From: Rhodospirillales bacterium
GTDB lineage: Bacteria > Pseudomonadota > Alphaproteobacteria > SP197
Reading direction: 5' to 3'
Assembly: GCA_014323865.1 (NCBI GenBank)
Contig: JACONG010000016.1
Location: forward strand, 379,982-443,981
Length of the DNA stretch: 64,000 nt
The notes below the pieces were generated by a model. The model was not told where the DNA came from. It made no database searches and saw nothing but the letters and a program-made list of their open reading frames with translations. Below, in pieces: positions 1-64,000 of this stretch (its first letter is position 1; every line of letters starts with the position of its first letter). The translations under genes were made by a program, and so were the position numbers.

Positions 1-1
1 C

Positions 2-388
2 GACGACTACATGCCCAAACCCTTCGAGCCACGCGAACTGGTCCTGCGCATCCGTAGCGTGTTGCGACGCAGCGAGGTTCAGGTGCCAGTCGAGGTCGTC
101 GCCCGCTTCGGCCCTTTCGCTTTCGACGCCGCTCGGATGGAGCTGACACGCGACGGCGAGCCGGTCTCGCTCACCTCGCGGGAGGCCGCCCTTCTGCGTG
201 TCTTCGCTCGCAACCCCGGTGCCACACTCTCGCGCATGCGCCTGTCGCAGCAGAGCGGTTCCGGCGAACGCACGATCGACGTGCAGGTCACCCGGCTGCG
301 GCGCAAGATCGAGGACAATCCCCGGGCACCGCGCTATCTGCAGACGGTCTGGGGCGAGGGTTACGTCCTGCGTGCGGAGGCAGCGTGA
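2..388 (+). CDS. OmpR-family response regulator, 3' part only
   Basis: This is the C-terminal part of a two-component response regulator; the gene begins upstream of the window. The first residues read DDYMPKPFEPREL, the end of a receiver domain containing the K-P-F switch region. After a linker comes a winged-helix DNA-binding domain of the OmpR type (LTSREAALLRVFARNPG, then TIDVQVTRLRRKIE and the terminal hairpin GEGYVL). It would bind promoter DNA when phosphorylated, probably by the kinase encoded at 1125-2429. The stop overlaps the start of the following methyltransferase, so the genes are translationally coupled. The family assignment is secure; the regulon is unknown. Confidence 0.93.
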   Translation, partial: DDYMPKPFEPRELVLRIRSVLRRSEVQVPVEVVARFGPFAFDAARMELTRDGEPVSLTSREAALLRVFARNPGATLSRMRLSQQSGSGERTIDVQVTRLRRKIEDNPRAPRYLQTVWGEGYVLRAEAA

Positions 389-1116
389 TGGCGGAGCCAT
401 GCCAGGTCTGCGGCACAACCGACGCACGGCTTCTGGTCGACCAGCCATCCTACCGTTGGGTGAAGTGCCGGTCCTGCGGCTCCGCATGGATCTCGCCGAT
501 GCTGTCGATGGACGAGGCCATCGAGATCCAGGACGAGACGGTCGGCCAGTCCTGCATCGACGGCTATCTCAAGAAGCTCGACAGCAAGATGCGCCGCTCG
601 CGCCGCTGGGTGCGCACCCTGAAGCGCCACATGCCGGGGCCGAAGCTGCTGGATGTCGGTTCGAGCATGGGCTTCCTCGTTGCAGCCGCCGCCGAGCTGG
701 GCCTTGAGGCGACGGGCATCGAGATCAACCCGGTGCTGGTCGAAGAGGCGCAACGTCGGTATCGTGCGGGCCGCTTCGTGGTGGGCGCCTTTGAGGAAAC
801 CGAACTCTCCGGCGAACGGTTTGACGGCGTCTATTGTTCCGAGGTGATCGAACACGTCGTCGACACCAACCGCTTCCTGGAGACGATCGCCGGCGCGATG
901 AACCCGAAGGCGACACTGTTCCTGACGACGCCTGCGCTCCGCGAGTACGCCAAGGGCTCCGACCCGTCCCGCTGGCGCGATTTCGGCGTACCCGACCACA
1001 AGCTCTACTTCTCGCCGGGCAACATTCGCCAGATGCGCGCCAAGCACGGCTTCGAGGCGATCCGCATTCGGTTCAACTTCGGACGCGGCCTCAAACTGCT
1101 GGCGCGGCGCGCCTGA
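385..1116 (+). CDS. Class I SAM-dependent methyltransferase with N-terminal zinc-ribbon-like cysteines
   Basis: The 243-residue protein starts with two Cys-x2-Cys pairs (CQVC near residue 7 and CRSC near residue 30), resembling the zinc-binding N-terminus of some class I methyltransferases. A Rossmann methyltransferase domain follows, with motif I LLDVGSSMGFL and an acidic loop TGIEINP. A later FDGVYCSEVIEHV segment is typical of Methyltransf_11/23 folds. The substrate is not evident. The start is GTG at 385 or ATG at 388; either overlaps the regulator stop by a few bases. The gene lies between a response regulator and its likely kinase, so it is cotranscribed with a two-component system. That is not the usual ompR-envZ layout. 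Confidence 0.85.
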   Translation: MMAEPCQVCGTTDARLLVDQPSYRWVKCRSCGSAWISPMLSMDEAIEIQDETVGQSCIDGYLKKLDSKMRRSRRWVRTLKRHMPGPKLLDVGSSMGFLVAAAAELGLEATGIEINPVLVEEAQRRYRAGRFVVGAFEETELSGERFDGVYCSEVIEHVVDTNRFLETIAGAMNPKATLFLTTPALREYAKGSDPSRWRDFGVPDHKLYFSPGNIRQMRAKHGFEAIRIRFNFGRGLKLLARRA

Positions 1117-1124
1117 GGCCACGT

Positions 1125-2429
1125 ATGGTGCGCTTCAAGCAGTTCCTGCCACGCTCGATCTTCGGGCGCTCACTGCTGATCGTGCTGACGCCGATGGTGA
1201 TCCTGCAGATCGTGCTCGCCATCGTCTTCTACGAGCGCCACTGGGAGACGGTCACGCGCTATCTGACCAATGCTGTGGCGGGCGATGTCTCGACCCTGAT
1301 CTGGATGATGAGCACCTATGCCGATCGGGACGAGGGCAGCCTCGTTTTCCGTATCGGCCGGACACACATGGGTGTCGAAGCCCGCTTCCACCCGAATGAA
1401 CGCCTGCCCGATCCGCTTTCCGAGCCCGGCGACACGAGGGTCGAACGACTTCTAGGCAAGGCGCTCGACCAGCGCGTACGCCGACCCTACCTGATCACAC
1501 CGGACGCGCCCGACGAAACCACCCAGATCAGCGTGGAACTGACCGACGGTGTACTTGATGTCTTCGTTCCGGACCGGCGCATGGAAAGTCGCACGACCGA
1601 CCTGTTCGTCTTCTGGATGGTCGGCACGTCGGTGGTCCTGGCGCTGATCGCGGCCTACTTCGTACGCCAGCAGATCAGGCCGATCCGCAAGCTGGCCGAT
1701 GCTGCCGATCGATTCGGCAAGGGCGTGGCCGGTGTCGAGTTCAAGCCATCGGGCGCACGCGAGGTTCGCCAGGCAGCCCAGGCCTTCCTCTCCATGCGCG
1801 AACGCATCCAGCGCCAGATCGAACAGCGCACGCTGATGCTGGCGGGCGTCAGCCACGACCTCCGTACCCCGTTGACCCGCATGAAGCTTGAGCTCGCTCT
1901 GATCGAGGACAACGAAGAGGCACGCAGCCTGAAACGCGACATCGAGGACATGGAACACATGATCGAGGTCTACCTTGCCTTTGCCCGCGGTGAGGGTGAA
2001 GAGCAGGCACAGACCGTCGATCTCGCCGCTATCGTCGAGGACGCGGTCGACGCTGCCGGGCGGGCGATCAACGTGACGGTGGCCGGGGAGATCGTGATCG
2101 AAGGGCGGCCCAACTCACTGAAGCGCTGCCTGACCAATCTGCTTGACAACGCCTGCCGTTACGGCAAGGCCGTCAGCGTTCTCGCCGAACGTAAGCCACA
2201 CATGATAACGATCACAGTCGATGACGACGGTCCCGGCATTTCGGATGACCAGTGGGACGAGGTGTTCCAGCCGTTCGTGCGCCTGGACACATCGAGGGAC
2301 CCCAACCGTGGCGGCGGCGGACTCGGCCTGACGATCGCACGCGATGCGGCCCGCAGCCATGGCGGCGACGTTGTGCTCATGGAGGCTCCTTCGGGTGGTC
2401 TCAGGGCGCGCGTGACACTTCCGGTCTAG
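1125..2429 (+). CDS. EnvZ-type sensor histidine kinase
   Basis: This 434-residue inner-membrane kinase has TM1 at about residues 15-38 and a periplasmic sensor region to about residue 165. TM2 (LFVFWMVGTSVVLALIAAYF) is followed by a HAMP linker. The HisKA motif GVSHDLRTPLTRMKLE has the phospho-acceptor His at about residue 244. The ATPase domain shows the N box NLLDNACRYG, G1 VDDDGPGI and G2 GGGGLGLTIA. The architecture matches EnvZ/RstB-type kinases, and the partner is most likely the OmpR-type regulator at the window start. ATG 1125 was chosen because it lies 8 bases after the methyltransferase stop and gives a normal N-terminus; the frame is open upstream but not coding-like. The TAG stop lies at the edge of a palindromic repeat. 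Confidence 0.93.
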   Translation: MVRFKQFLPRSIFGRSLLIVLTPMVILQIVLAIVFYERHWETVTRYLTNAVAGDVSTLIWMMSTYADRDEGSLVFRIGRTHMGVEARFHPNERLPDPLSEPGDTRVERLLGKALDQRVRRPYLITPDAPDETTQISVELTDGVLDVFVPDRRMESRTTDLFVFWMVGTSVVLALIAAYFVRQQIRPIRKLADAADRFGKGVAGVEFKPSGAREVRQAAQAFLSMRERIQRQIEQRTLMLAGVSHDLRTPLTRMKLELALIEDNEEARSLKRDIEDMEHMIEVYLAFARGEGEEQAQTVDLAAIVEDAVDAAGRAINVTVAGEIVIEGRPNSLKRCLTNLLDNACRYGKAVSVLAERKPHMITITVDDDGPGISDDQWDEVFQPFVRLDTSRDPNRGGGGLGLTIARDAARSHGGDVVLMEAPSGGLRARVTLPV

Positions 2430-2473
2430 AGCACGGCCCGATCAGATTGAGGCAATCTGATCGGGCCGTGCTC
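2429..2473 (+). repeat. Perfect 21-bp palindrome, repeat family CTAGAGCA; likely transcription terminator
   Basis: The left arm GAGCACGGCCCGATCAGATT (2429-2448) is the exact reverse complement of 2454-2473. One further G-C pair leaves a 3-base loop. The repeat begins within the kinase stop codon (TCTAGAGCA). Related but diverged elements occur at 44382-44419 and 59898-59950. There is no U-run, so Rho-independent termination is uncertain, but the hairpin would be very stable in RNA. Confidence 0.85.
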
Positions 2474-2511
2474 CAGGCGTTTGATGCCGGGTGTGTTCAC
2501 GCACTCAGGCG

Positions 2512-3034
2512 TCAGCCGTGCCCTGGTGTGTCCCAAAGATCGGGATTCATGAGCGACTCCACTGCGATTGTCGTGCCGTCCGGCGGCTTCACCGATCCCG
2601 CCGTCAACTCCAGAACCATCCACGCTTCAGGTATCGTCAGAAGATCTGGGTAGGGTGTTTGTTTGTCGGTCGGCACGTACCCGAACTTCGGGTAGTAGGC
2701 CGGCACACCCAGTACGAACACCGCATCCACCCCAAGGGACTTGAGATGGTCGGTGCTGCATTTCATCAGTTACGCCCCGATACCGGACCGCTGGTACCCG
2801 GGCACGATTCCAAGAGGCGCGAGCAGGTAACAGGTTGTGTCGGGAGTGGCCCTGAAAGAGAAAGGATGTGACCAGTATATTTCCGACAATCCTGCCGTCG
2901 CGCTCTGCGCTGATCGATATGGTCTCCCGCAGGGCAAGAAGCCGTCTTGCGAGTTCGGCGATCTCAGAACCCTCGTCGTCGCCAAAGGTCAGCCGATGAA
3001 CGGCTGCGATGGCTTCAGTCTCTGCGTGGTTCAT
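2512..3034 (-). pseudogene. GNAT N-acetyltransferase (YhbS-like), frameshifted
   Basis: Three reading frames on the minus strand together give one acetyltransferase. Residues from ATG 3034 read MNHAETEAIAAVHRLTFGDD through DGRIVGNILVTSF. A second frame continues with LAPLGIVPGYQRSGIGA, the acetyl-CoA binding loop. A third gives SLGVDAVFVLGVPAYYPKFGY and runs to a stop at 2512. The VLGxPAYYxxFGF signature is typical of the YhbS-like group. At least two frameshifts separate the pieces, so a normal product cannot be made unless the sequence has errors. The substrate is unknown. Confidence 0.8.
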
Positions 3035-3042
3035 GGTGGGTC

Positions 3043-3282
3043 CTATCGTTGATTGAGTCGCGCGCGGACGAACTTGATCCTGAGCGGCAATACCCGATAG
3101 GGACTGCCGTTTCGTGAACGGACAAGCCGCCGCTTGAGAAACCGCTGGAAGAGGACGAGTGTGCAATCGGTCAGCACATGCCCTTCGCGCGTCAAACAGG
3201 TGACGTCGCGTACCTTGCCGTTCGGGCCCCGCTTGTGATGAATGGATCCACCAAGGGCGAGCTCCTGCCTTGAGATGTTCAA
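3043..3282 (-). CDS. Small hypothetical basic protein
   Basis: This is an open frame of 79 codons, ending 8 bases before the start of the broken acetyltransferase and reading in the same direction. The predicted protein is basic, with a run of Arg/Lys (FQRFLKRRLVRSRNG), no membrane segment and no motif I recognise. It may be a genuine small gene, the tail of a decayed gene, or chance coding in high-GC DNA. The segments on either side are not clearly coding, which lowers confidence. Confidence 0.25.
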   Translation of the reverse strand: MNISRQELALGGSIHHKRGPNGKVRDVTCLTREGHVLTDCTLVLFQRFLKRRLVRSRNGSPYRVLPLRIKFVRARLNQR

Positions 3283-3473
3283 CGGCGTGTCTCGATTTCA
3301 TGCGAGTACAGCGAAGGGTTCACTCAGCCAGTCGCGTGCGTGACCCTGTATTCGCTCATGTTCCTGAAATCGCGTCGGTACGAACGCAGGACAAAACCAG
3401 CATCCGCTACGCGCAATGTTGCCCCAGATACTCTCTGGCACGCAGCACGCAGCCGAACCCTGTACTCTCAGCG
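3283..3473. other. Intergenic stretch, nothing recognised
   Basis: About 190 bases between the small hypothetical frame and the csaA stop. Frames on both strands are short and do not resemble known proteins. It may be remnant sequence from the decayed neighbourhood. No convincing promoter or terminator was seen. Confidence 0.4.
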
Positions 3474-3827
3474 TCAGTAGAGCCGGCCGCCGTTCGGAAC
3501 CGGCTGTTCGGGACAGACCAGCACGACTTCGCCGTCCTCGCCCGGAAAGCCGAGCGTCAGCACCTCGGACATGAACTTGCCGATCTGGCGCGGCGGGAAG
3601 TTGACCACCGCTACAACCTGGCGACCAACCACGTGTTCGGCATCGTAGTGCCGCGTGATCTGTGCCGAGGTCTTCTTCGTGCAGAGCCCGGGTCCGAAGT
3701 CGATCCAGAGCTTAATCGCCGGCTTGCGGGCTTCGGGAAAGGGCTCCGCACGCACGATGGTGCCGACGCGGATATCGACCTTCAGGAAATCATCAAACGT
3801 GATCGAAGCAGGCGCTGCGTCGCTCAC
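3474..3827 (-). CDS. csaA: CsaA-type tRNA-binding protein
   Basis: The 117-residue protein is a single OB-fold tRNA-binding domain, as in CsaA and the C-terminus of methionyl-tRNA synthetase. Visible motifs are [20 protein letters not shown] at the N-terminus, LWIDFG in the middle and [20 protein letters not shown] near the end. CsaA proteins bind tRNA-like RNA and have been proposed to act as export-related chaperones; the cellular role is not settled. The start overlaps the stop of the upstream TetR-type gene by four bases, indicating one transcript. Length and motifs match the family fully. Confidence 0.93.
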
Positions 3828-4435
3828 GCCGCCTCCGTCTCGCCCGCCCCGCCGGAGCGCGTCAGGCGGCAGAGTCGCACGATGGCTTCATCGGCCTGGC
3901 CGAGCCGTTTGTCGAGCGCGGCCATGGTGGTCGCCATGTCCTCGCTATCGTCTTTCAGCCAGGTGCGCAGCACGTCGACGTGGATGGCGGCCAACCCCCT
4001 GGCACGCAGACGCCCGCCCATGCCGGTGCCGTCGATCCCGGCGGCTTCGAGCATCCAACTCATTGATCTCACCAAGCGGCACGCGCCGCCCAACGCGGCA
4101 CAGGGGTCGGAGGCGCACGCAGCGACGATCGAACCAACAGCATCGCGATGGGGCTGCAGCGCATCGAAACGCCGCATCAGGACATCGAACAGCCTGTCTT
4201 TGGCGGGTTCAGCCGCCAGTTCCGCGGTATCGCCGACCAGCACGGCCGCGTCGATCTCGGTGACAAAGGCATCCAGAATCGCGCCCTTCGACCCGTAGAC
4301 ACTTCGCAGTTCGGCGAGGGAAACACCGGCCTCATCAGCGATGTCGCGCATGGCGAGATCTTTCCAGCCGACCGTTGCAGCGAGGCGCAGCGCCGCAGCG
4401 AGCGAAACTTTGGGAATATCGGCTTTCTTGACCAT
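3824..4435 (-). CDS. TetR-family transcriptional regulator
   Basis: The product is 203 residues from ATG 4435. The N-terminal helix-turn-helix reads [41 protein letters not shown], a standard TetR DNA-binding domain with the SVYGSK recognition-helix end. The C-terminal ligand-binding part (about residues 60-200) is helical with no recognised pocket motif; a tail [17 protein letters not shown] is reminiscent of COQ9-related proteins, which share the TetR fold. It is coupled to csaA by a 4-base overlap. The inducer and target are unknown. Two GTG codons precede the ATG and are possible alternative starts. Confidence 0.8.
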
Positions 4436-4508
4436 CACCACGCTCCGGTTCGAGGTGTCGGCAGCATTGTAGCGCAGGCCGTCGACCCGGCCCAGAACGA
4501 CGGTGGAG

Positions 4509-5330
4509 TCAGGCCGCCAGTTCCTTGGAACGGCGCGTCGCCGCGGCCACGGCGCGATCGAACAGGGGCTGGATGCCATCGTTAGCCATGAGAACCTTGA
4601 GCGCCTCGAGCGTAGTGCCGCCGGGACTGGTCACGTTCTTGCGCAGTTGCTCCGGCGTTTCATCCGATAGCCGCGCCAGTTCGCCCGCGCCACAGACCGT
4701 GGCGTGCGCCAGCCGCTGCGCGACGTCGACGGGCAGGCCCGATTCTACACCCGCTCTGGCCAGCGTTTCGATCAGCAGGAAGACATAGGCCGGGCCGCCG
4801 CCCGAGACCGCTGTAACCGCATCCATCAACGCTTCATCGTCAAGCCAGACCGTTTCGCCCACGGCGGCCATGAGCGCCTCTGCGGTCTCACGCTGGTTCT
4901 GATTCACATGGGCATTCGCCGTCAGGGCCGTGATGCCGCGACCGACCGCCGCCGGCGTGTTGGGCATCGTGCGGACCACGGCGCAATCGGCTCCGAAGAT
5001 CCCTTCAAAATAGCCGATAGTCGGTCCCGCGGCGATCGAGAGCACGAGGGCGCCGTCCCGGGCATAAGGCACATAGGCGGTCGCCGCCTCATCCATCATC
5101 TGCGGTTTGACCGCCAGGACCAGAACGTCCGGCTTGAAGTCCAGTTCGATCCCCGACGCATCTGCAATCACGGTGACGCCGTGCCGCTCCCGGACGGTCG
5201 AGGCCAGGGCATCGGCTGGTTCAACGGCGACGACATCACCGGACGCCAGGCCCTGCGCGAGCCAACCGGACAGCATGGCACCGCCCATCTTGCCGCAACC
5301 GACAAGCAGAACCGGCCCTATCTCAGCCAT
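4509..5330 (-). CDS. proC: Pyrroline-5-carboxylate reductase
   Basis: ProC reduces 1-pyrroline-5-carboxylate to proline with NAD(P)H in the cytoplasm, the last step of proline synthesis. The 273-residue length is normal. The N-terminal Rossmann motif is VLLVGCGKMGGAMLSGW, followed by VLAVKPQMM. The signature AVSGGGPAYVFLLIE and the C-terminal NVTSPGGTTLEAL are diagnostic of ProC. The start lies 3 bases after the stop of the YbjN-type gene, which suggests cotranscription. No oddities were seen. Confidence 0.97.
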   Translation of the reverse strand: MAEIGPVLLVGCGKMGGAMLSGWLAQGLASGDVVAVEPADALASTVRERHGVTVIADASGIELDFKPDVLVLAVKPQMMDEAATAYVPYARDGALVLSIAAGPTIGYFEGIFGADCAVVRTMPNTPAAVGRGITALTANAHVNQNQRETAEALMAAVGETVWLDDEALMDAVTAVSGGGPAYVFLLIETLARAGVESGLPVDVAQRLAHATVCGAGELARLSDETPEQLRKNVTSPGGTTLEALKVLMANDGIQPLFDRAVAAATRRSKELAA

Positions 5331-5333
5331 GGA

Positions 5334-5837
5334 TCAGGCTTCGCCGACAGGATCGATGATCGCTGCCTGCACCGCTTCGGCGGCGGTCTTGCCGCCCCAT
5401 ATCACATACTGGAACGCGGGGTAGAAGCGCTCGCATTCGGAGATCGTGATATCGAACAGATCCGCCAGTTGTTCGTCATGGATGAAGTCCTGTCCGCTCA
5501 GCAGCATGGCGTGCCGGTAAGTCGGCACGGCTTCCTCGGTAAAGACATCGAAATGGCCGACCCAGAGGCGTTCATTGACGTACGCCAGCAGGGAATGGAC
5601 AGCCGTCAGACGCTGGTCGGGCACCCGCATGTCGAAGGCACAGGACATCATGACCGATTGCAGCTCGCCCTCCCAGCCGAACCAGATGCGGTAGACGCAC
5701 CAGCGGCCGTCGATTTCGAGCGTCAGTTCGTTGTCGTTGACGCGTTCGTGGTTCCAGCCGTTGAACGCGATGAACCGTTGGACGGGATCCAGCGGATGCT
5801 GGTCCGGTACGTTGTCGTGTTCCTGAAGATCAATCAA
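5334..5837 (-). CDS. YbjN domain-containing protein
   Basis: This 167-residue protein matches the alphaproteobacterial YbjN/type III secretion chaperone-like fold: FIAFNGWNHERVNDNELTL, then YRIWFGWEGELQSVMMSCAFD and LLAYVNERLWVGHFDVF. It has no signal peptide or membrane segment, so it is likely cytoplasmic. The molecular role of these proteins is not established. The gene lies immediately upstream of proC on the same strand, an arrangement common in alphaproteobacteria, and both are probably read from one promoter. Confidence 0.85.
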   Translation of the reverse strand: MIDLQEHDNVPDQHPLDPVQRFIAFNGWNHERVNDNELTLEIDGRWCVYRIWFGWEGELQSVMMSCAFDMRVPDQRLTAVHSLLAYVNERLWVGHFDVFTEEAVPTYRHAMLLSGQDFIHDEQLADLFDITISECERFYPAFQYVIWGGKTAAEAVQAAIIDPVGEA

Positions 5838-5973
5838 GGGGAGACTCCCCGAAGCAAGGCGGGACGTGGCCTAGGCTACGCGAATGAGCGGAAACCCGTC
5901 ACCCGCCGATAAGCCTGCCAAAGCGCCCGCGGGACGGCAAGGAATCGGCGGCGTTGCGTGCCCCGGGACGAGA

Positions 5974-6390
5974 CTATTTGGCGGATGTGTCTGTTTTCTT
6001 CACCGCCGGCGACCGCTTGGCTGCACCGGTGGACATTTTCTTGGCCGCAGCCTTCTTCGGAGCCACGGTCTTCGGCGCGGCCTTCTTTGTTGTGGCCTTG
6101 ACCGTGGCGGTCACCTTGCGGGTGGGTTTCGCCGCCTTCTCGACCTTGGCAAGCGCCGCTTCCAGTTCGGCGACGCGCGCCTCCAAGCAATCGTTTTCCT
6201 GGCGTGCGAGTGCAGCCATGTCGCGCACGACCTCAAACTCCTCGCGCCGCACGAAATGCATGCGCGCGAAGAAGGCCTCCGTCTGATGATGCATACGAGC
6301 CTCCATCTCCTCCTTCATGCCTCCGGCAGCGCTCATGGCGCCGATCATCATCTTGGCCATGTCGTCGAAGAAGCGGTTGTTGGTCTGCAT
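5974..6390 (-). CDS. UbiK/BMFP-family accessory protein with Lys/Ala-rich tail
   Basis: The 138-residue protein begins MQTNNRFFDDMAKMMIGAMS, typical of the BMFP (YqiC/UbiK) family, with an amphipathic helix and a coiled coil (EEFEVVRDMAALARQENDCL). UbiK in enterobacteria assists ubiquinone synthesis, and BMFP proteins can fuse membranes. Residues from about 85 onward form a low-complexity K/A/T/P tail rich in TKKAAPK-type repeats. This tail is histone H1-like in composition and longer than in the enterobacterial protein. It is transcribed divergently from lgt. The family call is good; the role of the tail is unknown. Confidence 0.8.
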   Translation of the reverse strand: MQTNNRFFDDMAKMMIGAMSAAGGMKEEMEARMHHQTEAFFARMHFVRREEFEVVRDMAALARQENDCLEARVAELEAALAKVEKAAKPTRKVTATVKATTKKAAPKTVAPKKAAAKKMSTGAAKRSPAVKKTDTSAK

Positions 6391-6518
6391 GGCGGATATC
6401 CCGTACTGGTCGGCGCACCCGATGGCAGAAGATTATGGCGTTACGTGCGAGCAAGTGCAACGGTGGACGCTGGGCGGGCCAGACCATATGGTCGCGCCGC
6501 ATCTTTTGGGCCTGCGGC

Positions 6519-7346
6519 ATGTACGCTCTTGCCTTTCCCGCCATCGATCCGACACTCGTCGAGATCGGCCCCTTTGCGGTTCGTTGGTATGCCTTGGCCT
6601 ACATCGCCGGCATCCTTCTGGGCTGGCGATATGCAATCCGGCTGCTCGAGGCCTCGCCCTCGGGGCTGACCCGCAAGATGCTCGACGACTTTCTGGTCTG
6701 GGCCACGCTCGGGATCGTGCTCGGCGGCCGGATCGGCTACGTCCTGTTCTACAAGATCGGTTACTTCATCTATCACCCGGTCGAGATTGCCTACCTCTGG
6801 CAGGGCGGCATGTCGTTCCACGGCGGCATGCTGGGCGTCGCATTGGTGGTCTACCTCTTCGCCCGCAAGAACAAGAACTCGATTCCGGCCTTCGGCGACC
6901 TCATCGCCTGTGTCGCGCCCATCGGCCTGTTCTTCGGCCGGATCGCCAACTTCATCAACGGCGAACTCTTCGGCCGTCCCAGCGACGTGCCCTGGGCGAT
7001 GTACTTCCCGCACGATCCCGGGATCGCGCGCCACCCCAGCCAGCTCTACCAGGCCTTCCTCGAGGGTTTTGTTCTGTTCGTCGTGCTCTGGTACGTCTGG
7101 TCGAAGACCCCGCTGCGCGACCGTCCGGGCGCCATTTCGGGCGTGTTCCTTGTTGGTTACGGCGTCGCTCGCTCGACTGCCGAGTTTTTCCGTGAACCCG
7201 ACGCGCATCTGGGTTTCATCATCGGCGGCGCGACCATGGGCCAGCTCCTGTGTTTGCCGATGATCGCGATCGGCATCTGGCTGATCAAACGCGCCAAGCC
7301 GATCGATCCGCCCAGGAAGCCGCGAAAGGCCGCGAGCAAGACGTGA
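6519..7346 (+). CDS. lgt: Prolipoprotein diacylglyceryl transferase
   Basis: Lgt transfers diacylglycerol from phosphatidylglycerol to the lipobox cysteine of prolipoproteins at the inner membrane. The 275-residue product has multiple membrane segments. Conserved regions include IGPFAVRWYALAYIAGILLG, GGRIGYVLFY, MSFHGGMLG and the signature FFGRIANFINGELFGR, which contains catalytic-loop residues. The HPSQLYQAFLEG motif follows. Start ATG 6519 gives the usual short N-terminus (MYALAFPAIDP). The stop overlaps the GTG start of midA by four bases, so lgt-midA-pgeF form a coupled operon. Confidence 0.97.
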   Translation: MYALAFPAIDPTLVEIGPFAVRWYALAYIAGILLGWRYAIRLLEASPSGLTRKMLDDFLVWATLGIVLGGRIGYVLFYKIGYFIYHPVEIAYLWQGGMSFHGGMLGVALVVYLFARKNKNSIPAFGDLIACVAPIGLFFGRIANFINGELFGRPSDVPWAMYFPHDPGIARHPSQLYQAFLEGFVLFVVLWYVWSKTPLRDRPGAISGVFLVGYGVARSTAEFFREPDAHLGFIIGGATMGQLLCLPMIAIGIWLIKRAKPIDPPRKPRKAASKT

Positions 7347-8428
7347 ACGCGCTGGCCGCGAAGCTCGCCCGACGGATCGAAGAGACCGGGCCGATCACCG
7401 TCGAGACTTACATGGCGGCCTGCCTGACCGACCCGGAGCACGGCTACTACACCAGCCGCGACCCCCTTGGTGCGGCGGGAGACTTCACCACCGCGCCCGA
7501 AATCAGCCAGATGTTCGGCGAACTTGTCGGTCTCTGGTGCCTGGCACTGGCATGGCAAATCGAGCTCGCGCGCGGTTGGCGGCTGCTCGAACTGGGGCCA
7601 GGACGCGGAACACTCATGGCCGATACCCTGCGCGCCATGGCCCAGACAGGCCCGGACGGGCAGGTTCCACCCGTCGACCTCGTCGAAACCAGCCCGGTCC
7701 TGCGCGATCTCCAGCGGGACAGGCTCGCGGGCCGTGATGTGACCTGGCACGACGGCGTTGAGACGCTCCCCCGGGACATCCCGTACGTCGCGATCGCCAA
7801 CGAATTCTTCGACGCCCTGCCGATCCGCCAGTTCGTCGCGAGCCCGGCGGGATGGCGCGAGCGCCTGATCGCACGGCAGGATGGCCGCTTCGTCCCCATG
7901 GTGGCCGAGACCGCGGCCGACGACGCACTCGTCAAGGCGTTGCCCGACGCGCCGAACGGGCGGATTGCTGAGGTCGCGCAGGTGCGTCAGGACATGATGA
8001 CGCAACTTGCCCGACATATCGTGCGCAACGGCGGCGCGGCGCTGATCATCGACTTCGGCGATCCCCGTCTGCCTCTCGCCGACACGCTGCAGGCGGTCCG
8101 TGGCCACGAACAGACCGACCGCTTCGATGCACCCGGCGGGGCCGACCTTGCCACGGCTGTCGACTTCGCCGATCTCGCCGGTATCGCAACGGCGAACGGT
8201 GCCGGCGTTCATGGCCCCGTCGGACAAGGACCCTTCCTGCGCGCCCTCGGCATTGATCATCGCGCCCGCATGCTTCTGGAGTCGGCATCCGCCGAGCAGG
8301 CGGACGCGATCGCCCGCGGCCACGAACGGCTTGTCTCGCTCACCGCCATGGGTGACGATTTTCGCGTCATGGCCGTCACGCAGTCCGGCGTGGCGCCCCC
8401 GCCCGGCTTCGAAGGGACCATCGTGTGA
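7343..8428 (+). CDS. MidA/NDUFAF7-family SAM-dependent methyltransferase
   Basis: This 361-residue protein belongs to the family of mitochondrial NDUFAF7/MidA, an arginine methyltransferase needed for complex I assembly in eukaryotes; the bacterial target is not firmly known. Key segments are YYTSRDPLGAAGDFTTAPEI, the SAM-binding motif LLELGPGRGTL, VDLVETSP and the family-specific IANEFFDALPIRQF. The start is GTG 7343, overlapping lgt by four bases, and the end overlaps pgeF by four bases. This lgt-midA-pgeF order is common in alphaproteobacteria. Confidence 0.92.
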   Translation: MNALAAKLARRIEETGPITVETYMAACLTDPEHGYYTSRDPLGAAGDFTTAPEISQMFGELVGLWCLALAWQIELARGWRLLELGPGRGTLMADTLRAMAQTGPDGQVPPVDLVETSPVLRDLQRDRLAGRDVTWHDGVETLPRDIPYVAIANEFFDALPIRQFVASPAGWRERLIARQDGRFVPMVAETAADDALVKALPDAPNGRIAEVAQVRQDMMTQLARHIVRNGGAALIIDFGDPRLPLADTLQAVRGHEQTDRFDAPGGADLATAVDFADLAGIATANGAGVHGPVGQGPFLRALGIDHRARMLLESASAEQADAIARGHERLVSLTAMGDDFRVMAVTQSGVAPPPGFEGTIV

Positions 8429-9195
8429 TCGAAGGCAATCTGCTCAGGACCTGCCGGGGAGTCCGCCACGGCTTCTTCGATCGCACCGGCGGCGTGAGCA
8501 GCGGTTTGTTCGCCTCGCTCAACGTCGGTCGCGGATCGGACGACCGGCCCGAGGATGTGGCGGAGAACAGACGCCGAGTCGCCGAAGCCCAAGGTGTCGC
8601 GCCACAGAACCTTCTCACGCTCTACCAGATCCATAGCGATCAGGTGGTGACGGTCGAACACCCGGACGATGCCGCCGGCCGCGAAGCCGACGCGATGGTG
8701 ACACGCCGCGCCGACCTAGCGCTCGGCGTGTTGACCGCCGACTGTGCGCCTGTGCTGTTCGCCGATGCCCAAAACGGGGTAATCGGCGCGGCGCATGCAG
8801 GCTGGGGGGGCGCGTTTCGCGGCATCGTCGAAGCGACGATCGACGCCATGGAGACACTCGGGGCTGGACGCAGCAGTATCGTCGCCGAAATCGGACCCTG
8901 CATCGCCCAAGCATCCTACGAGGTCGGATCAGAGTACCACGCCCGCTTCGTCGACGACAATGCGTCCAATGCCCGCTTTTTCGTTCCGTCCGATCGTGAC
9001 GGCCATCATCGGTTCGATCTTCCGGCCTACGTGCTGATGCGCCTAGATGAAGCCGGCGTCGGGCAGTACGGCTGGACAGGTCATGACACCTGCGCCGACG
9101 AAACCCGGTTCTTCAGCTACCGCCGCAGTGTGCTTCAGGGCGAACCAGACTACGGGCGCATGGTGGCAGCGATCACGCTGTCGAACGCCTGTTGA
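8425..9195 (+). CDS. pgeF: Peptidoglycan editing factor PgeF (YfiH, laccase-domain)
   Basis: The 256-residue protein is a YfiH/PgeF-type Cu-oxidase_4 domain protein, associated with correcting misincorporated amino acids in peptidoglycan precursors and formerly called polyphenol oxidase. The metal-binding signature regions are visible: TLYQIHSDQV, LTADCAPVLF and GAAHAGWGGAFRGIVE, giving the His-Cys-His set. The start is GTG at 8425 with a 4-base overlap with midA. It is the last gene of the operon. The reverse-strand nhaA remnant follows directly. Confidence 0.93.
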   Translation: MIEGNLLRTCRGVRHGFFDRTGGVSSGLFASLNVGRGSDDRPEDVAENRRRVAEAQGVAPQNLLTLYQIHSDQVVTVEHPDDAAGREADAMVTRRADLALGVLTADCAPVLFADAQNGVIGAAHAGWGGAFRGIVEATIDAMETLGAGRSSIVAEIGPCIAQASYEVGSEYHARFVDDNASNARFFVPSDRDGHHRFDLPAYVLMRLDEAGVGQYGWTGHDTCADETRFFSYRRSVLQGEPDYGRMVAAITLSNAC

Positions 9196-9197
9196 GC

Positions 9198-9500
9198 GCG
9201 TTGCGCCGCACGACATATCCGGCAAGTCACGACACGAGCGATCCCGTCAGGGTGCCAATCACGATTTCGCGCTTGCGTTCGAGGCCCATCAGGAAGAAGA
9301 CTGCCATCAGACCGTCGTTGATCTACGACAACAGCGGCTTGGCGATTTCAAACTCACCGACGGACACCTCGACTGGCGTACTGAGGAGGAGATCGTAGGT
9401 CGGAGCCAGCGGTGACGTGCTGGCAATCAGCACCAGCTCAGTCGCTTCCATCAGGATGATGACCGGCTGCATTTTCAAGTCGCAAAATCTCGTGCGGCAT
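9198..9500 (-). pseudogene. nhaA: nhaA Na+/H+ antiporter, N-terminal remnant
   Basis: Reading the minus strand from ATG 9500 gives MPHEILRLENAAG. After a frameshift it continues VIILMEATELVLIASTSP, then PTYDLLLSTPVEV, EFEIAKPLLS, a TAG stop, INDGLMAVFFLLMGLERKRE and GTLTGSLVS, then a TGA stop. The order and motifs match the first ~100 residues of NhaA, where the TAG replaces a Trp of the conserved W-I-N-D-G-L-M segment. The rest of the gene is absent: the region abuts the end of pgeF. With one frameshift, two in-frame stops and the loss of three quarters of the gene, this is clearly dead. Confidence 0.88.
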
Positions 9501-9576
9501 GACGTTATGCCCCTTCACAATCGAGCGGTCTCTCGCCAGTTAGGTGAGATCGCCAAGCCCTGCCGCCAGTGTATTC

Positions 9577-10500
9577 ATGCCCATTGTCTTGACGATTTCT
9601 GGATTTGTTCTGCTATTTCTCGGCGGCGAAGCTCTGGTCAGGGGCAGTGTCGCTCTTGCGCGACGCATAGGCGTGTCCGAAATCGCCGTGGGCGTCGTTC
9701 TGGTCGGCTTCGGAACATCGGCGCCTGAACTCCTCGTCAGCGTCGAGTCCGCTCTGCTCGGCTACTCCGATCTTGCCCTGGGCAACGTCGTCGGCAGCAA
9801 CATCGCCAACATCCTGCTGATCGTCGGGACGGCGGCCCTGATCATGCCGATCACCCTGGCGCGCGGTGCCGGACGACGAGAGTCAGCGATCGTGCTGATC
9901 GTAACCGCCGTCGTCGTCGGCATAGCGTCTCTGGGCGACCTAGGGCTCTGGCAGGGCATCATCATGCTCGTCGGCCTGATGATCTATCTCGCGACCGCCT
10001 GGCACCATGGCGGCACCGAACTGCCCGATGACGACATCGACGACAACATGCTGAGCAACGGCATGGCCCTGCTCTACGGCATCGGCGGCCTGGGACTTCT
10101 GGTTCTCGGCGCCGACCTTCTGGTCGAGGGGGCGGTCGAGATCGCGATCGGTCTGGGCGTCTCCGAGGCGGTCATCGGCCTCACCATCGTCGCCATCGGC
10201 TCATCGCTGCCGGAGCTCGCGGCCTCGGTCGTCGCCGCGATCCGCGGCCGGCCCTCGGTCGCCATTGGCAACGTCCTGGGCAGCAATCTCTTCAATCTTC
10301 TGGGCGCGCTCGGCATCGTCGCGGTCGTCATGCCGGTCGATACCAGCGGTCTCGGCGTCCAGTTTGCGATGTTCGCCATGCTGGCGCTGACCGGGTGTTT
10401 CGCCGCCCTTGTCGCGACCCGCCACATCAGCCGTCTGATCGGCGCGGTGTTCCTGGCGGCTTACACCGGCTTCATCATCATGCAGTACGCTCTGACCTGA
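9577..10500 (+). CDS. Calcium/sodium antiporter, CaCA (YrbG-like) family
   Basis: The 307-residue inner-membrane protein has about ten membrane segments and the two inverted alpha-repeats of the CaCA superfamily. Repeat 1 shows VGFGTSAPELLVS and GNVVGSNIANILLI; repeat 2 shows IVAIGSSLPELAAS and GNVLGSNLFNLLG. These G-(T/S)-S-x-P-E and G-N-x-x-G-S-N motifs form the cation site. It likely exchanges Ca2+ or K+ for Na+. An acidic loop (PDDDIDDN) separates the halves. ATG 9577 gives the usual short N-terminus. It appears monocistronic. Confidence 0.93.
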   Translation: MPIVLTISGFVLLFLGGEALVRGSVALARRIGVSEIAVGVVLVGFGTSAPELLVSVESALLGYSDLALGNVVGSNIANILLIVGTAALIMPITLARGAGRRESAIVLIVTAVVVGIASLGDLGLWQGIIMLVGLMIYLATAWHHGGTELPDDDIDDNMLSNGMALLYGIGGLGLLVLGADLLVEGAVEIAIGLGVSEAVIGLTIVAIGSSLPELAASVVAAIRGRPSVAIGNVLGSNLFNLLGALGIVAVVMPVDTSGLGVQFAMFAMLALTGCFAALVATRHISRLIGAVFLAAYTGFIIMQYALT

Positions 10501-10567
10501 CTCGGTTCGCCGATTGAGCCCTCGGCCGCGAGTTGGCAGGATACGCGGCCATATGACGGAGGCAGCC

Positions 10568-11719
10568 ATGATTCTGCATTTCGCCCGCAGCGAATACGAC
10601 GAACGCATCACCCGTACACAGCAGGCCATGGCGGACGCCGGGCTCGACGGGCTCCTCATGTTCCGCCAGGAGAGCATGTATTACCTGACTGGCTACGACA
10701 CGACCGGTTTTGTAATGTTCCAGTGCCTGGTGCTGACCGCCGACGGCCGCATCGCACTGCTGACGCGCTCGCCCGACCTGCGCCAAGCGGCCTATACCTC
10801 AATCATAGAGGACGTCCGCATATGGGTCGACAGCGACACGGTTGACCCCTACGGCGAACTCAACGATCTCGCCGCCGAGCTCGGCCTTGCCGGCAAGCGT
10901 GTCGGTGTCGAGATGGAGGCCTACGGCCTGACGGCGGCGCACTGGGAGAAGCTGCGCGCGAAACTCGATGGTTTCTGCGACACAACCGATGCCTCCTACT
11001 TGGTGAGTCGTCTGCGTATTGTGAAGAGCCCGACTGAGCTGGCCTTCATGAAAAACGCGTCGGAACTGGGCGATGAAGCCCATAAGGCAGCGCGGGACAG
11101 GGTGGCCGCAGGTGTCTTCACGGGCGACGTGCTCGCCGCCATGCAGGGTGCGGTGTTCTCGTGCGACGGCGACTATCCTGCATCCCACTGGATCGTGGGG
11201 TCGGGTCCGTCGGCCCTGCTGGTTCGCTATCACACCGGACGCCATCATCTCGAGAGCCGGGACCAGCTCATGCTGGAGTACGCGGCGTCGTACCGGCACT
11301 ACCATACGGCCCAGATGTTCACGATCCTGGTCGGCGATCCCGATGACGATCACAAGGCCATGTACAACGCCTGCCGTGAGGCGCTGGCGGCCTGCGAAGA
11401 CACGATCAGGCCGGGTGCGACGATGGGCGCGGTGTTCGACGCCCACGCTCGCGTCATGGACGATCACCGCTTCCGCGACCACAGGCTCAATGCCTGCGGT
11501 TACTCGATGGGCGCGACCTATCCGCCCAACTGGATGGACTGGCCCATGTTCTTCCACGGCAATCCCGTGGAGATCGAACCCAACATGGTGTTCTTCCTGC
11601 ACATGATTTTGACCAACAGCGAAAACGATCACGGCATGGCGCTCGGCCGGTCGGTCGCGGTGACAAGCACGGGCTGCGAGCCGCTCCATCGTGCGCCGCT
11701 CGACCTGGTGGTGCGCTGA
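10568..11719 (+). CDS. M24-family hydrolase lacking metal ligands, ectoine hydrolase-like (EutD/DoeA)
   Basis: The 383-residue protein has the creatinase N-terminal domain (FRQESMYYLTGYDTTGFVMF) and an M24 pita-bread domain from about residue 155 (RIVKSPTELAFMKNASELGD). The usual M24 metal ligands are missing. The Asp-containing segment is replaced by LEYAASYRHYHTAQMF, and the C-terminal Glu regions read EPNMVFFLHMIL and LGRSVAVT. Ectoine hydrolases are M24-fold enzymes reported to work without metal, so this is the best functional guess; creatinase-like amidohydrolases are alternatives. The start was set by GGAGG at 10558, 5 bases before ATG 10568. No ectoine deacetylase gene is adjacent. 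Confidence 0.65.
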   Translation: MILHFARSEYDERITRTQQAMADAGLDGLLMFRQESMYYLTGYDTTGFVMFQCLVLTADGRIALLTRSPDLRQAAYTSIIEDVRIWVDSDTVDPYGELNDLAAELGLAGKRVGVEMEAYGLTAAHWEKLRAKLDGFCDTTDASYLVSRLRIVKSPTELAFMKNASELGDEAHKAARDRVAAGVFTGDVLAAMQGAVFSCDGDYPASHWIVGSGPSALLVRYHTGRHHLESRDQLMLEYAASYRHYHTAQMFTILVGDPDDDHKAMYNACREALAACEDTIRPGATMGAVFDAHARVMDDHRFRDHRLNACGYSMGATYPPNWMDWPMFFHGNPVEIEPNMVFFLHMILTNSENDHGMALGRSVAVTSTGCEPLHRAPLDLVVR

Positions 11720-11790
11720 TGCCCTACATGATCATCTTTTTCATGATGATGATCCTCGGCCTTCTGGCGAGCTGTGCCCTGATGATCTGA
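11719..11790 (+). CDS. Possible hydrophobic micropeptide, 23 residues
   Basis: A 24-codon frame starts within the stop of the M24 gene (TGATG). It encodes an almost entirely hydrophobic, Met/Ile/Leu-rich peptide ending LLASCALMI, long enough for one membrane helix. It is too short for statistical support and has no ribosome site of its own, so it would depend on coupling to the M24 gene. It may be chance. It is listed because position and composition fit a small membrane peptide. Confidence 0.25.
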   Translation: MPYMIIFFMMMILGLLASCALMI

Positions 11791-11814
11791 CGCCGGGGCC
11801 AGCGCTATCCCCCT

Positions 11815-12970
11815 TCCGGCCGAGCGATTCCGCAGCCTGACCGCGACGAGCCTGGCGATGGGCATGACGGCGGCCATCTATAGCCTGCCGCTGTTCGCGA
11901 CCCCGCTCGACGAGGGCGGCTATTCGGAACTCGTCATCGGCATCAACACGGTAGCACAGTCGATAGCGCTGCTCGCGGTCGCTTCGTTCACGCCACGCAT
12001 TCTGCGACGCTTCAGCCCCGCTTGGCCGATAATCTGGGGCTTCGCCGCCACGGTTGCCTTCGTCCTGATCTGTCCGCTCTATGAAAACGCTTGGTACTGG
12101 CTGATCCTGCGGCTGCTGAAGGGTGTGTCGACCGGCATCCTCTGGATCGACGGCGAGACCTGGATCAACGAGATCGCGGCCAAAAAGAGCCGCGGGCAAG
12201 AGCTTGCGATCTATGGCGCGGTGCTCGGCCTGGGTACCGTAGTCGGCAACAAGATCATCGCCGTCGCAGGATTTGAGGGCCGGCTGCCCTTCGCCACTCT
12301 GGCGGTGATCGTCGCGACCTCGGCCATCCCTTGGCGCTGGTCCCCGGACGCGCGCCCCGCCTGGAGATCGACGATCACAAGCTGGGGCTCTCGGCCTTCG
12401 TTCGCTCGTTCCGTCTGGCACCCTTCTCGATCCTCTTGAACGCGACCTTTGCCGCTCTCCTTGTCAGCATGCATCCCTTCATGACCCGGTACGGGCCGGA
12501 AATGGAGGTCTCGCTCAAGCACTCGGTGAACTTCCTCGTGATGTTCAACATAGGCGGCATCATCGTGCCCTACGCGATCGTCTGGCTAGCTGACCGTCAT
12601 CATGATCGTGATCGCGGGACTCTTCGTTGTGACGGGATGGGCCCTGGCCCGCCCCAGCAGCATCGACTATACGCCTATGCCTTCGTTCTGAGCGTCCTGG
12701 TCGCGTCGATCTATGCCATGGTGCTGGTGGGCCAGCAGTTCCGGGGGTGCCGCGCTCGCCTCGGCAACGGCCATCTTCACGCTGCTGTGGAACATGACCG
12801 CTGCCACGGGTCCGATGATATCGGGTTATGCGATGGATCTCCTCGGACCAGCGGGTCTTGTCGGGTTCATGATCCTGCTGTCGGCGTCGGTTGTCCCGTT
12901 GGGGTTTCGGGTCTGGGCCCGATCCCGACATCGGGGCACCGATCGGCTGCCTGATTCGTGGCTGGCGTGA
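11815..12970 (+). pseudogene. MFS transporter, frameshifted
   Basis: Three frames add up to one 12-helix major facilitator protein. Frame one carries LAMGMTAAIYSLPLFATPL, LILRLLKGVSTGILWIDGETW and GAVLGLGTVVGNK to about 12335. Frame two carries LEIDDHKLGLSAFVRSFRLA, NATFAALLVSMHPFM and FNIGGIIVPYAIVWLADR to about 12597. Frame three carries GAALASATAIFTLLWNMTA and GPMISGYAMDLLGPAGLVGF, with a stop at 12970. At least two frameshifts separate them. The substrate is unknown. It follows the M24 gene and may once have supplied its substrate. Confidence 0.82.
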
Positions 12971-13079
12971 CGACAATCACGACGTTTTCGGGCTTCCACA
13001 GATCACGTCGTTTACAGGCCATGACCTCCTTGTTAAAAGTCTGCCGCTCCCTGTGGCAAGGGACGGCGCGGGACATCAA

Positions 13080-14012
13080 ATGAAGCTGGTTTCAGGCAAC
13101 AGCAATCGGCCGCTCGCCGAGGCGATGGCGGCGGTTATGGGTATTGAGTTGGCGAACGCCAGCGTCCGCCGATTCAGCGACATGGAAGTGTTCGTCGAGA
13201 TTCACGAGAACGTCCGCGGCGAGGACGTCTTCGTGATCCAATCGACCTCCTACCCCGCCAACGACCATCTGATGGAGCTGCTGATCACGATCGATGCGCT
13301 CAGGCGCGCGTCTGCACGGCGCATCACGGCGGTGATTCCCTACTTCGGTTATGCCCGGCAGGACCGCAAGGTCGGTTCGCGCACGCCGATTTCGGCCAAG
13401 CTGGTCGCCAACCTGATCACGGAGGCCGGTGCGAACAGGGTCTTGACGCTCGATCTCCACGCCGGGCAGATTCAGGGTTTCTTCGATATCCCGGTCGATA
13501 ATCTCTACGCCGCACCGAACATGGTGCAGGACATCCAGGACAATCTGAACGGCGACGGACTGACCATCGTCTCACCTGATGTGGGCGGCGTTTTCCGGGC
13601 GCGCCAGATCGCCAAGCGTCTTGACGCGGACCTTGCGATTGTGGATAAGCGTCGCGAACGCGTCGGCGTCTCGGAAGTCATGAATGTCATTGGTGATGTC
13701 GAGGGCCGACGCTGTATTTTGGTCGACGACATCGTCGACTCAGGCGGCACCCTGTGCAATGCGGCCAAGGCGCTCAAGGACAGCGGCGCGACGAGAGTCG
13801 ACGCTCATATTGTTCATGGCGTCCTGTCCGGCGGAGCCGTCGGCCGGATCGAGGCCTCGGTGATGGCCACGCTGTCGATCACCGATTCGCTTCGTCCCAC
13901 GGAAGCCGTCCGGGTCGCGGACAAGATTCGCGTGTTGTCGGTTGCTTCGTTGATGGCGGACGCCGTGAGGCGCATCAGCGAGGAAAGCTCGGTTTCGAGC
14001 TTGTTCGACTGA
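13080..14012 (+). CDS. prs: Ribose-phosphate pyrophosphokinase
   Basis: PRPP synthase converts ribose 5-phosphate and ATP to PRPP for nucleotide, His and Trp synthesis. The 310-residue length is typical. Motifs seen: [17 protein letters not shown], the flexible-loop region [13 protein letters not shown], the [18 protein letters not shown] segment, KRR after IVD, and the PRPP-binding loop [17 protein letters not shown] 13080 matches the conserved start MKLVSGNSN; the frame is open further upstream but without homology. It is followed by rplY, pth and ychF on the same strand, a standard bacterial gene order. Confidence 0.97.
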
Positions 14013-14043
14013 CACCAGCGGAAAGCTGAAGGAGCAATAGGTC

Positions 14044-14697
14044 ATGGCTGACCAAGCCATCATCACGGCTGAACTACGCGAAACCTCCGGAACGGGCGCG
14101 GCCCGCGCCACGCGCCGCGACGGCATGATCCCCGGCATCGTCTACGGTGCCGATCGCGACAACATCATGATCTCGGTCTCGCGCGACGTGCTCGACCGCG
14201 AAGCCCATCAGGCCGGTTTTTTCGCCCAGCTCTACAAGCTGAAGGTGGGAAGCAAGACCATGGATGTGCTGGCGCGCGATCTGCAGCTGCACCCCGTCAC
14301 CGACACGATCCTTCACGTCGACTTCCTGGCGGTGAAGGCCGACGCGACGCTGACGGTCAACATCCCCGTCACCTTCCTCAACGAGGAGGAGTGCGAGGGC
14401 CTGAAGCGCGGTGGCGTGCTCAACGTGGTGCGCTACGAGATTGAGGTGACTTGCCCGGCCAACGCCATTCCTGAGTCGATTGAGGTCGATCTCACGGGTG
14501 CCAACATCGGTGACAGCATCCACATCAGCGCCGTCGCCCTGCCCGAGGGCGTGGCGCCGACCATCGACGATCGTGACTTCACCGTCGCGACCATCGCCGC
14601 GCCGACCGTCGTCTCCGACGTCGGCGAAGGCGAAGAACGCGAGGTCGACGGCGAGGACGAGGGCGACGGTGCCGGCGAGGACGAAGGCGAGGCCTGA
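14044..14697 (+). CDS. rplY: 50S ribosomal protein L25/general stress protein Ctc
   Basis: The 217-residue protein is the long (Ctc/TL5) form of bL25, which binds 5S rRNA. The N-terminal L25 domain reads LRETSGTGAARATRRDGMIP, with GIVYGADRDN and LQLHPVTDTILHVDFLAV. The C-terminal domain includes NIPVTFLNEEECEGLKRGG. The tail after about residue 190 is acidic (EGEEREVDGEDEGDGAGED), as is common in alphaproteobacteria. A good Shine-Dalgarno, GAAGGAG, lies just upstream. It sits between prs and pth as expected. Confidence 0.96.
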   Translation: MADQAIITAELRETSGTGAARATRRDGMIPGIVYGADRDNIMISVSRDVLDREAHQAGFFAQLYKLKVGSKTMDVLARDLQLHPVTDTILHVDFLAVKADATLTVNIPVTFLNEEECEGLKRGGVLNVVRYEIEVTCPANAIPESIEVDLTGANIGDSIHISAVALPEGVAPTIDDRDFTVATIAAPTVVSDVGEGEEREVDGEDEGDGAGEDEGEA

Positions 14698-14727
14698 TCA
14701 CGGCCCCGGACATCGGGGATTTGGCTC

Positions 14728-15327
14728 ATGTTTTTACTCGTCGGTCTCGGCAATCCCGGCCCCGATCATGTACGCCAGCGCCACAACATCGGTTTCATGG
14801 CGGTCGAACGCATTGCCAAGGTCCATGGGTTCGGCGCCTGGCGGCGCAGGTTCCAGGGCGAAGCGGCGGAGGGCCGGCTCGGCAACAACAAGTGCCTGCT
14901 GCTCAAGCCGCTGACCTTCATGAACAACTCCGGTTGGTCGGTCGCCGAGGCCGCCCGGTTCTTCAAGCTGGAGCCCCATGACATCGTGGTGCTCTACGAC
15001 GAGATCGACCTGGCGCCGGGCAAGGTGCGGACCAAGGCCGGTGGCGGTCATGCCGGCCACAATGGCATCCGCAGCATCCATGCCCATTTCGGCGCGAACT
15101 ACCGACGCGTCCGTATCGGTGTCGGTCATCCCGGCCAGAAGGACAAGGTCATCGGCCATGTGCTCGGGAACTTTGGTATCAGCGACAAAGGCTGGGTCGC
15201 CGAGCTGCTTGATGCCATCGCGGACGCAGCCCCGATGCTGGCCGAGGGGGCCGACAATAATTTCCAGACCCGTGTGGCGCTTCTGACGAAACCGCTGACC
15301 GAAAAAACGACGAAGAACGAGAGTTGA
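14728..15327 (+). CDS. pth: Peptidyl-tRNA hydrolase
   Basis: Pth releases peptides from peptidyl-tRNA that has dropped off ribosomes. The 199-residue product shows the family motifs LLVGLGNPGPDHVRQRHNIG (with catalytic His), KPLTFMNNSGWSV, VLYDEIDLAPGKVRTKAGGG and GHAGHNGIRSI. The C-terminal region VIGHVLGNFG is also typical. It lies between rplY and ychF; spacing to ychF is 4 bases, so they are cotranscribed. Confidence 0.97.
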   Translation: MFLLVGLGNPGPDHVRQRHNIGFMAVERIAKVHGFGAWRRRFQGEAAEGRLGNNKCLLLKPLTFMNNSGWSVAEAARFFKLEPHDIVVLYDEIDLAPGKVRTKAGGGHAGHNGIRSIHAHFGANYRRVRIGVGHPGQKDKVIGHVLGNFGISDKGWVAELLDAIADAAPMLAEGADNNFQTRVALLTKPLTEKTTKNES

Positions 15328-15331
15328 TCGC

Positions 15332-16432
15332 ATGGGAATTCGATGCGGCATCGTGGGCCTGCCCAATGTCGGCAAGTCGACGCTCTTCAACGCCCTGACC
15401 GCCACCGGCGCGGCCCGGATCGGCAACTTCCCGTTCTGCACCGTCGATCCCAACATCGGTCGTGTGAACGTGCCCGACCCGCGCCTTGAGACCATAGCCG
15501 GAATTGTCGCGCCGCAGAAGGTGGTGTGGAACCACATCGAGTTCGTCGATATCGCCGGACTCGTGCGTGGTGCCAGCCAGGGCGAGGGCCTGGGCAACCA
15601 GTTCCTCGGCAACATTCGCGAGGTTGACGCGGTGCTCCATCTCGTGCGCTGCTTCGATGGCGGCGACGTCAGCCACGTCGACGGTTCGGTCGACCCGCTG
15701 CGCGATATCGGGACAATCGACACCGAACTGATGCTGGCCGACCTCGAGAGTCTCGAGAAGCGCACCGATGCCACATCGAAGCGGGCGAAGGGCGGCGACC
15801 GCCAGGCCAACACCGACCTGCCGATCATGGAGCGCGCCCTGGCCGCCTTGAGGGACGGCAAACCCGCACGCAGCATTGAGGTCAGCCCGGACGAGGCCAA
15901 GCGCTTCGCCATGCTGCAGCTGCTGACCGCCAAGCCCGTGATGTATGTCTGCAACGTTGACGAAGGTGATGCTGCTGAGGGCAATGACCATACGAGCACC
16001 GTGGCCGCCCATGCCGACGCCGAAGGCGCACAGGTTGTGTTGGTCTCGGCGCGCATCGAATCGGAGCTGGCCGAGATCGACGACGCTGACGACAAGGCGG
16101 TGTTCCTGGAGGGTTTCGGGCTCAACGAGCCCGGCCTCAACCGTGTGATCCGCGCCGCCTATCGCCTGCTGGGCCTGATCACCTTCTTTACGGCAGGCCC
16201 GAAGGAAGCTCGCGCTTGGACTGTGACCGACGGCTCGACGGCACCCCAAGCCGCTGGCGAGATTCACACTGATTTCGAGCGCGGGTTCATCTGCGCCGAG
16301 ACCATCGGCTTCGACGACTATGTCTCGCACCAGGGCGAGCAGGGTGCCAAGCAGGCCGGGCTCATGCGCCAGGAAGGCCGCGACTATCAGGTCAGGGACG
16401 GCGACGTCTTCCTCTTCCGCTTCAACGTCTGA
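15332..16432 (+). CDS. ychF: Redox-regulated ATPase YchF (OLA1)
   Basis: YchF is an Obg-family P-loop protein that hydrolyses ATP and associates with ribosomes. The 366-residue length is normal. Walker A is GIVGLPNVGKSTLFN; the G3 equivalent is VDIAGLVRGASQGEGLGNQF. Instead of NKxD the specificity region reads YVCNVDE, as expected for the ATP-using subgroup. The C-terminal TGS domain includes LLGLITFFTAGPKEARAW and ends YQVRDGDVFLFRFNV. Immediately downstream is a repeat and then the accessory insert. Confidence 0.97.
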   Translation: MGIRCGIVGLPNVGKSTLFNALTATGAARIGNFPFCTVDPNIGRVNVPDPRLETIAGIVAPQKVVWNHIEFVDIAGLVRGASQGEGLGNQFLGNIREVDAVLHLVRCFDGGDVSHVDGSVDPLRDIGTIDTELMLADLESLEKRTDATSKRAKGGDRQANTDLPIMERALAALRDGKPARSIEVSPDEAKRFAMLQLLTAKPVMYVCNVDEGDAAEGNDHTSTVAAHADAEGAQVVLVSARIESELAEIDDADDKAVFLEGFGLNEPGLNRVIRAAYRLLGLITFFTAGPKEARAWTVTDGSTAPQAAGEIHTDFERGFICAETIGFDDYVSHQGEQGAKQAGLMRQEGRDYQVRDGDVFLFRFNV

Positions 16433-16455
16433 ACCGCCCAGACCCTATCACTCTA

Positions 16456-16559
16456 TGTCATCCCGGCCGAGTAAGGCGAGAGCCGGGATCCCGTCACGCC
16501 CGGGTGGTGCGGACCGAGAGCCGGGATCATCGTCGCTTTGCGACTTGTCCGGGATGACA
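16456..16559. repeat. Intergenic TGTCATCCCGG inverted repeat element
   Basis: TGTCATCCCGG (16456-16466) and its exact reverse complement CCGGGATGACA (16549-16559) bound a 104-base element. Inside it GAGAGCCGGGATC-type sequence occurs twice. Related copies lie at 43067-43105 and 47466-47524. Such elements are common between genes in alphaproteobacteria. This copy follows ychF and may terminate that operon. Confidence 0.8.
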
Positions 16560-16607
16560 CTGTTTGGTGTAATGCCGACTGTCTGGGACGAACAGAGGGC
16601 CCGAGCA

Positions 16608-16806
16608 ATGGGTGCATGGATCGATCTCACGCTGGTGACGGCCATGGCTTCAAGGCTTGGCGTGCAACACCGGAGGCGCCGCGCAGGGCGATCATCGTCC
16701 TGCAGGAGATCTTCGGCGTCAACGGCCACATCCGATCCGATCGCTTGGTCGACGGCTTCGCGGCCGACGGCTACGATACGATTGCGCCGTCGCTCTATTC
16801 TCGCGG
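16608..16806 (+). pseudogene. Dienelactone hydrolase family protein, N-terminal remnant
   Basis: ATG 16608 opens MGAWIDLT; after a frameshift at about 16635 the sequence reads GDGHGFKAWRATPEAPRRAI, then IVLQEIFGVNGHIRSDRLVD and GFAADGYDTIAPSLYSR. This is the N-terminal third of a dienelactone hydrolase, including the LQEIFG segment. Homology stops at about 16806, where the sequence passes into the accessory chaperone module. The catalytic Cys, Asp and His lie further along and are absent. Truncation plus a frameshift make this a dead gene whose end marks the left edge of the insert. Confidence 0.8.
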
Positions 16807-16814
16807 TTTTGGTC

Positions 16815-17750
16815 GTGAGCTTGATAGTGCTTTGTTACCCAATCTCTGGACCTGATGTCGCATCAGGACATGAGGTCCAGAGTTCGGATGCAAGCCACGG
16901 AGAACAGACACAGAATAACAGCCCGCATCCTGATCCCGATCAGGTGTCGGTGGCAGACGAAGACGAGACCCAAGCGACCGCTCGGCCAGATGAAGACACA
17001 ATGCTTGTCGCCGGCGCGGGTACATTAGGCGTTTCTCCCTGGCTTGTGGCGATCACTGTGGCGATCACACTGATATCGCTCTGCGTGTTGGCCGTTGCCG
17101 GGCTGACGGTTGTTTTTGTGATTCGTTGGCGCAACGTCGGCCAGTTTGCAGGTGTACCGAACGTGATTCCGGGAGACCGGGAATACCTGCGCCAGCAACA
17201 GGACTCACCGCAGTGGTGGTTCGACGGACTGATTCGGTCGCTCGCGCTGGAACAACAGAAGCATACGAACCACCAGCACGAAACCGTCACTTCGAAATTG
17301 GATGATGTACTTGAATCTCTGGGGATCTTTCATCAGGAACTCACGAAGAAGGACACCGACATTAAGCGTCTGAAAGAGGGTGGCGACGCCATTGTGTTCA
17401 AAAGGTACCTTGGAAGGTTCCTGAGAGTTCTGCGGAAGATGGAGGACCAGGCCGAGGACATGGAGCGGAACGGACAGGACGCCACGATGCTGAAGCAGTT
17501 CGCGGAGCTGCTGGAGGACGCCCTCTTTGAATGCGGTCTGAAACGATACCGACCCGACATCGATTCCAAATATCAGGATGCGCCCGGTGTTGCGGATCGA
17601 CCGAAGGAGATCCCGACAGACGATCCCGCCAAACATCTCCACATCGCAGAGATTCTGTGCGAAGGCTTCGTCATGCACACGGCCGCAGGGCCTGAGTATG
17701 TACAGAAGGCGGAGGTTAGTATGTTCGTTCATCAGGCTCGCGAGGATTGA
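16815..17750 (+). CDS. Membrane-anchored GrpE-like nucleotide exchange factor
   Basis: The product is 311 residues from GTG 16815. A hydrophobic N-terminus (SLIVLCYPISG) resembles a short signal or first membrane helix. A polar linker rich in D/E/S/T/P runs to about residue 70, followed by a long membrane helix at about 75-103 (ITVAITLISLCVLAVAGLTV). The cytoplasmic part has a coiled coil (about 135-185) and a C-terminal GrpE-head-like section: LLEDALFECGLKRYRPDI, EIPTDDPAKHLHIAEILCEG and EYVQKAEVSMFV. In GrpE the same order (PTDDP, then hydrophobic strands, then A-x-V) ends the protein. It is two bases from the Hsp70 gene, supporting a role as its exchange factor. ATG 17001 or TTG 16809 are alternative starts. 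Confidence 0.65.
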   Translation: MSLIVLCYPISGPDVASGHEVQSSDASHGEQTQNNSPHPDPDQVSVADEDETQATARPDEDTMLVAGAGTLGVSPWLVAITVAITLISLCVLAVAGLTVVFVIRWRNVGQFAGVPNVIPGDREYLRQQQDSPQWWFDGLIRSLALEQQKHTNHQHETVTSKLDDVLESLGIFHQELTKKDTDIKRLKEGGDAIVFKRYLGRFLRVLRKMEDQAEDMERNGQDATMLKQFAELLEDALFECGLKRYRPDIDSKYQDAPGVADRPKEIPTDDPAKHLHIAEILCEGFVMHTAAGPEYVQKAEVSMFVHQARED

Positions 17751-17752
17751 GC

Positions 17753-19267
17753 ATGTCTGCAATCGTTGGCATTGACCTTGGCACCACATTCTCGGCGGTC
17801 GCAAGACTGGATGATGCAGGACGCCCTGTCATCGTTCACAACTCGGACGGTCAGAACATCACGCCGTCGGTTGTTCACTTTGAAGAGCCGGGTTCACCCG
17901 CGATCGTCGGCGAAGACGCGCGAAAAATGTGGGGTCGGGATAACACCCGAACGCAGGGCCGGTTCAAACGCGACATGGGAACCGATACGATGTATCGGAT
18001 GGTCGCCGGGGATATGACGCCGACGGACCTTAGTGCGCTGGTCCTGCAACACCTGAAGTCGGAAACGGAGAAGGCCATCGGACCAATCCGCGAGGCGGTT
18101 GTAACCGTTCCGGCCAACTTCGCCAACGAGGCCCGCGAGGCAACACTCGCCGCTGCAAAAATCGCCGGGATCGACGTCAAATACATCATCAACGAGCCGA
18201 CCGCTGCGGCACTCTACTTCGCCCAGCAATCGGGTGAGGATCTCAGAGGCATCTATGCCGTGTTCGACCTTGGCGGTGGCACCTTTGATGTCACGATCGT
18301 GCGCGTGTCGGGGAACGACGTCGAGGTCCTGGGTTCCGAAGGTGTCAGCAGACTTGGCGGTGACGACTTTGACGGAAAGATGTTTGATCTCGTCGCAGCA
18401 AGATACGCGGAGATGACGGGTGGCCAGCTGACCAAGGACGACTACCCTCCAAGCGATCGCGAGGAAGACAAGAAGTCGCTCAGTCGGCGCGAGAAGGTCA
18501 TCGTCAATACAGTCGGTGATCAGGGCCGGATCAACATCAACGTGACGCGGGCTGAATACGAAGAGGCGATCTCGTCTTACATCGCTCAGATGGAAATGCT
18601 CTGCGAGTCGGCTCTTGATGAAGCCAAGGTCAGTGCTTCCCGGATCGACGCTGTGATCCTTGCCGGCGGTAGCACCCGAACGCCTGCGGTACAGAGATGT
18701 GTTTCTGAGGTCTTCGGCAAAAACCCTGTCACCTTCGGCAACCCAGACGAAGTTGTCGCACTAGGTGCCGCACTCTATGCGGCGGTCCGGACTGACAGCG
18801 CCAATCTCAACGCGATTCAACGGAACAAGATCGAAAGCATCAATCTTCAAGAGAGGACACATAAGTACTTTGGCACGCTGGCGATCAGGTTCAACGAGGA
18901 ACGTCAAAGCAAAGAGCTTGAGAACTCGATCGTGATTGCAAAGAACACGAAAATCCCGTGTTCGGTCTCCAAATCCTATTACACGCGCGCGGACGGCCAG
19001 ACTCAGGTTACGTGCCGAATCACGGAAGCCAATGCGCCGGAGAGCGATCCGAAATTCGTCAAGATCATCTGGGAAGGCGATCTGACGCTGCCAGCTGGAC
19101 GACCTGCCGGTCAGGAGATCAGCGTCACGTTCAGCTACACCGACAATCAGACGATGCGATGTACCTTCACCGACGTCGCAACAGGCACATCAAAGGAGAT
19201 TGACCTTTCGATGGCGCAAAGCGAAGCGGTCCAAGAGTTTGATATTGAGAAGTTCACGGTGGAATAA
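17753..19267 (+). CDS. Short Hsp70-family (DnaK-like) protein
   Basis: A 504-residue Hsp70. The nucleotide-binding domain is complete: phosphate 1 loop VGIDLGTTFSAV (residues 5-16), INEPTAAALYFAQ, phosphate 2 AVFDLGGGTFDVTIV (about 170-184) and the adenosine motif ILAGGSTRTPAVQ (about 301-313). DnaK is about 130 residues longer. Here the DVLLLDV-type linker is replaced by NKIESINLQERTHKYFG. The substrate-binding part is only about 130 residues of beta-rich sequence, with no helical lid. It ends 3 bases before the TerB/J gene. It is not the housekeeping dnaK. It most likely works with its neighbours, a GrpE-like protein and a J-like protein, on membrane-proximal clients. Confidence 0.9.
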   Translation: MSAIVGIDLGTTFSAVARLDDAGRPVIVHNSDGQNITPSVVHFEEPGSPAIVGEDARKMWGRDNTRTQGRFKRDMGTDTMYRMVAGDMTPTDLSALVLQHLKSETEKAIGPIREAVVTVPANFANEAREATLAAAKIAGIDVKYIINEPTAAALYFAQQSGEDLRGIYAVFDLGGGTFDVTIVRVSGNDVEVLGSEGVSRLGGDDFDGKMFDLVAARYAEMTGGQLTKDDYPPSDREEDKKSLSRREKVIVNTVGDQGRININVTRAEYEEAISSYIAQMEMLCESALDEAKVSASRIDAVILAGGSTRTPAVQRCVSEVFGKNPVTFGNPDEVVALGAALYAAVRTDSANLNAIQRNKIESINLQERTHKYFGTLAIRFNEERQSKELENSIVIAKNTKIPCSVSKSYYTRADGQTQVTCRITEANAPESDPKFVKIIWEGDLTLPAGRPAGQEISVTFSYTDNQTMRCTFTDVATGTSKEIDLSMAQSEAVQEFDIEKFTVE

Positions 19268-19270
19268 ACC

Positions 19271-20545
19271 ATGGAAGTATTTCTCGACGTTTGGGTTGCG
19301 CTCTTTATCATCTTTATTATCGTCTGTGGCTTGCTTGGTGCGCTCTCTATATTGTGCAAGGCGGTACTGGGCCTGTTCGGAACTGTCGGCGCTGCCTTTC
19401 GAACAGCGACGGGGCGGGGTTCGTTTACCGAGAACCTTCAGGCCGAGTTTCGCGGACTCAGGCCTTTCGAGATCAAATGCAAGCGGGTCCCCGCCAACAG
19501 CGATGTGTCCTTTGAAGTCATCGAAATCAAGGCCAAGGGCGTGTTCCCTGTTTCCAGACGTCGCAGGCTCGCCTTCATCATTTCTGTCCTTGACGAGACA
19601 ACCGATCAGTTGAAGCCGGTTCACTCGGTTGTCGATGCGTTTCAGGAACCTGAGACCATTTGCTACCAGCACCGCGTTGAGGTCGGGGAGGTCGACCCGG
19701 GTAGCGGTTTCATTTCGTGGGTCCGGGCCGGAGTCGTCGTTCCCGCTATGCTGGTTCCGCCCGTCGGCGGCGAACGCAAGCTCCTTGTCGTCCTGCGCTT
19801 GGTTGATCTTGATCAAAAGGCGAATATCAACAAGGGCTTCGGTGAAAAGAACGATGCTGCCGTTGTGGGTCAGCACGTCCTCCACATCACGCAAACCTTC
19901 AAGACTAAAGGCTACGAGGAACAGGCCGAAGCGGAAAACGAAAGTAGAGCCTTGACCGTCAAACTCGCCGTGGCCGTCGCCATGGCCGATGGCTCTATGG
20001 ACGAAACCGAGGCCCAAACCATCTCTGCCTGGATCACAAAGTCGCTCTCCGAACTTCAGGGAGCTCGCCGGAAACGTGTCAAGGAGGTGAGCAATAAAGC
20101 CTTCAAGGAAGCCTACAAATTGGCGCAGCGATCCGAACTTTCGTTGTCTCAGATAACAGCCGACCTCAACGTGCTTGCTGATGAACCATACAAGTATCAG
20201 GCTGTTGAACTCTGCTTTGACGTCATGGCGGCCGATGGGCATGCCGATCCGGACGAGATTGAGACCATCTGCAGAATCGCGTCTGCGTTGGACATCAATT
20301 ACGACGAGTTGCAGAAGATGAAAGACCAGAGAATGGTCAAACTCTCCCCTCCAACGGGCGCCGAAAGTGCGGAGGCGATACTCGGCATTGACCCCACTTG
20401 GTCAAAAGAGCGTGTGCGAAAGTACCTGCGAGGCGAGTTTGCCAAATGGAACGGACGACTTAACTCTCTCTCCGATCCGGACGAACGACAACGAGCCCAA
20501 GAAATGCTCAATCTGATTGCAGAACAGCGCAAAAAACATGTGTGA
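19271..20545 (+). CDS. Membrane protein with TerB domain and degenerate J-like domain
   Basis: The 424-residue protein starts with a membrane helix at about 5-38 (ALFIIFIIVCGLLGALSIL). A beta-rich region to about 215 follows that I do not recognise. A TerB-like helical domain (about 225-345) has AVAMADGSMDETEAQTISAW and a second half FDVMAADGHADPDEIETICR; this D-G-x-x-D-x-x-E pattern is the TerB acidic metal-binding signature. The last 60 residues fit a J domain: AILGIDPTWSKERVRKYLRG, EFAKWNGRLN, then RAQEMLNLIAEQRKKH. The HPD tripeptide is replaced by NGR. DjlA also joins TerB and J domains on a membrane anchor. The end overlaps the peptidase start by 8 bases. Confidence 0.75.
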   Translation: MEVFLDVWVALFIIFIIVCGLLGALSILCKAVLGLFGTVGAAFRTATGRGSFTENLQAEFRGLRPFEIKCKRVPANSDVSFEVIEIKAKGVFPVSRRRRLAFIISVLDETTDQLKPVHSVVDAFQEPETICYQHRVEVGEVDPGSGFISWVRAGVVVPAMLVPPVGGERKLLVVLRLVDLDQKANINKGFGEKNDAAVVGQHVLHITQTFKTKGYEEQAEAENESRALTVKLAVAVAMADGSMDETEAQTISAWITKSLSELQGARRKRVKEVSNKAFKEAYKLAQRSELSLSQITADLNVLADEPYKYQAVELCFDVMAADGHADPDEIETICRIASALDINYDELQKMKDQRMVKLSPPTGAESAEAILGIDPTWSKERVRKYLRGEFAKWNGRLNSLSDPDERQRAQEMLNLIAEQRKKHV

Positions 20546-21638
20546 CAGATTTGAGGTCGCAAGACGGTTCGCTATGGCGATCCGCTACGGCGGTGAAGTT
20601 GATCTCGCCAGCCAAAGCGTGAACATCGCACGGTCATCGGTGTGGTCGCATCTGAGCAGTACCGGTCTGGAGATTTCGCACGACGTATTACCGACCGTCG
20701 CCAGTGTCCTTGACGATTGCTGCGATCGTCTCTTGTTGCCTCCGGACGGCGTTCGCGGGTTCGTGTATGCCGCGCCCGAGATTCAAGCATCGTGCATGCC
20801 GATTGATGATCAATCCTGCGTCATCAGGCTTTCCTCGAGCCTCGTGGAAAAGTTTGATGACCAGGAACTCGCCTTCATCATCGGTCATGAGTTGGGGCAT
20901 TTTCTTCTGGGTCATGGCCTAGCCGATGAGCCCGAACGCGGTACTGTTGAGTATTTTGCCCTCTCTCGAGCGCAGGAACTGTCGTGTGATCGCATCGGAC
21001 TTGTATCGGCCCGCAATCCGGATGCTGCGTTGCGGTCGATCATGAAGATGACCTCCGGATTGTCGGCAGACTATCTACGATTCGATATTGCTGCCTATCT
21101 TCGTGATACAATGCGCACAGTCAAGGCATATACTGAATGCAACATAGCTTTTGCCACACACCCAAGCATGCCTGTTCGCACACGCTGCCTTTTGTGGTTT
21201 TCTCAGTTTGCGGAGACTCACTATCCCAGATTTGACAGCAAGGAAGCCCAAACTGACTTTGAAGTTCTTGATCATCGGGTTCGTAGTGATGTCACTCGCT
21301 ACGTTGAGAAGCCGGTAACATCCATGATTGAAACCACAAGAAGGCGCGTTTCAAGTTGGATCTGGCTCGCCGCAGCTGTCAGCGACGGAAAGCTGTCCCG
21401 TCGGGAGCAGGATACCTTGACGGAGAAGTTCGGCGCTGACTTCGTGAACAAGGCGCGAAGGAACTTCACCGGACTGAGTAGCGATGACGTACGGTTGTTC
21501 GTTTGCGAGCGGGCAAGAGCAGAGATCGGCGAACTTCTCACAATGGCGCCGAGCACTTCAAAGACCTTCGTCGACGATGAGATAAATGCCAGCGAGATTG
21601 AATTTCTGCCGGAGGGAATGAAGAGCGTGGTTCGCTGA
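20538..21638 (+). CDS. M48-family zinc metallopeptidase
   Basis: The 366-residue protein has the zinc motif AFIIGHELGHFLLGHG (HExxH) at about residues 115-130 and the third-ligand helix SRAQELSCDRIGL about 45 residues later. This pattern is that of M48 (Ste24/HtpX/BepA-like) peptidases. A further HPSMPVRTRCL segment matches the conserved H-P-x-x-x-x-R of the family. No membrane helices are predicted before the active site, unlike HtpX. The last 130 residues contain IWLAAAVSDGKLSRREQDTL, which resembles a TerB helix pair. ATG 20538 overlaps the TerB/J stop by 8 bases, so translation is coupled. It is the last gene of the module. Confidence 0.85.
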   Translation: MCDRFEVARRFAMAIRYGGEVDLASQSVNIARSSVWSHLSSTGLEISHDVLPTVASVLDDCCDRLLLPPDGVRGFVYAAPEIQASCMPIDDQSCVIRLSSSLVEKFDDQELAFIIGHELGHFLLGHGLADEPERGTVEYFALSRAQELSCDRIGLVSARNPDAALRSIMKMTSGLSADYLRFDIAAYLRDTMRTVKAYTECNIAFATHPSMPVRTRCLLWFSQFAETHYPRFDSKEAQTDFEVLDHRVRSDVTRYVEKPVTSMIETTRRRVSSWIWLAAAVSDGKLSRREQDTLTEKFGADFVNKARRNFTGLSSDDVRLFVCERARAEIGELLTMAPSTSKTFVDDEINASEIEFLPEGMKSVVR

Positions 21639-21643
21639 ATTGG

Positions 21644-22252
21644 TCACTGCGCACTGTAATCCTCCTCTTCTCGATTCCAGTAATGCGGTGCGGTCAGACG
21701 GGTAGCGACAATGTAGAGCAGGATCGAGCCGACCGAGCTCGCCGTCTTGAAGGTGACCCAGTCGTCTGACGACAGCACCCGCCATGCGATCTCATTGGCG
21801 ACAGCCCCGGCGAAGGCAAGGCCGATCCACCGCCAAGTCAAGACACGCCAGCCCTTCTTTGTGAGAAAGACGAAACTGCCCAGGGCACGTTCCAGGATCG
21901 AGGGATCAAGGCGCAGGCCGATGAACAGCGCAAGCGCGAAAAGAAGATTGGCAACGGTTGGCTTCACCTTGATGAAGGTTTCGTCCTGAAAGACCAGGCT
22001 CAGACCGCCGAGGATCAGGACGAGCGCCAAGATCACCAACCCCAGAGCCGGGATCTTGCGCTCGGTGATCCAGCCGACCGTCACGCACAGCGCAGTTGCC
22101 ACCATCACGGCTGCGGTCGCCACCATCAGGCCGCCGAACCAGTTGGCGACGAAGAACACCGCGACAGGTCCAAGTTCCAACCCCATATGGCGGTTGAGAT
22201 AACGTTCGTGGAAGCTCACGAGTTTTCCGGTTGACCATGTCACAGTTGTCAT
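21644..22252 (-). CDS. yciB: Inner membrane-spanning protein YciB (septation protein A)
   Basis: This 202-residue protein has five to six membrane helices and matches the YciB/IspA (intracellular septation) family. Typical segments are GPVAVFFVANWFGGLMVAT, GGLSLVFQDETFIKVKPTV and LGSFVFLTKKGWRVLTWRW, then ANEIAWR. The E. coli protein affects envelope integrity and septation. The gene faces the accessory module tail to tail, with only five bases between the stops. It therefore marks the right border of the module. Motifs are intact. Confidence 0.93.
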   Translation of the reverse strand: MTTVTWSTGKLVSFHERYLNRHMGLELGPVAVFFVANWFGGLMVATAAVMVATALCVTVGWITERKIPALGLVILALVLILGGLSLVFQDETFIKVKPTVANLLFALALFIGLRLDPSILERALGSFVFLTKKGWRVLTWRWIGLAFAGAVANEIAWRVLSSDDWVTFKTASSVGSILLYIVATRLTAPHYWNREEEDYSAQ

Positions 22253-22371
22253 CCTTATCAGGACTGTGGCCGTCGTCGCCAGAGCCGATCGATGATCGTC
22301 ATCGTGTTCAGCGCCATGCTCCAGCAGCGCCCTTCATCGACCATGTTCATGTTCGTGAAGGAGCAACCACG

Positions 22372-23118
22372 ATGAACCCCGAGGAGGTTTCCGAACTGAT
22401 CGCGCGCGAGAACACGCGTTTTAGCCAATCCCGTCCTCGTTCGGCCGACCTGCTGGAAAGGCGACAGCATCAATGCTGTCGGGTGTACCCATGTCCTGGA
22501 TGCGCGGGCTCATGCACCACGATCCGGTCCATGTCGTGTCGGGCAGCAGCGCCGTGTTCACCGACGTCGACGGTCATAGCTACATCGACTTCAACCATGC
22601 CGATCTGTCGTCGACCGTTGGCTACGGCATCAAGGTCGTGACCGATGCCATCGCGCCACGCATGGCCGACGGCGCACAGTTCCTGCTTCCCGTCGAGGAT
22701 TCGATCTGGGTTTCCGAGGAACTCGGCTGTCGTTTTGGGCCGAGTCACTGGCAACACACACTTTCGGCATCGGCAGCCAACACGGAGGCGATCCGGCTGT
22801 CGCGCATGGCCACCAGCCGGGACGGCGTCCTGATGTTCGACGGCAGCTATCACGGTCACATCGGCAAGACCTTGGTCAACTGCTGCCATGAGGAGCCGCA
22901 GTCGACCTCGCTGGACATGGCACGCGACCACGGCCGGCACACCACTGTGGTGCCGTTCAACGAACTCGCGGCGTCCGAGATGGTGCTGGCGAAAGGTGAA
23001 ACCGCCTGCGTGATGATCGAACCCGCGCTGACCAACGTGAATCTCATCTTGCCACAGGACAGCTTCATCGCCGACGAGACCCATACGCACATGTTCGCCT
23101 TTGGCGGGCTCGTCCCCC
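22372..23118 (+). pseudogene. Class III aminotransferase (GSA aminomutase-like), frameshifted and truncated
   Basis: ATG 22372, preceded by GAAGGAG, opens MNPEEVSELIARENTRFSQS. A frameshift at about 22453 is needed to reach ATASMLSGVPMSWMRGLM. The reading continues FTDVDGHSYIDFNHADLSST, GSYHGHIGKTLVN and CVMIEPALTNVNLILPQDSF, matching glutamate-1-semialdehyde-like aminotransferases. Homology stops at about 23118, before the PLP lysine region and C-terminal domain, where the opposing VOC gene begins. With the catalytic lysine missing, the product could not be active. Confidence 0.82.
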
Positions 23119-23137
23119 GTCCGGCTCTGGGTCTCGG

Positions 23138-23986
23138 TCAGCTCTCGAACACTAGGGCGATGCCGCAGGCGTCTTCGGCCGCGACCATCACCGATGCCGC
23201 ATCCCGCAGAATGGGCACGCCGCTTTTGGCAAGGTGCCCGGCGGTATTGCCCAGGTCATTTACGGCAAGCGTGACCACGGCCGGGCACCGTGCTTCGCCG
23301 GGCACCGGCAGGAGATCGGGGTAAAGCGCATTGAGATCGTCGTGGCTTGCGAAGACAACCGTCTGACCGCCAGCACGAACCGTGACGGTGTTATCGGTCA
23401 TGGCGACGGCTGCGCCACCGAACAGCCGCTCCAGGGCGGCAACACTGGACAGTGGCTCCGCTGCCGGAATGACGACACTCGCGATCCGGCGGGCGCCGTT
23501 GGGATGGCGCAACCAGTCAGGTCGGCGCACGAGTTCGGGCGTGAGGTGCCGGCACAGGAACATCGGGATCAGCGGTGTCGCGTCAGCCGGAAGATGGAGA
23601 ATGTGGAAGCGCGGCTCGCTGGTACCCTCGTCACCTTCCAGCAGGCGTGAAAGATCCTTCGGATCGTCCGGCTCGATCCCGGCCTCGCGAAGTGTGGCGG
23701 CCGACGCCTCGGCATCTTTCGAGGCAAAGGCGACAGCGGAAAGCCCCCTACCCTGCTTTCGTTCACCGCGATGCGCGGCATTGGCAGCCAACTCCGAAGG
23801 ATCGACGACACCGATCAGTTCAAGATAGTCGTTCTCGAACATGGTGCAGTAGTTGCCCGTGCCCCACTGCGGATGGCGGCCACGGGGCGTCATGGTGAAG
23901 CCGAGGCGCGCCCAGACGTCGCGCGCACCATCAAGATCGTCGGTATCGACCACAAGATGGTCGATCCCCGAGACGGCACCGGTCAT
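23138..23986 (-). CDS. VOC family protein (glyoxalase-like)
   Basis: The 282-residue protein has an N-terminal VOC/glyoxalase-like domain: IDHLVVDTDDLDGARDVWAR, LGFTMTPRGRHPQWGTGNYC and YLELIGVVDPSE. A second, weaker VOC-like half follows (SSVAALERLFGG, then LAVNDLGNTAGHLAK). This arrangement fits the Glyoxalase_3 group, whose metal-dependent reactions vary. The substrate is not evident. The start lies 1 base after the apt stop, on the same strand as apt and mtnP, so it belongs to that transcript. The stop is just beyond the truncated aminotransferase. Confidence 0.82.
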   Translation of the reverse strand: MTGAVSGIDHLVVDTDDLDGARDVWARLGFTMTPRGRHPQWGTGNYCTMFENDYLELIGVVDPSELAANAAHRGERKQGRGLSAVAFASKDAEASAATLREAGIEPDDPKDLSRLLEGDEGTSEPRFHILHLPADATPLIPMFLCRHLTPELVRRPDWLRHPNGARRIASVVIPAAEPLSSVAALERLFGGAAVAMTDNTVTVRAGGQTVVFASHDDLNALYPDLLPVPGEARCPAVVTLAVNDLGNTAGHLAKSGVPILRDAASVMVAAEDACGIALVFES

Positions 23987-23987
23987 C

Positions 23988-24515
23988 TCAGGTGCCCTCG
24001 AACTGGATCAGCGCGTGATAGGGTACATTGAGCTTGTCGAGCACTGCGGCACCGCCGAGGTCGGGCAGTTCGATGACGAAGCCGCAGGAAACGACCTCTG
24101 CACCGGCCCGACGTAACAGCTCGATGCCCGCCGCCGTGGTTCCGCCGGTCGCAATCAGATCGTCAACGACGAGCACGCGTGCGCCCTGTTCGACAGCATC
24201 CTCATGGATTTCGACCCGGTCAGTGCCGTACTCCAGAGCATAATTCATGCCGATCGTTTTCCACGGCAGCTTGCCCTTCTTGCGGATCGGGATGAAGCCG
24301 ACCGAGAGCTGATGCGCCATCGCCCCACCCAGGATGAAGCCACGCGCCTCGATACCCGCGACCGCGTCGATTTCCCGGCCGGTATAGGGCTGGATTAGCT
24401 CGTCCACGGTCCGGCGAAATCCGCGCGCGTCGGCGAACAGCGTCGTGATGTCGCGGAACATGATCCCCTCGTGGGGATAGTCCGGGATCGAACGGATCAG
24501 ACTCTTCAGGTCCAT
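23988..24515 (-). CDS. apt: Adenine phosphoribosyltransferase
   Basis: Apt makes AMP from adenine and PRPP. The 175-residue protein has the family N-terminus [20 protein letters not shown], the hood region [24 protein letters not shown] and the PRPP loop [19 protein letters not shown]. It lies 3 bases downstream of mtnP. This is biochemically sensible: MTA phosphorylase releases adenine, which Apt salvages. Length and motifs are complete. Confidence 0.97.
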
Positions 24516-24518
24516 GAA

Positions 24519-25391
24519 TCAGCCCAGAACACGACCGGCGACCGCATCAAGCTTGTCGAGCAGCGCGTGATCCCGGTGGTTGGGATCAGTGATGATGGCA
24601 AAATCAAGGGCCCGGTCGCAACCTTCGCTGCAGGGATGGTCACGCTGGCCCACGCGTAAGGCGAGCGCCTTGACTAGCTTGCGGGCGTTGTCGGCATTGG
24701 CGTGCAACACCTCGATGATCTGCTCGACCGTGACTGCACCGTGGTCCTCGTGCCAGCAGTCATAGTCCGTGACCATGGCGACAGTGGCGTAGCAGAATTC
24801 CGCCTCACGGGCGAGCCGTGCCTCGGGCATCGCTGTCATGCCGATGACGTCCATGTTCCACGAGCGATAGAGGCTCGATTCGGCAAGCGTCGAGAACTGC
24901 GGTCCCTCGATGCAGAGATAGGCACCGCCGCGCACCATGGTGATACCGGCCTCGTCGCCCGCCGCCGCGATATGGTCGCTGAGGCGGGCGCAGGTCGGGT
25001 GCGCCAGCGAGACATGTGCCACACAACCGTTGCCGAAGAAGCTGCGCTCGCGGCTGTTCGTGCGGTCGACGTACTGGTCGCACAAAACGAACGTGCCGGG
25101 GCTGAGCTCCTCGCGGAACGATCCGACCGCGGCGATCGAGATGACATCAGTCACGCCCAGCCGCTTGAGTGCGTCGATGTTGGCGCGGGCGTTGATCCCG
25201 GTTGGCGAGATCGCATGACCACGTCCGTGACGCGGCAGGAAGACAATGCGCTGGCCATCAAGCGTACCGTCGAGCAACTGGTCCGATGGTGAGCCCCACG
25301 GCGTCTCCACGGTCACCCAGCGTGCATCGGTCAGGCCATCGATGTCATAGACACCACTGCCGCCAAGGATGCCAAGAACGTTTTCGGTCAT
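24519..25391 (-). CDS. mtnP: S-methyl-5'-thioadenosine phosphorylase
   Basis: MtnP splits methylthioadenosine to adenine and methylthioribose 1-phosphate. The 290-residue protein shows VLGILGGSGVYDIDGL at the N-terminus, FLPRHGRGHAISPTGINARA, ISIAAVGSFREELSPG and the substrate loop GPQFSTLAESSLYR. NVIGMT-like DVIGMTAMPEARLAREAEFC follows, as in MTAP. It is followed by apt and the VOC gene, and preceded by petC on the same strand. The bc1-mtnP-apt order is common in alphaproteobacteria. Confidence 0.96.
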   Translation of the reverse strand: MTENVLGILGGSGVYDIDGLTDARWVTVETPWGSPSDQLLDGTLDGQRIVFLPRHGRGHAISPTGINARANIDALKRLGVTDVISIAAVGSFREELSPGTFVLCDQYVDRTNSRERSFFGNGCVAHVSLAHPTCARLSDHIAAAGDEAGITMVRGGAYLCIEGPQFSTLAESSLYRSWNMDVIGMTAMPEARLAREAEFCYATVAMVTDYDCWHEDHGAVTVEQIIEVLHANADNARKLVKALALRVGQRDHPCSEGCDRALDFAIITDPNHRDHALLDKLDAVAGRVLG

Positions 25392-25427
25392 CGCCCGGCG
25401 CCCCTCCGGTCAGTTCTGATTACGACC

Positions 25428-26174
25428 TTAATGGTGGACGTTCGCCCAGATCTTGCGCTTCGATACGTAGAACAGCCCGGTAAGAATCAGAAGGAAGAGC
25501 AGGACCTTCATGCCCATGCCCTTGCGCTCCTCGAGCTTAGGCTCGGCCGCCCAGGTCAGAAAGGCGGCGATGGCCTCGGCCTCCTCGTCGAGCGTTGCAC
25601 CATCACCGAGCATGTCGGGCCAGAGCGGCGGTGCCATGGCGATCTTGCCACCGGCGAAGTAGTGGTTCGGATAGAGGCCACCGTCGTCCGGATTGCCCTC
25701 GTTATACTCGTCGTCACTGAGCAGCGACGCGAGATAGTTCGAGCCGTCCTTGCGAGCCTTGGCCATCAGCGAGAGATCGGGCGGCACCGCACCGTTGTTG
25801 AGCGCGCGGGCCTCTTTCTCGTTGCGATAGGGCGACGGGAAGGGATCGAAGAGCTCCGCGGGCCGGACCGTGGGGTCGCCCCACTCGTCGGGTTCGCCCG
25901 CCACATCGTATTGCGACGCCAGCGCCTTGATCTCGTCCTCGGAGTAGCCGAGCTGCACGAGATCGCGGAAGTGCACGTACTTCAGGCTGTGGCAGTTCAT
26001 GCACTGCATCATGTGAATCTCGAGACCCTTCTGAAGCTGCGCGCGATCATAGGTGCCGAACAGACCGTCCCAGGACCAGGAACGCTGCCCTGGCGTTGCA
26101 GCATCACCGGCCGCCTGTGCGGCGCCCGGGACCATGAGTGCAAGTGCCAGAATGGCGGGGACGAAGCGTTTCAT
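25428..26174 (-). CDS. petC: Cytochrome c1 of the bc1 complex
   Basis: The 248-residue protein has a signal peptide (MKRFVPAILALALMVPGAAQ). The heme-binding motif MQCMNCHSLKY follows, and the C-terminal membrane anchor is KVLLFLLILTGLFYVSKR. The axial Met segment is GGKIAMAPPLW. It accepts electrons from the Rieske protein and passes them to cytochrome c in the periplasm. In alphaproteobacteria c1 is often a separate petC gene, as here. ATG 26174 is preceded by GGAGAGAGAC; the frame is open upstream but that part overlaps petB in another frame. Confidence 0.97.
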   Translation of the reverse strand: MKRFVPAILALALMVPGAAQAAGDAATPGQRSWSWDGLFGTYDRAQLQKGLEIHMMQCMNCHSLKYVHFRDLVQLGYSEDEIKALASQYDVAGEPDEWGDPTVRPAELFDPFPSPYRNEKEARALNNGAVPPDLSLMAKARKDGSNYLASLLSDDEYNEGNPDDGGLYPNHYFAGGKIAMAPPLWPDMLGDGATLDEEAEAIAAFLTWAAEPKLEERKGMGMKVLLFLLILTGLFYVSKRKIWANVHH

Positions 26175-26185
26175 CGTCTCTCTCC

Positions 26186-27451
26186 TCAGGCCTTGTCTTG
26201 GGCGGGAGCCGCCGCCGGAACCGGACCGCCGGACAGCACAGGTTTGGCAATGCTGTCCGGCAGAGGCCTCGGCCTCTCGAACCAGCCGATCAGGGGCAAC
26301 AGCACAATGAAGTGCGCGAAGTAGTAGACCGTGGCGATCCGGCCGATCACGATCCAGATACCCTCGGCCGGCTGTGATCCGACGTAGCCGAGCACGAAGA
26401 AGTTCAGGATCATGATCCAGTAGAACAACTTGAACACGGGCCGGAACGTCGCCGAACGAATCCGCGAGGTGTCGAGCCAAGGCAGCAGGAACAGGATACC
26501 GATGGACGCACCCATGGCTATCACGCCGGCGAGCTTGGCATCGATGAACCAGATGTCGGGCACCGCACGCAGGATTGCGTAGAACGGCAGGAAGTACCAT
26601 TCGGGCACGATATGCGCCGGGGTCTTCAGCGGATCAGCCGGAATGTAGTTGTCCGGATGGCCGAGGTAGTTGGGCGCATAGAACAGGAAGATCGAGAAGA
26701 CGATCAGGAAGATGCCCGCGCCGACCGCGTCCTTGATGGTGTAGTACGGATGGAACGGGATGAAGTCCTGCGGCCCCTTGTAGTCGATGCCCAGCGGATT
26801 ATTCGACTTGTTGCGGTGCAGCGCCCACAGATGCAGCACGACCACGCCGGCGATCACGAACGGCAGCAAGTAATGCAGGGCGTAGAACCGGTTCAGCGTG
26901 GGATTGTCGACCGCGAAGCCACCCCACAGCCACTCGACAATCGGCGGGCCGACGAAGGGAATGGCGCTGAACAGGTTGGTGATGACGGTGGCGCCCCAGA
27001 AGCTCATCTGACCCCAGGGAAGCACGTAGCCCATGAACGCCGTGCCCATCATCAGCAGCAGGATGACGAGGCCGATCCACCACAAGACCTCGCGAGGCGC
27101 CTTGTAGGAGCCGTAGTAGAGGCCGCGGAAGATGTGGAGGTAAACCACGATGAAGAAGAACGACGCGCCGTTGGCGTGCATATAGCGAATCAGCCAGCCG
27201 TAGTTCACGTCGCGCATGATGCGCTCGACGCTGTCGAAGGCGTAATCCGCATGCGGCGTGTAATGCATGGCGAGCACGATGCCGGTGACGATCTGAATCA
27301 TCAGGGCGAGACCGGCGAGCGAACCGAAGTTCCACGCGTAGTTCAGATTGCGCGGCGCCGGATAGACGACGAGATGCTCGTTGACGTAGCTGAAGACCGG
27401 AAGCCGGTTGTCGAACCAGCGGACCAGGCCATTGTTCAGAAGGTTATCCAT
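26186..27451 (-). CDS. petB: Cytochrome b of the bc1 complex
   Basis: The 421-residue protein is a full-length cytochrome b with eight membrane helices. Seen are the two His pairs for the hemes ([20 protein letters not shown] and [18 protein letters not shown]), the Qo-site motif [20 protein letters not shown] (PEWY) and the [14 protein letters not shown] segment. It catalyses ubiquinol oxidation with the Rieske protein. It lies between petA and petC with short gaps, giving the standard petABC operon. Confidence 0.98.
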
Positions 27452-27468
27452 CAGATGGTGCCTCCCAC

Positions 27469-27993
27469 TCAGCCGATGACGACGGTGGTGTCGTCGGTGA
27501 AGGCATAGCCCGGAACGGGAAGGTTCTCAGGTGCCGGGCCCAGGCGAATGCGGCCTGAGGTGTCGTAGTGCGAACCATGACAGGGGCAGAACCAGCCGCC
27601 GTAGTCACCCTGGTCGGCGAGCGGAATGCAGCCCAGATGGGTGCAAACACCCACCATGATCAACCACTCCGCGCGCTCGACGCGCTCCTCGTCCGACTGT
27701 GGGTCGGGCAGATCCTCAAGGGAAACGGCCCGCGCCTCGACGATGTCTTCCTCCGTCCGGTGACGGATGAACACCGGTTTGCCGCGCCAGTTGACCGTAA
27801 GCTGCTGGCCCACCGGGACCGGCGACAGGTCGACCTCGACCGACGACAGTGCCAGAACGTCCGCCGACGGGTTCATCTGATCGATGAACGGCCATGCCAC
27901 GTGCGCTGCGCCGACCACGGCGACGGCCGCCGTTGCCACATGGAGGAAGTCGCGCCGAGTTTCTTCTTGCGCGCAGCTTGCGTGCTCCGTCAT
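27469..27993 (-). CDS. petA: Rieske iron-sulfur subunit of the bc1 complex
   Basis: The 174-residue protein has a twin-arginine-like start ([20 protein letters not shown]) that also serves as membrane anchor. The 2Fe-2S ligands are in CTHLGC and CPCHGSHYD. The flexible hinge region and [12 protein letters not shown] near the C-terminus are typical. ATG 27993 begins [18 protein letters not shown]; the long open frame upstream is not coding. It is the first gene of petABC, divergent from the trmL remnant. The promoter must lie within about 165 bases upstream. Confidence 0.97.
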
Positions 27994-28157
27994 GTGAGGG
28001 AGACCTCTGCGTTGTTGACAGTTACACAGACGGGACTGACCGCCCCTCCGGGCGTCATCCCGTCGCCCTTTCTGACGCCTCCGCAGACCCGAAGGCGAGC
28101 CATGAATATACTGCCCCAAAGCACGGTGCAAGGGCGGCAGAGGCCGCAACTCAGTCA

Positions 28158-28632
28158 ATGATCCGATTGGCGCTCTACCAACCCGATATTCCCCGGAATG
28201 CAGGCACGATTCTGCGCATGGCGGCGTGTCTCGGGATTGGCGTGGAGATGATCGAAACCGCCAGCTTTCCAGCTCGGCGACCGATGCTGTCGACGAGCGT
28301 TGATTGACTATGCCGATCATCTGGACATGACCCGACACAGAAGCTGGAACGATTTTCTTGCAATTGCACCGTCGCGTCGGCTCATTTTTCTCACGCCCCG
28401 CGCCCGAAACAATCTCTACGAGGCTGCGATCGGGTCGGATGACATCCTGATCCGCGGGCGTGAGACGTCGGGTGTTCCATATGCGGTCCACGACCGCGCC
28501 GATCTTCTGCTGGCGCTCCCGATGGCCGCGGCCCCGCGCTCGCTCAACATTGTGGTCACAGGCGCGATGGCCCCGGGCGAAGCCTTGCGCCAGACCTCGG
28601 GCTTCAGCCAGATTGCCGCAGCCCAACAGTGA
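28158..28632 (+). pseudogene. trmL: tRNA (cytidine(34)-2'-O)-methyltransferase with one-base frameshift
   Basis: TrmL is a SPOUT methyltransferase that modifies the wobble base of certain leucine tRNAs. Frame one gives [20 protein letters not shown] and EMIETASF; frame two continues with [36 protein letters not shown] and [20 protein letters not shown]. Removing one C in TTTCCAGCTCGG near 28270 joins them into a normal TrmL of about 157 residues (ASFQLGDR...). Everything else is intact, so this could be a recent mutation or a sequencing error. It precedes hemF by 7 bases. Confidence 0.88.
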
Positions 28633-28639
28633 GCGCCCG

Positions 28640-29500
28640 ATGACCGACGACCTTCCCGGCGATCCCGCGCGCCGCGCCTCGGCCTCCGCTTGGTTCGAGG
28701 AACTGCGTACCAGAATCTGCGAGGCCTTCGAGGCGATCGAGAACGAGCACACCGGCCCCCTGTCTGACCGTCCGGCGGGTCGCTTCGAGCGCACGGCCTG
28801 GGACCGTCCGGACGGTGGCGGCGGCATCATGGCCGTCATGAAAGGCCGGGTGTTCGAGAAGGTCGGGGTGAATGTCTCGTCGGTCTGGGGCGAGTTTTCC
28901 GAGCAGTTCCGTGGCGAAATTCCCGGGACCACGGCCGAGGACGGGCGCTTCTGGGCCTCAGGTTTATCTTTGGTCGCACACATGCATTCGCCGCTGGTGC
29001 CCGCGGTCCATATGAACACGCGGCACATCGTCACCGCCGGCAAGGCCTGGTACGGCGGCGGCGCCGATCTCAACCCGCCCCTTCCCGACGACGACGACAC
29101 CGCGGCGTTCCACGCGGCCTTCGAGGCCTGCTGCAACCGGCACGCCTGCGGCGACTACCCGCGCTTCAAGGAATGGGCCGACGAATACTTCTTCATCAAG
29201 CACCGCGGCGTGGCGCGCGGCGTGGGCGGCATCTTCTACGACTACATTGATGCCGACGACGCAAGCTTCGCCTTCACCCGCGACGTGGGCGAGACCTTCC
29301 GGGCGATCTATCCGGAACTGGTGCGCCGCCACATGGCGGAGACCTGGACCGAGGAGCAGCGCGAGCAACAGCTTGTCTATCGAGGCCGCTACGCCGAGTT
29401 CAATCTGGTCTACGATCGTGGCACCCGCTTCGGCATGATGACCGGGGGCAACACCGATGCCATCCTGATGTCGCTGCCGCCCGAAGCGAAGTGGCCCTGA
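28640..29500 (+). CDS. hemF: Oxygen-dependent coproporphyrinogen-III oxidase
   Basis: HemF converts coproporphyrinogen III to protoporphyrinogen IX with oxygen. The 286-residue product has the complete set of motifs: [60 protein letters not shown] and the C-terminal [23 protein letters not shown] 28640 is the natural start. It indicates aerobic heme synthesis. It follows the trmL gene closely and ends 5 bases before a decayed gene. Confidence 0.97.
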
Positions 29501-29504
29501 GGAG

Positions 29505-30225
29505 GAGTACGCCACGACCCAGACGCTCAAGTCTTCCAGCCTATCTGGGACATGGAGCGGTGCCGGCCCGACGGCAACGAGTGACCGCTGGAGGAGCAGG
29601 TCGAAATGATCAAGGACGCCGGTTACGCCGGGATGGGCCTGATCACGCCTGCGCCAGCATACCCTGCATCATCGAGACCCATCGCGACTGTATCACCACC
29701 GACATGCTCTACACGCTCCAGGTCATGGATGCTGTGCCCGAGATGAGGCTTTGCTCGGACCTCTCGCATTTCGTGGTCGGACGGGAGTTCATCTGGCTGG
29801 TTCCGACCCACGACAAACACTGGATCAAGCAGATCCTCGATCGTTCGGTCGCCTTACAAGGACGGGGGGCGAGCCGTGAACAGGTCCAGATCCAGCTCGA
29901 CTTTCCCCAGCAGCAGGGCTGGGTGACGAAGTTCCGCCAGTGGTGGGAGGACGGCATTCACAAGTAGCGTTACCGCGAAGGGCCCGACGCCATGCTCAAC
30001 TTCCTGATCGAACCGGGCCCGCCAGCCTATACCATGACCGACAAGGACGGCTGGGAGCTCTCCGACCGCTGGCAGGAGGACCTCACCATCAAGGACTGGA
30101 TCGAGGAGATCTGGTCGAGGCTCAACGTCGAGAGCCGCGTCAATCAGGACTGGGCGCGTGCCAGCTTCGCTTCGCACCGTGCGATGCAGAGCGTCGAGAT
30201 GATGATCAGTGCGGAGCCGGCGTAG
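29505..30225 (+). pseudogene. TIM-barrel sugar-phosphate isomerase/epimerase-like, decayed
   Basis: The reading starts TLKVFQPIWDMER in one frame, moves to EEQVEMIKDAGYAGMGLITP in another, then IETHRDCITTDMLYTLQVMD, RLCSDLSHFVVGREF and QQQGWVTKFRQWWEDGIHK, ending in TAG at 29965. The same frame resumes with MLNFLIEPGPPAYTMTDKDG and ends at 30225. The E-T-H-R-D and C-S-D-L-S-H segments match xylose isomerase-like TIM barrels. At least one frameshift and two stops (TGA near 29581, TAG at 29965) make it a pseudogene. Confidence 0.75.
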
Positions 30226-30231
30226 GTCCAA

Positions 30232-30715
30232 GTGTCCGGAATCTCGGCGAAGAAGATGACCCCCGAGAAATCCGGCGGCTGTCGCCGATCAGCGCCGCAA
30301 GCCGACGGCCTCGCCCAGAAAGACGACCGCGGTGACCGTAACGAACAGCGGCACGGTGAAGCTGATCGCCGTGACCTCGGCCAGAGGCAGCTTCATGAAG
30401 GCGTAGTCGCCGGCCAGAACCGCCGTGCCGCCCAGAACGGGCCCTGGCGAAGTGGATCTTCAGATGCTGGCTGCGCCACGGCACCAGCCTCGCCCGCACC
30501 AGGAGCGGCCACAGGATCAGCAGGCCTACGACCGGCCGGACCGCGACGGTCTGGAAAACATCAATGCCGAGCTGGCCAAGCTGCTTGATCAGGATCGAGG
30601 TGACGGTGAAGCCGATCGTGGCCGCAACCGCATGGCCGGCGCCATGGAGATTGCCTCGCCGGATGCGGGCAGCCTGTTGCGCCGGGTCCTGGGACATCGC
30701 ATCAATCACGCTCAT
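30232..30715 (-). pseudogene. DMT-family (EamA) transporter, N-terminal remnant
   Basis: From ATG 30715 the minus strand reads AAIGFTVTSILIKQLGQLGI (first helix region) and VRPVVGLLILWPLLVRARLV. A frameshift near 30450 then gives GDYAFMKLPLAEVTAISFTV and FVTVTAVVFLGEAVGLRRLI. This is the first EamA domain of a drug/metabolite transporter. The second domain is missing where the sequence meets the decayed TIM-barrel gene. It has a frameshift and a truncation. The substrate is unknown. Confidence 0.75.
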
Positions 30716-30749
30716 TCCTTGGAGCGGATCGAACGCGGACGAACCCCGG

Positions 30750-31352
30750 TCAGCCCTTCGCGATGAGCCGCCGCAGTTTGGCGACGGCCTCGTCGAAGGT
30801 CGCCGTATAGGTGATGGCGTCGAAGAACCGGCCTTCGCCGTCCATCAGATAAACGGCAGCGCTGTGGTCCATCACGTAGTCGCCGTCGTCGAGGTCGATC
30901 CGGTCATAGTAGAGCCTGTAGCCCTCGGCCATTTCGGCGAGCTGTTCGTCGGTGCCGACCAGCCCCGTGATACGCGGCGAGAAGTAGCCGGAGTATTCAC
31001 CCATCCTTTCGGGCGTATCGCGCGCGGGGTCGACACTGACGAAGTAGGGATCGATCAGTTCGCCGTCCTCGCCCAATGCATCGAGCCATCCCGCAACCTC
31101 GTTGAGCGTGGTCGGGCAGACATCCGGGCAGTGCGTGAAGCCGAAGAAGATCACGGCCCGGCGGCCAACCAGATCCTGTTCGGTCACGGTCTTCCCGTCA
31201 TGCGCGGTCATGGTGAACGGCCCACCGATATCGACTGGCGTCTGTTGCGCCGTCTCTGTCAGGGCATGGCGCTGCCATTCCATGACACCCAGCGCCGTGA
31301 TGGCGACCGTTGCGGCCGCAGCCAAGCCGACGATGATGTAGCGAATCTTCAT
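30750..31352 (-). CDS. SCO family protein (copper chaperone for cytochrome oxidase)
   Basis: The 200-residue protein has an N-terminal membrane anchor (YIIVGLAAAATVAITALGVM) and a periplasmic thioredoxin-like domain. The copper motif is FFGFTHCPDVCPTTLNEV (CxxxC), with the distal His in YVMDHSAAVYLMD. SCO proteins deliver or reduce copper for the CuA site of cytochrome oxidase. It is third in a copper operon, after the DUF2946-like and PCuAC genes. ATG 31352 starts MKIRY, giving the usual signal anchor. Confidence 0.94.
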   Translation of the reverse strand: MKIRYIIVGLAAAATVAITALGVMEWQRHALTETAQQTPVDIGGPFTMTAHDGKTVTEQDLVGRRAVIFFGFTHCPDVCPTTLNEVAGWLDALGEDGELIDPYFVSVDPARDTPERMGEYSGYFSPRITGLVGTDEQLAEMAEGYRLYYDRIDLDDGDYVMDHSAAVYLMDGEGRFFDAITYTATFDEAVAKLRRLIAKG

Positions 31353-31402
31353 CAGATCTCGTCCTCCGTGGCATCCGTCGTCATCACGACGTCGCCACAC
31401 CC

Positions 31403-31900
31403 TCAATGGTCGTCGTGCGCATCGTGATCCCTCTCTCTATGGTCCATCGCCGACGGCCGCTTTTCGACGACAAACTCAAGCGCCACATCGCCGGCTCGCT
31501 CGAATGTGAAGATCACAGTGTAGTGCTCTCCTGCGGTCAGGCGATCGGTCAGGCCCATGAACATCAGGTGATAACCGCCCGGCTCCAGCTTCAGGTCGGT
31601 GCCCGGCTCGACCGCGAGTCCGTCCGTGACCGCGCGCATCTCCATGACGCCGGCATCATTGATCGTCATGCTGTGCACCTCGGTCCGGTCGGTGACATCC
31701 GAGGTCACCGACAGCAGCCGGTCGGCCTCGTCACCATTGTTGGAAATCACGACGTAACCCGCTGCAGCCGGCGAGCCCGGCGGCGTTTCGGCGATCCACG
31801 GATGGTCAAAAAGGAGATTCCCGACCGTCAGATCGTGGGCAGCGGCGGGCAGACCCGCCAGGAAAAGAAGACAAAGAGCAACGACCTGTGTGTAGCGCAT
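31403..31900 (-). CDS. PCuAC-family periplasmic copper chaperone
   Basis: The 165-residue protein has a signal peptide (MRYTQVVALCLLFLAGLPAA) and a PCu(A)C domain. The copper-binding H(M)x10Mx21HxM pattern is visible as VHSMTINDAGVMEMRAV followed by GGYHLMFMGL. The C-terminal tail is His/Asp-rich (HRERDHDAHDDH), a probable extra metal site. It passes Cu(I) to SCO or directly to the oxidase. It sits between a DUF2946-like gene and an SCO gene, in line with its function. Confidence 0.94.
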   Translation of the reverse strand: MRYTQVVALCLLFLAGLPAAAHDLTVGNLLFDHPWIAETPPGSPAAAGYVVISNNGDEADRLLSVTSDVTDRTEVHSMTINDAGVMEMRAVTDGLAVEPGTDLKLEPGGYHLMFMGLTDRLTAGEHYTVIFTFERAGDVALEFVVEKRPSAMDHRERDHDAHDDH

Positions 31901-31973
31901 CGGACGGTCCTTTCGAATCGACAGAGATTTGGAGAGCCGCCGATGACGGCTCAAGACACGATCGGTAGGGTCG

Positions 31974-32351
31974 TCAGGCCAAGGGCGGCGAACGCGCCCG
32001 CGCTGTTCCGGCGATGGCGTTCGGGATGATCTCAGCGGCACCGGGCTCCAGCGTCGCGCTGCTGGTAGGCAAGACCGTCTCTATCGATGGCATCGATGGC
32101 GTACAGGCAAGACCGCATCCGCCCGCGCAGCCGGCGGCACAGGCGTGGCAAGCCATGCCGTGCTGGAGCGGTTCGTCGTCGTCCGTTGCCTCGTTGTCGG
32201 AAAGACAGGTGACGAGCAACGCCGCAAGCGGGCTGTCGGTGTTCACCTGATCGGCCGCAAGGTGGATCACCGGCGCGGCGAATGTCGCGAGCGCGAACCA
32301 CAGCGCAAAGGTCAGGCGAAGGCGATGCGAACAGGTCATGGACGTTTCCAT
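31974..32351 (-). CDS. DUF2946-like membrane/periplasmic protein with Cys-rich motif
   Basis: The 125-residue protein has a hydrophobic N-terminal segment (LRLTFALWFALATFAAPVIH), then a soluble part with a cysteine cluster (MACHACAAGCAGGCGLAC). This resembles DUF2946-type proteins often encoded with copper genes. Being first in the PCuAC-SCO operon suggests a role in copper handling at the envelope. A direct function is not known. ATG 32351 or the internal ATG at 32339 could start translation. Confidence 0.6.
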   Translation of the reverse strand: METSMTCSHRLRLTFALWFALATFAAPVIHLAADQVNTDSPLAALLVTCLSDNEATDDDEPLQHGMACHACAAGCAGGCGLACTPSMPSIETVLPTSSATLEPGAAEIIPNAIAGTARARSPPLA

Positions 32352-32384
32352 ATCAGGTCCATCGCCACCGTCCATTGCGCTGCG

Positions 32385-33614
32385 TCAAACCTGCTCTGCC
32401 GCCAGCACCTGCAGCCGATCGAGGCAGTCCTGACGTCCGGGTGCAAAGTCCTGCTCGCGCCACCAGCCCTCCACCATGCCAAGAAGCTCGCCGACGGCCG
32501 GACCGGCAGGAATCCCGGCAGCGATGGCGTCGCTGCCCCGTATCGGAAAGACCGGTCGCTGCCAAGTTCCGGCATGATCAAGCATGGCCCGCCAGCGGTC
32601 TGCATGCCCCCCGCGATCGCCGGCCCAGGCAAGCAAGATGAGGTCGCGGACCAGATCCACGCCCAGATCGTAGAGCGCCTGACGTTGTTCGACGTCGGTC
32701 ATGGTCGGCATCATGGCGCGGACCGGCGGCGACATTGCGGCGAGCCGCTCGGCCTGCGCGTTGGAGAGTCTCAGCCGCCGGGCGATCCCGCTGCCGCCAT
32801 GGGGTGCCAGCGCGGCAAGACGACGGAGCGGATCACGATCGTCCACGCCGGTCAGAGCAAGAAGGCTCTCGGTCGATTCGGCCTCGGGCAGGACGGCAGC
32901 GAGAACGCCGGTTTCCGCCATCAGGCCGAGGGCCGGAACAGGGTTGGGCGCAACGAGGATCTTCAGAAGTTCGGCCTGTACCCGTTCAGCAGAAAGACGC
33001 CCGAGCCGGTCGGCACTGTCTCGGCAGGCCGCGACCGCCGTCTCGTCGGGCGCGCCGCGGCCATAGCGGGCGAGGAACCGGAAGTAACGCAACACACGCA
33101 GATAGTCCTCGGCAACACGCTCGGACGCCACGCCGACGAAACGCACCAGGCCGGCATCGAGATCGGCCCGACCGCCGAAATAGTCGAAGAGATCACCGTC
33201 GGCGTTCATGCTCATGGCATTGAAGGTGAAGTCGCGCCGCGCCGCATCCGCCTCGAAGCTGTCGGTGAACGTAACTTCGGCATGACGTCCGTCGGTCTCC
33301 ACGTCGAGCCTGAGCGTGGTGATCTCGAACGGCATCCCCGACGCTACCGCCGTGACCGTGCCGTGCTTGAGCCCCGTGGAGACAGCCTTGATCCCTGCTG
33401 CTTCGAGCAGGGCCATCACCGTTTCGGGCCGGTCGGGTGTGGCAAAATCCACATCGTCCAGCTCGCGGCCCAGGATCGCGTCACGCACGCATCCGCCGAC
33501 GAAGCGCACCTCCGACCCGTCCGCTGTCAGCGCTGCCACGACCTTGCGCGCCGCGCTGTCGGACAGACGTGGCGGCAAAGCGATGCGTTCGAGGGCTGTT
33601 TCAGTCGGCGGCAT
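32385..33614 (-). CDS. cca: CCA tRNA nucleotidyltransferase/poly(A) polymerase family
   Basis: The 409-residue class II nucleotidyltransferase adds or repairs tRNA CCA ends. The catalytic motif is RFVGGCVRDAILGRELDDVD, where the D-x-D carboxylates bind Mg2+. Further motifs are DFTFNAMSMNADGDLFDYFG, RFVGVASERVAEDYLRVLRY and FRFLARYG. A C-terminal helical region follows. Its start overlaps the end of the DUF6111 gene by 14 bases. The alphaproteobacterial order NUDIX-DUF6111-cca is seen here. Confidence 0.95.
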   Translation of the reverse strand: MPPTETALERIALPPRLSDSAARKVVAALTADGSEVRFVGGCVRDAILGRELDDVDFATPDRPETVMALLEAAGIKAVSTGLKHGTVTAVASGMPFEITTLRLDVETDGRHAEVTFTDSFEADAARRDFTFNAMSMNADGDLFDYFGGRADLDAGLVRFVGVASERVAEDYLRVLRYFRFLARYGRGAPDETAVAACRDSADRLGRLSAERVQAELLKILVAPNPVPALGLMAETGVLAAVLPEAESTESLLALTGVDDRDPLRRLAALAPHGGSGIARRLRLSNAQAERLAAMSPPVRAMMPTMTDVEQRQALYDLGVDLVRDLILLAWAGDRGGHADRWRAMLDHAGTWQRPVFPIRGSDAIAAGIPAGPAVGELLGMVEGWWREQDFAPGRQDCLDRLQVLAAEQV

Positions 33615-33876
33615 CGTCAGGCATCACCTCGACCTCCTCCTGAACCGCGGGCCGCTCGAGAATCGCCGTGTCGTGGGCTCCTTCGAGAAAGCCGATCGCA
33701 ATCAGCGCGAGAACGGCCGATGCCAGCGTGCCGATCGCAATCCAGGTCCACGGCACCTCGCGCCAGCCCGGACTACGCTGGCCCGTCCGAATGGCGGCGC
33801 GACAGGCGTAGCCGTACCAAACGACATAGCTGATCAGCGGCAGGGCAATCAGAAGGACGGGCAGCAAAAAGCGCAT
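33601..33876 (-). CDS. DUF6111 family small membrane protein
   Basis: The 91-residue protein has two membrane helices, at about 3-25 (LLPVLLIALPLISYVVWYGY) and about 45-65 (TWIAIGTLASAVLALIAIGF). A cytoplasmic or periplasmic acidic tail follows. It matches the short DUF6111 proteins found between NUDIX and cca genes in alphaproteobacteria. The role is unknown. ATG 33876 overlaps the NUDIX stop by one base; a TTG one codon earlier is also possible. Confidence 0.8.
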   Translation of the reverse strand: MRFLLPVLLIALPLISYVVWYGYACRAAIRTGQRSPGWREVPWTWIAIGTLASAVLALIAIGFLEGAHDTAILERPAVQEEVEVMPDDAAD

Positions 33877-34460
33877 CAACGTTCACCCCTGAGGACTTCG
33901 AGCAAATTGACCAGGACCGTCGCGGTGGCCCCCCAGATATAGCGCGGGCCATACTCAAACACGCTGTACCACCGATCGGCGCCGCGCCAGTAGATGCTCT
34001 CGCGACGGTGATTCGCGGGATCCAGCAGGAACCCCAACGGTACCTCGAAGACATCCTCGATCTCCGTCCCGTCGGGCACCAGGGCCAACGGCGGCGCGAC
34101 AAACCCGACGTGAGGCGCAATGACATAGCCCGAACCGGCGCGATGGGTATCGAGCCGCGCCACGACCTCGACCTGGGCCGGCACGAGCCCGACCTCCTCC
34201 TCGGCTTCGCGCAAGGCCGCCTGGACCTCGCCCTCCCCGGACTCGATCCGGCCACCGGGGAAGGCCACCTCGCCCGCATGGCGTTTTAGGGCCTTGGACC
34301 GCTGGCCGAAAAGCACGGTCAGCCCGTCATCATGCATCACGAGCGGAACGAGCACCGCAGCGCGGCGTTCGGCCGGGCCGTCCTCCCAGTCGGACCGGGG
34401 TGCTTCGAGCCTGGGTGCCGGCATCGCGCTCAGCGCCGCCAGCACGTCGTCACAATTCAT
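33876..34460 (-). CDS. NUDIX hydrolase, CoA pyrophosphatase-like
   Basis: The 194-residue protein has a complete NUDIX box within GGRIESGEGEVQAALREAEE-EVGL (G-x5-E-x7-R-E-x2-E-E). The preceding KRHAGEVAFPGGR matches the NuDL/CoA pyrophosphatase subgroup, which hydrolyses CoA and its derivatives. No membrane segment was seen. It overlaps DUF1285 by 11 bases and DUF6111 by one, so it sits in a tight operon running to cca. Confidence 0.92.
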   Translation of the reverse strand: MNCDDVLAALSAMPAPRLEAPRSDWEDGPAERRAAVLVPLVMHDDGLTVLFGQRSKALKRHAGEVAFPGGRIESGEGEVQAALREAEEEVGLVPAQVEVVARLDTHRAGSGYVIAPHVGFVAPPLALVPDGTEIEDVFEVPLGFLLDPANHRRESIYWRGADRWYSVFEYGPRYIWGATATVLVNLLEVLRGER

Positions 34461-34998
34461 CGCCGGTCTCGCCCAGAACAAAGAACACGCCGCGGGAGTC
34501 GATGCCCAGGACCTTGCTCCCGTCGCATTCGGCGAGGCGTCCCGCATTGACGAGTTCATAGTAGACCGATCGTGCGATCAGCGCCTCCAGCCCGTCACGC
34601 ACCATGACATAGGGCGCGGGTTCGCCAGTCTCGGGATCGAACACGACGCGGACCGGATGCTCCTCATCGGCCACGATCTCGTCGTCCACATTGGTGCGGA
34701 ACCTGACCTCACCGTCCGAGACGGTGACCTCCACGGCGACGAAAGGCGCGTCCTCGACGACGATGCGGCGCTTTTCGCCCGGCGTTTCGAGATAGAACTC
34801 GCCATCGCTCCCGCGTTTGAGGATGCTCGCGAAAAGTTTGACCAGCGGCTTGCGGCGGATCGCACGACCTTCGTGATACCAGGTGCCGTCACGGGCGATC
34901 CTGATGTCGATGTCGGCCGTAAACAGCCGACGCATATCCCCCGCCGCACCCGCCTCGGCCATCGTTTCGTCATGCTCACAGGCATTTGTACCGGTCAT
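34450..34998 (-). CDS. DUF1285 domain-containing protein
   Basis: The 182-residue protein matches DUF1285: IRIARDGTWYHEGRAIRRKP, LVKLFASILKRGSDGEFYLE, then RIVVEDAPFVAVEVTVSDG and ARSVYYELVNAG near the end. It is soluble with mixed alpha/beta composition. The function is not known; it is a conserved proteobacterial family. It is first in the DUF1285-NUDIX-DUF6111-cca operon and divergent from the moxR operon, with a 69-base gap. ATG 34998 was chosen; ATG 34959 is a possible internal start. Confidence 0.88.
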   Translation of the reverse strand: MTGTNACEHDETMAEAGAAGDMRRLFTADIDIRIARDGTWYHEGRAIRRKPLVKLFASILKRGSDGEFYLETPGEKRRIVVEDAPFVAVEVTVSDGEVRFRTNVDDEIVADEEHPVRVVFDPETGEPAPYVMVRDGLEALIARSVYYELVNAGRLAECDGSKVLGIDSRGVFFVLGETGDEL

Positions 34999-35067
34999 GG
35001 CAGGGCGGGACACCGTATTGTCAAACGCTTTGTTAATATACGCGCGTTCACGTATCCGGGAAGAAAC
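34999..35067. promoter_or_regulatory. Divergent promoter region between DUF1285 and moxR
   Basis: A 69-base gap separates two divergent operons. It contains the AT-rich stretch TTGTCAAACGCTTTGTTAAT, unlike the high-GC surroundings. Both operons must be started here or just inside the genes. No clear -35/-10 pair with normal spacing could be fixed by eye. Confidence 0.4.
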
Positions 35068-36069
<1,002 letters not shown>

Positions 36070-36102
36070 GCTTCCGTTTCATGAACCCCCTGGATCACGG
36101 CT

Positions 36103-36984
36103 GTGGCTGAAACCGCCGTCAGCTTCCGACGGCGCGCCGAACAGCTCGTCGCCCGTCTGCCGCCCCTGCTGGTGGAGGCCGAACACGTCGCGGCGATCGT
36201 CGCCCAAGGCGTGCACGGTCGCCGTCGCGTCGGTCCGGGCGAGACGTTCTGGCAGTTCCGGCGTTATGAGCGTGGCGATGCGGCGACCATGATCGACTGG
36301 CGCGCCTCGGCCAAGTCGACCCGGCTCTACGTGCGCGAAACCGAGTGGGAGGCGGCCGAGAGCGTCTGGCTCTGGGCCGACGGCTCGGCATCAATGCAGT
36401 TCGGTTCGCGCCTTGCCGACGTCTCCAAGATGGAACGCGCCCGCCTGATCCTCATGGCGCTTGCGGTCCTTCTGGTTCGTGGCGACGAGAACATCGCGCT
36501 GCTCGGCGTCGATCGTCGTCCGCGCACAGGGAGTGCGGCGCTGACCCGGCTGGCCACCAGCCTGATGCGCAATGCCGAGGGCGCTCCGCGCAGCCTGCCG
36601 CCGCTCGAAATCCTGCCCAAACATGCCCAGCTCGTCCTGCTCGGCGACTTTCTTGAGCCGCTCGAGGATCTCGACCGCATGATCAGGCACTTCGCCGGTC
36701 TCGGCGTCACCGGGCATCTGGTCCAGGTGCTCGATCCGGCCGAAGAGACCCTGCCCTATGCGGGCCGCATCCTGTTCGACGGGCTGGAACACGAAGGCAC
36801 CATGCTGGCGAGCCGGGCCGAGGCGCTGCGCCAGGACTATGTCGGACGGATGAACGCTCATCGCGAGGAGCTGGCACGGATCGCGCGTTCGGTGCGCTGG
36901 TCGTTCACGACGCACCACACCGACGCCTCGCCGCAGGCGGCCCTGCTGCCGCTCTATGTCGATCTCGCAGGCCAGGTGACCTGA
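36103..36984 (+). CDS. DUF58 domain-containing protein
   Basis: This 293-residue protein starts with GTG and contains the DUF58 signature VGPGETFWQFRRYERGDAAT followed by MIDWRASAKSTRLYVRETEW. A von Willebrand A-like fold follows (SVWLWADGSASMQF; LVLLGDFLEPLEDLDRMIR). DUF58 proteins are regular partners of MoxR ATPases. It lies 33 bases after moxR and 2 bases before the DUF4159 gene. The function is inferred only from context. Confidence 0.93.
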   Translation: MAETAVSFRRRAEQLVARLPPLLVEAEHVAAIVAQGVHGRRRVGPGETFWQFRRYERGDAATMIDWRASAKSTRLYVRETEWEAAESVWLWADGSASMQFGSRLADVSKMERARLILMALAVLLVRGDENIALLGVDRRPRTGSAALTRLATSLMRNAEGAPRSLPPLEILPKHAQLVLLGDFLEPLEDLDRMIRHFAGLGVTGHLVQVLDPAEETLPYAGRILFDGLEHEGTMLASRAEALRQDYVGRMNAHREELARIARSVRWSFTTHHTDASPQAALLPLYVDLAGQVT

Positions 36985-36986
36985 CC

Positions 36987-39710
36987 ATGGCCACGCTCGG
37001 ACCGCTCGCCTTCGTCGTTCCCTGGGCGCTGATCGCCCTTGCGCTGGTGCCGCTGCTCTGGTGGCTGCTCAAGGTTGTGCCGCCCATGCCGCGGCGTGTG
37101 TCGTTCCCGGCGATCCGGCTGCTGTTCGGCCTCGACACCGACAAACGTGCCGCCCAGTCGACTCCGCTCTGGCTGATCCTGCTGCGGATTGCGCTGGTCA
37201 CGCTGCTGATCCTGGCGGTCAGTCACCCCCTGCTCAATCCGTCCCACCGGACGCTCGCGCCCGGCGACATGCTGGTCGTGCTCGACGATGGCTGGGCCTC
37301 GGCGCGCGACTGGACCGAGCGCATGACAGCGCTGCGCAATCTGATGTCGCTCGCCGAACGTCAGGGCCGTTCGGTCGCGCTGATGACGACCGCACCGCGC
37401 GAGGCGGACGCACCGATGGAGCACAGCGGCCTCGTGATGCCGGCCGATGCGGAACGCCTGATCGGCGCGTTGACGCCCCTGCCCTGGCCGACCGATCGCG
37501 CCGCCGCGGCTGACGGCATGACAGGCCTGGAGAGCGTGTCGCAGATCTTCTGGGTCACCGACGGTGTCGCCACCGACGGCGACAGCCATTTCCTTGAGAC
37601 GCTGCAGAGCCTCGGCACCGTCACCATCATGAGCAACCGCCAGTCGGCCGCAGCTCTTGCCCTCATGCCGCCGGAGGACCGGGACGGTGCGCTGGTTCTG
37701 CAGGCCCGGCGCGCCGGAACCGGCCCCGAACGCAGTGTCTGGGTCGCCGCAACCGACGAGAAGGGCGATCTTGTCGCCCGCCAGGAGCTCGTCTTCGCTT
37801 CCGGAGCCGGTGATGCCGGGGCCGCTCTCACCGTCCCGATCGCGTTGCGCAACGGGATCGCCCGCCTTGAGATCGAGAACGAACCGACGGCCGCCGCGGT
37901 CATCCTGCTGGACCAGCGCTGGAAACGTCCGCCGGTCGGTCTCGTGGCCGGTGGCGACATTGAGAGCCGGCAGCCGCTGTTGTCGCCCGCCTTCTATGTC
38001 GAACGTGCGCTTGAGACTTCCGCGGAGACGCGCGCCGCACCGCTCGATGTACTGCTCGCCAATCCGCCTGCCGTGATCCTCCTTGCCGATGTTGGCATCA
38101 TCGCCGACACGGAACGGCCCGCGCTGAAGAGCTGGATCGAGGACGGCGGTGTGCTGATCCGCTTTGCCGGGCCTGAGTTCTCCCGGGAAAGCGATGACCT
38201 CGTGCCGGTCGAGATCCGCGGGCGTGACCGGGCTCTCGGCGGGGCCATGAGCTGGGCGAGCGCGCAGCGTGTCGCGCCCTTCGACCCGACCTCGCCCTTC
38301 GCCGGCCTGGAGCCGCCGCCCGACGTCCTGGTCGATCGCCAGGTGCTGGCCGAGCCCAGCGTCGACCTGACATCCAAGACATGGGCGCGGCTGACCGACG
38401 GTACGCCCCTGGTGACGGCCGAGCCCCGGGGCGACGGCTGGCTTGTGCTGGTGCACACCTCGGCCAATACGCAGTGGACCAACCTGCCGATCTCGGGCCT
38501 CTTCGCCGCCATGCTGAAGCGCCTGGTCGATCTCTCGCAGGGCACGGCCGCCGAACTCGGCGACCAGCCGCTGCCGGCCATCCGGACCCTGACCGGATTC
38601 GGTGTGCTCGGTCCGCCCCCGGTCACGGCGACCGCGATTACGGCCAGCGCCTTCACCGAGGCCGTGCCCAGCCCCGCCACGCCGCCCGGCCTCTACGGTA
38701 CGCTGGACCTGCGGCGAACGCTGAACCTGGGTCCCGCAATCCCCGAACCCGAAGCCCTGGTGCCGCCGGCCGAGGTCGCGGTGACCGGCTTCGAGCGCCA
38801 GGAGGAGTTCGATCTCCGGCCGATCATCCTGGGCCTGGCGGCCCTGCTCGCCCTCGCCGAGATCTACGCCAGCATGGCCCTGCGCGGGCTGGTGCCCGGC
38901 CTTGTCACGGGCACAAGACTTGCGGCCATTCCGCTGCTGTTCCTGTCCATCCTGCCCGGCATGGCGGAAGCGGAGGAGGAGCTGAACGGGGACGGCATCC
39001 CCGTCGCTGCGCTGGAGGTCCGGTTCGGATACATCGAAACTGGCGACAGCCAGGTCGATCGCATCTCGTTCGCCGGGTTGCGCGGTCTCGGCATGATGCT
39101 GACCGCTCGCACCTCCGTGGAACCGGGCGATCCCGTGGCGATCGAGGTCGAGACCGACGGCCTCATCCTCTATCCGCTGATCTACTGGCCGATCACGCTC
39201 GACCAGCCCGTGCCGTCGGGCGTCGCCAAGGCCAGACTCGACGCCTATCTGGCGGCGGGCGGCATTCTCGTCATCGACACCCGCGATGCCGATCGGGAAA
39301 TGCAGGGCGTCACCGGCACCGGCCCCAACGCCGCGCGCCTTCCCGAGCTCCTGGGCGGCCTCAACATTCCCGCCCTGATGCGCGTGCCCCAGGGCCATGT
39401 GCTGACCCAGGCCTACTATCTCCTCACCGGCTTCCCGGGCCGCTGGGACGGCGGCTCGGTCTGGGTCGAGCAGCATCCCGGTGGGCTCAACGATGGCGTC
39501 TCCGCGATTGTCATCGGCAGCAACGACTGGGCCTCGGCCTGGGCGCTGAACGACGACCTGCAGCCGCTCTACCCCGTGGTGCCGGGTGGCGAACGCCAGC
39601 GTGAAATGGCCTTCCGCTTCGGCGTCAACCTCGCCATGTACGCCATGACCGGCAACTACAAGGCCGATGCCGTCCATCTGCCGACGATCCTGGAGCGGCT
39701 GGGTCAATGA
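36987..39710 (+). CDS. BatA N-terminal/DUF4159 domain membrane protein
   Basis: The 907-residue protein begins with the aerotolerance (BatA) N-terminal region: two membrane helices around PWALIALALVPLLWWLLKVV and LILLRIALVTLLILAVSHPL, with RRVSFPAIRLLFGL between them. A vWA-like section and beta-rich middle follow. A further membrane helix lies near residue 620 (PIILGLAALLALAEIYASMA). The C-terminal DUF4159 domain from about 670 contains RFGYIETGDSQVDRISFAGL and GGILVIDTRDADREMQG, ending near the FGVNLAMYAMTGNYK segment. It overlaps the next gene by four bases. A large frame on the opposite strand is only a GC shadow. Confidence 0.9.
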   Translation: MATLGPLAFVVPWALIALALVPLLWWLLKVVPPMPRRVSFPAIRLLFGLDTDKRAAQSTPLWLILLRIALVTLLILAVSHPLLNPSHRTLAPGDMLVVLDDGWASARDWTERMTALRNLMSLAERQGRSVALMTTAPREADAPMEHSGLVMPADAERLIGALTPLPWPTDRAAAADGMTGLESVSQIFWVTDGVATDGDSHFLETLQSLGTVTIMSNRQSAAALALMPPEDRDGALVLQARRAGTGPERSVWVAATDEKGDLVARQELVFASGAGDAGAALTVPIALRNGIARLEIENEPTAAAVILLDQRWKRPPVGLVAGGDIESRQPLLSPAFYVERALETSAETRAAPLDVLLANPPAVILLADVGIIADTERPALKSWIEDGGVLIRFAGPEFSRESDDLVPVEIRGRDRALGGAMSWASAQRVAPFDPTSPFAGLEPPPDVLVDRQVLAEPSVDLTSKTWARLTDGTPLVTAEPRGDGWLVLVHTSANTQWTNLPISGLFAAMLKRLVDLSQGTAAELGDQPLPAIRTLTGFGVLGPPPVTATAITASAFTEAVPSPATPPGLYGTLDLRRTLNLGPAIPEPEALVPPAEVAVTGFERQEEFDLRPIILGLAALLALAEIYASMALRGLVPGLVTGTRLAAIPLLFLSILPGMAEAEEELNGDGIPVAALEVRFGYIETGDSQVDRISFAGLRGLGMMLTARTSVEPGDPVAIEVETDGLILYPLIYWPITLDQPVPSGVAKARLDAYLAAGGILVIDTRDADREMQGVTGTGPNAARLPELLGGLNIPALMRVPQGHVLTQAYYLLTGFPGRWDGGSVWVEQHPGGLNDGVSAIVIGSNDWASAWALNDDLQPLYPVVPGGERQREMAFRFGVNLAMYAMTGNYKADAVHLPTILERLGQ

Positions 39711-41794
39711 GCGCGGCAACCGTCACCGATATCGTCCTCAATCCGCTTCTGCCGCTGGGGCTGGCGATCGGCTTCGGTGTCGTCGCGTCGGGGCTGCTGG
39801 TCTACGGCTTCGTGCGTGGCGCGCCGGGCACATTCTGGCGCTGCTTCACCATTGGCGCGCTCGTGCTGGCGCTGACCAATCCCTCGCTGGTCGAGGAACG
39901 CCGCGAAGCACTGCCCGATGTTGCTCTGGTGCTGGTCGACCGTTCGTCGAGCCAGACCGTGGAGGGGCGCTCCGATCAGACCGACGAAGCCCTCGCGGCA
40001 CTGACCGATCGCTTCGCCCGGCTCGCCAACATCGAGCTTCGCGTCGCCGAGATCGATCCCGCGCGGGCCGCCGGCGAAGGCACCCTGCCCGGCTCCGGCA
40101 CGAACCTCTTCGGCGCCATCCGCCGGTCGCTGGCCGACGTGCCGCACAATGCCGTCTCCGGTATCGTCATGATTACCGACGGCGCCGTCCACGACGTCCC
40201 GGAGTCGATGGTGGCGATCGGCATCGAAGCGCCTGTTCATGCCCTGCTGACCGGGACACGACAAGAGGTCGACCGCAGACTCGAGCTGATTGAGGCACCG
40301 CGCTACGGCATCGTCGACAAGCCGGTCACGCTGGTCTTCCGCGTCCATGACAGCGCCGCGCCGGCCGGTGTCGTGCCCGTCACGCTGACCGCGCCGGACA
40401 CCGATCCGGTCACCCACAACGTCCCGATCGGCGAACGCTACGAAATGCGTTTTTTGCCGGATCGTGCGGGCCAGTCGGTGGTGAGGCTCGATGTCGAGCC
40501 GCGCGAGGGCGAGCTGACCGAAGTCAACAACTCGGCTGTGCTTGCGATCAACGGTGTGCGCGAGAACCTCAAGGTCCTGCTGATTTCGGGCGAGGTCCAC
40601 ACGGGTGAGCGCGTGTGGCGCAACACGCTCAAGGCCGACCCCTCGGTCGAACTGGTGCACTTCACCATCCTGCGCCCGCCCGAGAAGCAGGACGGTACAC
40701 CGATCCGCGAACTGTCCCTGATCTCGTTCCCGGTGCGTGAGCTGTTCGAGGTCAAGCTCGACGACTTCGACCTCATCGTTTTCGACCGCTACCGCAAGCG
40801 CGGCGTGATCCCGGAGATCTACCTCCACAACATCGCGAACCACGTGCTCGAGGGCGGCGCGATGATGGTCTCGGCCGGGCCCGACTTCGCGACCCGGCTC
40901 GGCCTCCACACCACGGTCCTCGGCGACCTGATGCCGGCGATTCCGACGGGCGAGGTGATCGAGCAGCGTTATCATGTGATGCCGACCGATAGCGGCCTGC
41001 GTCATCCCGTCGTCTCCGGTCTGCATGGCATCGAAAGCGAGGTGCCGGCCTGGGGGCCGTGGTTCCGTTTTGTCAGCGCCGAAGCCGAGGGTGGCGACGT
41101 GCTGCTCAACGGCATCGAGGACCGTCCGCTCCTGGTCGTCCAGCGTGTCGGCGAAGGGCGTGTCGCCGAGCTTCTGTCCGATCACCTGTGGCTCTGGTCG
41201 CGCGGCTACGAAGGCGGCGGGCCAAGCCAGGAGCTGCTGCGCCGCATCGCGCACTGGCTGATGAAGGAGCCTGACCTCGAAGAGAATGCGCTCACCGCAA
41301 CGGTGGTCGGCAACCAGCTCTCGATCGTGCGCCAGGCGATGGAGGACCGCAGTTTCGAGGTCCAGGTGACCGCGCCGTCGGGAACCACCGAGACCGTGAT
41401 CCTCGAACCCGGCCTGCCCGGACGCGCGGCTGCCGAGGTTCCGGTCGGCGAAGCCGGGCTGTTCCGTATCAGCGACGGTGAACTGGAGACCGTCGTCAGC
41501 GCGGGCGAACTCAACCCGCTGGAATGGCGCGACCCGCGCGCGAGCGCCGCTCTGATCGAGCCGGTGGTCACCGCCTCGGGCGGCAGCATCATATGGCTGG
41601 CCGACGATCCTCTGCCGACCGTGCGGCGCATCTCGCAGGACCGCGATCTCAGCGGAAACGGCTGGATCGGTGTCGTCGATCACAGCCGTTATCTCGTGCG
41701 CGGCATCGACACCCTGGCGCTCTTGCCGCCGTGGCTGGCGTTGCTCCTGTTTGTCGGCGGTCTCGCCGCCGCCTGGCGCGCCGAAGGTCGCTGA
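39707..41794 (+). CDS. Large membrane protein, vWA-like with glutamine amidotransferase-like fold
   Basis: The 695-residue protein has two N-terminal membrane helices (about 14-38 and 43-60) and a C-terminal one (LPPWLALLLFVGGLAAAWRA). Residues 70-190 resemble a vWA fold: PDVALVLVDRSSSQTVEGRS and GIVMITDGAVHDVP. Residues about 285-480 resemble the class I glutamine amidotransferase-like fold of this family (LKVLLISGEVHTGERVWRNT, FDLIVFDRYRKRG, GGAMMVSAGPDF). No catalytic Cys is evident, so it is probably structural. It is last in the MoxR operon. Confidence 0.85.
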   Translation: MSAATVTDIVLNPLLPLGLAIGFGVVASGLLVYGFVRGAPGTFWRCFTIGALVLALTNPSLVEERREALPDVALVLVDRSSSQTVEGRSDQTDEALAALTDRFARLANIELRVAEIDPARAAGEGTLPGSGTNLFGAIRRSLADVPHNAVSGIVMITDGAVHDVPESMVAIGIEAPVHALLTGTRQEVDRRLELIEAPRYGIVDKPVTLVFRVHDSAAPAGVVPVTLTAPDTDPVTHNVPIGERYEMRFLPDRAGQSVVRLDVEPREGELTEVNNSAVLAINGVRENLKVLLISGEVHTGERVWRNTLKADPSVELVHFTILRPPEKQDGTPIRELSLISFPVRELFEVKLDDFDLIVFDRYRKRGVIPEIYLHNIANHVLEGGAMMVSAGPDFATRLGLHTTVLGDLMPAIPTGEVIEQRYHVMPTDSGLRHPVVSGLHGIESEVPAWGPWFRFVSAEAEGGDVLLNGIEDRPLLVVQRVGEGRVAELLSDHLWLWSRGYEGGGPSQELLRRIAHWLMKEPDLEENALTATVVGNQLSIVRQAMEDRSFEVQVTAPSGTTETVILEPGLPGRAAAEVPVGEAGLFRISDGELETVVSAGELNPLEWRDPRASAALIEPVVTASGGSIIWLADDPLPTVRRISQDRDLSGNGWIGVVDHSRYLVRGIDTLALLPPWLALLLFVGGLAAAWRAEGR

Positions 41795-41852
41795 CTCCGC
41801 CCACTGGCGCTGTCGGGCTGCTCCTCTTGTCGTCCCCGTCGGACAGGTTAGC

Positions 41853-42186
41853 ATGTCTTGACATCCGTCAGTTTCAATGTTGATGCGCTGCAAGGCGGCG
41901 CTTCGGGCATCGGCCTGGGCACCGTGACGGCGACCTGCGCTGCGGTGTCAGCGTGGCGATCAACGACCTGCCGGGCTTCGAGACACACGCGGGCGTGATC
42001 GCCGAGCTCTCCCCGGAGGATCGTCTCGCCGTCGCCGCACCCGGCGATGTCGGCGATTCCGGCGCGATCCCGATGGGTTGGATCGGCACGCCGGTTGACG
42101 ACGGCGAGACGATCCTGTTCCTGTCGGCGCATGACGACGACATCACGGGCCAGACCATCAATGTCGATGGCGGCCTTACCACCTGA
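41853..42186 (+). pseudogene. Short-chain dehydrogenase (SDR), N- and C-terminal remnants joined
   Basis: The N-terminal glycine-rich region appears as LQGGASGIGLGT in one frame (about 41885-41920). After a frameshift SVAINDLPGFETHA follows (41952-41990), the beta-strand that binds NAD. The core with Ser-Tyr-Lys is missing. The sequence jumps to MGWIGTPVDDGETILFLSA and DDDITGQTINVDGGLTT, the typical SDR C-terminus, with a stop at 42184. This is an internally deleted, frameshifted gene. Confidence 0.8.
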
Positions 42187-42207
42187 ACGTGACGCGAGGG
42201 CGAAGAC

Positions 42208-43119
42208 ATGAAACTGGTACGATATGGCGAAGCCGGGAAGGAGCGTCCCGGCATGATCGACGCCGATGGCGTGCTGCGCGACCTCAAGGAGCATGTGCAG
42301 GATATCCGCGGGCCCATCTTCGAGGAGCACACGCTCGACCGCATCCGTTCGATCCGGCCCGGGACGCTGCCGCCGGTCGAGGAGGATGCGCGGTTCGGCA
42401 TGCCTGTGGGCGGCATCCGCAAGATCGTCTGCGCCGGCCTCAACTACATCGACCACGCGCGTGAGCTCGGCACCGAGCCACCGCCCGAACCCATCGCCTT
42501 CTTCAAGCCGAACACCTGTCTGACCGGCCCCAACGACCCCATCGTGCTGCTGCGCAACAGCCGCCACACCGACTGGGAGGTCGAGCTGGCCGCCGTGATC
42601 GGCAAGCGCACCAAGTATGTCGACGAGGCCGACGCCCTGTTCCATGTGGCCGGCTACTGCGTCGCCAACGACGTCTCCGAGCGGACGTTCCAGGCCAAGG
42701 GCACCGGCCAGTGGATCCTCGGCAAGTCCGGTGACACCTATTGCCCGCTCGGGCCCTGGTTCGTCACCGCCGACGAGGTCCCGGACCCGCAGAACCTCAA
42801 GCTGTGGCTCGACGTCAACGGCGAGCGCATGCAGGACGGAACGACTTCCGACATGATCTTCAGCGTTGCCCACCTTATCCACTTCATCAGCCAGTTCATG
42901 ACGCTGGAACCGGGTGATGTGGTGCTTACGGGCACACCGGCCGGCGTCGGCCAGGGCAAGGACCCGCGCGTCTTCCTCAAGGCCGGCGACATCGTCAGCC
43001 TCGGCATCGAAGGCATGGGCGAGCAGCGTAGCGAGGTCGTGGCGCCGGAGTCGTCCTCGCGCCCCGTGTCATCCCGACCGAGCGGGCGCGAGCCGGGACC
43101 CCATCCCGCACCGACTTGA
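42208..43119 (+). CDS. Fumarylacetoacetate hydrolase family protein
   Basis: The 303-residue protein has the FAH catalytic domain from about residue 72: IVCAGLNYIDHARELGTEPP, the metal ligands in DWEVELAAVIGKRTKYV, and GYCVANDVSERTFQAKG. Later come PGDVVLTGTPAGVGQGKDPR and GDIVSLGIEGMGEQRSEVVA, where the family normally ends. The last 21 or so residues (SSSRPVSSRPSGREPGPHPA) are read from an intergenic TGTCATCCCG repeat that has replaced the original stop. It likely cleaves a C-C bond or hydrates a 2-oxo acid in a catabolic path; the substrate is unknown. Confidence 0.92.
   Translation: MKLVRYGEAGKERPGMIDADGVLRDLKEHVQDIRGPIFEEHTLDRIRSIRPGTLPPVEEDARFGMPVGGIRKIVCAGLNYIDHARELGTEPPPEPIAFFKPNTCLTGPNDPIVLLRNSRHTDWEVELAAVIGKRTKYVDEADALFHVAGYCVANDVSERTFQAKGTGQWILGKSGDTYCPLGPWFVTADEVPDPQNLKLWLDVNGERMQDGTTSDMIFSVAHLIHFISQFMTLEPGDVVLTGTPAGVGQGKDPRVFLKAGDIVSLGIEGMGEQRSEVVAPESSSRPVSSRPSGREPGPHPAPT
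43067..43105 (+). repeat. TGTCATCCCG repeat copy inside the 3' end of the FAH gene
   Basis: TGTCATCCCGACCGAGCGGG at 43067 followed by CGCGAGCCGGGACCCCATC matches the elements at 16456 and 47466. It is read through in frame by the FAH-family gene and supplies its last residues. Confidence 0.7.
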
Positions 43120-43185
43120 GGTCTTCGGGCACCAGGATGAGCATCAGGGCACGCATTCGGTCGAGACCCGGGGCAAGATCACCTG

Positions 43186-43226
43186 ATCCCGCGCCCGGGA
43201 CGGACGACATCCCGCGCCCGGGACGG
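43186..43226. repeat. Two direct copies of an 18-base GC-rich sequence
   Basis: ATCCCGCGCCCGGGACGG occurs at 43186-43203 and again at 43209-43226, separated by ACGAC. The CCCGCGCCCGGGACGG core resembles the inner part of the TGTCATCCCG elements. It lies in the 135-base gap before the Rieske oxygenase gene, in which no gene was seen. Confidence 0.7.
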
Positions 43227-43254
43227 GCGACGAAGCCCTCGACGGAGAGACGCC

Positions 43255-44304
43255 ATGAACGCCACCGACCTGATCGATACCCTGCCCGCCGCCTGGTACC
43301 GCGACCCCGAGCACTTCGCCCGGGAGCGTCGTCATATTTTCGCCCGCCACTGGCATCTGATCGGCCGCGCCGGGCAACTCCAGCGCGCCGGCGACTATGT
43401 CACGGGCAACGTGGCGGGCTGGCCGGTCTTTGCCGTGATGGACCGCGAGGGCGGCCTGCGCGCCTTCCACAATGTCTGCCGTCATCGTGCAGGCCCGCTC
43501 TTCACCGACGAGAGCGGCCGCTGCCAGGCGCTGCGCTGCCAGTACCACGGCTGGCTCTACGGCTTCGACGGCAGCCTCAGGACCGCACCGGGCTTTCCGG
43601 ACTCCAGGGCGCTCGACAAGAGCAGGTTCGGCCTCTTTCCCGTCCGCGTCGACACCTGGCAGGGCCTGCTCTTCGTCTGCCTCGATCCCGAGGCACCACC
43701 GCTCGATGCCTGGATGGGCGACGTCAACGAGGTGACTGCGCCCTATCCCGCGATCACCGATTTCACCTTCCATTCGGTCACCGCCCATGACGGCGCCTGC
43801 GACTGGAAGGCCTATGGCGACAACTCGTGCGAGGGCTACCACCTGCCCTTCGTGCACGAGGGCCTCAACAAGGCGGTTGCTTGCGCAGATATCCGTCCTT
43901 ACAGGAACGGCGGGTTCGTCGGCTTTCATGTCGGCTACAGCGGTGACGTGCGCGACGGTGCGGGCCTGTGGATCTACAAGTTCCCGGCCATCCTGCTCCA
44001 CTACTCCGACCGTGCGATCAACATCGAACAGGTCGAGGCATTGGGCCCGGGCCGCATCCGCATCCAGTCCTACTACTGGGTTCCCGAGGGCGAGGAACGT
44101 TTCGGCGACGACTACGTGCAGGATTCCCGGATCGTGATCGGCGAGGACATGGCCGTCTCCGAGCTGGTCCAGAAGAACCTCGAAGCGGGCCTCTACACCT
44201 CGGGCAAACTCTCTGACGAGAAGGAACCCGGCACCATCTTCTTCCAGCACCTCGTCCGCGAGGCAATGGACCTGCCGCCTGTCGAACCGGGGACCTCCGC
44301 ATGA
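43255..44304 (+). CDS. Aromatic ring-hydroxylating (Rieske) oxygenase, alpha subunit
   Basis: The 349-residue protein has a Rieske domain with CRHRAGPLF (Cys-x-His at about 80) and CQYHGWLYGFDG (Cys-x2-His at about 98). The catalytic domain shows the mononuclear-iron segment DWKAYGDNSCEGYHLPFVHE, carrying the bridging Asp and the iron-binding His residues. The C-terminal part contains EDMAVSELVQKNLEAGLY. It hydroxylates or demethylates an unknown substrate and needs an electron-donating reductase, which is not in the window. ATG 43255 is preceded by GGAGAGACGCC. Confidence 0.93.
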   Translation: MNATDLIDTLPAAWYRDPEHFARERRHIFARHWHLIGRAGQLQRAGDYVTGNVAGWPVFAVMDREGGLRAFHNVCRHRAGPLFTDESGRCQALRCQYHGWLYGFDGSLRTAPGFPDSRALDKSRFGLFPVRVDTWQGLLFVCLDPEAPPLDAWMGDVNEVTAPYPAITDFTFHSVTAHDGACDWKAYGDNSCEGYHLPFVHEGLNKAVACADIRPYRNGGFVGFHVGYSGDVRDGAGLWIYKFPAILLHYSDRAINIEQVEALGPGRIRIQSYYWVPEGEERFGDDYVQDSRIVIGEDMAVSELVQKNLEAGLYTSGKLSDEKEPGTIFFQHLVREAMDLPPVEPGTSA

Positions 44305-44345
44305 CCAGGCCGCGGCTGATCATCGGCAACAGGAACTGTTCGTTC
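44301..44345 (+). pseudogene. Glutathione S-transferase stub
   Basis: Directly overlapping the end of the Rieske gene, ATG 44301 reads MTRPRLIIGNRNCSFRSPE, closely like the N-terminus of GST-family proteins (L-x-I-G-N-x-N-Y-S-S-W-S). Homology ends after about 15 residues, just before a palindromic repeat. The stub suggests a gst gene once formed an operon with the oxygenase and was deleted down to its first codons. Confidence 0.6.
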
Positions 44346-44381
44346 CGGTCGCCAGAGCGGCGCGCACGGCTTCAATAACTT

Positions 44382-44419
44382 GGAGCATCTTCACTCGATC
44401 TGATCGAGATATGCTCTAG
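44382..44419 (-). repeat. CTAGAGCA-family palindromic repeat
   Basis: On the minus strand this reads CTAGAGCATATCTCGATCAG, then ATCGAGTGAAGATGCTCC. The arms CTCGATC/GATCGAG and GAGCAT/ATGCTC pair. It shares CTAGAGCATATC and GTGAAGATGCTCC with the element at 59898. The speB-like stop codon TAG (44418-44416) lies inside it. It is a likely terminator for the flanking convergent genes. Confidence 0.75.
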
Positions 44420-45423
44420 CCCTCGATCCGTCCCTTCTCACGGCCGATCCTGTCGGCCATCAGACAGAGGATTTCCCACATCATCTGAATGCCATTGAGC
44501 GCGGTGACATCGGCGGTATCGAAGGGCGGGGAGACTTCGACGAGGTCGCCGCCGACGATGTTGATGCCCATCAGGCCGCGCACCATCTGCTGGGCTTCGA
44601 AGGTGGTAAAGCCGCCGACCTCGGGCGTGCCGGTGCCGGGCGCGTAGACCGGGTCCATACCGTCGACATCGAAGCTGACATAGGTCGGGCCGTCGCCAAC
44701 GATCTCGCGGGCTTTCGCGATCGTGGCCTCGATACCCATCTCGTAGAGCTCTTCGATGTGGATCACGGTCATGCCGGATTCGTAAGAGAAGTCCCACAGC
44801 ACCTCAGCCGGACCACGGATGCCGATCTGGATCGTGCGCCCGGGATCGAGCACGCCGTCCTCGACCGCGCAGCGGAACGGCCCGCCATGATGGTGCTTGT
44901 GACCGAAGAGCTCGGGCCCCGTGTCGCAGTGCGCGTCGAAATGCACCATGCCGAGGGGCTCGCCCATATGCCTGGAGAGCGCCCGCATGATCGGCAGCGT
45001 GATCGCATGATCGCCGCCGCCGGTGAGCGGCATGATGCCGGCGGCCGCGACCTTGGCGTAGAACTGCTCGATGTCGTCGATCGCGCGGTCGAGATCGTAG
45101 ACGCCCTCGATCAGCACGTCGCCGAGATCGGCCGAGACCGCCCAGTCGTATGGCCTGACCCTGGTGTGATGGTTGATGCGCCCCATCAGCGACGACATGT
45201 CACGCAGCTTGCGGGGACCGTGGCGTGCGCCCGGCCGATTCGTGACACCGCCGTCGAACGGCACCCCGATCAGACCGACTTCGATGCCGTCCCAGTGCTC
45301 CGGGTCTTCGCGCAGATCCTGGCGCATGAACGTCGCCACACCGGCATAGCGCGGCTTGTAGACGGCGCCCCATGCCAGCTTGCGGGCTTCCGGAATTCCC
45401 TGGTCGTTATCGTCGTCGCTCAT
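44416..45423 (-). CDS. Agmatinase/ureohydrolase family protein
   Basis: The 335-residue protein is an arginase-superfamily hydrolase. Manganese ligands are in MPLTGGGDHAITLPIM (GGDH), MVHFDAHCDTG (DAHCD) and YVSFDVDGMDPVYAPGTGTP (DxDxxDP). Substrates in this group include agmatine, guanidinobutyrate and guanidinopropionate; the sequence alone does not decide. An alternative start lies 27 codons upstream, but ATG 45423 is preceded by GGGAGAGAC. It is divergent from the DUF427 gene with a 70-base gap. Confidence 0.92.
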   Translation of the reverse strand: MSDDDNDQGIPEARKLAWGAVYKPRYAGVATFMRQDLREDPEHWDGIEVGLIGVPFDGGVTNRPGARHGPRKLRDMSSLMGRINHHTRVRPYDWAVSADLGDVLIEGVYDLDRAIDDIEQFYAKVAAAGIMPLTGGGDHAITLPIMRALSRHMGEPLGMVHFDAHCDTGPELFGHKHHHGGPFRCAVEDGVLDPGRTIQIGIRGPAEVLWDFSYESGMTVIHIEELYEMGIEATIAKAREIVGDGPTYVSFDVDGMDPVYAPGTGTPEVGGFTTFEAQQMVRGLMGINIVGGDLVEVSPPFDTADVTALNGIQMMWEILCLMADRIGREKGRIEG

Positions 45424-45493
45424 GTCTCTCCCCACATGGTCGCGTGGCGTGAACTTAAGCATAATCACAGCAACACCAACAGGGAGAGACGCC

Positions 45494-46276
45494 ATGGCCA
45501 CCGCCGAAGCGCGGGACAATCACGCACCGGGCTATGCCGACCATCCGGGCTACAGGGTCGATATCGTGCCGAGCGCCAAGCGCGTGCGGGCCACCTTCGC
45601 GGGCCGCACCGTGTTCGACACGACGCGTGCGTCGGTCGTGTGCGAGACTCGCCACATCGCGCTCTACTACATCCCGCGCGAGGATGCCGACATGAGCCTC
45701 CTGACGCGCACCGACCACAGCACCTGCTGCCCGTTCAAGGGGTCTGCGAGCTACTACACGCTCAGCGCCGATGGCCGGTCCGAGGAGAATGCCGTCTGGA
45801 GTTACGAGACGCCCTATGACGAGGTCGCCGATCTTGGCGGGGCCCTGGGTTTCTGCTGGAACAAGCTGGATCACTGGTACGAGGAGGACGAGGAGGTCTT
45901 CATCCACGCCCGCGACCCCTTTGTCCGGATCGACATCCTCGAAAGCGGACGGCCGGTCGCGGTGATCGTCGGTGGAAAGACCGTCGCCAGCACGACCCGC
46001 GCGCGGTTCCTGTTCGAGACCGGCCACGTGCCGCGCTACTACATTCCGCGCGAGGACGTGACGGCCGGCACCCTGTTGCCGTCCGACCTCCACACCGGCT
46101 GCCCCTACAAGGGCACGGCGAGCTATCACCACGTCCGCGCCGGCGGGGTGACGGTCGGGAACGCGGTGTGGTTCTATCCCGAACCGCTCGATGAGGTCCG
46201 GCGCATCGCCAACTACCTTTGCTTCTACCCCGAGAAGGTCGACGCGATCCTGGTCGACGGAAAGGCCATTGCGTGA
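45494..46276 (+). CDS. Tandem DUF427 protein
   Basis: The 260-residue protein has two DUF427 domains in tandem. Domain one (about 20-125) has TTRASVVCETRHIALYYIPR and HSTCCPFKGSASYYTL. Domain two (about 148-255) has TTRARFLFETGHVPRYYIPR and HTGCPYKGTASYHHV. The repeated YYIPRED and C-P-(F/Y)-K-G motifs are diagnostic. The function of DUF427 is not established. The stop TGA is part of a repeat (TGCGTGAATCCGCTCTGCA). The ribosome site GGGAGAGAC mirrors that of the divergent gene. Confidence 0.93.
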   Translation: MATAEARDNHAPGYADHPGYRVDIVPSAKRVRATFAGRTVFDTTRASVVCETRHIALYYIPREDADMSLLTRTDHSTCCPFKGSASYYTLSADGRSEENAVWSYETPYDEVADLGGALGFCWNKLDHWYEEDEEVFIHARDPFVRIDILESGRPVAVIVGGKTVASTTRARFLFETGHVPRYYIPREDVTAGTLLPSDLHTGCPYKGTASYHHVRAGGVTVGNAVWFYPEPLDEVRRIANYLCFYPEKVDAILVDGKAIA

Positions 46277-46288
46277 ATCCGCTCTGCA
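46270..46288 (+). repeat. Half copy of the AGAGCGG palindromic repeat
   Basis: TGCGTGAATCCGCTCTGCA overlaps the last codons of the DUF427 gene and provides its stop. The same sequence occurs at 52902-52920 and, inverted, at 53851-53870 (one base longer) and 55510-55528. Confidence 0.75.
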
Positions 46289-46530
46289 CCCAAAGACTCA
46301 GATCCTATCGCCGCATGGGGGAACCATGGCCGCAATGACGTGGCTGTTGTGAGAGCGCGATCACAAGACGGGCGCATGGCGCTGCCGACAACACCGGCCG
46401 GCACTTGCGTGACCGGGGCGACGCCGATTGTTTTGGTCTGTTGACAGGCGACATCGCCGCTCATGTTCGATTGAAGAGGGACGTCGGCGAGTCCTTGCAC
46501 CCCGTGCCCTCCCCTGCCATCACTGCCGTC

Positions 46531-47454
46531 ATGGAAGGGTTCGCCGCCGGTAAGGATATCTGTTCGTTCACCGAGGTTCGGCAGATGTCGGAGCGGTCGG
46601 ATGTTGCGGGGCTCGTGCAGGTCGGCACGCAGGTCGGTGCCATCGTGGCGCTGGGTGTCGTGGTCTGGGCGGTTGGCGATCGCTGGTGGCTGATGATCCC
46701 TGCGCAGATGGCGATGGGCGTGCTCATCACCTTCCTGTTCTGCGGTGTCCACGAGACGACGCACTGGACGCCATTCAGGACGAAAGGACTGAACGATGCC
46801 GTGGGCACGGTGCTGGGCTTCATCGTCTTCCTGCCGTTCCGCTGGTTCCGCCATTTTCACTTCGAGCATCACCGCGAGACCCACATTGAAGGCGGGGACC
46901 CGGAGCTGGGCGAGGCCAAGCCGACCGGCAAGCTCGAATTCCTGTTCTATCTGACCGGCCTCAAGTCGTTCTGGCTCCCGGCGCTGCGCACGCTTCTTCG
47001 CCATGCCATGGGCCGGATCGATGACGGCTTCATTCCCGACGGGACCGAGCGGCGGCTCTGCATCCGGCAGGCCAGGCTCCATCTGCTGGGCTACGGACTG
47101 ATCACGCTCGCCGCGATCGTCTTCCGGAGCTGGGCACCGCTGACCTACTGGATCGTGCCCATGGTGCTCTCGGCCTGGACGCTGCGGCTCTACCTGCTGG
47201 CCGAACACACGTTGCTGCCGCATGTGCCCGACATGCTGGAAAACACGCGCACCATGAAGACCAACGCACTGGTGCGCTGGTTCGCCTGGCAGATGCCCTA
47301 TCACGTCGAGCACCATGTCTTCCCGGCGATCCCCTTCCACCGGCTCCACGAGGCCTGCGACAGGATCGCCCCGCGCCACCGGCACCTGATCCCCGGCTAC
47401 TGGCACTTCTTCAAGGAGTACTGGGCCAGCTGCCAGTGGGCGAGCGGCCGGTAA
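46531..47454 (+). CDS. Membrane fatty acid desaturase
   Basis: The 307-residue protein is an integral-membrane di-iron desaturase. It has hydrophobic stretches (GAIVALGVVVWAVGDRWWLM; LNDAVGTVLGFIVFLPF) and the three His boxes: CGVHETTHW, FHFEHHRETH and MPYHVEHHVFP. These coordinate iron for hydroxylation or desaturation of an acyl chain. ATG 46531 was chosen because homology starts soon after; the frame is open upstream to a TTG at 46405. The lipid substrate is unknown. Confidence 0.9.
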   Translation: MEGFAAGKDICSFTEVRQMSERSDVAGLVQVGTQVGAIVALGVVVWAVGDRWWLMIPAQMAMGVLITFLFCGVHETTHWTPFRTKGLNDAVGTVLGFIVFLPFRWFRHFHFEHHRETHIEGGDPELGEAKPTGKLEFLFYLTGLKSFWLPALRTLLRHAMGRIDDGFIPDGTERRLCIRQARLHLLGYGLITLAAIVFRSWAPLTYWIVPMVLSAWTLRLYLLAEHTLLPHVPDMLENTRTMKTNALVRWFAWQMPYHVEHHVFPAIPFHRLHEACDRIAPRHRHLIPGYWHFFKEYWASCQWASGR

Positions 47455-47465
47455 GCGACCGAAGC

Positions 47466-47524
47466 TGTCATCCCGGTCCCGCGAGCAACGCGAGCGCCGA
47501 GCCGGGACCTCGGCCGCGATGACA
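47466..47524. repeat. TGTCATCCCGG repeat copy after the desaturase gene
   Basis: The copy starts TGTCATCCCGGTCCCGCGAG and ends GCGATGACA, with GCCGAGCCGGGAC inside. It is the same family as the element at 16456. The arms TGTCATC/GATGACA can pair. Confidence 0.75.
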
Positions 47525-47562
47525 CGACGGGTTGGGGTTCCGTTCCTTCCAGTCATTCCGTC

Positions 47563-47585
47563 ATGGCCCCACGCGATGGGGCCAT
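47563..47585. terminator. Hairpin, possible terminator
   Basis: ATGGCCCC (47563-47570) and GGGGCCAT (47578-47585) form a perfect 8-bp stem with a 7-base loop. There is no U-run. It lies in the 303-base gap between the desaturase and M81 genes, in which no coding sequence was seen. Confidence 0.4.
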
Positions 47586-47758
47586 CCATTCCGCAGTCCC
47601 GTGACGAGACCAGGCATTGCCGAAACGCTCAGGCATGGATGCCACGGCTGAACCGGGGCATGACTGTGGAGGTCGGGGAGGGTCGTTGATGACACCGTCA
47701 TCCGTTCCGTGACACCCTCCGGCTCCACCACGCCAACAACCCCGCAATGGAGTCACCG

Positions 47759-49264
47759 ATGGCCTTCCGGGTGCTGACCGGGCAGTTCATGCACGAGACC
47801 AACACATTCGCGACGGTGAAGACCGATATCGCCGAATTCGAGCGCATGATCTGCTGCCGGGGCGAGGACGAGGTCGTCAGTCATCTTAAAGACACCAACA
47901 CGGAGACCGCCGGCTATATCGACGCCGCCGGGGAACACGGCTGGGAGCTGATCCATACGGTGGCGGCGGCGGCCAATCCGCTGGGCCATGTCACCGACGA
48001 AGCCTACGAACACTTCACCGGCCTGATCCTCGACGGCTTGCGCGAGCACGGTCCGGTCGACGGCATTGCGCTCGCAATGCACGGTGCAATGGTGAGTGAA
48101 AGCCACGAGGATGCGGAGACCGAGCTGGTCCGGCGCATCCGCGCCATCGCCGGGCCCGACGTGCCGATCTGCACGACCTTCGATCTCCACGCCAATGTCG
48201 GGCCGGATTTCGCCGCGATGGTAGAGATCGTCTGCAGCTATCTCACCTATCCCCACATCGACATGCGCGAGCGCGCGAAGAAGGCAGGCGACCTGCTGCA
48301 GCGCGCCATGGCGGGCGCGATCCGCCCGCGACTGGCTTACGCCCGCGCACCCATGGTGCAGGGTGCGGATGGCGGAAGGACCGATGTCGAACCGATGATC
48401 GGCCTGCAGGCCAAAGCCGCGGCCCACATGGCGGCCGATCCGCGCGTGCTCGACATCTCGATCAACGCCGGCTTCAACCAGTCCGACATCCACGACGTCG
48501 GCCCCACCGTGATCGTCACCGCCGACGGCGAGGACCCGGCCTTCCAGGCCATCGCAGACGAGCTGATCGTCGAGATCTGGGAGACCCGCGACGTCGTCAA
48601 CAACCGCTACTACAGCGTCGGCGAGGCGGCCGAGATCGCGCGCAGCTTCAACCACGGCAACAAGCCGCTGGTGATCGCCGACTATGCCGACAACCCCGGC
48701 GCGGGTGCCTATGGCGACGCGACGAATCTCCTGAAGGCAATGCTGGATGCGGGTGTCGACGATGCCTGTTTCGGCGCGCTCCACGACCCTGCCGCCGCCG
48801 CCGACCTCACCACCGCCGGGCTCGGCGTTCGCATGACGCTTCACCTCGGCGGCAGGACCGATCCCGCCTTCGGCGGCCCGCCGCTCCTGCTGACCGGCGA
48901 TGTCGTCGCACTCTCGGACGGCGTCATGACCTTCGACGGGCCGATGATGGCGGGCGTGACCACAAGCTTCGGCCCCACGGCCGTCTTCCGGGTCGACGGC
49001 ATCGACATTCTGGTCGTCTCGAACCTGATGCAGATCATCGACCTGCAGCAGTTCCTGGCCCACGGTATCGATCCCCGGATGAAGAAGACCGTGGCGCTGA
49101 AATCCATGCAGCACTTCCGCGCCACCTACGAGCCGCTGGCCGAAAAGGTCATCGTCTGCGATTCCGGCGCGCTCGCCACCCCCGATTTCACGCGTTTCGA
49201 TTTCAGGAACGTCCGCAGGCCCTTGTATCCGTTCGATCCGGAGGCAACGTTCCCCGCGTCATGA
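47759..49264 (+). CDS. M81-family metallopeptidase (MlrC-like)
   Basis: The 501-residue protein matches M81 peptidases related to microcystinase MlrC. It has TGQFMHETNTFATVKTDIAE at the N-terminus, GIALAMHGAMVSESHEDAET, TTFDLHANVGPDF and YLTYPHIDMRERAKKAGDLL, whose His/Asp residues are the proposed metal ligands. A C-terminal MlrC_C domain has VIADYADNPGAGAYGDATNL. The natural substrate is unknown. ATG 47759 was preferred over ATG 47747 because GGAG lies seven bases upstream. Its stop overlaps the ChaC gene by four bases. Confidence 0.93.
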   Translation: MAFRVLTGQFMHETNTFATVKTDIAEFERMICCRGEDEVVSHLKDTNTETAGYIDAAGEHGWELIHTVAAAANPLGHVTDEAYEHFTGLILDGLREHGPVDGIALAMHGAMVSESHEDAETELVRRIRAIAGPDVPICTTFDLHANVGPDFAAMVEIVCSYLTYPHIDMRERAKKAGDLLQRAMAGAIRPRLAYARAPMVQGADGGRTDVEPMIGLQAKAAAHMAADPRVLDISINAGFNQSDIHDVGPTVIVTADGEDPAFQAIADELIVEIWETRDVVNNRYYSVGEAAEIARSFNHGNKPLVIADYADNPGAGAYGDATNLLKAMLDAGVDDACFGALHDPAAAADLTTAGLGVRMTLHLGGRTDPAFGGPPLLLTGDVVALSDGVMTFDGPMMAGVTTSFGPTAVFRVDGIDILVVSNLMQIIDLQQFLAHGIDPRMKKTVALKSMQHFRATYEPLAEKVIVCDSGALATPDFTRFDFRNVRRPLYPFDPEATFPAS

Positions 49265-49959
49265 CCGAGCGGTTCAACCTGTCCCGCGAGGCGCTCGCCT
49301 CGGGCGAACTGTCGCCCCATCTGAAGGCCGCCGAGGGTGCCGGCCTGATCGAACTGCTGTCCGACGAGGACCGCGAGGCCAACCGGCGCGCCATGCTGGA
49401 ACAGCATCCGCCGGGCACCGACGCCTATGTCTTCGGCTTCGGCTCTCTGATGTGGAACCCGGCCTGTGACGTCGCCGAGGTCATCCCCGCCCTGGTGCGG
49501 GGCTGGCATCGTCGCTTCAATCTCTGGACCCACCTGGGGCGCGGCAATGCCGGGTTCCCGGGGCTGACGCTGGGGCTGGAGCCCGGTGGAGCCTGCCGCG
49601 GCATGGCGCTCCGGATCGAGGCCGACAAGGTCGAGTCGGAGACCTTCCTGATCTGGCGTCGCGAGATGATCGCCGGCGCCTACATTCCGATCTGGGTCCG
49701 GGCCGATCTCGGTGACCGCACCGTCCCCGCCATGAGCTTCGCCATCAATCCCGGCTACGAGCGCTATGGCCACCGGGTGCCGTTCGAGGTCCAGGCCCAT
49801 CACATCGGCTGTGCCGAGGGCCCGCTGGGCCCCTGCATCGAGTATCTCGAGAACACGGTGAAACTGCTGATCGAGATGGGTCAGACGCGCGGGCCGATGC
49901 ACGACCTCCTGACGGCCGCCCGCGCCGAACGCGAACGCTGCACCAGAGCCGCGCGGTGA
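49261..49959 (+). CDS. ChaC-like gamma-glutamylcyclotransferase
   Basis: The 232-residue protein has the cyclotransferase substrate loop YVFGFGSLMWNP and the conserved VRGWHRRFNLWTHLGRGN. A further MALRIEADKVESETFLIWRR segment matches ChaC, which degrades glutathione to 5-oxoproline and Cys-Gly. A long N-terminal extension of about 55 residues precedes the domain. It is coupled to the M81 gene by a 4-base overlap. Confidence 0.92.
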   Translation: MTERFNLSREALASGELSPHLKAAEGAGLIELLSDEDREANRRAMLEQHPPGTDAYVFGFGSLMWNPACDVAEVIPALVRGWHRRFNLWTHLGRGNAGFPGLTLGLEPGGACRGMALRIEADKVESETFLIWRREMIAGAYIPIWVRADLGDRTVPAMSFAINPGYERYGHRVPFEVQAHHIGCAEGPLGPCIEYLENTVKLLIEMGQTRGPMHDLLTAARAERERCTRAAR

Positions 49960-50210
49960 GCGGTCCGGCGCACGACCGCGACCGGCCAGGCGGCGACATC
50001 CCGTGGCAGGGCGCGCTGCTGTTGCTCTTCTCCAACATCATGTTCACCACCGGCATGATGATGACGCGCGTTCTGGGCCGGGTCGTCACGACCGCCTCGT
50101 TGTCGATCTGCACCGCCATCGCCTTCACAGTTCTCAGCGCTGTCGCCGTTGCCTTCGTCTGGGTGACACCAAGCTGGGAAGACGGCCCGGTGATGGCGAC
50201 ATGGTTGGTT
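49956..50210 (+). pseudogene. DMT-family transporter, truncated after the first helices
   Basis: From GTG or ATG near 49956 the reading is WQGALLLLFSNIMFTTGMMM, TRVLGRVVTTASLSICTAIA and FAFVWVTPSWEDGPVMATWL-type sequence, the start of an EamA transporter overlapping chaC by four bases. From about 50205 the sequence changes to AT-richer DNA and homology ends; the open frame runs on to 50333 without resemblance. The rest of the gene is missing, replaced by the lipoprotein insert. Confidence 0.7.
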
Positions 50211-50333
50211 ACCTTTCTGTCAGGTTGGTTGCGGTACGCAACACCGCTCCCCGAAGTCAATAGAAAACTACGGGTTATGGTCGGCATTGCGTACAACAAT
50301 AAGGTCATAGTCTCTGTCGGGACTTTTCCTTGA

Positions 50334-51002
50334 CTATTCCTCGGCGTAGAACTCGCCGTCAATTTGCCCATCTGGTATTGCAACCGATGATGGGTCAATG
50401 TTGTATTGCCGAAGGAAACTTTGGCTCACATTTGCCGACATGGAACCGTTTACGTCGCCCCGGACCAGGATTTTCTCATCCTTTTCATACACCTTCCCAT
50501 CCATGTCCGAGTCAACATGCAATTCCCAGGGGATTGTAACGGTCTCTCCCGACCGTCGGTCCCGAACATTAACGCTCTGTCTAAGGGTGCCGTCCAACGT
50601 ACTCTCGATGTCGGTACGTGTGATCGTACCCTTCCCTCGAAGGGTGCCGGTGAAATTGCGGTCAAAGGTCACTACTGTACGCTGCCCCCTACTTAGATTG
50701 CCAGTGACGGCGAAATTATTAGCCTTTACGTCTACCTTTCCAGAATCGAAATTCGCCTCGATTGTTAGATCCCCCCATATATCATTTCCGTCATCATCAT
50801 CATTTCCGTCATCATCATTAAAGACGACATGCCCTGTCAGTGAGGCCCTGCCGCTGGGGAGTACCTGCGGCGACTCAAGGTTGCTGACATCGGGAAAGGT
50901 TATGCTTGGGGCTCCACCCGATCCTCCCCCCCCCCCCCCCCCCCCGCCACAGGCGGTGAGAAACAGGGCACAGGTTGCAACAGATGTAAGAAGCTTGTTC
51001 AT
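50334..51002 (-). CDS. Lipoprotein with poly-glycine tract, possible TbpB-like beta-barrel
   Basis: The 222-residue protein has a lipoprotein signal (MNKLLTSVATCALFLTAC) with the lipobox LTAC, followed at once by nine glycines encoded by a 20-base G run. The mature part is beta-rich, with many Asp/Asn (NDDDGNDDDDGND) and paired strands such as LTIEANFDSGKVDVKANNFA. It ends with IPDGQIDGEFYAEE. This resembles the C-terminal barrel of transferrin-binding-protein-like lipoproteins, but I cannot place it firmly. Base composition is clearly lower in GC than the neighbours, suggesting transfer. The frame depends on the length of the homopolymer. Confidence 0.6.
   Translation of the reverse strand: MNKLLTSVATCALFLTACGGGGGGGGGSGGAPSITFPDVSNLESPQVLPSGRASLTGHVVFNDDDGNDDDDGNDIWGDLTIEANFDSGKVDVKANNFAVTGNLSRGQRTVVTFDRNFTGTLRGKGTITRTDIESTLDGTLRQSVNVRDRRSGETVTIPWELHVDSDMDGKVYEKDEKILVRGDVNGSMSANVSQSFLRQYNIDPSSVAIPDGQIDGEFYAEE
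50926..50945. repeat. 20-base homopolymer (C on plus strand)
   Basis: An uninterrupted run of 20 C lies within the 5' end of the lipoprotein gene, just after the lipobox codons. Runs of this length slip readily during replication and also cause sequencing errors. Confidence 0.95.
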
Positions 51003-51154
51003 GGGTAGTTACCTTTCCCCTGTTGGTTGTGAGGGTTGGTTGTGAGTTTCTATCCGGCAAACCTGACACCGCTCGGAGTAACGAGTCAAGGTGTAACGAA
51101 CAGTATCTCTCTGCCTGGCTGCGCAAACGGCAGATCACGAGTCAGCGTCTGACC

Positions 51155-51283
51155 GCGCTCAATCCCGGCCAGAACCCGGGTCACGATCCCGCCAGCGCGC
51201 GCCACATTTTCCGGGAAGACCGCGTAGACTGTTACGATCCCGGCGGGGACCTGCCGAAACACGAAGGATGCGGGAAATCATGA
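51155..51283 (+). pseudogene. C-terminal remnant of a GFA-family protein
   Basis: The frame reads NPGHDPASARHIFREDRVDC followed by YDPGGDLPKHEGCGKS and a stop at 51281. The S-x-H-I-F...W/C-Y-D...D-L-P pattern is the usual end of glutathione-dependent formaldehyde-activating (GFA/CENP-V) domain proteins. The first two thirds are missing, cut off by the AT-rich insert. Confidence 0.6.
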
Positions 51284-51972
51284 GCGAAACGATCACAGGC
51301 GGCGGACTGTGCGGTGCCGTCCGCCATGAGCGCACCGCACCCGCGCAACGACACTTGCCACGGCCACCGCTCGATCTGCCGCAAGCTCCAGGTCGCGCTC
51401 TGTCCGACTCATGCCGTCGTCGCTCGCAGCGGGTTCCGGCTGCTGCGTGGCATCGACAACATCGCGACGACAACGTCTCGACCTGCGATTCGTCGGAAGG
51501 CACCCACCGTCATTTCTGCAAGACCTGCGGCGCGCATGTCTTCGAGGATGTCGACAGCAAGCCCGATGCCGCCCGGTTCCCGGTCGGGACACGGGACGAC
51601 GGCGCCGATCCCGGTGGCCGCACGGGCAGCGAATGCCATATCTTCCGGGAATCGCGAACGGGCTGGTATGAACCCGACGATATGCTCAGCCATGCGGCCT
51701 TCCCCTTCCGGCTCTCGAACGAACGGGAGAACGACAGCCATCGCGGCGTGGCCCGGCTCTGCTACGACGCCGGGCACCGCAAGGTGACCTGCCCTCTCGC
51801 CTGTTGGCGGCTGCCGATGAGCACAAACGCGGGCAATGAGGTGCGCATCCCGTCGATGCGGAGCCACGGCGGCCAGGTCATCCAGCCCCTGTGGAACGGC
51901 GTCACCTGCTTCCGCTTCGGCCACAACCGGCCCGACACGCAGGATCGTCACGACACGCTGAGGCTTCTTTGA
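51280..51972 (+). pseudogene. GFA-family protein, frameshifted, with unrecognised C-terminal part
   Basis: ATG 51280 opens MSETITGGGLCGAVRHE; the zinc-binding CHGHRSICRKLQVAL is in another frame, and the first frame resumes with THRHFCKTCGAHVFEDVDSK and SECHIFRESRTGWYEPDDML. The order matches a GFA/CENP-V domain with two compensating shifts. The last 90 residues (RIPSMRSHGGQVIQPLWNGV, then FRFGHNRPDTQDRHDTLRLL) are not recognised and stay open to 51972. They might be a separate domain or a fused gene end. The stop overlaps the regulator's TTG start. Confidence 0.6.
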
Positions 51973-52856
51973 CGACGCAGCGTTACCTGACGACACGTGA
52001 GGTCGCCGACCTGCTGCGTATCAAGGAGCGCAAGGTCTATGACCTTGTTGCCGAGGGTCGCATTCCTGTCTGCCGGGTGACCGGCAAGCTGTTGTTCCCG
52101 CGCGGGATGATCGAGGCCTGGGTCGATCGGAGCGCCGAATACGCAGGCGATACCGATGCGTTGCGGCCGTCGCCGCCTGTCGTTGCCGGAAGCCACGACC
52201 CGCTGCTCGACTGGGCCCTGCGCGAGTCCCGCTCGGGCCTCGCCACGGTCTGCGAGGGCAGTCTCGCGGGGCTCGACAAGCTCGCCTCCGGCCAGGCCCA
52301 GGCGGCGGGGCTGCATATTTTCGAGCCGGAGAACGGCGGCTGGAACCGGGTTCATGTCGCCCGCACGCCGGGGCTGACGTCCGTCGTGCTGATCGCGTGG
52401 GCGCGCCGCCAGCAGGGTCTCGTCGTTGCTGCCGGGAACCCGCTTGGGATCACCGGCGTCGCCGATCTCGCCGGCCGAACCATCCTGCCGCGTCAGGCGG
52501 CCGCAGGCAGCCAAATGCTCCTGGAACACCTGATGGCCAGGGCCGGCCTCGACGGCGCCGTGACGCTGCTGGACACGCCGGCCCGCAACGAGACCGATAT
52601 CGCTCAGGCCATCGCGGGCGGCAAGGCGGACGCCGGCCTCGCGATCGAGGCCGTGGCAACGCAGTTCGGTCTCGGCTTCGTGCCCCTGGCTCGCGAACGC
52701 TTCGACCTCGCCGTCTGGCGTCATGCCTATTTCGAGGAACCGATGCAGAAGCTCTTCGCCTTCACCCGCACGGAGAGCTTCGCCGAACGCGCCGCAGAAC
52801 TGGGCGGCTACGACCTCCGCGACACCGGAACGGTGCAGTTCAACGGGCGGCGCTGA
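51969..52856 (+). CDS. HTH regulator with periplasmic-binding-protein-like domain, probable tungstate/molybdate sensor
   Basis: The 295-residue protein begins with an excisionase/MerR-type helix-turn-helix (LTTREVADLLRIKERKVYDL; VTGKLLFPRGMIEAWVD). From about residue 75 it has a substrate-binding-protein-like domain: LATVCEGSLAGLDKLASGQA, LVVAAGNPLGITGVADLAGR and GKADAGLAIEAVATQFGLGF. This HTH-PBP combination is typical of regulators of molybdate or tungstate genes, where the PBP domain senses the oxyanion inside the cell. The tup genes lie next to it on the other strand. The likely start is TTG 51969, overlapping the preceding stop as TTGA. Confidence 0.85.
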   Translation: MTTQRYLTTREVADLLRIKERKVYDLVAEGRIPVCRVTGKLLFPRGMIEAWVDRSAEYAGDTDALRPSPPVVAGSHDPLLDWALRESRSGLATVCEGSLAGLDKLASGQAQAAGLHIFEPENGGWNRVHVARTPGLTSVVLIAWARRQQGLVVAAGNPLGITGVADLAGRTILPRQAAAGSQMLLEHLMARAGLDGAVTLLDTPARNETDIAQAIAGGKADAGLAIEAVATQFGLGFVPLARERFDLAVWRHAYFEEPMQKLFAFTRTESFAERAAELGGYDLRDTGTVQFNGRR

Positions 52857-52883
52857 CCCGACCACAGCCGTCATGCCGCGGCC

Positions 52884-52922
52884 AGAGCGGTTCCAACTGA
52901 CTGCGTGAATCCGCTCTGCATC
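52884..52922 (+). repeat. AGAGCGG palindromic repeat, full copy
   Basis: AGAGCGGTTCCAACTGACTG then CGTGAATCCGCTCTGCATC. The arms AGAGCGGTTC and GAATCCGCTCT pair imperfectly. An inverted copy lies at 53848-53888, on the other side of tupA. It probably acts as a terminator between the convergent regulator and tupA genes. Confidence 0.85.
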
Positions 52923-52997
52923 CATCCCGGGTTCGAGCGGCCCGGTCGGATCGTCGATGGATCGCTCCATCACGTGGGGCGATGACGGATTGAGGTA

Positions 52998-53810
52998 TCA
53001 CTCCGCGTTGGGAAAGAAGAGCTGCTGGCCGTCGAGCCGATAGGACGCAATGGCCGACTGTCCGGCATCCGACAGCAGCCAGTCGACGAAGACCCGGGCC
53101 TCCTCGGCTTTCACGTGGTCGAAGACCGCGGGGTTCACGGCGATCACGCCGTACTGATTGAAAAGCCTGTCGTCGCCCGCGACGTGGATCACGAGATCGC
53201 CCTTGTTGGCGAACGCGATCCAGGTTGCCCGGTCGGTGAGGGTGTAGGCGCCGAGACCGCTGGCCGTGTTCAGCGTCGCACCCATGCCCGAGCCGGTCTC
53301 GAGGTACCAGGTGCCGCTGGCCTCCGCGGCATCGACTCCGGCTATCCGCCAGAGCGCCGTCTCCTTCTTGTGGGTGCCCGAGTCGTCGCCGCGCGAGGCG
53401 AAGTCCGCTTCCGCCGCGGCGATCAAGGCAAGAGCGGCCGTCGCGTCGTTGATGCCGTTGACCCCGGCCGGATCGGCGGCCGGTCCGACGATAACGAAGT
53501 CGTTATACATCAGGTCGAAACGCGCCATGCCGAAGCCGGCGGCGACGAACGCCTCCTCGTCCTCCGTGGCATGGACCAGCAGCACGTCGCCATCGCCGTT
53601 CGCCGCATTCCGGATCGCCTGACCCGTGCCGACCGCCACCACCCTGACCTCGATGCCGCTCCCGGCCGTAAACACGGGCAGGATGTGATCGAAGAGGCCG
53701 GAGTTCCGTGTCGATGTGGTCGACTGGACGATGATGTAGGACGCCTCGGCGAGACTCTCGCCGAAGCCCGACGCAAGCAGGCAGGCAAGAGCCATGAGAT
53801 GACGGCGCAT
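52998..53810 (-). CDS. tupA: Tungstate ABC transporter, substrate-binding protein
   Basis: The 270-residue protein has a signal peptide (about 1-22) and the TupA motif QSTTSTRNSGLFD (about 29-41), which binds tungstate. Further family segments are VVAVGTGQAIRNAANGDGDV, YNDFVIVGPAADPAG and FASRGDDSGTHKKE. The C-terminus includes NQYGVIAVNP. TupA proteins show very high affinity for tungstate. It lies downstream of tupB and tupC in the same direction but is separated from tupC by a repeat of 41 bases. Confidence 0.93.
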   Translation of the reverse strand: MRRHLMALACLLASGFGESLAEASYIIVQSTTSTRNSGLFDHILPVFTAGSGIEVRVVAVGTGQAIRNAANGDGDVLLVHATEDEEAFVAAGFGMARFDLMYNDFVIVGPAADPAGVNGINDATAALALIAAAEADFASRGDDSGTHKKETALWRIAGVDAAEASGTWYLETGSGMGATLNTASGLGAYTLTDRATWIAFANKGDLVIHVAGDDRLFNQYGVIAVNPAVFDHVKAEEARVFVDWLLSDAGQSAIASYRLDGQQLFFPNAE

Positions 53811-53847
53811 GGGTCGGGGTCCTTTCCTGTTCCTGCTCCGAGTCCCT

Positions 53848-53888
53848 GGATGCAGAGCGGATTTCACGCACCTGGTTGGAACCGCTCT
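53848..53888 (-). repeat. AGAGCGG palindromic repeat, inverted full copy
   Basis: On the minus strand the sequence reads AGAGCGGTTCCAACCAGGTG then CGTGAAATCCGCTCTGCATCC. It matches the copy at 52884 in opposite orientation. The tupC stop TAG (53889-53887) is formed at its edge. Confidence 0.85.
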
Positions 53889-54654
53889 AGGGAACCAGAC
53901 GGCCTTCCACGAAGGCACGGGCGTGTTCGGTCGGCGGTGAGGCGAAGAAGGTGTCGGCGGCGATATCCGCCTCGCATCGACCGCCGTGGAGGTAGATGAC
54001 CCGGTCGGCCAGGCGGCGTGCCTGCGCGAGATCGTGGGTCACAAGCAGCACAGCGGTGCCGGTGTCGCGCGCCTGCAGGACCAGCGTTTCGATCGCCAGC
54101 GTCGAGGCCGGATCGAGATTGGCGGTCGCTTCGTCCAGCAGCAGCGCTTCAGGGACGGCGGCAAGGGCACGGACCAGCGAGAGACGCTGCTGCTCGCCGC
54201 CCGACAGCACACGGGCCGGACCGCCGGCAAGATGGGCAAGGCCGCCCATCTCGAGTGCGGCCATGGCACGATCACGCCGCTGCGCTTGCGCGACGCCCGC
54301 GGCCTTGAGCGCATAGCGCACGTTGTCGAGGACCGAGCGGCGCAACAGCACCGGCCTGTGAAACACGAGGCCCAGGAGACTCGCCCGCTGCCGGTCCGGT
54401 GCCCGCCCGGCCCAGGTGACCGACCCGGCGTCGGGCGCAATGAGACCCGCCATCAGGCGCAGCAAAAGGCTCTTGCCTGCACCATTGGGACCCAGAAGCG
54501 CCGTGATTCCCGGATGTGCATCGAGCGTGATCGCGACGTCGTCGACCAGGGTGCGGCCGTCGCGCACCAACCGGAGACGCCGCCCGTCGATCGGCAGGGC
54601 GCCCCGCGGTGACGTGATGACAGGAGCATCCATCGGGAACGTGTCGTCAGGCAT
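53887..54654 (-). CDS. tupC: Tungstate ABC transporter, ATP-binding protein
   Basis: The 255-residue ABC ATPase has Walker A LLGPNGAGKSLLL (about 54-66), Q-loop region LLGLVFHRPVLLRRSV, signature LSGGEQQRLSLVRALA and Walker B EALLLDEATANLD. The C-terminal part contains GTAVLLVTHDLAQARRLADR. It powers tungstate import together with TupB. Its start overlaps the tupB stop by eight bases. Confidence 0.93.
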   Translation of the reverse strand: MPDDTFPMDAPVITSPRGALPIDGRRLRLVRDGRTLVDDVAITLDAHPGITALLGPNGAGKSLLLRLMAGLIAPDAGSVTWAGRAPDRQRASLLGLVFHRPVLLRRSVLDNVRYALKAAGVAQAQRRDRAMAALEMGGLAHLAGGPARVLSGGEQQRLSLVRALAAVPEALLLDEATANLDPASTLAIETLVLQARDTGTAVLLVTHDLAQARRLADRVIYLHGGRCEADIAADTFFASPPTEHARAFVEGRLVP

Positions 54655-55351
54655 GGGAACCGGTGCTTGCGTGGCGCAGCAGGCCGGCGATGCCGTTGAC
54701 GACGAGCACGATCACCAGCAGCACGATGCCGAGTCCGAGCGCCAGATCGAGCGCACCCTTCGAGGTTTCGAGCGCGATGGCCGTCGTCATCACGCGGGTG
54801 ACGTGGTTGATGTTGCCGCCGACCATGATGACCGCACCGACCTCGGCCACGGCGCGCCCGAAGCCGGCCAGCAGCACGGTGACAAGTGACAGCCGCGCCT
54901 CCCACAGCAGGGTCGCGATGGTGCCTGTCCGCCCGATCCCGAAGGCGCGGAGCTGTTCGTCGTAGTCGCGGTGGAAATCCTCCACGGTCTGGCGCGCCAG
55001 GGCGGCAACGATCGGCGTCACGAGGACAGCCTGGGCAATGACCATGGCGTCGGGCGTGTAGAGCAAACCGAGCTCGCCCAACGGTCCCGCGCGGGAGAGC
55101 AGCAGATAGACGGTCAGGCCGGCGACCACCGGCGGCAGGCCCATCAGGGCATTGAGCACCGCAATCACTGCCGGGCGCCCGGGAAACCGTGTCACCGCGA
55201 CCGCCGCCCCGAGCGGCAGGCCGACAAGTGATGCGATCCCAACCGCCATCAGGCTGACGCCCAGCGACAGCGAGACGATCTCCACAAGGTCGCCGTCCAA
55301 CGTCGCAATCAGCCGAAAGGCCTCGCCAAAGGCACCGCCGAGATCCTGCAT
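54647..55351 (-). CDS. tupB: Tungstate ABC transporter, permease
   Basis: The 234-residue permease has five membrane segments and the TupB features LVGLPLGAAVAVTRFPGR, LNALMGLPPVVAGLTVYLLL and the EAA-like loop LRAFGIGRTGTIATLLWEAR followed by GFGRAVAEVGAVIMVGGNIN. Start ATG 55351 gives MQDLGGAFGEAFRLIATLDG, in keeping with the family. It is the first gene of the tupBCA transcript. Confidence 0.93.
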   Translation of the reverse strand: MQDLGGAFGEAFRLIATLDGDLVEIVSLSLGVSLMAVGIASLVGLPLGAAVAVTRFPGRPAVIAVLNALMGLPPVVAGLTVYLLLSRAGPLGELGLLYTPDAMVIAQAVLVTPIVAALARQTVEDFHRDYDEQLRAFGIGRTGTIATLLWEARLSLVTVLLAGFGRAVAEVGAVIMVGGNINHVTRVMTTAIALETSKGALDLALGLGIVLLVIVLVVNGIAGLLRHASTGSHA

Positions 55352-55500
55352 CGTTCCCTCTCGGCGGAGAAACCTATCCTGGCACCGGTTTCCTTCCACG
55401 ATCAGACGAAATTCCGTAATCGAAGCAGAAAAATACGCAAGAATACACTCTAGGGAACCTGATTCTCGCCGAACAGGTCGTCATGCAGGTTATGCTCCGA
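55352..55500 (-). promoter_or_regulatory. Region upstream of tupB, probable promoter/operator
   Basis: This stretch is AT-richer than its surroundings and has no gene. CGTAAT (55415-55420) and AATACG (55432-55437) form an imperfect inverted repeat with an 11-base spacer, a weak candidate operator for the HTH-PBP regulator. No firm -35/-10 pair could be set. Confidence 0.3.
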
Positions 55501-55541
55501 GTCTTTGGATGCAGAGCGGATTCACGCACCTGGCCGGATCC
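55490..55541 (-). repeat. AGAGCGG repeat, partial copy with TGCTCC tail
   Basis: TTATGCTCCGAGTCTTTGGA is followed by TGCAGAGCGGATTCACGCAC. The block TGCTCC-GAGTC-TTGGATGCAGAGCGGAT also appears at 53834 and, diverged, at 59944. The reading downstream (55542-55660, minus strand) looks like the end of a lost gene that I cannot identify. Confidence 0.6.
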
Positions 55542-55681
55542 CCGGGGATCGGCATGCCCATCGCGCGCATCTCGTTGAACGCCGCGTCCCAGCCGTCATC
55601 GGTCGCGAGCAGGCAGGTCTCTCGTCCGATCTGCGCTCGGCAGTCTGGAGGATCGCTGGACACCTGACGATTGGAATGGAC

Positions 55682-55755
55682 TGGCTGGGGCGCCTGGATT
55701 CGAACCAGGGATCACGGGATCAAAACCCGTTGCCTTACCGCTTGGCCACGCCCCA
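55682..55755 (-). tRNA. tRNA-Gln (anticodon UUG)
   Basis: On the minus strand the acceptor stem TGGGGCG (55755-55749) pairs with CGCCCCA (55692-55686). The anticodon stem-loop is ACGGGTTTTGATCCCGT with the loop anticodon TTG. The T arm is CCTGGTTCGAATCCAGG. The CCA end is encoded (55684-55682). The total is 74 bases. All arms pair, so it is probably functional and reads CAA/CAG. Confidence 0.96.
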
Positions 55756-55811
55756 ACCGGGTGCCCTCGTAACCCGGATTCCGGGACGGGCGCAAGGCGG
55801 TCACACGGAGT

Positions 55812-57137
55812 TCAGGCCAGCACGATCCTGTCGCGCGTCCCGCTCACCGATTTTGTTGCATTGCGCGTGTCGACCACGAGCGGCAGCGCGGCAACAAGGC
55901 CCGCATAATCGATATCGTCGTGGTCGGTGACGATCAGCGCCGCATCGTGACCGCCCTTGAGTGCCGCATCCCAGGAGAGACTTTCGCGGCCCGAAAGCGC
56001 AGCGTGTTCGCGGACGATGCCGATGACGGCGACGTGCGGATCGTGGAAGTCGACGATCGCGCCGCGATCCTCGAGCAGGGCCATGATCTTGAGCCCCGGG
56101 CTCTCGCGCATGTCGTCGACGTTCTTCTTGTAGGCCATGCCGACGAGCAGGATTCGCGCTCCGTTCAGCCCGCGGGCGAAGCGGCGGTCGAGTTCTTCGG
56201 CAAGGCGGCGCGTGACGTGGAGCGGCATGGCGGTATTGATCTCGCCGGCCAGCTCGATGAAGCGGGTCGCAACCTCGAACTCGCGCGCCTTCCAGGTCAG
56301 ATAGAACGGATCGATCGGAATGCAGTGCCCGCCGAGACCCGGTCCGGGATAAAACGGCATGAAGCCGAAGGGCTTGGACTTGGCCGCCTCGATCACCTCC
56401 CAGATGTCGATCCCCATGGCACCGTAGACGAGCTTGAGCTCGTTCACCATCGCGATGTTGACCGAGCGGAAGATGTTCTCCATCAGCTTGACCGCTTCGG
56501 CGGTCTTGTTGTCGGTCACCGGAATGGTTCCCGCGCGCGTGATCGCACCGTAGAGTGTGCAGGCCGTGTCGCGCGCCAACGCGCCGTCGCCACCGACAAC
56601 CTTGGCAATCTCGACTGTGCTGTGGCCCTGGTTGCCGGGATCTTCACGCTCCGGCGAATAGGCCAGCAGGAAGTCCTGGCCGGAGAGCAGCCCGCTCTCT
56701 TCCAGGATCGGCTTCATCAGCCCGTCCGTGGTGCCGGGATAGGTCGTCGACTCCAGGATGATCAGCTGGCCGGGCCGCAGCACCGAGGCGATCGTCCGCG
56801 TGGTCGCTTCGACGTAGCGCATGTCGGGCTCGCGATTGAGCGTGAGCGGGGTCGGCACGCAGATCAGGATCACGTCGGCACCGGCCAGGCGCGCGGGGTC
56901 GACCGTGCCATCAAATCGGTCGGAACCAGCCAGTTCGGCAATGCGGTCTGCCGGAATGTGCTTGATGTAGCTCGTCCCGGCAGCGATCTGCGCGATCTTG
57001 TCGGGATCGGTGTCGAAGCCGAGCACGCGGAAGCCGGCATCATGCGCAGCAAGCACCAGCGGCAGGCCGACATAGCCCAGACCGATCACGGCCACGCAGG
57101 CGTCGCGTTCGGCAATACGGGTCTGAAGTTCGTTCAT
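55812..57137 (-). CDS. Nucleotide-sugar dehydrogenase (UDP-GlcNAc 6-dehydrogenase-like)
   Basis: The 441-residue protein belongs to the UDP-glucose/GDP-mannose dehydrogenase family. NAD-binding VAVIGLGYVGLPLVLAAHDA, VILICVPTPL and the middle-domain segment AEAVKLMENIFRSVNIAMVN are clear. The active-site region is FMPFYPGPGLGGHCIPIDPF with the catalytic Cys. The C-terminal domain includes ILLVGMAYKKNVDDMRESPG. The GPGLGGHCIPIDP form and the length fit WbpA/VipA-type enzymes making uronic acids for surface polysaccharides. No other polysaccharide genes are nearby. Confidence 0.93.
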   Translation of the reverse strand: MNELQTRIAERDACVAVIGLGYVGLPLVLAAHDAGFRVLGFDTDPDKIAQIAAGTSYIKHIPADRIAELAGSDRFDGTVDPARLAGADVILICVPTPLTLNREPDMRYVEATTRTIASVLRPGQLIILESTTYPGTTDGLMKPILEESGLLSGQDFLLAYSPEREDPGNQGHSTVEIAKVVGGDGALARDTACTLYGAITRAGTIPVTDNKTAEAVKLMENIFRSVNIAMVNELKLVYGAMGIDIWEVIEAAKSKPFGFMPFYPGPGLGGHCIPIDPFYLTWKAREFEVATRFIELAGEINTAMPLHVTRRLAEELDRRFARGLNGARILLVGMAYKKNVDDMRESPGLKIMALLEDRGAIVDFHDPHVAVIGIVREHAALSGRESLSWDAALKGGHDAALIVTDHDDIDYAGLVAALPLVVDTRNATKSVSGTRDRIVLA

Positions 57138-57192
57138 GACGGCCCTTTATCCGCTCGCCTGAGTCTTGTGAAGTGCTGCCGAAGTGCTCCCG

Positions 57193-58077
57193 TTACCGCC
57201 CGACCAGGATCTCTGTCGCACCGCACCACCAGGCGGGGTGATCCCGTGCGATCGCCGATGCGGCGGCCTGTGCCTCGTCCAGAACCGCGGCAAGACCGAA
57301 ACATGTGGCGCCGCTCCCGCTCATCCGGGCCAGCCGGATACCGGGGCAGGCGTCGAGCGTTTCGAGAACATCGGCGATCACCGGCGCAATCCCGATCGCG
57401 GGTTGCTCCAGATCGTTGGCGCGGTCGGCCAGCATCGCCATGAGATCATCGACGGTGACCGGGCTCCACTGGAGCGGGTGCAATGGCGAGAACGGACCGC
57501 TGCGCGCGGCAAACACCGCAGGTGTCGGGACCGCGACACCGGGATTGACGAGGACCAGGGCCGCGACCGGCAGGCGCGGCGCGGCGCGAAGAACCTCGCC
57601 GATACCCGAAGCGAGGACGGGTTCGTCGTGGAGACAGGGCGGCACATCCGCGCCCAGCTCCAGGGCGACACTCTCCAGCTCACCGTCATCGACACCCAAC
57701 ATGGGCGCGGCGACCCGCAACATCGCCGCGGCGTCGGCTGATCCGCCACCAAGCCCGCCCGTGACAGGGATGTTCTTTTCGAGGTGAACACTGAAACGAT
57801 CCCGCCGGCCGGAGCGTTCATGCAGCGCCGAAAGCGCCCGCATTGCAAGGTTGTTGTACGGCGGCTCGTTGCCGATCGCATTGGCAAATGGTCCCGAGAC
57901 CTCCAGCCGGTCCTGGTCCGACGGCGCGAGCCAGAGCCGGTCCGCCAGATCGACGCGCACGAACAGGCTGTCGAGCTCATGATAGCCGTCGTCCCGACGG
58001 CCGGTGACGTGAAGATAGAGATTGACCTTGGCCCGGGCCTTGAACGGTCCCGACCAATCAGGAGCCTTCGTCGTCAA
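57193..58077 (-). CDS. ispE: 4-diphosphocytidyl-2-C-methyl-D-erythritol kinase
   Basis: IspE phosphorylates CDP-methylerythritol in the MEP isoprenoid pathway. The 294-residue GHMP kinase has ARAKVNLYLHVTGRRDDGYH at the N-terminus, the ATP loop KNIPVTGGLGGGSADAAAML and the C-terminal LARMSGSGATCFGL. The start appears to be TTG 58077, which overlaps the end of the TPR gene by 20 bases; no ATG gives a sensible N-terminus. Coupling to the TPR gene is common in alphaproteobacteria. Confidence 0.94.
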   Translation of the reverse strand: MTTKAPDWSGPFKARAKVNLYLHVTGRRDDGYHELDSLFVRVDLADRLWLAPSDQDRLEVSGPFANAIGNEPPYNNLAMRALSALHERSGRRDRFSVHLEKNIPVTGGLGGGSADAAAMLRVAAPMLGVDDGELESVALELGADVPPCLHDEPVLASGIGEVLRAAPRLPVAALVLVNPGVAVPTPAVFAARSGPFSPLHPLQWSPVTVDDLMAMLADRANDLEQPAIGIAPVIADVLETLDACPGIRLARMSGSGATCFGLAAVLDEAQAAASAIARDHPAWWCGATEILVGR

Positions 58078-59896
58078 GGCCAGACTGCAGCTTGGACTCG
58101 ATCGTCGCGGCCAGGGGGTCATCCTCACCGCCGAGCGACAGCGCGCGACGCCACTGGAACCGTGCCTCGGCAAACCGCCCGACCTTCCAGAAGGCATCAC
58201 CCAGATGATCGTTGATCACGGGATCGCCGGGCTCGTACTCGACCGCACGTTCGAGCTGCACGACGGCCTCCTCGTAGCGTCCGAGACGGTAGTAGGCCCA
58301 GCCGAGGCTATCGATGATGAACCCGTCGGTCGGCCGCTGTTCGACCGCACGCTCGATCATGTCGAGCGCCTCGTCGAGGTGTTCGCCCCGGTCGACCCAG
58401 GTGTAGCCGAGATAGTTCAGAATGAAGGGGTGCTCAGGCTCGACCTCGAGCGCAGCGATAAAATCGCGCTCCGCCCGGTCCCAGTCGCCCGAACGTTCGA
58501 GCGCAATGCCACGCACGTAGCGCATGCGCCAATCGTCCCCGGCCGCGCTGCTCATGCGGGCGAAGGCGCCGTCGTAAGCCTCGACCGCCTCGGGCCAGCG
58601 TTCGTGCATGCGGAAAATATCGCCCAGCACGACCAGCACGTCGGAGCGATCCTCCCGTTCGTCGGCCATCTGGCGCAGCAGCGCGATCGCCTGGTCCGAC
58701 CGGCCGGCGTTGTCGTGACTGAGTGCGATCCGAAGCCTGGCGCTCCAGTCGATCGGCGACTTGGCGCTGATCCGGCGATAGGCCGTGACGGCTTCGTCAT
58801 GCTTGCCCTGGGCCTCGAAGAGGTCGCCGATCAGAAGCGAGACCACATTGTTCTGCGGTGCCAGGTAGGCCGCCAGCTGGGCGAAGGCGAGCGCGATCTC
58901 CGGCCCGTCACTCGATTCGGCCGAACTGGCAACCGCAAACAGCGCTTCCGCCGCACCCTCGCGGGCCTCGTCGATCGCTTCCGGCGGCGCACCGCCTTCA
59001 TAGAGGCGCTCATAGGTCAGATCGAGCCAGAGGGTCTCGGGATTGGCGGCGACGAAACCGTCGTAGAGCGCTCGCGCCTCGTCGATACGGCCCTGACGCT
59101 CGAGAAACGCGCCATAGGCCAGGACAACGTGGAACGCGCCGCCGGGCTGGCTCTCCACGGCCTGCCGGAACGCCGCGTCGGCCTCCTCATCGCGTCCGGC
59201 GCGTTCCTCGATCAGGCCAATATGGTAGGCGCGCAGGGGATCGAAGCCGTCGGTCAGGTTGGACGGGCCGATTGCCGACAACGCGCCATCGTAGTCGCCC
59301 CGGGCGGCCGCGACCCAGCCTTCGAGCATGGGAATGATGATCGTGTTGTAACCGTTGACCGACAGCCGCCCCAGGGCCTCGTTGGCATCTGCAAAGGCAT
59401 CCCGGTCGAGCGCATCGGCCGCCAGCGTCAGCGGCGAAAACTGATCGGTGCCCTCGCCGACCGTCAGCTTGCGCGCCAGGGGCAGGGCCTCGGGAATGCG
59501 GCCGGCCGACACCAGGGCAAAGTGAGTCTGGCGCAGAAGATCCTTGTTGTCGGGGTCGGACGCCAGCGCGACCACCAGATAGTCCGCTGCCGCCACCATG
59601 TCGCGGTTCGAGAGCGCCGACTGCGCCGCGAGATAGGCGCCCGACGACGAAGCCACGGGCGCGAGCGGCACCCCGACACCGGACGACAGGTCGACGAGCT
59701 CGTCGGAAGCCTGGGCCAGCGTCGGCGCAGCTTGCGGTGCGGAGCTGGTCCCGGTCGTCGTCTTGCAGGCAGCAAGCGACAGCGCCGCCGCCGCGAGTAC
59801 GACCGGAAGAAGGTGGCGGTGTGGAACCGATCTGATCACGCGATCCTGCCAGGTTCGGGAAAACGGGACGGCCGAGGCCATCACCCATCCCATCAC
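58058..59896 (-). CDS. TPR-repeat lipoprotein
   Basis: The 612-residue protein has a lipoprotein signal (LLPVVLAAAALSLAACK, lipobox LAAC at about residue 44) and about ten tetratricopeptide repeats. Examples are VVALGDIFR-type units such as DWDRAERDFIAALEVEPEHP, then FILNYLGYTWVDRGEHLDEA and YYRLGRYEEAVVQLERAVEY. It is likely anchored in the outer membrane facing the periplasm and serves as a protein-interaction scaffold. The start could be ATG 59896 or ATG 59878. It is followed by ispE with overlap. Confidence 0.88.
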   Translation of the reverse strand: MMGWVMASAVPFSRTWQDRVIRSVPHRHLLPVVLAAAALSLAACKTTTGTSSAPQAAPTLAQASDELVDLSSGVGVPLAPVASSSGAYLAAQSALSNRDMVAAADYLVVALASDPDNKDLLRQTHFALVSAGRIPEALPLARKLTVGEGTDQFSPLTLAADALDRDAFADANEALGRLSVNGYNTIIIPMLEGWVAAARGDYDGALSAIGPSNLTDGFDPLRAYHIGLIEERAGRDEEADAAFRQAVESQPGGAFHVVLAYGAFLERQGRIDEARALYDGFVAANPETLWLDLTYERLYEGGAPPEAIDEAREGAAEALFAVASSAESSDGPEIALAFAQLAAYLAPQNNVVSLLIGDLFEAQGKHDEAVTAYRRISAKSPIDWSARLRIALSHDNAGRSDQAIALLRQMADEREDRSDVLVVLGDIFRMHERWPEAVEAYDGAFARMSSAAGDDWRMRYVRGIALERSGDWDRAERDFIAALEVEPEHPFILNYLGYTWVDRGEHLDEALDMIERAVEQRPTDGFIIDSLGWAYYRLGRYEEAVVQLERAVEYEPGDPVINDHLGDAFWKVGRFAEARFQWRRALSLGGEDDPLAATIESKLQSGLDDEGS

Positions 59897-59897
59897 T

Positions 59898-59970
59898 CTA
59901 GAGCATATCCCGTTCAGATTGAATCAATCTGAACAGGTGAAGATGCTCCGGGTCTTTCGATGCAGAGCCG
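59898..59970. repeat. CTAGAGCA-family palindromic repeat with TGCAGAG tail
   Basis: CTAGAGCATATCCCGTTCAG then ATTGAATCAATCTGAACAGG and GAAGATGCTCCGGGTCTTTC, with GATGCAGAGC following. Inner arms TTCAGATTGA/TCAATCTGAA pair perfectly around a short loop, and outer AGAGCAT/ATGCTC arms pair too. It lies between the TPR gene and ETF-QO genes and joins elements of both small repeat families. Confidence 0.75.
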
Positions 59971-60019
59971 GCCATGACACTCAAAGCACGACACGTCACA
60001 TCAGCGTCAGCCGGGAGCG

Positions 60020-61660
60020 TCACATGTTCGGATAGTTGGGGCCGCCGCCGCCTTCGGGCGTGACCCAGACGATGTTCTGGGTCGGGTCCTTGATGTCGCA
60101 CGTCTTGCAGTGCACGCAGTTCTGCGCGTTGATCTGCAGTGCCGGACCGTCGTCGCCCTCGACGATCTCGTAGACACCGGCCGGGCAGTAACGCTGCTCG
60201 GGTGCGTCGTAGGTCGCGAGGTTGGTCGCGATCGGCACCGTCTGGTCCTTCAGCGTCAGATGGACCGGCTGATCTTCCTCATGGTTGGTCGATGCCAGAA
60301 AAACCGAGCTGTTGCGGTCGAACGAAATCTCGCCGTCGGGCCTGGGGTATGCGATCGGCTTGAACCGGGACTTGGGCTTCAGTGCCGTGTGATCGGGGCG
60401 ATTGCGGAACGTCCAGGGCGCATGGCCGCGCAGCAGGACCGTATCGATCGCCGAATAGATGAAACCCGCCCAGAAGCCCTTGTGGAAGCTGGGACGGATG
60501 TTGCGCACCTTGCGCAGCTCGTCATAGACCCAACTCTGTTCGAGCGCCTCGGGATAGGCGGTCACCTCGTTCGAGTCCGGGTTCTCCTCGCCGAGCCAGG
60601 CGAAGACCTGTTCGGCCGCGACCATGCCGGTCTTCATCGCCGTATGGCTGCCCTTGATCTTCGGCACGTTCACGAAGCCGGCCGAACAGCCGATCAGCGC
60701 GCCGCCCGGGAACGTGAGCTTCGGGATGGACTGCAGGCCGCCCTCGTTGATCGCACGTGCGCCGTAGGCGATGCGCTTGCCGCCCTCGAAGTGCTGGCGA
60801 ATCACGGGATGCGTCTTGAAGCGCTGGAACTCCTCGAACGGCGAGAGATAGGGATTCTCGTAGTCGAGCCCGACAACGTAACCGACCGATACCTGGTTGT
60901 TCTCCAGATGATAGAGGAACGAGCCGCCGTAGGTCTTCGAATCCATCGGCCAGCCGGTGGTGTGGATGACCGTGCCTTCCTCGTGCCTGGCCGGGTCGAT
61001 CTCCCACAGCTCCTTGATGCCGATACCGTAGGTCTGGGGATCGCAATCCCTCCTGAGGTCGAAGTGCTCCATGAGCTGTCTGGAGAGATGCCCGCGGCAG
61101 CCCTCGGCGAACAGGGTCTGGCGGGCGTGGAGCTCGATGCCGGGCTCGAAATGCGCCTTCTTCTCACCGTCCTTGCCAATGCCCATGTCGCCGGTCGCGA
61201 CACCCTTGACCGAACCGTCGTCGTTGAAGAGCACCTCGGAGGCGGCAAAGCCCGGGAAGACCGCCACACCCATGGCCTCGGCCTGCTCGCCGAGCCAGCG
61301 GCAGACATTGCCCAGGCTGATGATGTAGTTGCCGTGGTTGTTCATCTGCGGCGGCGTCGGCAACCGGATCGCGTTCGAATGGGTCAGGTAGAGGAACCTG
61401 TCCTTCCTGGCCGGTGTGTTGAGCGGCGCGCCGCGCTCCTTCCAGTCGGGGAAAAGCTCGTTCATGGCATGCGGTTCCATGACCGCGCCCGAGAGAATGT
61501 GGGCACCGACTTCCGAACCCTTCTCGATGACGCAGACCGTGATCTCCTGGCCCGCTTCCCCGGCCAGCTGCATCAGGCGGATCGACGCTGCGAGACCGGC
61601 CGGCCCCGCACCCACGATCACCACATCGAATTCCATGCTCTCGCGCTCAACGTCGCCCAT
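60020..61660 (-). CDS. Electron transfer flavoprotein-ubiquinone oxidoreductase
   Basis: The 546-residue membrane-associated flavoprotein passes electrons from ETF to ubiquinone. It has an FAD-binding [20 protein letters not shown], the [19 protein letters not shown] segment and the C-terminal 4Fe-4S cluster motif [20 protein letters not shown]. The ETF-QO domain region [20 protein letters not shown] is also typical. ATG 61660 or ATG 61636 (MEFDVVIVG) may start. It links fatty acid and amino acid oxidation to the bc1 complex encoded elsewhere in this window. Confidence 0.97.
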
Positions 61661-61762
61661 AGCCTTGCTCCTGCGCCTTGCTCCTGCCACGCCCGCCACC
61701 GCGCATCCTCTCTAAACGAGGGAAACACGCGACACAATCGCCGGGAATGTTAATGTCGGGCC

Positions 61763-62596
61763 ATGACGATGACCCGGGACGAGGCCGCCGCGCTGCTGCG
61801 CTGGTACATGGAGATCGGTGTCGACGAAGCCGTTGCGGCCCAGCCGGTCGATCGCTTCGCCGCGCCCGCTTCCCCTGCGCCGCCTCCGGCCGTAACGGCG
61901 CCGGCACCTCCTGCCCGGATCGATTTGCCCAGGCGGTCCACGACACCGCCACCACCGATCGCCAGCGACAGCGATGCCCGCGCCGCCGCGATGGCGGCCA
62001 CCACCCATGATGAGCTGATTGCCGCCATCCATGCCTTCGAGGGCTGTCCGCTCAAGCGGACGGCGACCACGACATGCATCTACGACGGCAACCCCGAGGC
62101 GCGCATCATGATCATCGGCGAGGCGCCGGGGGGTGAAGAGGACAGGCAGGGCAAACCTTTCGTCGGGCCCGCCGGCAAGCTGCTCGACAGGATGCTGGCG
62201 GCGATCGGGCTCGACCGCACCACGACCTACATCACCAACACGCTCTACTGGCGTCCTCCGGGCAACCGCACGCCAACGCCCGAGGAAATCATGCTTTGCC
62301 TGCCGTTCCTGGAACGGCAGGTCGCTCTGATCAACCCCGCGCTCCTGGTTTACACTGGTGGCACGGCCGCCAAGGCCATGCTCAACCGGAGCGAGGGCAT
62401 CACCCGTTTGCGCGGCCGCTGGTTCAGCCTGGAGCGCGAGGGACTGGAGCCGATTCCGGCCATCGCGATGTTCCACCCCGCCTATCTGCTGCGCCAGCCC
62501 GCGCGCAAGAAGGACAGCTGGCGCGATCTGCTGGCGATTCGGTCCAAAGCCGAGGCGCTGGGGGTGATGCCGGGCGCGACTCCGCAGGAATCCTGA
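61763..62596 (+). CDS. Uracil-DNA glycosylase, SPO1/type 4-like
   Basis: The 277-residue protein removes uracil from DNA. After a low-complexity Pro/Ala linker (about 30-72), the catalytic domain shows [20 protein letters not shown] followed by [34 protein letters not shown] and the C-terminal [18 protein letters not shown]. This is the alphaproteobacterial long form. The Cys residues FEGCPLK and TTTCIYDG may bind an Fe-S cluster. It is divergent from ETF-QO. Confidence 0.93.
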
Positions 62597-62773
62597 GGGC
62601 AATCCCGGGGGGCACGGCCGTCAAATCGAGAACGCCATGGGAGAACGTCATGGCAAGACGACTGGGGCGAGACGACCGGGGCAAGCAACTGGATCGATCG
62701 CTTGCGCCTCGACCCGACGACGCCCACCTTGGATGTGGTAGCCGCAGGCTCCATGACCGGGAGGAACAGCAAC
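62597..62773. other. Intergenic stretch, no gene recognised
   Basis: 177 bases between the glycosylase and moaB. The frame in front of moaB is open but without resemblance to known proteins. It could hold the end of a lost gene or a leader. Confidence 0.4.
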
Positions 62774-63325
62774 ATGCCGGGAATTGACGAGAGCAGGGCG
62801 TTTCTGGCCGTCAGGATCGCGGTGCTGACGGTCTCCGACACCCGTTCGCCTGAGGACGACCGGTCCGGCAACATCCTGGTCGAACGCATCGAGGGTGCCG
62901 GTCACATTGTTGCCGACCGCCAGATCATCCGGGACGAACAGGCCGGGATCGAAGCCGCGCTAGGGCACTGGATCGGCGACGACAGCATCGACGTCGTGAT
63001 CGCCACCGGCGGCACCGGCGTGACCGGCCGCGACGTGACGCCGGAAGCCTTCGAAGCGGTCTGCGAGAAGGCGATCCCCGGTTTCGGCGAGCTGTTCCGC
63101 TGGCTGTCATTCGGGAAGATCGGCACGTCGACCGTGCAGTCCCGCGCGACCGCGGGTGTCGCCGGCGGCACCTATCTCTTTGCCCTGCCGGGTTCGCCCG
63201 GGGCCTGCAAGGACGCCTGGGACGACATCCTGGTTCATCAGCTCGATTACCGCTTCCGGCCCTGCAACTTCGTGGAACTGATGCCGCGCCTGACCGAGTC
63301 AGGCCGCGCGACCGCCCGGAAGTAG
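62774..63325 (+). CDS. moaB: Molybdenum cofactor biosynthesis protein B
   Basis: The 183-residue MoaB/Mog-fold protein shows [60 protein letters not shown] and [17 protein letters not shown]. MoaB adenylylates or binds molybdopterin in cofactor synthesis. ATG 62774 gives the usual N-terminus. A tungstate or molybdate link with the tup locus 7 kb away is possible but not shown. Confidence 0.95.
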
Positions 63326-63344
63326 CCGTGACAACATCGCTGTC

Positions 63345-63365
63345 GGCGGGCTAGTCCGGCCCGCC
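63345..63365 (+). terminator. Hairpin after moaB
   Basis: GGCGGGC (63345-63351) and GCCCGCC (63359-63365) form a 7-bp GC stem with loop TAGTCCG. No U-run follows. It lies 20 bases after the moaB stop. The remaining sequence to 63503 shows no gene and drops in GC. Confidence 0.5.
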
Positions 63366-63503
63366 CGGGTATGGCGATAACCGGCAACGCCCGCAATCGG
63401 CTTTGAACAGCAAAAGCCCTTGCAGGCGATGAAGCATTGGTACGGGATACGACAGGCTAGGGTGTGGTAGCTGGGATTTTGCTAGACTTGGGAGGGTATA
63501 GTC

Positions 63504-64000
63504 GTGGATGCAAGGGAATTCAAAGTCACTGACATACTAAGCCGGAATGAGAGGTTCGTCGTTCCGCTCTATCAGCGACAATATCAGTGGCACGATCATA
63601 AAGGATATGAAGGCCGCACAAGTTCCTTCTGGCTTGATGTTGTTGCGAAAGCCTCGGAAGTCATCGACAGAAACGCTCGGTTTGATCACTACATGGGAGC
63701 GCTGCTTTTGGCTCCTGAGGCGATGTCACGCTCCTTTGGAGCAACGCCTGTCGTTCAGGTTGTTGATGGGCAACAGCGCCTGACCACGTTTTTGATCATG
63801 CTGGCGGCATTGCGCGAAGTTGGCCGAGGGTACGACCATCAAGTCCTGATCGACCAGATTGAAAAATATCTGTTCAACGAAACTGGTCGCGCCGATACTG
63901 ATCCTCTTTCCCGGTTCAAGCTGACACCTACGCCCGTGGATCGGACTGTTTTCCTCGATATTCTGGAGAATCCTTATTCTGAGGTACGATCAAACAATTG
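63504..64000 (+). CDS. DUF262 domain protein (GmrSD-like), 5' part
   Basis: The gene is cut by the window end; 165 residues are seen. GTG 63504 is preceded by GGAGG at 63491 with 8-base spacing. The product starts VDAREFKVTDILSRNERFVV and shows VPLYQRQYQWHD (about 20-31) and VVDGQQRLTTFLIML (about 86-100). The D-G-Q-Q-R motif is the catalytic core of the DUF262/GmrS ParB-like nucleotide hydrolase domain. GmrSD-type enzymes cut modified phage DNA, and DUF262 genes are frequent in defence islands. Codon use is less GC-rich than upstream genes. The frame runs open to position 64000. Confidence 0.88.
   Translation, partial: MDAREFKVTDILSRNERFVVPLYQRQYQWHDHKGYEGRTSSFWLDVVAKASEVIDRNARFDHYMGALLLAPEAMSRSFGATPVVQVVDGQQRLTTFLIMLAALREVGRGYDHQVLIDQIEKYLFNETGRADTDPLSRFKLTPTPVDRTVFLDILENPYSEVRSNN

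Follow-up and report, generated by a model that had tools for sequence, protein, structure and literature searches.

The window analysed here is a 64,000-nucleotide stretch of a Rhodospirillales genome (GCA_014323865.1, contig JACONG010000016.1). Four genes on its forward strand encode a membrane protein, an Hsp70, a membrane-anchored TerB/J-like protein, and an M48-type metalloprotease. They are called genes 1 to 4 below, and Hsp70s encoded by copies of this gene set are called system Hsp70s. The coordinates in the window are as follows.

16782..17750, + strand: gene 1, encoding a membrane protein that has one or more hydrophobic segments, a coiled coil, and, at its C-terminus, a domain weakly similar to GrpE; it adjoins the Hsp70 gene in 11/11 loci with flanks
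17753..19267, + strand: gene 2, Hsp70 of about 504 aa with a complete ATPase domain, a changed linker, SBD-beta, and no lid (PF00012, E 5.3e-85; alignment and residue table)
18116..18118, + strand: Asn at the position of DnaK Y145 (N in 12/12 system Hsp70s; Y in 35/35 DnaK, HscA-like, and HscC proteins)
18182..18184, + strand: Tyr at the position of DnaK R167, partner of HPD Asp35 (Y, N, F, or Q in 13/13 system Hsp70s; R in 49/49 others)
18776..18778, + strand: Tyr at the position of DnaK Q378, second partner of HPD Asp35 (Y in 12/12 system Hsp70s; Q in 26/26 DnaK, 6/8 HscA-like, and HscC)
19271..20545, + strand: gene 3, membrane-anchored TerB/J-like protein of 424 aa (ORF; TerB PF05099, E 5.5e-14; full-length AlphaFold2 model)
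19274..19408, + strand: N-terminal membrane helix, aa 2-46 (hydrophobic sequence and model)
19463..19906, + strand: predicted beta-sandwich domain, aa 65-212, about 67-210 in the model (AlphaFold2)
19907..20338, + strand: TerB domain, aa 213-356, helices about 215-355 in the model (Pfam; VIA match to 2ou3 and 2h5n)
20360..20542, + strand: J-like domain, a predicted three-helix unit, aa 364-424 (profile comparison, AlphaFold2, Foldseek)
20444..20464, + strand: KWNGRLN at the HPD position, aa 392-398 (family and profile alignments)
20538..21638, + strand: gene 4, M48-type metalloprotease with HELGH (PF01435, E 6.1e-13)

The start of gene 1 is uncertain and may be TTG 16782 or ATG 17001. Four of 11 gene 1 family members matched the Pfam GrpE model (PF01025) below the cut-off, with a best E-value of 3.2e-4, and two spanned the whole domain. 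Comparison by hhalign with E. coli GrpE alone, a single reference sequence, was not significant. These similarities weakly suggest that gene 1 is a candidate nucleotide exchange factor. The ORF of gene 4 opens at TTG 20517 and has an ATG at 20538. HExxH was present in every gene 4 family member.

The order of gene 1, Hsp70, TerB/J-like, and M48 was found in loci retrieved with flanks from Alpha- and Gammaproteobacteria, and no gene for an HPD J protein was observed within the operon in these loci. The sole locus with gene 1 and Hsp70 on the strand opposite TerB/J-like and M48 (L046, 1028-6931) is a short low-coverage contig, and its arrangement reflects either inversion or misassembly.

In the window, the four-gene set is an insertion. 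It sits between ychF and ispZ, which adjoin in some same-genus genomes, and the G+C content falls from about 64% to 53-58% at the set. The set was not found in nine other genomes of the genus, and its distribution outside the genus is sparse, with carriers making up 1/136 in the order of one other carrier. An alignment-based scan of genome contigs found 11 loci. With the single protein as query, a close-relative scan of the contigs found none, and no family members were found on viral contigs or plasmids. A search of 398 phylum genomes for the Hsp70 substrate domain, made to find operon copies whose partner bears HPD, gave the system-type domain in the window's own genome only. At the insertion site, an N-terminal fragment of a dienelactone hydrolase was left (16538-16855, + strand; PF01738 positions 1-54 of 217).

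The host carries ordinary DnaK adjoining DnaJ elsewhere in the genome. It also carries four HPD J proteins elsewhere, including a true DjlA (L051, NHPDT). The J-like/Hsp70 pair is thus an additional system.

In the full-length AlphaFold2 model of gene 3, a membrane helix, a beta-sandwich, the TerB helices, and a terminal three-helix unit spanning aa 364-423 follow one another in this order. TerB was the sole confident Pfam domain, and the full-length fold search was informative for TerB alone; the beta-sandwich gave generic beta-sandwich matches only. Comparison of the tail or the whole protein with PDB sequences gave nothing relevant.

The initial annotation had assigned the C-terminal ~60 residues of the TerB protein to a J domain and placed its start at 20365, which is one base out of frame and gives stops in translation; 20366 is in frame. 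The assignment itself was supported by profile comparison, by the predicted structure, and by a domain order of TM, TerB, and J, which DjlA shares. The Pfam J model (PF00226) matched none of 12 family members even at an E-value of 5, and in the host genome it matched four other loci and not gene 3. The assignment therefore rests on weaker signals that agree with one another.

A profile of the tail was compared with 60 canonical, HPD-bearing J domains from related genomes and E. coli. The hhalign score was 20.6-20.9 (P ~9e-4), with a probability of only 22-24%. Among 105 sliding windows of 75 columns, taken from the alignments of the TerB protein, Hsp70, and gene 1, the J-like tail was the top region, and scores elsewhere were at most 14.0. 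The score was also above all 150 column shuffles, whose maximum was 18.0. The alignment placed W393 on DnaJ Y32 and N-G-R on H-P-D. Against HPD-bearing DjlA proteins, TerB alone scored 48.6, and TerB with the J-like tail scored 60.2 (P 1.4e-8), whereas TerB with 60 shuffled tails reached 53.9 at most. The DjlA alignment passed from TerB into J helices I and II without a break.

AlphaFold2 modeling of the tail gave a J-like fold, with a short helix I and a long antiparallel helix II-III hairpin (pLDDT about 90 over helices). In a Foldseek search of the PDB with this model, the first seven matches were all J domains, although their E-values (0.35 to 1.3) were weak, which is normal for a query of 60 residues. 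In VIA-align, J domains had Z-scores of about 6 and were tied with unrelated helical proteins; 5nro_B (Z 5.9, rmsd 2.4 over 56 residues) did not stand above the unrelated rows. This comparison was therefore left out as evidence.

The predicted tail thus combines helix I and the helix II-III hairpin of canonical J domains with the absence of HPD between helices II and III and of recognition by PF00226. On the profile and model evidence, we regard it as a J domain of the DjlA type that has diverged. Similar to DjlA, gene 3 has an N-terminal membrane helix, TerB, and a C-terminal J in the same order. A difference is that a beta-sandwich is inserted before TerB, and another is that HPD is lost. 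A J-like domain with HPD non-conservatively replaced also places gene 3 with the type IV (pseudo-J) proteins, although the type IV definition demands a clearly recognisable J domain (PMC13254874) and that of gene 3 is recognisable by sensitive comparison only.

Gene 3 reads KWNGRLN at the HPD position, as first annotated. HPD was absent in 14/14 distinct family members from Alpha- and Gammaproteobacteria. The exact NGR was less constant: it occurred in only 4/14, and the others had NNR, SNR, or NSR, or in one member a deletion. The family motif at this site is [KE]-W-[NS]-[GNS]-R, with an invariant tryptophan. Helix III, which comes after it, is conserved (A-Q-x-x-L). The relatives are 32-46% identical and include marine Alphaproteobacteria MAGs, Parahaliea, Alcanivorax, and others. 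In the AlphaFold2 model, helix II runs through the HPD site and no HPD loop is formed. The same extension of helix II into the motif was reported for the P34A J domain in simulations of DnaJ without the HPD proline (PMC13012618).

The mean column conservation of gene 3 was 0.71 in the J-like unit, 0.63 in TerB, and 0.51 in the beta domain. The J-like unit is the most conserved part of the protein and is therefore under selection, which points to function rather than decay. Two simple explanations of the HPD loss were rejected on these data. Decay was ruled out by the top-ranking conservation of the domain, and a change private to the window copy was ruled out by the absence of HPD from every relative. 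The member with the deletion (L047, 6013-7206; the same locus as L006) lacks ten residues at the turn between J-like helices II and III, and in its Hsp70 the R167 position is N.

In DnaK, D35 of HPD bonds with R167 and Q378, H33 bonds with linker residue L391, and the proline of the motif is in contact with P419 (PMC8215388). DnaJ fails to stimulate DnaK carrying Y145A (PMC4595643), and J coupling is disrupted when R167 is substituted (PMC7289447). R167 and Y145 were kept in DnaK (26/26), HscA-like proteins (8/8), and E. coli HscC. The system Hsp70s have lost both, as well as Q378, and the residue replacing R167 is mostly Tyr. D393 was changed to E in 12/12 of them in the common alignment, and D148, K155, L390, and L392 were also lost, with I at L390 in one member. 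The features for J-coupled allostery in DnaK, HscA, and HscC (R167, Y145, D393, and a hydrophobic linker) were replaced in all system Hsp70s examined. E206 and D477, which are J contacts in DnaK, were changed too; positions E206, E217, and D477 are less telling because HscA-like proteins vary there as well.

The catalytic residues of the ATPase domain (K70, E171, T199, and D201) were all present in gene 2, and the system Hsp70s kept them together with P143, R151, and P419. The protein stops after SBD-beta, so that the lid is absent, and the GrpE-signature region is shortened. In another copy of the set (L043, 4372-5870; the same locus as L004), the Hsp70 gene lies in two overlapping frames, probably owing to a sequencing frameshift.

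The initial annotation had left two options, that the J-like domain docks on its own Hsp70 without stimulating it, or that the Hsp70 has co-evolved with it. The second has strong sequence support, as R167, Q378, and other J-response residues are lost and the ATPase site is kept. This support consists of fixed, co-occurring differences between families, and covariation within the family was not shown with about 13 sequences. The sequences and models together suggest that the two proteins are probably a dedicated pair whose trigger interface has been rebuilt on both sides, rather than an Hsp70 with a dead co-chaperone. Some results argue against a rebuilt interface. The losses of E206 and D477 could mean that there is no J-type docking, the J profile probability was only 22-24%, the Foldseek E-values were above 0.1, and three-helix units occur widely. 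The resemblance of gene 1 to GrpE is weak as well.

Under the rebuilt-interface reading, the C-terminal DjlA-type J-like domain, having lost HPD, would serve the Hsp70 encoded beside it. It may dock on this Hsp70 and may control its ATPase. The standard trigger, in which the HPD Asp contacts DnaK R167 and Q378 and the His contacts the linker, would have been replaced in both partners. In the models, Trp393 and Arg396 lie at the far end of the continuous helix II, where they would face Tyr378 and the residue at 167, usually Tyr, possibly through an aromatic/Arg contact. Tentatively, the HPD-less domain might even stimulate its own Hsp70 through this new contact of Trp/Arg with Tyr378 and the aromatic or polar residue at 167, so that the HPD-R167 handshake, regarded as universal, is replaced as a matched pair; we regard this specific form as possible and rather doubtful.

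The four genes probably form a membrane-linked chaperone-protease set. The lidless Hsp70 would bind clients, and gene 1 would probably exchange its nucleotide. The TerB/J-like protein would bring the Hsp70 and its clients to the inner membrane, where the M48 protease, as a putative partner, would receive and cut them.

Docking without stimulation, the first of the two options, seems unlikely. The J-like domain would then act on its own Hsp70 as a scaffold or inhibitor, similar to the case of Pam16 in the mitochondrial import motor, and the trigger would be substrate alone or one of the four HPD J proteins of the host. Pam16, in which DKE or DKS replaces HPD, inhibits and does not stimulate, and a change of HPD to just HPN or QPD is enough to abolish stimulation (PMC13254874). 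However, an Hsp70 without R167, Q378, and Y145 has no normal partner site for an HPD protein, and the operon itself was seen to encode none. The absence of HPD alone does not exclude stimulation either, because a designed HPD-less J-analogue can stimulate Hsc70 (PMC13254874).

It is quite unlikely that the terminal helices make no contact with Hsp70 at all. They would then be an unrelated three-helix tail, or what was once a J domain, whose only role now is to stabilise TerB or to bind M48 or another protein, and the Hsp70 would work independently of J proteins. The lack of a Pfam J match, the weak single-domain scores, and the loss of the J-holding residues E206 and D477 are consistent with such a tail. 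The profile score above all shuffles and other windows, the continuity with DjlA, and the constant linkage to the Hsp70 gene argue against it. A pseudogene, misassembly, or sequencing error is contradicted by the intact ORF and by homologues that share the motif and the gene order across many independent assemblies. No sign of any of these was found for this gene, and they have practically no chance of explaining the locus.

A dedicated pair with a rebuilt interface differs from the known systems that it resembles. DjlA keeps HPD and works with DnaK, whereas gene 3 has no HPD and its own Hsp70 adjoins it. Pam16/Tim16 and other type IV proteins share the J-like fold with HPD replaced; Pam16, a well-studied case, shows that HPD-less J-like proteins were already known, and it pairs with the HPD J protein Pam18 and mitochondrial Hsp70 (PMC13254874). 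Unlike it, the set in the window encodes no HPD J partner, and its dedicated Hsp70 itself lacks the HPD contact residues. HscC with DjlB/DjlC is similar in that a dedicated, divergent Hsp70 has altered-motif membrane J proteins encoded nearby (PMC8215388). HscC is an informative control, because DjlB and DjlC carry HPE, a conservative change, and yet E. coli HscC keeps R167 and Q378, along with Y145 and D393. The DnaK-DnaJ-GrpE system likewise comprises an Hsp70 with its ATPase residues kept, a J protein, and an exchange factor, for which the window has a candidate. The differences are that the window Hsp70 lacks the lid, has a changed linker and a shortened GrpE-signature region, and that the J trigger residues are replaced in both partners.

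No description of the operon was found in the open-access literature searched. A bacterial HPD-less J-like domain with a dedicated Hsp70 that also lacks the HPD contact residues seems to be new. A 2026 review describes HPD as the most conserved J-protein sequence and calls it enigmatic whether its losses were accidental or selected (PMC13254874). The operon offers a natural case in which HPD loss accompanies loss of the Hsp70 residues in contact with HPD, within a set that two proteobacterial classes retain. It also provides a compact bacterial pair for testing Hsp70 control without HPD-R167, and possibly an orthogonal Hsp70/J pair.

A phage-defence role was considered and not adopted. The PADLOC 2023 models gave no match to the system proteins except capP, which matched a short stretch of the protease after HExxH (E 0.0026). 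One operon copy is flanked by a serine recombinase, a Fic protein, and a candidate-defence match (L039, 3-1688 and 10838-13196); such neighbours alone are too little for a claim, and no PADLOC system model covers the set.

Two further observations concern the window itself. Gene 4 (20517-21638, + strand) has a TerB-like looking stretch (AAAVSDGKLSRREQDTL) after the protease domain. The aminotransferase gene adjoining ispZ (22473-23324, + strand) encodes 283 aa, compared with about 460 aa in same-genus genomes. Its product matches only the first ~280 residues of the same-genus proteins, and the gene is probably frameshifted or truncated.
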